Assembly (NCBI GenBank): GCA_902803125.1
Contig: CADCOZ010000244.1
Coordinates: forward strand, 1 to 11,235
Source: an uncultured Ruminococcus sp.
Lineage (GTDB): Bacteria > Bacillota > Clostridia > Oscillospirales > Acutalibacteraceae
DNA: 11,235 nucleotides
Direction: 5' to 3'
Of this stretch, positions 1 to 11,235 are shown in pieces (positions within the stretch are counted from its first letter, which is position 1; the number at the start of each line of letters is the position of its first letter). Position numbers and translations under genes: made by a program. The notes below the pieces were generated by a model. That model was given only the letters and a program-made list of their open reading frames with translations. It searched no databases and had not been told where the DNA came from.

Positions 1-2
1 CG

Positions 3-2246
3 GCGCATATTCCCATCTACGGCAAAACGGAAACCTCTGTCAATCTTCGTGCAGGAGCAGGAACGGAATATGCTTCTCTGCAGGTGATGAAAAAGGATAC
101 CACGGTTACCCTGCTGGACAGATCCAATCCCAGTTGGTATAAGGTGCGTTTGGGTGATGGCACCATTGGCTACTGCTATGCGGCCAGTATGGATATTCTC
201 AACGACTGCAAATCGACTGATTACCTCAATTTCCGCACAGGAGCCGGTACCAATTACAGCATCATTCGTACACTGGCCCCCGGCACCCGTCTGGATATCA
301 TCTGTTTTGCCGGCAAGTCATGGCTCAAAGGCATGACATCAGACGGTGTTATCGGTTATGTCTGCACGGATTATGTGGACTACATTGAAGATGCGTCCAT
401 TAAAGTGACGACTTCAACTTCCCAAGCCGCCCAAAGTAACTTTACGATTTCGGAAACAAAGGCCACGATTGCCAAGGGCAGAAAAGTGGTGCTGACGGCT
501 CAAGGAGCCAAGGGTACAGTAGAATGGAACACCAGCGATGAAAAAGTGGCCAGACTGGTTTCTGACGGTTCGTTTAAGGGCGTGGCCACCGGCACAGCTA
601 CCCTGACAGCAACCGATACCAAAACCAAGCAGACCTTGAAGTGTCAGCTTACCGTTGTACAGACGGATTACCGCTTTATTTATCTTGACAGCAGTGAGAA
701 GAAGCTGGAAGAGGGTACAAGCTGTACGCTCACAGGCCGTACAGAACCGGAAGACGGTAAGTATACCCTGAAATCGTCCAACACGGCTGTGGCTACGGTT
801 TCTTCCACAGGCGTTATCAAGGCCGTCAGTGCCGGTACAGCCACCATCACCGCTTCTGATAAAACCGGTGTGGTAACGGATACCTGCAAAGTTACGGTAA
901 CCTCCAAAGGCAGTATTTCGTTTACCCAGTCATCGTACAGTGTGAATGCGGGTTCTTCTGTTCGCATCGGCATCAATAAAAGCCCGGCCAGCTTAGAGGT
1001 GACTTGGGCCAGCAGCAACAATAATGTGGCTTCTGTCAATAACGGTCTGGTCAGCGGTTTAAGTGCCGGCACAACAGTAATTACCGCATCCGACAGCACC
1101 GGTCAGCTGAGAGCCAGATGTACCGTAACGGTTAACAGTGTCAGCGCCGGTTATGTATCCCTGTCCCGCTATAAGGCCACGACAACCGCCGGCAAGACGA
1201 TTTATATCAAAGGCTATAACGGTTCCAAGTGGGAAACCAGCGACTCTTCGATAGCTACCGTCTGGGACGGTTTCATTGAAACGAAAAATGCCGGCAGAGT
1301 GGCGATTTCCTATACAAACTCTTACGGACAAAAGGCGATCTGTGTGGTAACGGTCACTGACCCTGCTCCTATCAAGTTTGCCTATTCTTCCCCGAACTCG
1401 GCAACCCTTAATTCAAAGGTGACATTGGTAGCCATTACGGATAAAAAGCGTACATCGGTCTATTTCAATGTGTATGACGGCGGTGCCAGTCCGACCATGA
1501 TACAAGCCACCAGCAGAACGGTGGACGGCAATACCCTGATTTGGAAAGGCTCCTATACGCCCAAACAAGCCGGCACCTTTACGGTGAAAGCCTATGCCAA
1601 GTATAACAATGTATGGTCAACCTGTTCAGACGGTTCGAGTGATATCTTTATTGCCAACAAAACCAGCACAAAGGATGTCGGCTTGAAAAAGCTGAGAGCC
1701 AGCGATGCTGTCATCAAGTTTATTGCGGATAATGAAGGCTATGTTCCCGCCATCACTTATGATTATCTGTCGTATAATATCCCGACCCTTGGTCATGGCT
1801 ATGTGGTTTGGGAAGGCGAATGTTTCTATAACAATCTGTCGCTGAATGAAGCCTTTGCCCTGTTGGTGAGATCCATCAATAAGCTGAGCTTCACTTCAGA
1901 TGTTAACAGTATGCTGATTAACAATTATATTTATTTCAATCAGCAGCAGTTTGATGCCTTGGTTTCCTTCTCCTACAATCTGGGTACTGCGTGGACCTAC
2001 TCTTCTGACCTGAAAAACATTCTTTTGAATGCTTATGCTCCTGACGGCTCCCGCAACCTGAACTATGTCAATAAAAACAAACTGATCAACGAAATGCTTT
2101 CTTACCATCATGCCGCCAATGTTTGCTACTACGGCCTGCTCTACCGCCGTGCCGACGAACTCGAAATGTTCCTCTACGGCGACTACGCCCACGACGGCCG
2201 CAGCAACAAATACCACTTCCCCAATCCTTCCTGCATCAGCTTCTAA
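3..2246 (+). CDS. SH3b-Big_2-GH24 lysozyme-like cell-wall hydrolase (5' partial)
   Basis: The frame is open to the left edge, so the true start lies outside; 747 residues are visible and the GTG/ATG at 84-89 is not the start. Numbering from base 3: two bacterial SH3 modules (about 8-66 and 69-130, each with an N[LF]R[AT]GAGT.Y core); about four Big_2-type Ig modules (about 147-217, 218-298, 302-377, 382-453) with the usual W/S-S-N-x-x-V-A and AGTATITA-like strands; a different Ig-like module (about 457-550); and a C-terminal GH24 domain (about 565-725). The GH24 part shows EGYVP (E578), D587 and PTLGHG (T595), matching the Glu-Asp-Thr triad of phage-type lysozymes, then FDALVSFSYNLG and GLLYRRADELEMFL. 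The family cleaves the peptidoglycan glycan strand. SH3b and Big_2 modules suggest a secreted, wall-bound enzyme, but the signal peptide is out of view. No phage genes lie nearby, so a cellular autolysin or secreted lysozyme is more likely than a prophage endolysin. Confidence 0.88.
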   Translation, partial: AHIPIYGKTETSVNLRAGAGTEYASLQVMKKDTTVTLLDRSNPSWYKVRLGDGTIGYCYAASMDILNDCKSTDYLNFRTGAGTNYSIIRTLAPGTRLDIICFAGKSWLKGMTSDGVIGYVCTDYVDYIEDASIKVTTSTSQAAQSNFTISETKATIAKGRKVVLTAQGAKGTVEWNTSDEKVARLVSDGSFKGVATGTATLTATDTKTKQTLKCQLTVVQTDYRFIYLDSSEKKLEEGTSCTLTGRTEPEDGKYTLKSSNTAVATVSSTGVIKAVSAGTATITASDKTGVVTDTCKVTVTSKGSISFTQSSYSVNAGSSVRIGINKSPASLEVTWASSNNNVASVNNGLVSGLSAGTTVITASDSTGQLRARCTVTVNSVSAGYVSLSRYKATTTAGKTIYIKGYNGSKWETSDSSIATVWDGFIETKNAGRVAISYTNSYGQKAICVVTVTDPAPIKFAYSSPNSATLNSKVTLVAITDKKRTSVYFNVYDGGASPTMIQATSRTVDGNTLIWKGSYTPKQAGTFTVKAYAKYNNVWSTCSDGSSDIFIANKTSTKDVGLKKLRASDAVIKFIADNEGYVPAITYDYLSYNIPTLGHGYVVWEGECFYNNLSLNEAFALLVRSINKLSFTSDVNSMLINNYIYFNQQQFDALVSFSYNLGTAWTYSSDLKNILLNAYAPDGSRNLNYVNKNKLINEMLSYHHAANVCYYGLLYRRADELEMFLYGDYAHDGRSNKYHFPNPSCISF

Positions 2247-2299
2247 GAGAAGGACTGTAGTCGGTTAGATTGGTGCTTTTTCTCAAGAATTATCCATCA

Positions 2300-2340
2300 A
2301 AAACAGGTATTCTGTCATGACGGCAGAATACCTGTTTTTT
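2300..2340. terminator. bidirectional rho-independent terminator
   Basis: An 11-bp perfect stem, CAGGTATTCTG (2304-2314) with CAGAATACCTG (2324-2334), has a 9-nt loop. It is followed by a run of T on the + strand and preceded by AAAA, which gives TTTTT on the - strand. It sits between the convergent lysozyme gene and lipoprotein gene and can serve both. Confidence 0.88.
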
Positions 2341-2385
2341 TACGGCGTATCTATTTACGGTGTATCTATTTACGGTGTATCTATA
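2341..2385. repeat. 15-bp tandem repeat, three copies
   Basis: The unit is TACGGYGTATCTATT at 2341-2355, 2356-2370 and 2371-2385. The second and third copies differ only at the last base; the first has C instead of T at position 6. It lies between the terminator and the stop codon of the lipoprotein gene. The period is a multiple of three, but read on the - strand every unit contains TAA, so it is non-coding in that frame. Confidence 0.85.
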
Positions 2386-2390
2386 TTTTC

Positions 2391-3929
2391 TTAGTTCATC
2401 ATCGGGTCAAAGTCTTTCAGCATGACGGAGCCGTAAACACCGTCTTCGTGGCAGTTATAGATAAACGAAATGGAATCTTGGTTATCGGTAATACTGCCCT
2501 CCTTGATGAGGTCTTTCTCCTCTAATTCCTTCAGCAGCTGCATTATGATACTGCGTCTGGTTTCCATGTCGGCTTTCTGATAGTCGATACCGGTGGTTAT
2601 CTCCTTCAGTCGGTTATCTGCCTCGCTCATTCGGTGAATCCATGTGTCATATTTCTGTTGCCATGTCGGAAAACGTTCCTCGATTTCGTCCAGAACCGCT
2701 TGAACGGCTTCATACCCTTCAATATCAAATAACCTGCCGTTATATTCTATGCCGGCCTTCAGCTGACCACGGTCAAACTCGATGCGGCCGCTTTTGTTTT
2801 CGGCGGTATACAGAATCACAATGTGATCGTCAGTAACGCTTTCGTTGTTGTCCCAAGTAACTGTAACACCCTTCAGGGCATTGATCAGCTTGGTCAGCAT
2901 TTCCGGATCATCGGTGCGGTAAAATGCGGAGGAAGTACCTTCTCCGACACGCCGGAAGGAAACCTCCAGCAAGTCGCCATTGCTGTCGTTCCAACAGGCA
3001 TCGTTCAATAGATTCTTTTTGAAGTTATCATCTAATACCTTCTCTACCTTATCGTAGCCTTTCAGCTTATAATATTGGCCGTCTATTCCATATCCGTGTT
3101 CCCCGACTTCCATACAGACGGTTTTCTTTGTGCCTTTCAGGATAATAGTTGTGTTGTCGTCACATATATATTCGGTTGCTGTCGTTCCTATGATGCGGAC
3201 ATCTCTCAGGGCTTCCTCCAGCTTGGTCATCAGTTCTTTATCGGTTGTACTGTCCGATTCTGTGCGGTCTAAGCCGCTCCACGATGAACCATAGGATAAC
3301 AATTCGCCGCAGCTGTCGTTCCAGGTAGTGTATTCGCCTGATGTCAGTGACTCTTCTATTTCGTTCAGTACGGCCATGATGGCCTCGTAGCCCTCCATGT
3401 CATACCGTTTGCCGTTTTCGAAATAGCCGCCGCCCCACAGTTCAAATTTTGTGGTGCCGGCACTTGTTTGATAAGTGACGGTTACGTTATCGGCGTTGGC
3501 TGTCTTTTTACTGTTAGGATCTTTAATCACGGCACTGTTGTAAGCAGCGGTGAATTTTTCGATTAAGTCAGGGTCGTCTGTCGTGAAGGGAATGGGGTCA
3601 TAGGAAGTAGAACTTTTTGTATAATCCGGTTCCCACTGAAAAGACACCGATAGGATGGGTTCGCTTTCATGCCATTTCGTCATGTATACGGATTCCTGCT
3701 GATCCGTTTCTGAACTGGTAACAGATTCCTGCTGATCCGTTTCCGAACCGGTGACAGATGCCGCTGTATCATGGGGTGTGCTTGAGGAACGGCTGTCCGC
3801 AGAAACGGTGCCGGCGACAGAGCTGTCAGGCAACAGCGGTTTCAGCGGCGGGGATTCCGGTGTGCAGGCCGCTGTGATAAAAAGCCCTTCCATAAGCAAC
3901 AAACAGCCAAATGTAACAATCTTTTTCAT
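2391..3929 (-). CDS. Putative surface lipoprotein with three tandem repeats of an unrecognised domain
   Basis: 512 residues. The N-terminus is a short KK-positive region, a hydrophobic stretch and a possible lipidation cysteine (ITAAC, Cys22). The lipobox is imperfect, with Thr at -3, and a Glu (E14) interrupts the hydrophobic core. A Ser/Thr/Pro-rich linker (23-83) contains two copies of SETDQQESV. Three degenerate repeats follow, starting near W86 (WHESEPILSVSF), W203 (WNDSCGELL) and W313 (WNDSNGDLLEVSF). Each has a TTD[DK]P..[LM].[TE]K segment and ends in a GYEA(I/V)..VL[ND]EIEE-like helix. The last 90 residues (about 423-512) are a different, charged segment. I do not recognise the repeat as a named family. 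The start is fixed by AAAGGAGGA 7 nt before ATG. A role outside the membrane, such as ligand binding, is inference only. Confidence 0.8.
   Translation of the reverse strand: MKKIVTFGCLLLMEGLFITAACTPESPPLKPLLPDSSVAGTVSADSRSSSTPHDTAASVTGSETDQQESVTSSETDQQESVYMTKWHESEPILSVSFQWEPDYTKSSTSYDPIPFTTDDPDLIEKFTAAYNSAVIKDPNSKKTANADNVTVTYQTSAGTTKFELWGGGYFENGKRYDMEGYEAIMAVLNEIEESLTSGEYTTWNDSCGELLSYGSSWSGLDRTESDSTTDKELMTKLEEALRDVRIIGTTATEYICDDNTTIILKGTKKTVCMEVGEHGYGIDGQYYKLKGYDKVEKVLDDNFKKNLLNDACWNDSNGDLLEVSFRRVGEGTSSAFYRTDDPEMLTKLINALKGVTVTWDNNESVTDDHIVILYTAENKSGRIEFDRGQLKAGIEYNGRLFDIEGYEAVQAVLDEIEERFPTWQQKYDTWIHRMSEADNRLKEITTGIDYQKADMETRRSIIMQLLKELEEKDLIKEGSITDNQDSISFIYNCHEDGVYGSVMLKDFDPMMN
3688..3753 (-). 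repeat. 33-bp direct duplication in the lipoprotein linker
   Basis: Bases 3688-3720 and 3721-3753 are two copies of a 33-bp unit with four differences. They encode the two SETDQQESV copies of the linker. The period is 11 codons, so the reading frame is kept. The repeat probably arose by replication slippage and changes only the length of the spacer between the lipid anchor and the folded repeats. Confidence 0.85.
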
Positions 3930-3962
3930 AAAATATCCTCCTTTTGATTGGATTCCGAAACC

Positions 3963-3971
3963 TTTATATCA
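3963..3971 (-). promoter_or_regulatory. Possible extended -10 promoter of the lipoprotein gene
   Basis: On the - strand, TGATATAAA is an extended -10 (TGn plus TATAAA) about 34 nt before the start codon. No good -35 hexamer is seen at 17 bp. A promoter is expected here because a terminator separates this gene from the upstream radC-like gene. Confidence 0.4.
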
Positions 3972-4039
3972 ATAATCCGCCACAGCGATAGAAGGTTACA
4001 AAATATTGACTGATCGGATAATTTTTATTCGGAAAAGTG

Positions 4040-4068
4040 AAAAAGCCGACGTATCACGCCGGCTTTTG
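4040..4068 (-). terminator. Rho-independent terminator of the radC-like gene
   Basis: On the - strand AAAAGCCG pairs with CGGCTTTT (4041-4048 with 4060-4067). A further CGT/ACG inner pairing sits past one A-C mismatch, and the stem is followed by TTTTT. It begins 9 bases after the stop codon of the gene ending at 4077. Confidence 0.82.
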
Positions 4069-4076
4069 ATAAAACG

Positions 4077-4793
4077 TCATGAGGAGGTATCGTGAAAAAT
4101 GTCTTTAAGGGTTTCCATAGAAGACATGGCACAGAAATTATTTTCGCCAAAAATATAATGATCCATCAGTTTAACGCCGATGGTGCCGAGAATATTATTC
4201 AATCGTACGGTAGTATTGATATCATTTTGAGAAGGCAGAGCCACGCCGCTGGGATGGTTATGCGCTAAAATGAGATAGGAGGCTTGATAGAAAGAGGCCA
4301 TCTGTAAAATGGTGTTAAAATTGATACTGGCACTCATAGACGTTCCCTTGCTGATATAATCGCAATACAGATATTGATGTTTATCATTAAGAAGCAGCAT
4401 GAGGAGCCGCTCTTGTTTCTGACCGATGAAATAGGGGAAAAGAAACTGGCTGATGCTCTCTTGGTCAGCCAACGGCTTGTCTTTGTATTTGATTTGATTA
4501 TCGTCGATAGCTTTTTTGGCACAAAGAGCCGGAATAAGTCTGAACAAAGTAATGATGGACAAGTTACAGCCGCAGTCCTCCAAACTGTTGGTGGAAAGCT
4601 CCAATAGTCCGGAAAGATTATCGCTCAATAAGAAAAGACGATCGGTTAACTCTTGGCTTTTCTCCTTGGGAGCGCAATAATAAAGCAGTAATTCCAGCAG
4701 TTCTCGGTTGCTGAAAGACTGTTCGCCCTCCTGCAAAAAGCGGTTTGTCAATTGACTGCGGTGATCTTTTTGTTGGGGCGATTCTTTTCTCAT
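4077..4793 (-). CDS. radC: RadC family protein (JAMM/MPN+ domain)
   Basis: 238 residues, close to the usual size of the family (about 220-230). The N-terminal part (about 15-95) matches the RadC helical region (SNRELLELLLYY, GLLELSTNSLEDCG), but the helix-hairpin-helix GxG turn is degenerate. The C-terminal JAMM domain (about 105-230) has the full zinc motif: a candidate Glu at E128, then H178-N-H180-PSG, S188 and D191, which fits H-x-H-x7-S-x2-D, followed by a LMDHYIF strand. The family was named for a proposed DNA-repair role that was later doubted; the actual substrate is not established. The start is fixed by GGAAAGGAG upstream of ATG. A palindrome, TTTCCGGAAA (4805-4814), overlaps the ribosome binding site. 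The gene is monocistronic, with its own terminator and a strong distal promoter. Confidence 0.88.
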   Translation of the reverse strand: MRKESPQQKDHRSQLTNRFLQEGEQSFSNRELLELLLYYCAPKEKSQELTDRLFLLSDNLSGLLELSTNSLEDCGCNLSIITLFRLIPALCAKKAIDDNQIKYKDKPLADQESISQFLFPYFIGQKQERLLMLLLNDKHQYLYCDYISKGTSMSASINFNTILQMASFYQASYLILAHNHPSGVALPSQNDINTTVRLNNILGTIGVKLMDHYIFGENNFCAMSSMETLKDIFHDTSS

Positions 4794-5010
4794 AAAATGC
4801 TCCTTTCCGGAAACAGCATTTGTATTTTCATAAGAAAACGCTGTATCAAGTGAAGTAGGTCATGCGGGCTGTTGCCACACGTTCAGTCTGTGCAGGTAAA
4901 TGAGCGGTTCCATTGTAAAAGACGAAAAGTGCTGTTGGATATCACGGCTTTAAGGACAGAACGCATTCCGCTTTGGGCTTTGGACTGACTTTCTTCCGCT
5001 GTCCGCATTC
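4794..5010 (-). other. Long 5' leader of the radC-like gene
   Basis: About 215 nt lie between the predicted transcription start and the start codon, with no convincing gene. On the - strand it holds a short hairpin (about 4861-4881, 7 bp with G-U pairs), a hairpin-like CAGC...GCTG segment (4813-4842) with an inner TTTTC/GAAAA pairing, and GGACAG...CTGTCC arms near its 5' end. A weak second promoter (TTGATA at 4844-4849, AATACA at 4821-4826, 17-bp spacer) could lie inside it. I do not recognise a known riboswitch. Confidence 0.4.
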
Positions 5011-5016
5011 TACCAT

Positions 5017-5045
5017 ATTATACCTGTTTTTGGAAGTTTTTTCAA
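5017..5045 (-). promoter_or_regulatory. Strong sigma-A-type promoter toward the radC-like gene
   Basis: On the - strand TTGAAA (5045-5040), a 17-bp spacer and a perfect TATAAT (5022-5017). Predicted transcription start near 5010. It is the best promoter upstream of the radC-like gene and gives a leader of about 215 nt. Confidence 0.75.
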
Positions 5046-5124
5046 CTGCTAATGAATGATTTTTCATTGTCGGCCGCTTCAGGTTATTTTATAGCTGATT
5101 TCCGTGATAAAAAAGTAATTAACA

Positions 5125-5154
5125 GTGGCTTTCATCCGAAAGGTGTGTTATAAT
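5125..5154 (+). promoter_or_regulatory. Extended -10 promoter of the metallophosphatase gene
   Basis: TGTTATAAT (5146-5154) is a perfect -10 with the TGn extension. The -35 at 18 bp (GTGGCT) is weak, as often seen with extended -10 sites. Predicted start near 5161, giving a leader of about 85 nt. Confidence 0.65.
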
Positions 5155-5246
5155 AAAAGAGGGGCATTCATAAAAGTGTATCAGTCAGAAAGTGCCGTCC
5201 GTTGTGAAGATGAAGCAGAACCGCTACGAACGAAAGGAGAAAGTGT

Positions 5247-5954
5247 ATGATTTATTGTATGGGAGATATTCACGGAAATTATAAAGGATATAAAAGTCTT
5301 TTGCAGCAAATTTGTTTTTCGGATAAAGATATTCTGTATACCATTGGTGATGTGGTGGACAGAGGGGAAGAAAGCATGAAGGTACTGTTGGATATGATGA
5401 TGCGGCCGAATGTCTATCCGATCATGGGCAATCATGACTGGATGGCTTTTCAGTGCCTGAAATGGTTCTCGCAGGATATTACAGAGGAAAGTATTGCACA
5501 GTTAAGTGAGGAAAAAATGGATGCCGTTAAGGAATGGTTCGTCAACGGCGGAGAAAGTACCCTTCGGGAGTTCAGAGGCTTGAGTGCGGAACAGCGGGAG
5601 TTGGTGATGGAGTATTTGGGAGAGTTTTCGCTGTATGAAGAAGCCGAAACGGAAAGCGGCTCGTTTTTAATGCTGCACGGCGGCTTGGATAACTTTTCGC
5701 CGGAACGTCCTTTGGAGGACTATACGGCCGGTGAAATCATCTGGGCAAGATGTGACTATGAAAAAACATATTTTCCCGATAAGTTTCTGGTAACGGGTCA
5801 CACGCCGACACGCAATATCAGAAGTCATTTGCATTTGCCGATGAATGACAGGATTTTTTCCCGCAATAATCATATCGCCATTGACTGCGGGTCGGGTATG
5901 GGCGGTTTGCTGGGTGTTATCTGCTTGGATACTTTTGAGGAATACTATGCATAA
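5247..5954 (+). CDS. Metallophosphoesterase, PPP serine/threonine phosphatase-like
   Basis: 235 residues with all the metal and phosphate signatures of the PPP/ApaH-like calcineurin fold: GDIHG (6-10), GDVVDRG (34-40), GNHD (61-64), MLHGG (142-146) and VTGHT (182-186), then IDCGSGMGG near the C-terminus. Length is typical of small bacterial protein phosphatases such as the PrpA/PrpE type. The likely reaction is two-metal hydrolysis of phosphoesters, either protein Ser/Thr/Tyr phosphate or dinucleoside polyphosphate; the sequence does not decide. No signal peptide, so cytosolic. The start is fixed by AAAGGAG 8 nt before ATG. It appears to be transcribed alone from its own promoter; no clear terminator follows. 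The next rightward gene has a separate promoter. Confidence 0.88.
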   Translation: MIYCMGDIHGNYKGYKSLLQQICFSDKDILYTIGDVVDRGEESMKVLLDMMMRPNVYPIMGNHDWMAFQCLKWFSQDITEESIAQLSEEKMDAVKEWFVNGGESTLREFRGLSAEQRELVMEYLGEFSLYEEAETESGSFLMLHGGLDNFSPERPLEDYTAGEIIWARCDYEKTYFPDKFLVTGHTPTRNIRSHLHLPMNDRIFSRNNHIAIDCGSGMGGLLGVICLDTFEEYYA

Positions 5955-6042
5955 TGCTTTTTCGATGAGATTAACGACGTTGTTGAGGGGGTATCACAGC
6001 AGAGTGTACAAAAGTTGAACCTAATTTTCTATGTGTTATTTT

Positions 6043-6071
6043 TTGACATTTTCTTTTCTGCCATGTATAAT
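6043..6071 (+). promoter_or_regulatory. Perfect consensus sigma-A-type promoter
   Basis: TTGACA (6043-6048), a 17-bp spacer and TATAAT (6066-6071) match the consensus at all twelve positions. Predicted start near 6078, leaving a leader of about 120 nt before the gene at 6200. The leader has complementary short arms (CCGAA near 6133 and TTCGG near 6165) but no recognised riboswitch. Confidence 0.88.
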
Positions 6072-6199
6072 AGAAATGTACTCTTTTTTTGTGGGTGAAA
6101 AAATTCTGTATAGAACGAGAATGTGTTGTTGGCCGAACCGTATAGGGAGGCTGAAAGCGGCATTTTCGGTTGTATACAAGGTGGAAAGGGAGATGTTAG

Positions 6200-6658
6200 A
6201 TGGACAGTTTGACAATAGAAATGGATCGGAAAATCGAGAATGTACGGAATCAGCATAAAGACCTTAATAAGGCTTTCCACCATCATTTTTATATTGAAGC
6301 ACTTTATATGGAGTATATGCTCATGGAAGAGTATACCGAGATGTTTTTGCAGTATGCTGATTTGTGGCCGGCCTATTTGAAGAAACGGCGGGGACATGAA
6401 ACGGTGCTGGCTTCTAAAATCAGATATATACAAGCGGCCGCATTAGACGGCAATAAGGTGCTGAATAAATATTTCAGTGATGATTTGCTGGATAAAGTAT
6501 CGGCATGGACAGCCAAGAGGTACAAGCTGATTCAATCCTCTTTGAAATCTCCTGTGGCCGCAGAGTATCTGGAGCAGGTGGCCGCAGAAGGGCGGGAACT
6601 GTCCCTGCAAATGCGGACACGCTTTACGGTGGTGAAAAAGTGCTTGACAGTGGGATAA
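6200..6658 (+). CDS. Hypothetical helical protein
   Basis: 152 residues, not recognised. The sequence is rich in Lys, Glu, Leu, Met and Tyr, has no signal peptide or membrane segment, and is predicted by eye to be nearly all helical. An early part (about 22-60) is aromatic- and Met-rich (HHHFYIEALYMEYMLMEEYTE), and the C-terminal half (about 95-145) is amphipathic. The start is chosen at ATG 6200 with GGGAG 7 nt upstream; an overlapping frame from 6031 has no such site. It is the only gene behind the perfect promoter at 6043, so it is likely highly expressed unless repressed. It ends about 100 bases before a strong terminator. No function is proposed. Confidence 0.72.
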   Translation: MDSLTIEMDRKIENVRNQHKDLNKAFHHHFYIEALYMEYMLMEEYTEMFLQYADLWPAYLKKRRGHETVLASKIRYIQAAALDGNKVLNKYFSDDLLDKVSAWTAKRYKLIQSSLKSPVAAEYLEQVAAEGRELSLQMRTRFTVVKKCLTVG

Positions 6659-6660
6659 AA

Positions 6661-6746
6661 GTTAGCGAATTTCGAGAGGAGTCCCCCCCCAACGAGTTCC
6701 AAGGGCAGAATCCTTGATGGGGGGTTGGAGGGTCATGCCCTCCAAC
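6661..6746. repeat. Hairpin-rich intergenic repeat-like element
   Basis: Starting just after the stop codon at 6658, this holds three stacked inverted repeats: a C8 run (6683-6690) able to pair with G6 (6719-6724); inside it CAAGG (6700-6704) with CCTTG (6712-6716); and after it a perfect 9-bp hairpin GTTGGAGGG (6724-6732) / CCCTCCAAC (6738-6746) with loop TCATG. No T run follows, so it is not a terminator by itself. Its left end (GTTAGCGAATTTCGAGAGG) resembles the sequence at 11177 near the right edge, which suggests a dispersed element. Confidence 0.55.
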
Positions 6747-6761
6747 GGGACACAATAAAAT

Positions 6762-6803
6762 AACCGCCGGTTGGTTCCTTTGTGAGCCAGCCGGCGGTTT
6801 TTT
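6762..6803. terminator. Bidirectional terminator between convergent genes
   Basis: AACCGCCGG (6762-6770) pairs with CCGGCGGTT (6791-6799). The pairing continues inward with G-T wobbles (TGG/CCA, TC/GA) to a 6-nt loop. Six T follow on the + strand. On the - strand the downstream tract is T-rich but broken (TTATTTTATT), so it is a weaker stop for the acyltransferase/GT8 operon ending at 6813. Confidence 0.85.
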
Positions 6804-6812
6804 ACAGTTTTA

Positions 6813-8660
6813 TCATTCTGTGGGGACAGTGTCGCTGTCCGTGGGAGCGGCGTTGTTGTCGGTGGTGACAGAACTGCTGCCGTCCATCAGGGTGATGGGG
6901 TCAAATTCGGTGGTATAGGTCAGGGTGATATGGTATTCGGATTCGTAGATTTCTTTCCAGACCGCATAGTTTTTCAGCATCATGTCGGTGATTTGCTTGC
7001 GGTAGGGCAGGTTCGGATCCGGATAAATCGGCGGTGCTACATGAATCGTATATTCCTGCACATAGAAGCCGTCCTCACCCATAATATCGGAATCTTTCAT
7101 GGTGATGAAGCAGGGAAGCACGGGGGCATGATTCTTGGCGGCAAACATGAAGGCACCGTTTTTCAGCGGTTTCGGTTTGCGGTAGTTCCACCACATACTT
7201 TGTTCGGGATAGAACAGTACAAAGTTGCCGTCCTGAATCAGCTGGTTGGTGGCACTGATGAATTTCTTCATGGTTTTGCGGTTGGAGGACAGCGGCAGGG
7301 TGTTGCAGTGACGCATCAAGAAGCCGTAGAAGCCGGGGAAAGAGGTATAGTTGCCTTCACGGATAACCCGCCAGAAGGTGCGTTCTTTATGGCCGGAGGC
7401 TTCATAGGCCAACTGAATGGCAAAGCTGTCGAAGGCGTTGAAGTGGTTGCAGGTGATGACAGCACCGGAATCGAGGGCGGTGAAGTATTCCAGACCACGC
7501 ATTTCCTTGATGATCAGCTTTTTGTCCTTAATCAGGTTATTGACGAATTTATGGGCGATGATAAAGGCAATCTTGGTTTTCAGTTTGTCGGTAATGCTCT
7601 TCTGCACATACTCAATCTCATCGGGCAGCAGCACACGGCCCGGCGGGTCGTTTTCGACATCCTCGTCAAAGCGGCCTTCCCGTTCAAATTGTTCAATCTT
7701 ATGCAGAATTTCCACACGATCCTTGGAGCGTTTATCACGGTTAACACGATTCATAAAATTATCCTCACGTTCGGTTTCGGCCACCGCCAATTGCACCAGA
7801 TTATCCTGCGAATGGCGATCCCGTTCTTTTTCTTCCTCTGTATAGGCGGTTTGTACCGCTAAAATATCCTCATAGACAGAGGTCTCTTTGGCGTATTTCC
7901 AGAAGATGTCACCGTGGCGGCAGTCGGCATAGTGCCACGGCTTACTGGTCATGATATAGTGCAGGATATTGGCTTGTGCAATCGGATAGCTGATTTCTCC
8001 GAAAATTTCGGTGTTCCACCGCTGGTCAATCCAATAGACATGATCCTTGCAGATGACGTTCAGATAGTCCTCGTCCTGTGTGACCACAAAGTTATAGAAA
8101 TGCAGGTAGTCAATGAATTTATCCAGCACAAACCGCAAACGGAACTGTTCGCAGTTAATCAGCAGAACACCGGCATTGAAGAAGTTATAGCGGGACACGC
8201 CTACCACTTTTTCTACATAAACGCCGAATTCATCGACTTGTATCATGACTTGTTCATGGCTGGCACCAACATAAGCATCTTTGATATCGGTATTGAAATA
8301 TTCGCTGATATCTCCCTGCACAATGGTGTCGCTGTCGATATAGATCGCCTTGGTGTATTCGGGGAACATCTCGGCAATAAACAGGCGGTAGTAGGTGGTT
8401 TTGGAATAATAGTCCCGCAGGGGCAGCTTGTCCGAAATCGACTTCAGATAGTCTGTCACGTCGATAAAGCGAATCTCAAAGCATTCGTTTTCCATTTCCT
8501 TCACAAGCTGCTGTGTGGCTTCGGAAATATCGGTATAGAGAATGTAGACAATGTATTGTTTATCCGGAGCGGCATTGACCATCATGGAATGCAGTGAAAC
8601 GATGGTGTACTTAACAAAGTTTTCGTCACAAGCGTAAAAAATAGGAATAATTTGTTTCAT
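6813..8660 (-). CDS. GT8 glycosyltransferase-PlsC acyltransferase fusion protein
   Basis: 615 residues with two enzymatic domains in one frame. Residues about 1-265 are a family 8 retaining glycosyltransferase: an N-terminal IPIFYACDENF strand, the metal/nucleotide-sugar DxD motif YIDSDT (D109, D111), FFNAGVLLIN, TQDEDYLNV and HYIMTSKPW (H234). A charged linker (about 270-345, many Glu/Arg) joins a PlsC-like lysophosphatidate acyltransferase domain (about 355-575) with NHFNAFD (H406-x4-D411), a FWRVIREGN...FPGFYGFLM block, FYPEQSMWW in place of FPEGTRS, and PVLPCFIT. The last 20 or so residues are Ser/Thr/Asp-rich. The family reactions are sugar transfer from a nucleotide sugar and acyl transfer to a hydroxyl. 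The ATG at 8660 is preferred over the TTG at 8669; the ribosome binding site (AAGGA) is rather far, 10 nt, and lies in the duplicated segment. It is the last gene of the operon. Confidence 0.88.
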   Translation of the reverse strand: MKQIIPIFYACDENFVKYTIVSLHSMMVNAAPDKQYIVYILYTDISEATQQLVKEMENECFEIRFIDVTDYLKSISDKLPLRDYYSKTTYYRLFIAEMFPEYTKAIYIDSDTIVQGDISEYFNTDIKDAYVGASHEQVMIQVDEFGVYVEKVVGVSRYNFFNAGVLLINCEQFRLRFVLDKFIDYLHFYNFVVTQDEDYLNVICKDHVYWIDQRWNTEIFGEISYPIAQANILHYIMTSKPWHYADCRHGDIFWKYAKETSVYEDILAVQTAYTEEEKERDRHSQDNLVQLAVAETEREDNFMNRVNRDKRSKDRVEILHKIEQFEREGRFDEDVENDPPGRVLLPDEIEYVQKSITDKLKTKIAFIIAHKFVNNLIKDKKLIIKEMRGLEYFTALDSGAVITCNHFNAFDSFAIQLAYEASGHKERTFWRVIREGNYTSFPGFYGFLMRHCNTLPLSSNRKTMKKFISATNQLIQDGNFVLFYPEQSMWWNYRKPKPLKNGAFMFAAKNHAPVLPCFITMKDSDIMGEDGFYVQEYTIHVAPPIYPDPNLPYRKQITDMMLKNYAVWKEIYESEYHITLTYTTEFDPITLMDGSSSVTTDNNAAPTDSDTVPTE

Positions 8661-8665
8661 ACTCT

Positions 8666-8755
8666 TCAAATCCTTGCCTCATAAATTTCTTTCAAGGTCA
8701 GATATTCCTTTCAAATCCTTGCCTCATAGTTTTCCTTCAAAGTCAGGTATTCCGC
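8666..8755 (-). repeat. 45-bp tandem duplication of the GT8 3' coding end
   Basis: Bases 8666-8710 and 8711-8755 are two adjacent 45-bp copies, 38 of 45 identical. The second encodes the real C-terminus of the GT8 protein, AEYLTLKENYEARI and stop. The first, lying after that stop and in the same frame, would encode KEYLTLKEIYEARI and stop. Three of the seven differences are synonymous third-base changes. The extra copy ends 5 bases before the ATG of the fusion gene and supplies its ribosome binding site region. Confidence 0.9.
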
Positions 8756-9541
8756 TAAGATATCGTCAAACTGATGATATTGAAAGACAGAATGCACCTT
8801 GTCGATGTGCCATTGTTTAATGTTGTCGGTGTGGGGATAGGGGAGCCAGAACAGCCGTTTGGAAAAGTGCCGGATAATGGTGTGGTCATGCAGGAATTTC
8901 TGGTCATTGTACCGCTGGGGCAGTACTTTGCGTTTGGTGGTGGAGCGAATCAAGGCACTTTGGTCGGCAAAGACCAGCTTTTTATAGCGAATCCAAGCTC
9001 TTGCTTTGGCAAACAGACGGGTTTCACGGCATTTTTTCATGTTGAACAGCAGCACGCCGGCATTGATATAGTGCGGGTGAATCAGGTATTTGCCGTAATG
9101 GTCGGGAGCGGCGGCATATTCATAATCGGTGATGTCTGTACTCCACAGCAGAAGGATATCCCGATTGAACATAATGTCAATATCCAGATACAGCAGTTTA
9201 TCCGGAATGGTGTCGAATTGGTCGGCAAAGAGCCGAATCAGTGTATAGGGGGAGCAGTACGCCCCTTCGTTGGGACAGCCGGAAAAGTACCGCATATAAT
9301 AATCGGTCACGTCATAGAGAAGAGCACGGCTGTCGGGGTGATATTTCTGTATAACCTCGTTGAGAAAATCAACTTGTTTTTGGGGAATCGGGGTGTAGTT
9401 GGGGTCAAGATGCGACACATCCATCGTAAAGAGATGAAAGGTAAAGGGCTGTCGGCTTTTGGTGCGTTTCAGAATGGAGAGGATACAGGTCAATGCACCG
9501 TCAAAAACGCCGCTGTTGCCGCAAAAAAGGATATCAATCAT
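8711..9541 (-). CDS. GT8 family glycosyltransferase
   Basis: 276 residues from ATG 9541. The chain begins directly with the first strand of the family (MIDILFCGNSGVFDGALTCI). It carries the metal-binding DxD motif LYLDIDIMF (D120, D122), then YINAGVLLFNM (158-168) and ADQSALI (192-198), as in LgtC-like retaining galactosyl- or glucosyltransferases. No membrane segment or signal peptide, so it acts on the cytosolic side. A longer reading from 9613 adds 24 unlikely residues inside the upstream gene; the internal ATG has GGGAG 7 nt before it and overlaps the acyltransferase stop by 8 bases (ATGATTGA), which points to translational coupling. Donor sugar and acceptor are unknown. It is only distantly similar to the GT8 half of the fusion downstream. 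Confidence 0.87.
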   Translation of the reverse strand: MIDILFCGNSGVFDGALTCILSILKRTKSRQPFTFHLFTMDVSHLDPNYTPIPQKQVDFLNEVIQKYHPDSRALLYDVTDYYMRYFSGCPNEGAYCSPYTLIRLFADQFDTIPDKLLYLDIDIMFNRDILLLWSTDITDYEYAAAPDHYGKYLIHPHYINAGVLLFNMKKCRETRLFAKARAWIRYKKLVFADQSALIRSTTKRKVLPQRYNDQKFLHDHTIIRHFSKRLFWLPYPHTDNIKQWHIDKVHSVFQYHQFDDILAEYLTLKENYEARI

Positions 9542-10319
9542 GTTCGCACTCCCTTTTGATATAGCGGATCGTTTCGTAATCAGAGCCTTTGGCACGTTCG
9601 CACATGGCTTCATATACTCTGTTGCGTAAATCCCTGCGTCTTTCTTTCAGGGGCAGACTTTCATCGGGATAGAACGGTCCGTCAATGTAGGTAATAATTT
9701 TCGGTTCCTTGCCGGGCTTCCGCAGGTGATAGGTGTTGGTGAAGCAGTAGACAGGAGCCATCAGCTTGGCGGGATAGGTGAAGGAAGTATCCACAAACGG
9801 GCGGATTTTGGTGTAGTACGGCCAGATGTGGGCTTCGGGATAGATGACAACGCCGTGTTTCCGCTTGATGTGCGTTTCAATGGCGGCGTTGAAGTTCCGA
9901 TAAGCGGCTTTCTCATCGGGCAGCGGCAAGGCACCCAGTGAAGGAGTAATACGACCCAGCCACGGCATGGAAACATTATTGGGATGCACCACAACATAGT
10001 CATGCTTGGGAAAGTTCAGCAGGCTGGGAATGAAGGCATCGCCAATGATTTGTGTGTGGTTGCCGTACATAAAATACCCCTGCTTTTTACATTCACGAAA
10101 CAACTTTTTGCCGACAATTTTCTGATGAAACGTGAATTTTACATAGCAAAAAGCAATCGGAGTGGCCACGATACGGTACCAAAAGAAATGGGTGAACTTC
10201 TTAAAGAGAGAATCGTGGATATACACATAATTTTCATCAATTCGTTTGGGAGTGATTTGAGCCACGGAGAACTCATCTTTCAATTCATCTGTATAATAAA
10301 TCACCTTACGCTTATCCAT
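9534..10319 (-). CDS. PlsC-like 1-acylglycerol-3-phosphate-type acyltransferase
   Basis: 261 residues. Landmarks of the family: YGNHTQIIGD (86-94) as motif I, MPWLGRITPSLGALPLPDE (118-136) as the motif II region, VVIYPEAHIWPYYTKIRPF (157-175) as motif III in place of FPEGTR, and LMAPVYCFT (186-194). Motif I is unusual: His88 and Asp94 are five residues apart instead of the usual four. The weakly hydrophobic stretch at about 43-66 may sit on the membrane. The family transfers acyl groups to a lysophospholipid or similar hydroxyl acceptor. The start is fixed by GAGGAGGAAAC before ATG. First gene of the operon, about 130 nt after the predicted transcription start. Confidence 0.86.
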   Translation of the reverse strand: MDKRKVIYYTDELKDEFSVAQITPKRIDENYVYIHDSLFKKFTHFFWYRIVATPIAFCYVKFTFHQKIVGKKLFRECKKQGYFMYGNHTQIIGDAFIPSLLNFPKHDYVVVHPNNVSMPWLGRITPSLGALPLPDEKAAYRNFNAAIETHIKRKHGVVIYPEAHIWPYYTKIRPFVDTSFTYPAKLMAPVYCFTNTYHLRKPGKEPKIITYIDGPFYPDESLPLKERRRDLRNRVYEAMCERAKGSDYETIRYIKRECEHD

Positions 10320-10355
10320 GTTTCCTCCTCAATAGGCTGTGTTCCGGTTGGAAAC

Positions 10356-10374
10356 GTCAGGCGTATCTGCTGAC
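10356..10374 (-). promoter_or_regulatory. Small hairpin in the operon leader
   Basis: GTCAG (10356-10360) and CTGAC (10370-10374) form a 5-bp inverted repeat with a 9-nt spacer, about 35 nt upstream of the ribosome binding site of the first operon gene. It could be a second operator half-site pair or an RNA hairpin, or chance. Confidence 0.25.
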
Positions 10375-10385
10375 AAACGGAACCC

Positions 10386-10414
10386 TTGACAGAACGCTTT
10401 GATCCTTCTATAAT
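10386..10414 (+). promoter_or_regulatory. Perfect consensus promoter of the TetR regulator
   Basis: TTGACA (10386-10391), a 17-bp spacer and TATAAT (10409-10414). Predicted start near 10421 and a leader of about 128 nt to the GTG at 10549. It faces the operon promoter. Confidence 0.87.
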
Positions 10415-10420
10415 CTAAAG

Positions 10421-10438
10421 TGTAATGGTTTCTTTACA
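10421..10438. promoter_or_regulatory. Candidate operator palindrome
   Basis: TGTAA (10421-10425) and TTACA (10434-10438) flank an 8-bp centre; six of nine symmetric pairs match in 18 bp. It lies between the two -10 boxes and over the predicted starts, where a TetR dimer would block both promoters. No binding data; position and symmetry are the only support. Confidence 0.5.
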
Positions 10439-10456
10439 TACTTATCCTATCATAAA

Positions 10457-10485
10457 ATTATACCGATTTAGCGATTATCTGTCAA
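10457..10485 (-). promoter_or_regulatory. Perfect consensus promoter of the acyltransferase/GT8 operon
   Basis: On the - strand TTGACA (10485-10480), a 17-bp spacer and TATAAT (10462-10457). Predicted start near 10450. The leader of about 130 nt runs through the whole TetR promoter. Confidence 0.87.
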
Positions 10486-10548
10486 TAACTTCGCTTTATT
10501 GCGATACATTTTTATCAATTTGTTTCTTTCTTGGGGAGGGAAAAGGCC

Positions 10549-11118
10549 GTGCGGAAAAAAGACCAGTCAACAGACTTCCTGAAAGGCTGTTTATCGGATG
10601 CCTTGTTTAAACTGCTGAAGGAAAAAGAGTATGACAAAATAACCGTTGGCGAAATCACCGCCTTGGCGAATGTGTCACGGGCTACCTATTATCGGCACTT
10701 TCAGTCGAAAGATGAACTGCTGCTGTATAAAATTGACCACTTCACGGACGAATGGCTGGCCTCGGTGTTCGGCGGCGGCGGACTGTCGCTGAAAGAATTC
10801 CTTACCTTATATTTGCGTTTGATTTATGATAACCGCTCCTGTCTGCGGCTGTTATATCAGGCAGGAAAAAAGGGCATATTAGAAGAGTACCTGCTGCGGC
10901 GGATTGTGTCCGGCCGTGTGCCGGCTGAATTTCAGTATCGGCAGATTGGCCGAGCCTTTTATTTGCTGGGAATGTTTAGCTTATGGATTCAGCGGGATTT
11001 TCAGGAAACGCCGGAGGAACTGATGGGCATTATTCTTCGGCCTTATGAAGATTTCGGTTCATTGGCGGCCGATGCCGAAAAAATCCTGAAAGGCGTGGAT
11101 CCTTCGGCTGACTTCTGA
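10549..11118 (+). CDS. TetR/AcrR family transcriptional regulator
   Basis: 189 residues from GTG 10549, a typical TetR length. The N-terminal DNA-binding helix-turn-helix is at about 30-51 (KITVGEITALANVSRATYYRHF), followed by QSKDELLLYKIDHF, the usual link to the ligand-binding helices. The C-terminal domain (about 65-185) is helical and not recognisable to a named ligand class. GTG is preferred because GGGGAGGG lies 8-9 nt upstream; the in-frame TTG at 10531 overlaps that site. The gene faces the acyltransferase/GT8 operon, so it most likely represses the operon, itself, or both, and is released by a small ligand. The effector is unknown. No terminator is seen after the stop. Confidence 0.9.
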   Translation: MRKKDQSTDFLKGCLSDALFKLLKEKEYDKITVGEITALANVSRATYYRHFQSKDELLLYKIDHFTDEWLASVFGGGGLSLKEFLTLYLRLIYDNRSCLRLLYQAGKKGILEEYLLRRIVSGRVPAEFQYRQIGRAFYLLGMFSLWIQRDFQETPEELMGIILRPYEDFGSLAADAEKILKGVDPSADF

Positions 11119-11129
11119 GGAGAAATAAA

Positions 11130-11164
11130 GAATAATGAATAATGAATAGTGAATAATGAATAAT
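11130..11164. repeat. 7-bp tandem repeat, five copies
   Basis: The unit is GAATAAT, repeated five times with one substitution (third copy GAATAGT). It begins 11 bases after the TetR stop codon. AT-rich simple repeats of this kind are prone to slippage. No coding meaning is seen. Confidence 0.88.
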
Positions 11165-11176
11165 GTTGATTTAGGT

Positions 11177-11235
11177 CAAGTCAGCAAATTTTGGAAGGGG
11201 GTTTGGGGGGTCTCGCCTGTCGGCTCGGTCCGGTC
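11177..11235. other. G-rich segment, possible cut copy of an intergenic repeat
   Basis: GTCAGCAAATTTTGGAAGGG (from 11177) aligns with GTTAGCGAATTTCGAGAGG (from 6661) at about 16 of 23 positions. It continues into two long G runs and then GC-rich sequence cut by the window edge. In the 6661 copy the same position leads into the C8/G6 stem. The match is suggestive, not proof, because only the left end is visible. Confidence 0.35.

Follow-up and report, generated by a model that had tools for sequence, protein, structure and literature searches.

A recurrent operon of Clostridia with a GT8-PlsC fusion, a candidate source of acylated membrane glycolipids

What might a bacterium build with two GT8 glycosyltransferase units and two PlsC-like acyltransferase units, encoded side by side and with one pair joined in a single protein? 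In gut and rumen bacteria, glycolipids shape the membrane and are among the molecules that the host immune system can detect, and to our knowledge the enzymes that make glycolipids are not known for many Clostridia. The window (the whole stretch of DNA that was analysed, 11,235 nucleotides from an uncultured Ruminococcus sp.) holds the following features:

9534..10319, minus strand: gene A, predicted stand-alone PlsC-superfamily (LPLAT fold) acyltransferase, 261 aa
8711..9541, minus strand: gene B, GT8 glycosyltransferase, 276 aa, with the DXD motif in YLDID
6813..8660, minus strand: gene C, GT8-PlsC fusion, 615 aa
7929..8645, minus strand: GT8 domain of C, with DXD at D109/D111 and H234...KPW
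7731..7763 (approximate), minus strand: fusion joint of C (about residues 300-310), where the split GT8 ends and the split acyltransferase begins
7104..7502, minus strand: PlsC/PF01553 domain of C, with NHFNAFD (HX4D at H406/D411) and YPEQSMWW
8665..8753, minus strand: two tandem 44-nt copies, 89% alike, covering the last part of B and the gap between B and C
10457..10485, minus strand: sigma-70 promoter-like site ahead of gene A, TTGACA-17-TATAAT, 12 of 12 consensus positions
6752..6808, minus strand: intrinsic-terminator-like hairpin with a T-rich tail after gene C, -26.8 kcal/mol, z -5.8
10531..11118, plus strand: divergent TetR-family regulator, a possible local regulator, with relatives in none of 80 loci

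The initial annotation had described three leftward genes encoding a PlsC-like protein, a GT8 enzyme and a GT8-PlsC fusion, and both the open reading frames (checked in the window at the coordinates above) and the conserved active-site motifs agree with it. The reading frames of A and B share 8 bases, and C starts 50 nt downstream of the B stop; from homologues and gene overlap, the starts were placed at the ATG at 9541 for B (rather than at 9613) and at the ATG at 8660 for C (rather than at the TTG at 8669). Since a promoter-like site precedes A (in a scan that found 16 sites against 6.7 in shuffled sequences) and a terminator-like hairpin follows C, A-B-C looks like a bounded operon. An inverted repeat of at least 10 bases, sought between 10300 and 10560 as a TetR operator palindrome, was not found.

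The fusion was present in all of the 80 genome loci kept and the A-B-C order in 75 of them (L043, at a contig edge, is counted among the five without it, and the contigs of L095, L096 and L097 are, judged by length, those of L019, L014 and L059); a fused C lacking A and B within the fetched 15 kb, the fifth of its kind, occurs at L103. This survey of the domain pair and its neighbours puts the fusion well beyond chance and rules out a rare artefact or a chimera. In more diverged Clostridia the same four units are found as separate neighbouring genes, in several split orders (L087-L089, L091, L105-L107, L112, L113), and two GT8 and two acyltransferase units also occur as a fused B-C-A arrangement (L100-L102). 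On a tree of 41 fetched fused loci, the window and 16 split loci (L092, with a poor frame, was left out), switches between fused and split occurred repeatedly (AU p 4.6e-5), at least four being needed. The split genes align to residues about 4-304 and about 310-590 of C.

Both GT8 units fall within their family: B matches Glyco_transf_8 (PF01501) with E 1.2e-16 and 61.5 bits, and the N-terminal half of C with E 8.3e-41 and 140.7 bits, against a cut-off of 24.3. By pattern counts, DXD is kept in 75/75 copies of B and 78/80 of C, and H..KPW in 80/80 of C. The best fold match of the GT8 half of C was LgtC (26% identity, TM 0.77 to the target), which assigns its predicted structure to the GT-A fold; the GT8 structural neighbours also include WbbM and GlyE. 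The C-terminal half of C matches PF01553 (E 4.8e-13, 49.5 bits against a cut-off of 23), with HX4D in 79/80 and YPEQSMWW in 80/80 copies, as in the PlsC/AGPAT superfamily. A fold search with C returned glycosyltransferases only, and its PlsC half is therefore assigned from sequence. The name 1-acyl-sn-glycerol-3-phosphate acyltransferase, which some of these proteins carry in the source, is not borne out for C by NCBIfam TIGR00530, where C reaches 34.6 bits against a cut-off of 102.95.

In gene A, motif I reads NHTQIIGD and motif III YPEAHIWPYYT, and HX5D is found in 73/75 copies and HX4D in 0/75 (pattern counts), a departure from the strict PlsC/AGPAT pattern. At E 0.01 the window copy had no match in Pfam or NCBIfam, and the L001 copy stays under the PF01553 cut-off (20.8 against 23 bits). 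A is nonetheless very probably a PlsC-superfamily protein, because homologues in split forms exceed that cut-off (31.3 bits at L088, 24.6 at L089 and 32.4 at L091), because a profile-profile comparison aligned A to the PlsC half of C over 201 columns (E 2e-10), and because its predicted model (pLDDT 87, pTM 0.86) resembles the PDB structures of LpxM, PlsC, PatA and GPAT1, a set that includes two glycolipid acyltransferases. Among searches against solved structures, sequence and profile methods gave nothing usable for A and the fold search alone succeeded. Judged by sequence, all four units look catalytic, and none has a transmembrane-like stretch (maximum Kyte-Doolittle 1.1-1.4).

We reason that A, B and C form a cytoplasmic pathway, peripheral to the membrane, whose product is an acylated di-hexosyl membrane glycolipid, a reading to which we give a probability of about 60%. 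For the sugar donors, the acceptor, the acylated positions and the order of steps we infer the following: the GT8 units (the N-terminal half of C, and B), by family retaining UDP-hexose transferases, would together attach two hexoses in alpha linkage to a lipid, for which diacylglycerol is the likeliest candidate, while A and the C-terminal half of C would each esterify one hydroxyl (of sugar or glycerol) of the growing glycolipid with a fatty acyl chain, and the fusion would tie one glycosylation to one acylation on the same intermediate. The idea of an acylated glycan or glycolipid made by coupled steps, put forward in the initial annotation, gains from the conserved motifs, from the occurrence of the four units as split genes and from the LtaS-, DegV/FakB- and UgtP-like neighbours; its suggestion of a surface-polymer anchor does not hold as a general role, as 19 of 50 carrier genomes are without PF00884. 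That annotation knew of no pathway described for such a combination of genes, and we likewise found no description of the fusion or of the operon in the open-licence literature.

Genes of the UgtP/MGDG-synthase family, whose GT28 diglucosyl-diacylglycerol synthases (UgtP/YpfP among them) make dihexosyl membrane glycolipids in Firmicutes, were sought together with PF00884 genome-wide for 50 of the 80 loci (of L001-L011, all but L003, L007 and L009). All 8 tested relatives nearest to the window carry such a gene alongside the full operon, and none was found in the window's own draft genome. Among the other A-B-C carriers it occurs in 3/38, against 75/132 non-carriers of the order (Fisher 2e-8, for a grouping made after the counts were seen and with a p that ignores kinship). 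With the 8 nearest relatives included, the counts are 11/46 against 75/132 (p 1e-4), and in an order-wide sample 5/15 against 75/132 (p 0.10); many of the compared genomes are drafts and these counts are suggestive only. Genomes with C but neither B nor A have the gene in 4/4 cases (also grouped after the counts were seen), and the absence of A and B amounts to only two events on the tree, too few for a test. A plain substitution for UgtP is weakened by the order-wide p and by the 8 nearest relatives which, having both systems, show no simple replacement. In many lineages, the operon may still furnish the glycolipid that is made elsewhere by UgtP.

The gene neighbourhood suggests work on lipids. 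In 19 of 80 loci a phosphoglycerol transferase of the LtaS/MdoB type adjoins the operon at no more than 400 bp, in one of four arrangements, and none of the 19 such genes found in the fetched flanks lay farther away; a DegV/FakB-like gene lies within 400 bp in 6/80 loci, on the same strand in all 6. LtaS and DegV neighbours are each found in a minority of loci. As conserved parts of the locus, the TetR, RadC, metallophosphatase, 152-aa and 512-aa neighbours were rejected, with relatives in 0, 1, 2, 2 and 1 of 80 loci (tblastn E 1e-5).

The recurrent phosphoglycerol transferase would suit a pathway dedicated to the anchor of lipoteichoic acid (or of a related glycerophosphate polymer), with the LtaS-type enzyme extending the anchor glycolipid. 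Such a role is unlikely: the neighbour scores closer to MdoB-type enzymes than to LtaS, and a PF00884 (LtaS/sulfatase) match, found in 31 of the 50 carrier genomes examined (in 30 of them above the curated cut-off), is missing from the other 19, among which are 7 of the 8 nearest relatives (L011 has one), and from the window's own 74%-complete draft. Therefore, the anchor is not an obligatory product, and as a general role it was rejected for the nearest relatives. Under the glycolipid reading, the product may be used by the adjacent LtaS/MdoB-type transferase in some lineages, and in the nearest relatives of the window it probably stays in the membrane as a free glycolipid. The two sugars and two acyl chains also fit dihexosyl-diacylglycerol exactly if assembly were sugar-first, GT8 glycosylating glycerol or glycerol phosphate and the acyltransferases following (A like a GPAT at sn-1, the C half like PlsC at sn-2) without phosphatidic-acid or diacylglycerol intermediates. 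Two further PF01553 proteins elsewhere in the genome (C137), likely ordinary PlsC, agree with that order, as does the match of A to GPAT1 among others. We know of no precedent for it, however, and UgtP in the C-alone genomes suggests that C can act downstream of a ready-made glycosyl-DAG. The HX5D of A is reported for fungal GPATs but also for SalA, which is not a GPAT; altogether we consider sugar-first assembly quite unlikely.

Bacterial GT8 enzymes include protein glycosyltransferases such as GlyE, and PlsC homologues remodel phospholipids, so that the operon might combine two unrelated functions, the acyltransferases remodelling phospholipids and the GT8s glycosylating surface proteins or glycans. 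GlyE is indeed a structural match, yet the repeated fused/split change of GT8-PlsC and the recurrent co-occurrence of the four units render this very unlikely, and no adhesin gene was recognised in the neighbour clusters common to at least 4 loci (from first residues only, several being unannotated). The most improbable of the readings weighed is that the acylated molecule is no membrane glycolipid but a carrier-bound (polyprenyl-linked) repeat unit of a capsular or cell-wall polysaccharide: some GT8 enzymes work in polysaccharide synthesis, WbbM from the structural matches being one, but no flippase, polymerase or polyprenyl-phosphate transferase was recognised in those clusters (again from first residues).

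The proposed acylated glycolipid pathway resembles several known systems in part. It would share the dihexosyl product with the UgtP family, sparse in A-B-C carriers other than the nearest relatives of the window; UgtP-type enzymes are GT-B proteins unrelated to GT8 that transfer sugars only, inverting, into beta linkages, and we know of no acyltransferase partner for them. PatA (phosphatidylinositol mannoside acyltransferase) and LpxM (lipid A acyltransferase), of the fold class predicted for A, perform cytoplasmic, membrane-peripheral acylation of glycolipids; their motif is HX4E, where the operon has HX5D (A) and HX4D (C), and they are not fused to a glycosyltransferase and serve other lipids in other phyla. 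OlsF (bifunctional ornithine-lipid synthase) combines two steps in one protein, its partner domain being an N-acyltransferase rather than a glycosyltransferase as in C. In both OlsF and SalA, a PlsC-superfamily enzyme serves the synthesis of a membrane lipid other than a phospholipid, as proposed here, although their products are aminolipids; SalA shares HX5D with A. GT8 galactosyl- and glucosyltransferases of the LgtC and WaaI-WaaJ type have the fold and DXD of the GT8 half of C and, unlike C, no acyltransferase domain. They act on the lipooligosaccharide cores of Gram-negatives.

A conserved operon with repeated GT8-acyltransferase joining names four candidate enzymes at once, and the fusion offers a possible test case for substrate coupling between sugar transfer and acylation. 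The operon may also be a reason why many of these genomes are without UgtP-type synthases. Split forms without A and B are mixed in this respect: G103, G143 and G038 are without a UgtP-family gene, G093 has one and G015 a weak match, and at L111 such a gene lies nearby.

The comparative data point to a membrane glycolipid as the predicted product of the A-B-C operon (A, a PlsC-like acyltransferase; B, a GT8 protein; C, a GT8-PlsC fusion), given conserved motifs in all four units (two GT8, two acyltransferase), the repeated physical coupling of these units, the fatty-acid-binding and phosphoglycerol transferase neighbours, and a partial complementarity with UgtP. The initial annotation had proposed an acylated glycan, such as a glycolipid or the lipid anchor of a surface polymer; a glycerophosphate anchor would be, at most, a lineage-specific use. 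The ORF listing placed three leftward genes in the right-hand half of the window:

9534-10319, minus strand, gene A, 261 aa
8711-9541, minus strand, gene B (start ATG 9541), 276 aa
6813-8660, minus strand, gene C (start ATG 8660), 615 aa
10485-10457, minus strand, sigma-70-like site ahead of A (12/12 consensus positions)

In the window A and B overlap by 8 bases and a 50-base gap separates B from C, the listed ORF starts of B (9613) and C (8669) lying upstream of what the comparison with homologues supports. The kept loci of relatives have a median B-C gap of -4 (genes almost touching), and given such tight junctions the 44-nt tandem duplication at 8665-8753, which carries B's final codons into the gap, was unexpected. 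On the 3' side of C is a strong hairpin (-26.8 kcal/mol, z -5.8) whose tail is T-rich. Two promoter-like sites, at 10386-10414 (+) and 10485-10457 (-), each with 12/12 consensus positions, face one another between A and a divergent TetR gene, so that the A-side and TetR transcripts would overlap.

A scan of genome contigs yielded 485 loci with a relative, 80 of which were kept for counts. Each of the 80 has the complete fusion; in 75 of them A-B-C lie in order on one strand, the remainder being L043 (at a contig edge) and four loci with C but neither A nor B (L058, L065, L072, L075). The protein search scored 3972 matches, with both Pfam domains present in each of the 120 listed. In evenly drawn genome samples, all including the window's own genome, the fusion profile (E 1e-60, fusion or single half counted) matched 15/147 genomes of the order, 17/391 of the class and 1/398 of the phylum; the fusion or its halves are a patchy trait of Clostridia. 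Records that bear a name, most of them metagenome assemblies, are listed as Clostridia of rumen and gut, Ruminococcus, Oscillospiraceae, Lachnospiraceae and Eubacterium. No description of a GT8-PlsC fusion or of the operon was found in the open-licence literature searched, which does not amount to proof that none exists.

By Pfam search, C consists of a GT8 domain (140.7 bits) followed by a PF01553 acyltransferase (49.5 bits), and B of GT8 (61.5 bits); the window's own A had no match in Pfam or NCBIfam. Homologues of A from split operons exceed the PF01553 cut-off, the profiles of A and C align over 201 columns (E 2e-10), and the predicted structure of A (pLDDT 87, pTM 0.86) matches the folds of LpxM, PlsC, PatA and GPAT1 (PilT-type and other ATPases also appear, at lower TM-scores). 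The C model (pLDDT 81.5, pTM 0.72) matches LgtC, WbbM, GlyE and further glycosyltransferases; as no acyltransferase is among the best 50 matches listed, the C-terminal half is assigned on sequence as a putative PlsC-type acyltransferase. Its YPEQSMWW loop falls in a poorly modelled, low-confidence stretch (486-498). No transmembrane-like stretch was detected in A, B or C.

By pattern counts, the DXD motif is present in every B (75/75) and in the GT8 half of 78/80 C proteins, together with H..KPW (80/80), while the acyltransferase half of C has HX4D in 79/80 and YPEQSMWW in 80/80. Stand-alone C-type acyltransferases of the split forms L088 (5175-6041) and L089 (5344-6207) have HX4E, not HX4D, thus motif I is variable in the group; HX4E is a variant known from lipid A acyltransferases and PatA. 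In A, HX5D is found in 73/75, YPEAHIWP in 74/75 and HX4D never (0/75); HX5D variants have been reported in SalA of roseobacters (PMC8319176) and in fungal GPATs (PMC4207751).

More diverged genomes encode the four units as separate genes (CG and CP being the GT8 and acyltransferase halves of C), ordered B-CG-CP-A (L088, L089, L091, L107, L113) or A-B-CG-CP (L087, L105, L106, L112). CG-CP also occurs with no A or B nearby (L086, L090, L092, L093, L104, L110), with A about 9 kb off (L094) and at a contig end (L111). L103 has a fused C and neither A nor B within the fetched 15 kb; L100-L102, of fused B-C-A order, share their genus code with the split L113. In G015, G103, G681 and G696 one stop interrupts the frame common to both halves. 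With the joint at about residue 305, residues 250-390 of C belong to the tail of one enzyme and the head of the next and do not form a linker. On a tree of acyltransferase halves (58 rows: 42 fused and 16 split, four of the latter long-branched) the fused/split state changed at least four times, two changes being forced by well-supported branches, in a direction-neutral count that does not tell fusion from fission; a single clade of all fused rows was rejected (p-AU 4.6e-5). Further, more distant matches to the A profile (G103:C2:73981-74664, G143:C10:173823-174506) lie elsewhere than the GT8-PlsC pair, and neither genome has a B match.

The UgtP/MGDG-synthase family (PF06925) is present in 80/147 genomes of the order and 15/50 fusion genomes tested: 8/8 of the nearest relatives tested (L001, L002, L004, L005, L006, L008, L010, L011), 4/4 with C but no A/B, and 3/38 of the others, groups drawn after the counts were seen; the window's own draft gave no match. 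Fisher tests, all ignoring kinship, gave p 2e-8 for 3/38 vs 75/132 (the latter being non-carriers of the order) and p 3e-4 for C-only 4/4 vs 3/38 (both with post hoc groups), p 1e-4 for all A-B-C carriers (11/46 vs 75/132) and p 0.10 for carriers of the order sample (5/15 vs 75/132). In the four C-only genomes B had no match at E 1e-10 and the A profile matched only C's own half; L058 and L072 have a UgtP-like gene about 1.2 kb from C. Absence of A and B counts as only two tree events, each with UgtP present, hence the association cannot reach significance there. A sugar-first route, in which glycerol or glycerol phosphate would be glycosylated and then acylated by the operon's enzymes to give dihexosyl-diacylglycerol, appears improbable to us.

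Among the genes bordering the putative glycolipid operon, a 680-aa PF00884 (LtaS/sulfatase family) protein most resembles MdoB-type phosphoglycerol transferases, with LtaS next. Its gene lies <=400 bp from the operon in 19/80 loci (downstream same strand 11, downstream convergent 6, upstream same strand 1, upstream divergent 1), an adjacency needing 3 changes on a 54-row tree. Genome-wide, PF00884 was found in 31/50 carriers tested and 1/8 of those nearest the window, with no match in the window's own draft (74% complete). One query found nine DegV/FakB-like genes in the flanks of the loci, eight within 400 bp, all eight on the same strand and spread over 6/80 loci; such genes also adjoin the split operons of L091 and L107, and in L107 one of them overlaps gene A. 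FakB proteins are fatty-acid binders that serve lipid synthesis (PMC12288450).

Three further genes lie in the window:

3-2246, plus strand, partial protein truncated at the left edge of the window, carrying SH3_3, Big_2 repeats and a phage-lysozyme domain
2391-3929, minus strand, 512-aa protein without a Pfam match, its N-terminus lipoprotein-like
4077-4793, minus strand, RadC-like JAB-domain protein (sole match UPF0758 N-terminal, below cut-off)

The first may be a lysozyme-like enzyme, secreted or surface-binding; a relative of the 512-aa protein is encoded in 1/80 loci (L010).
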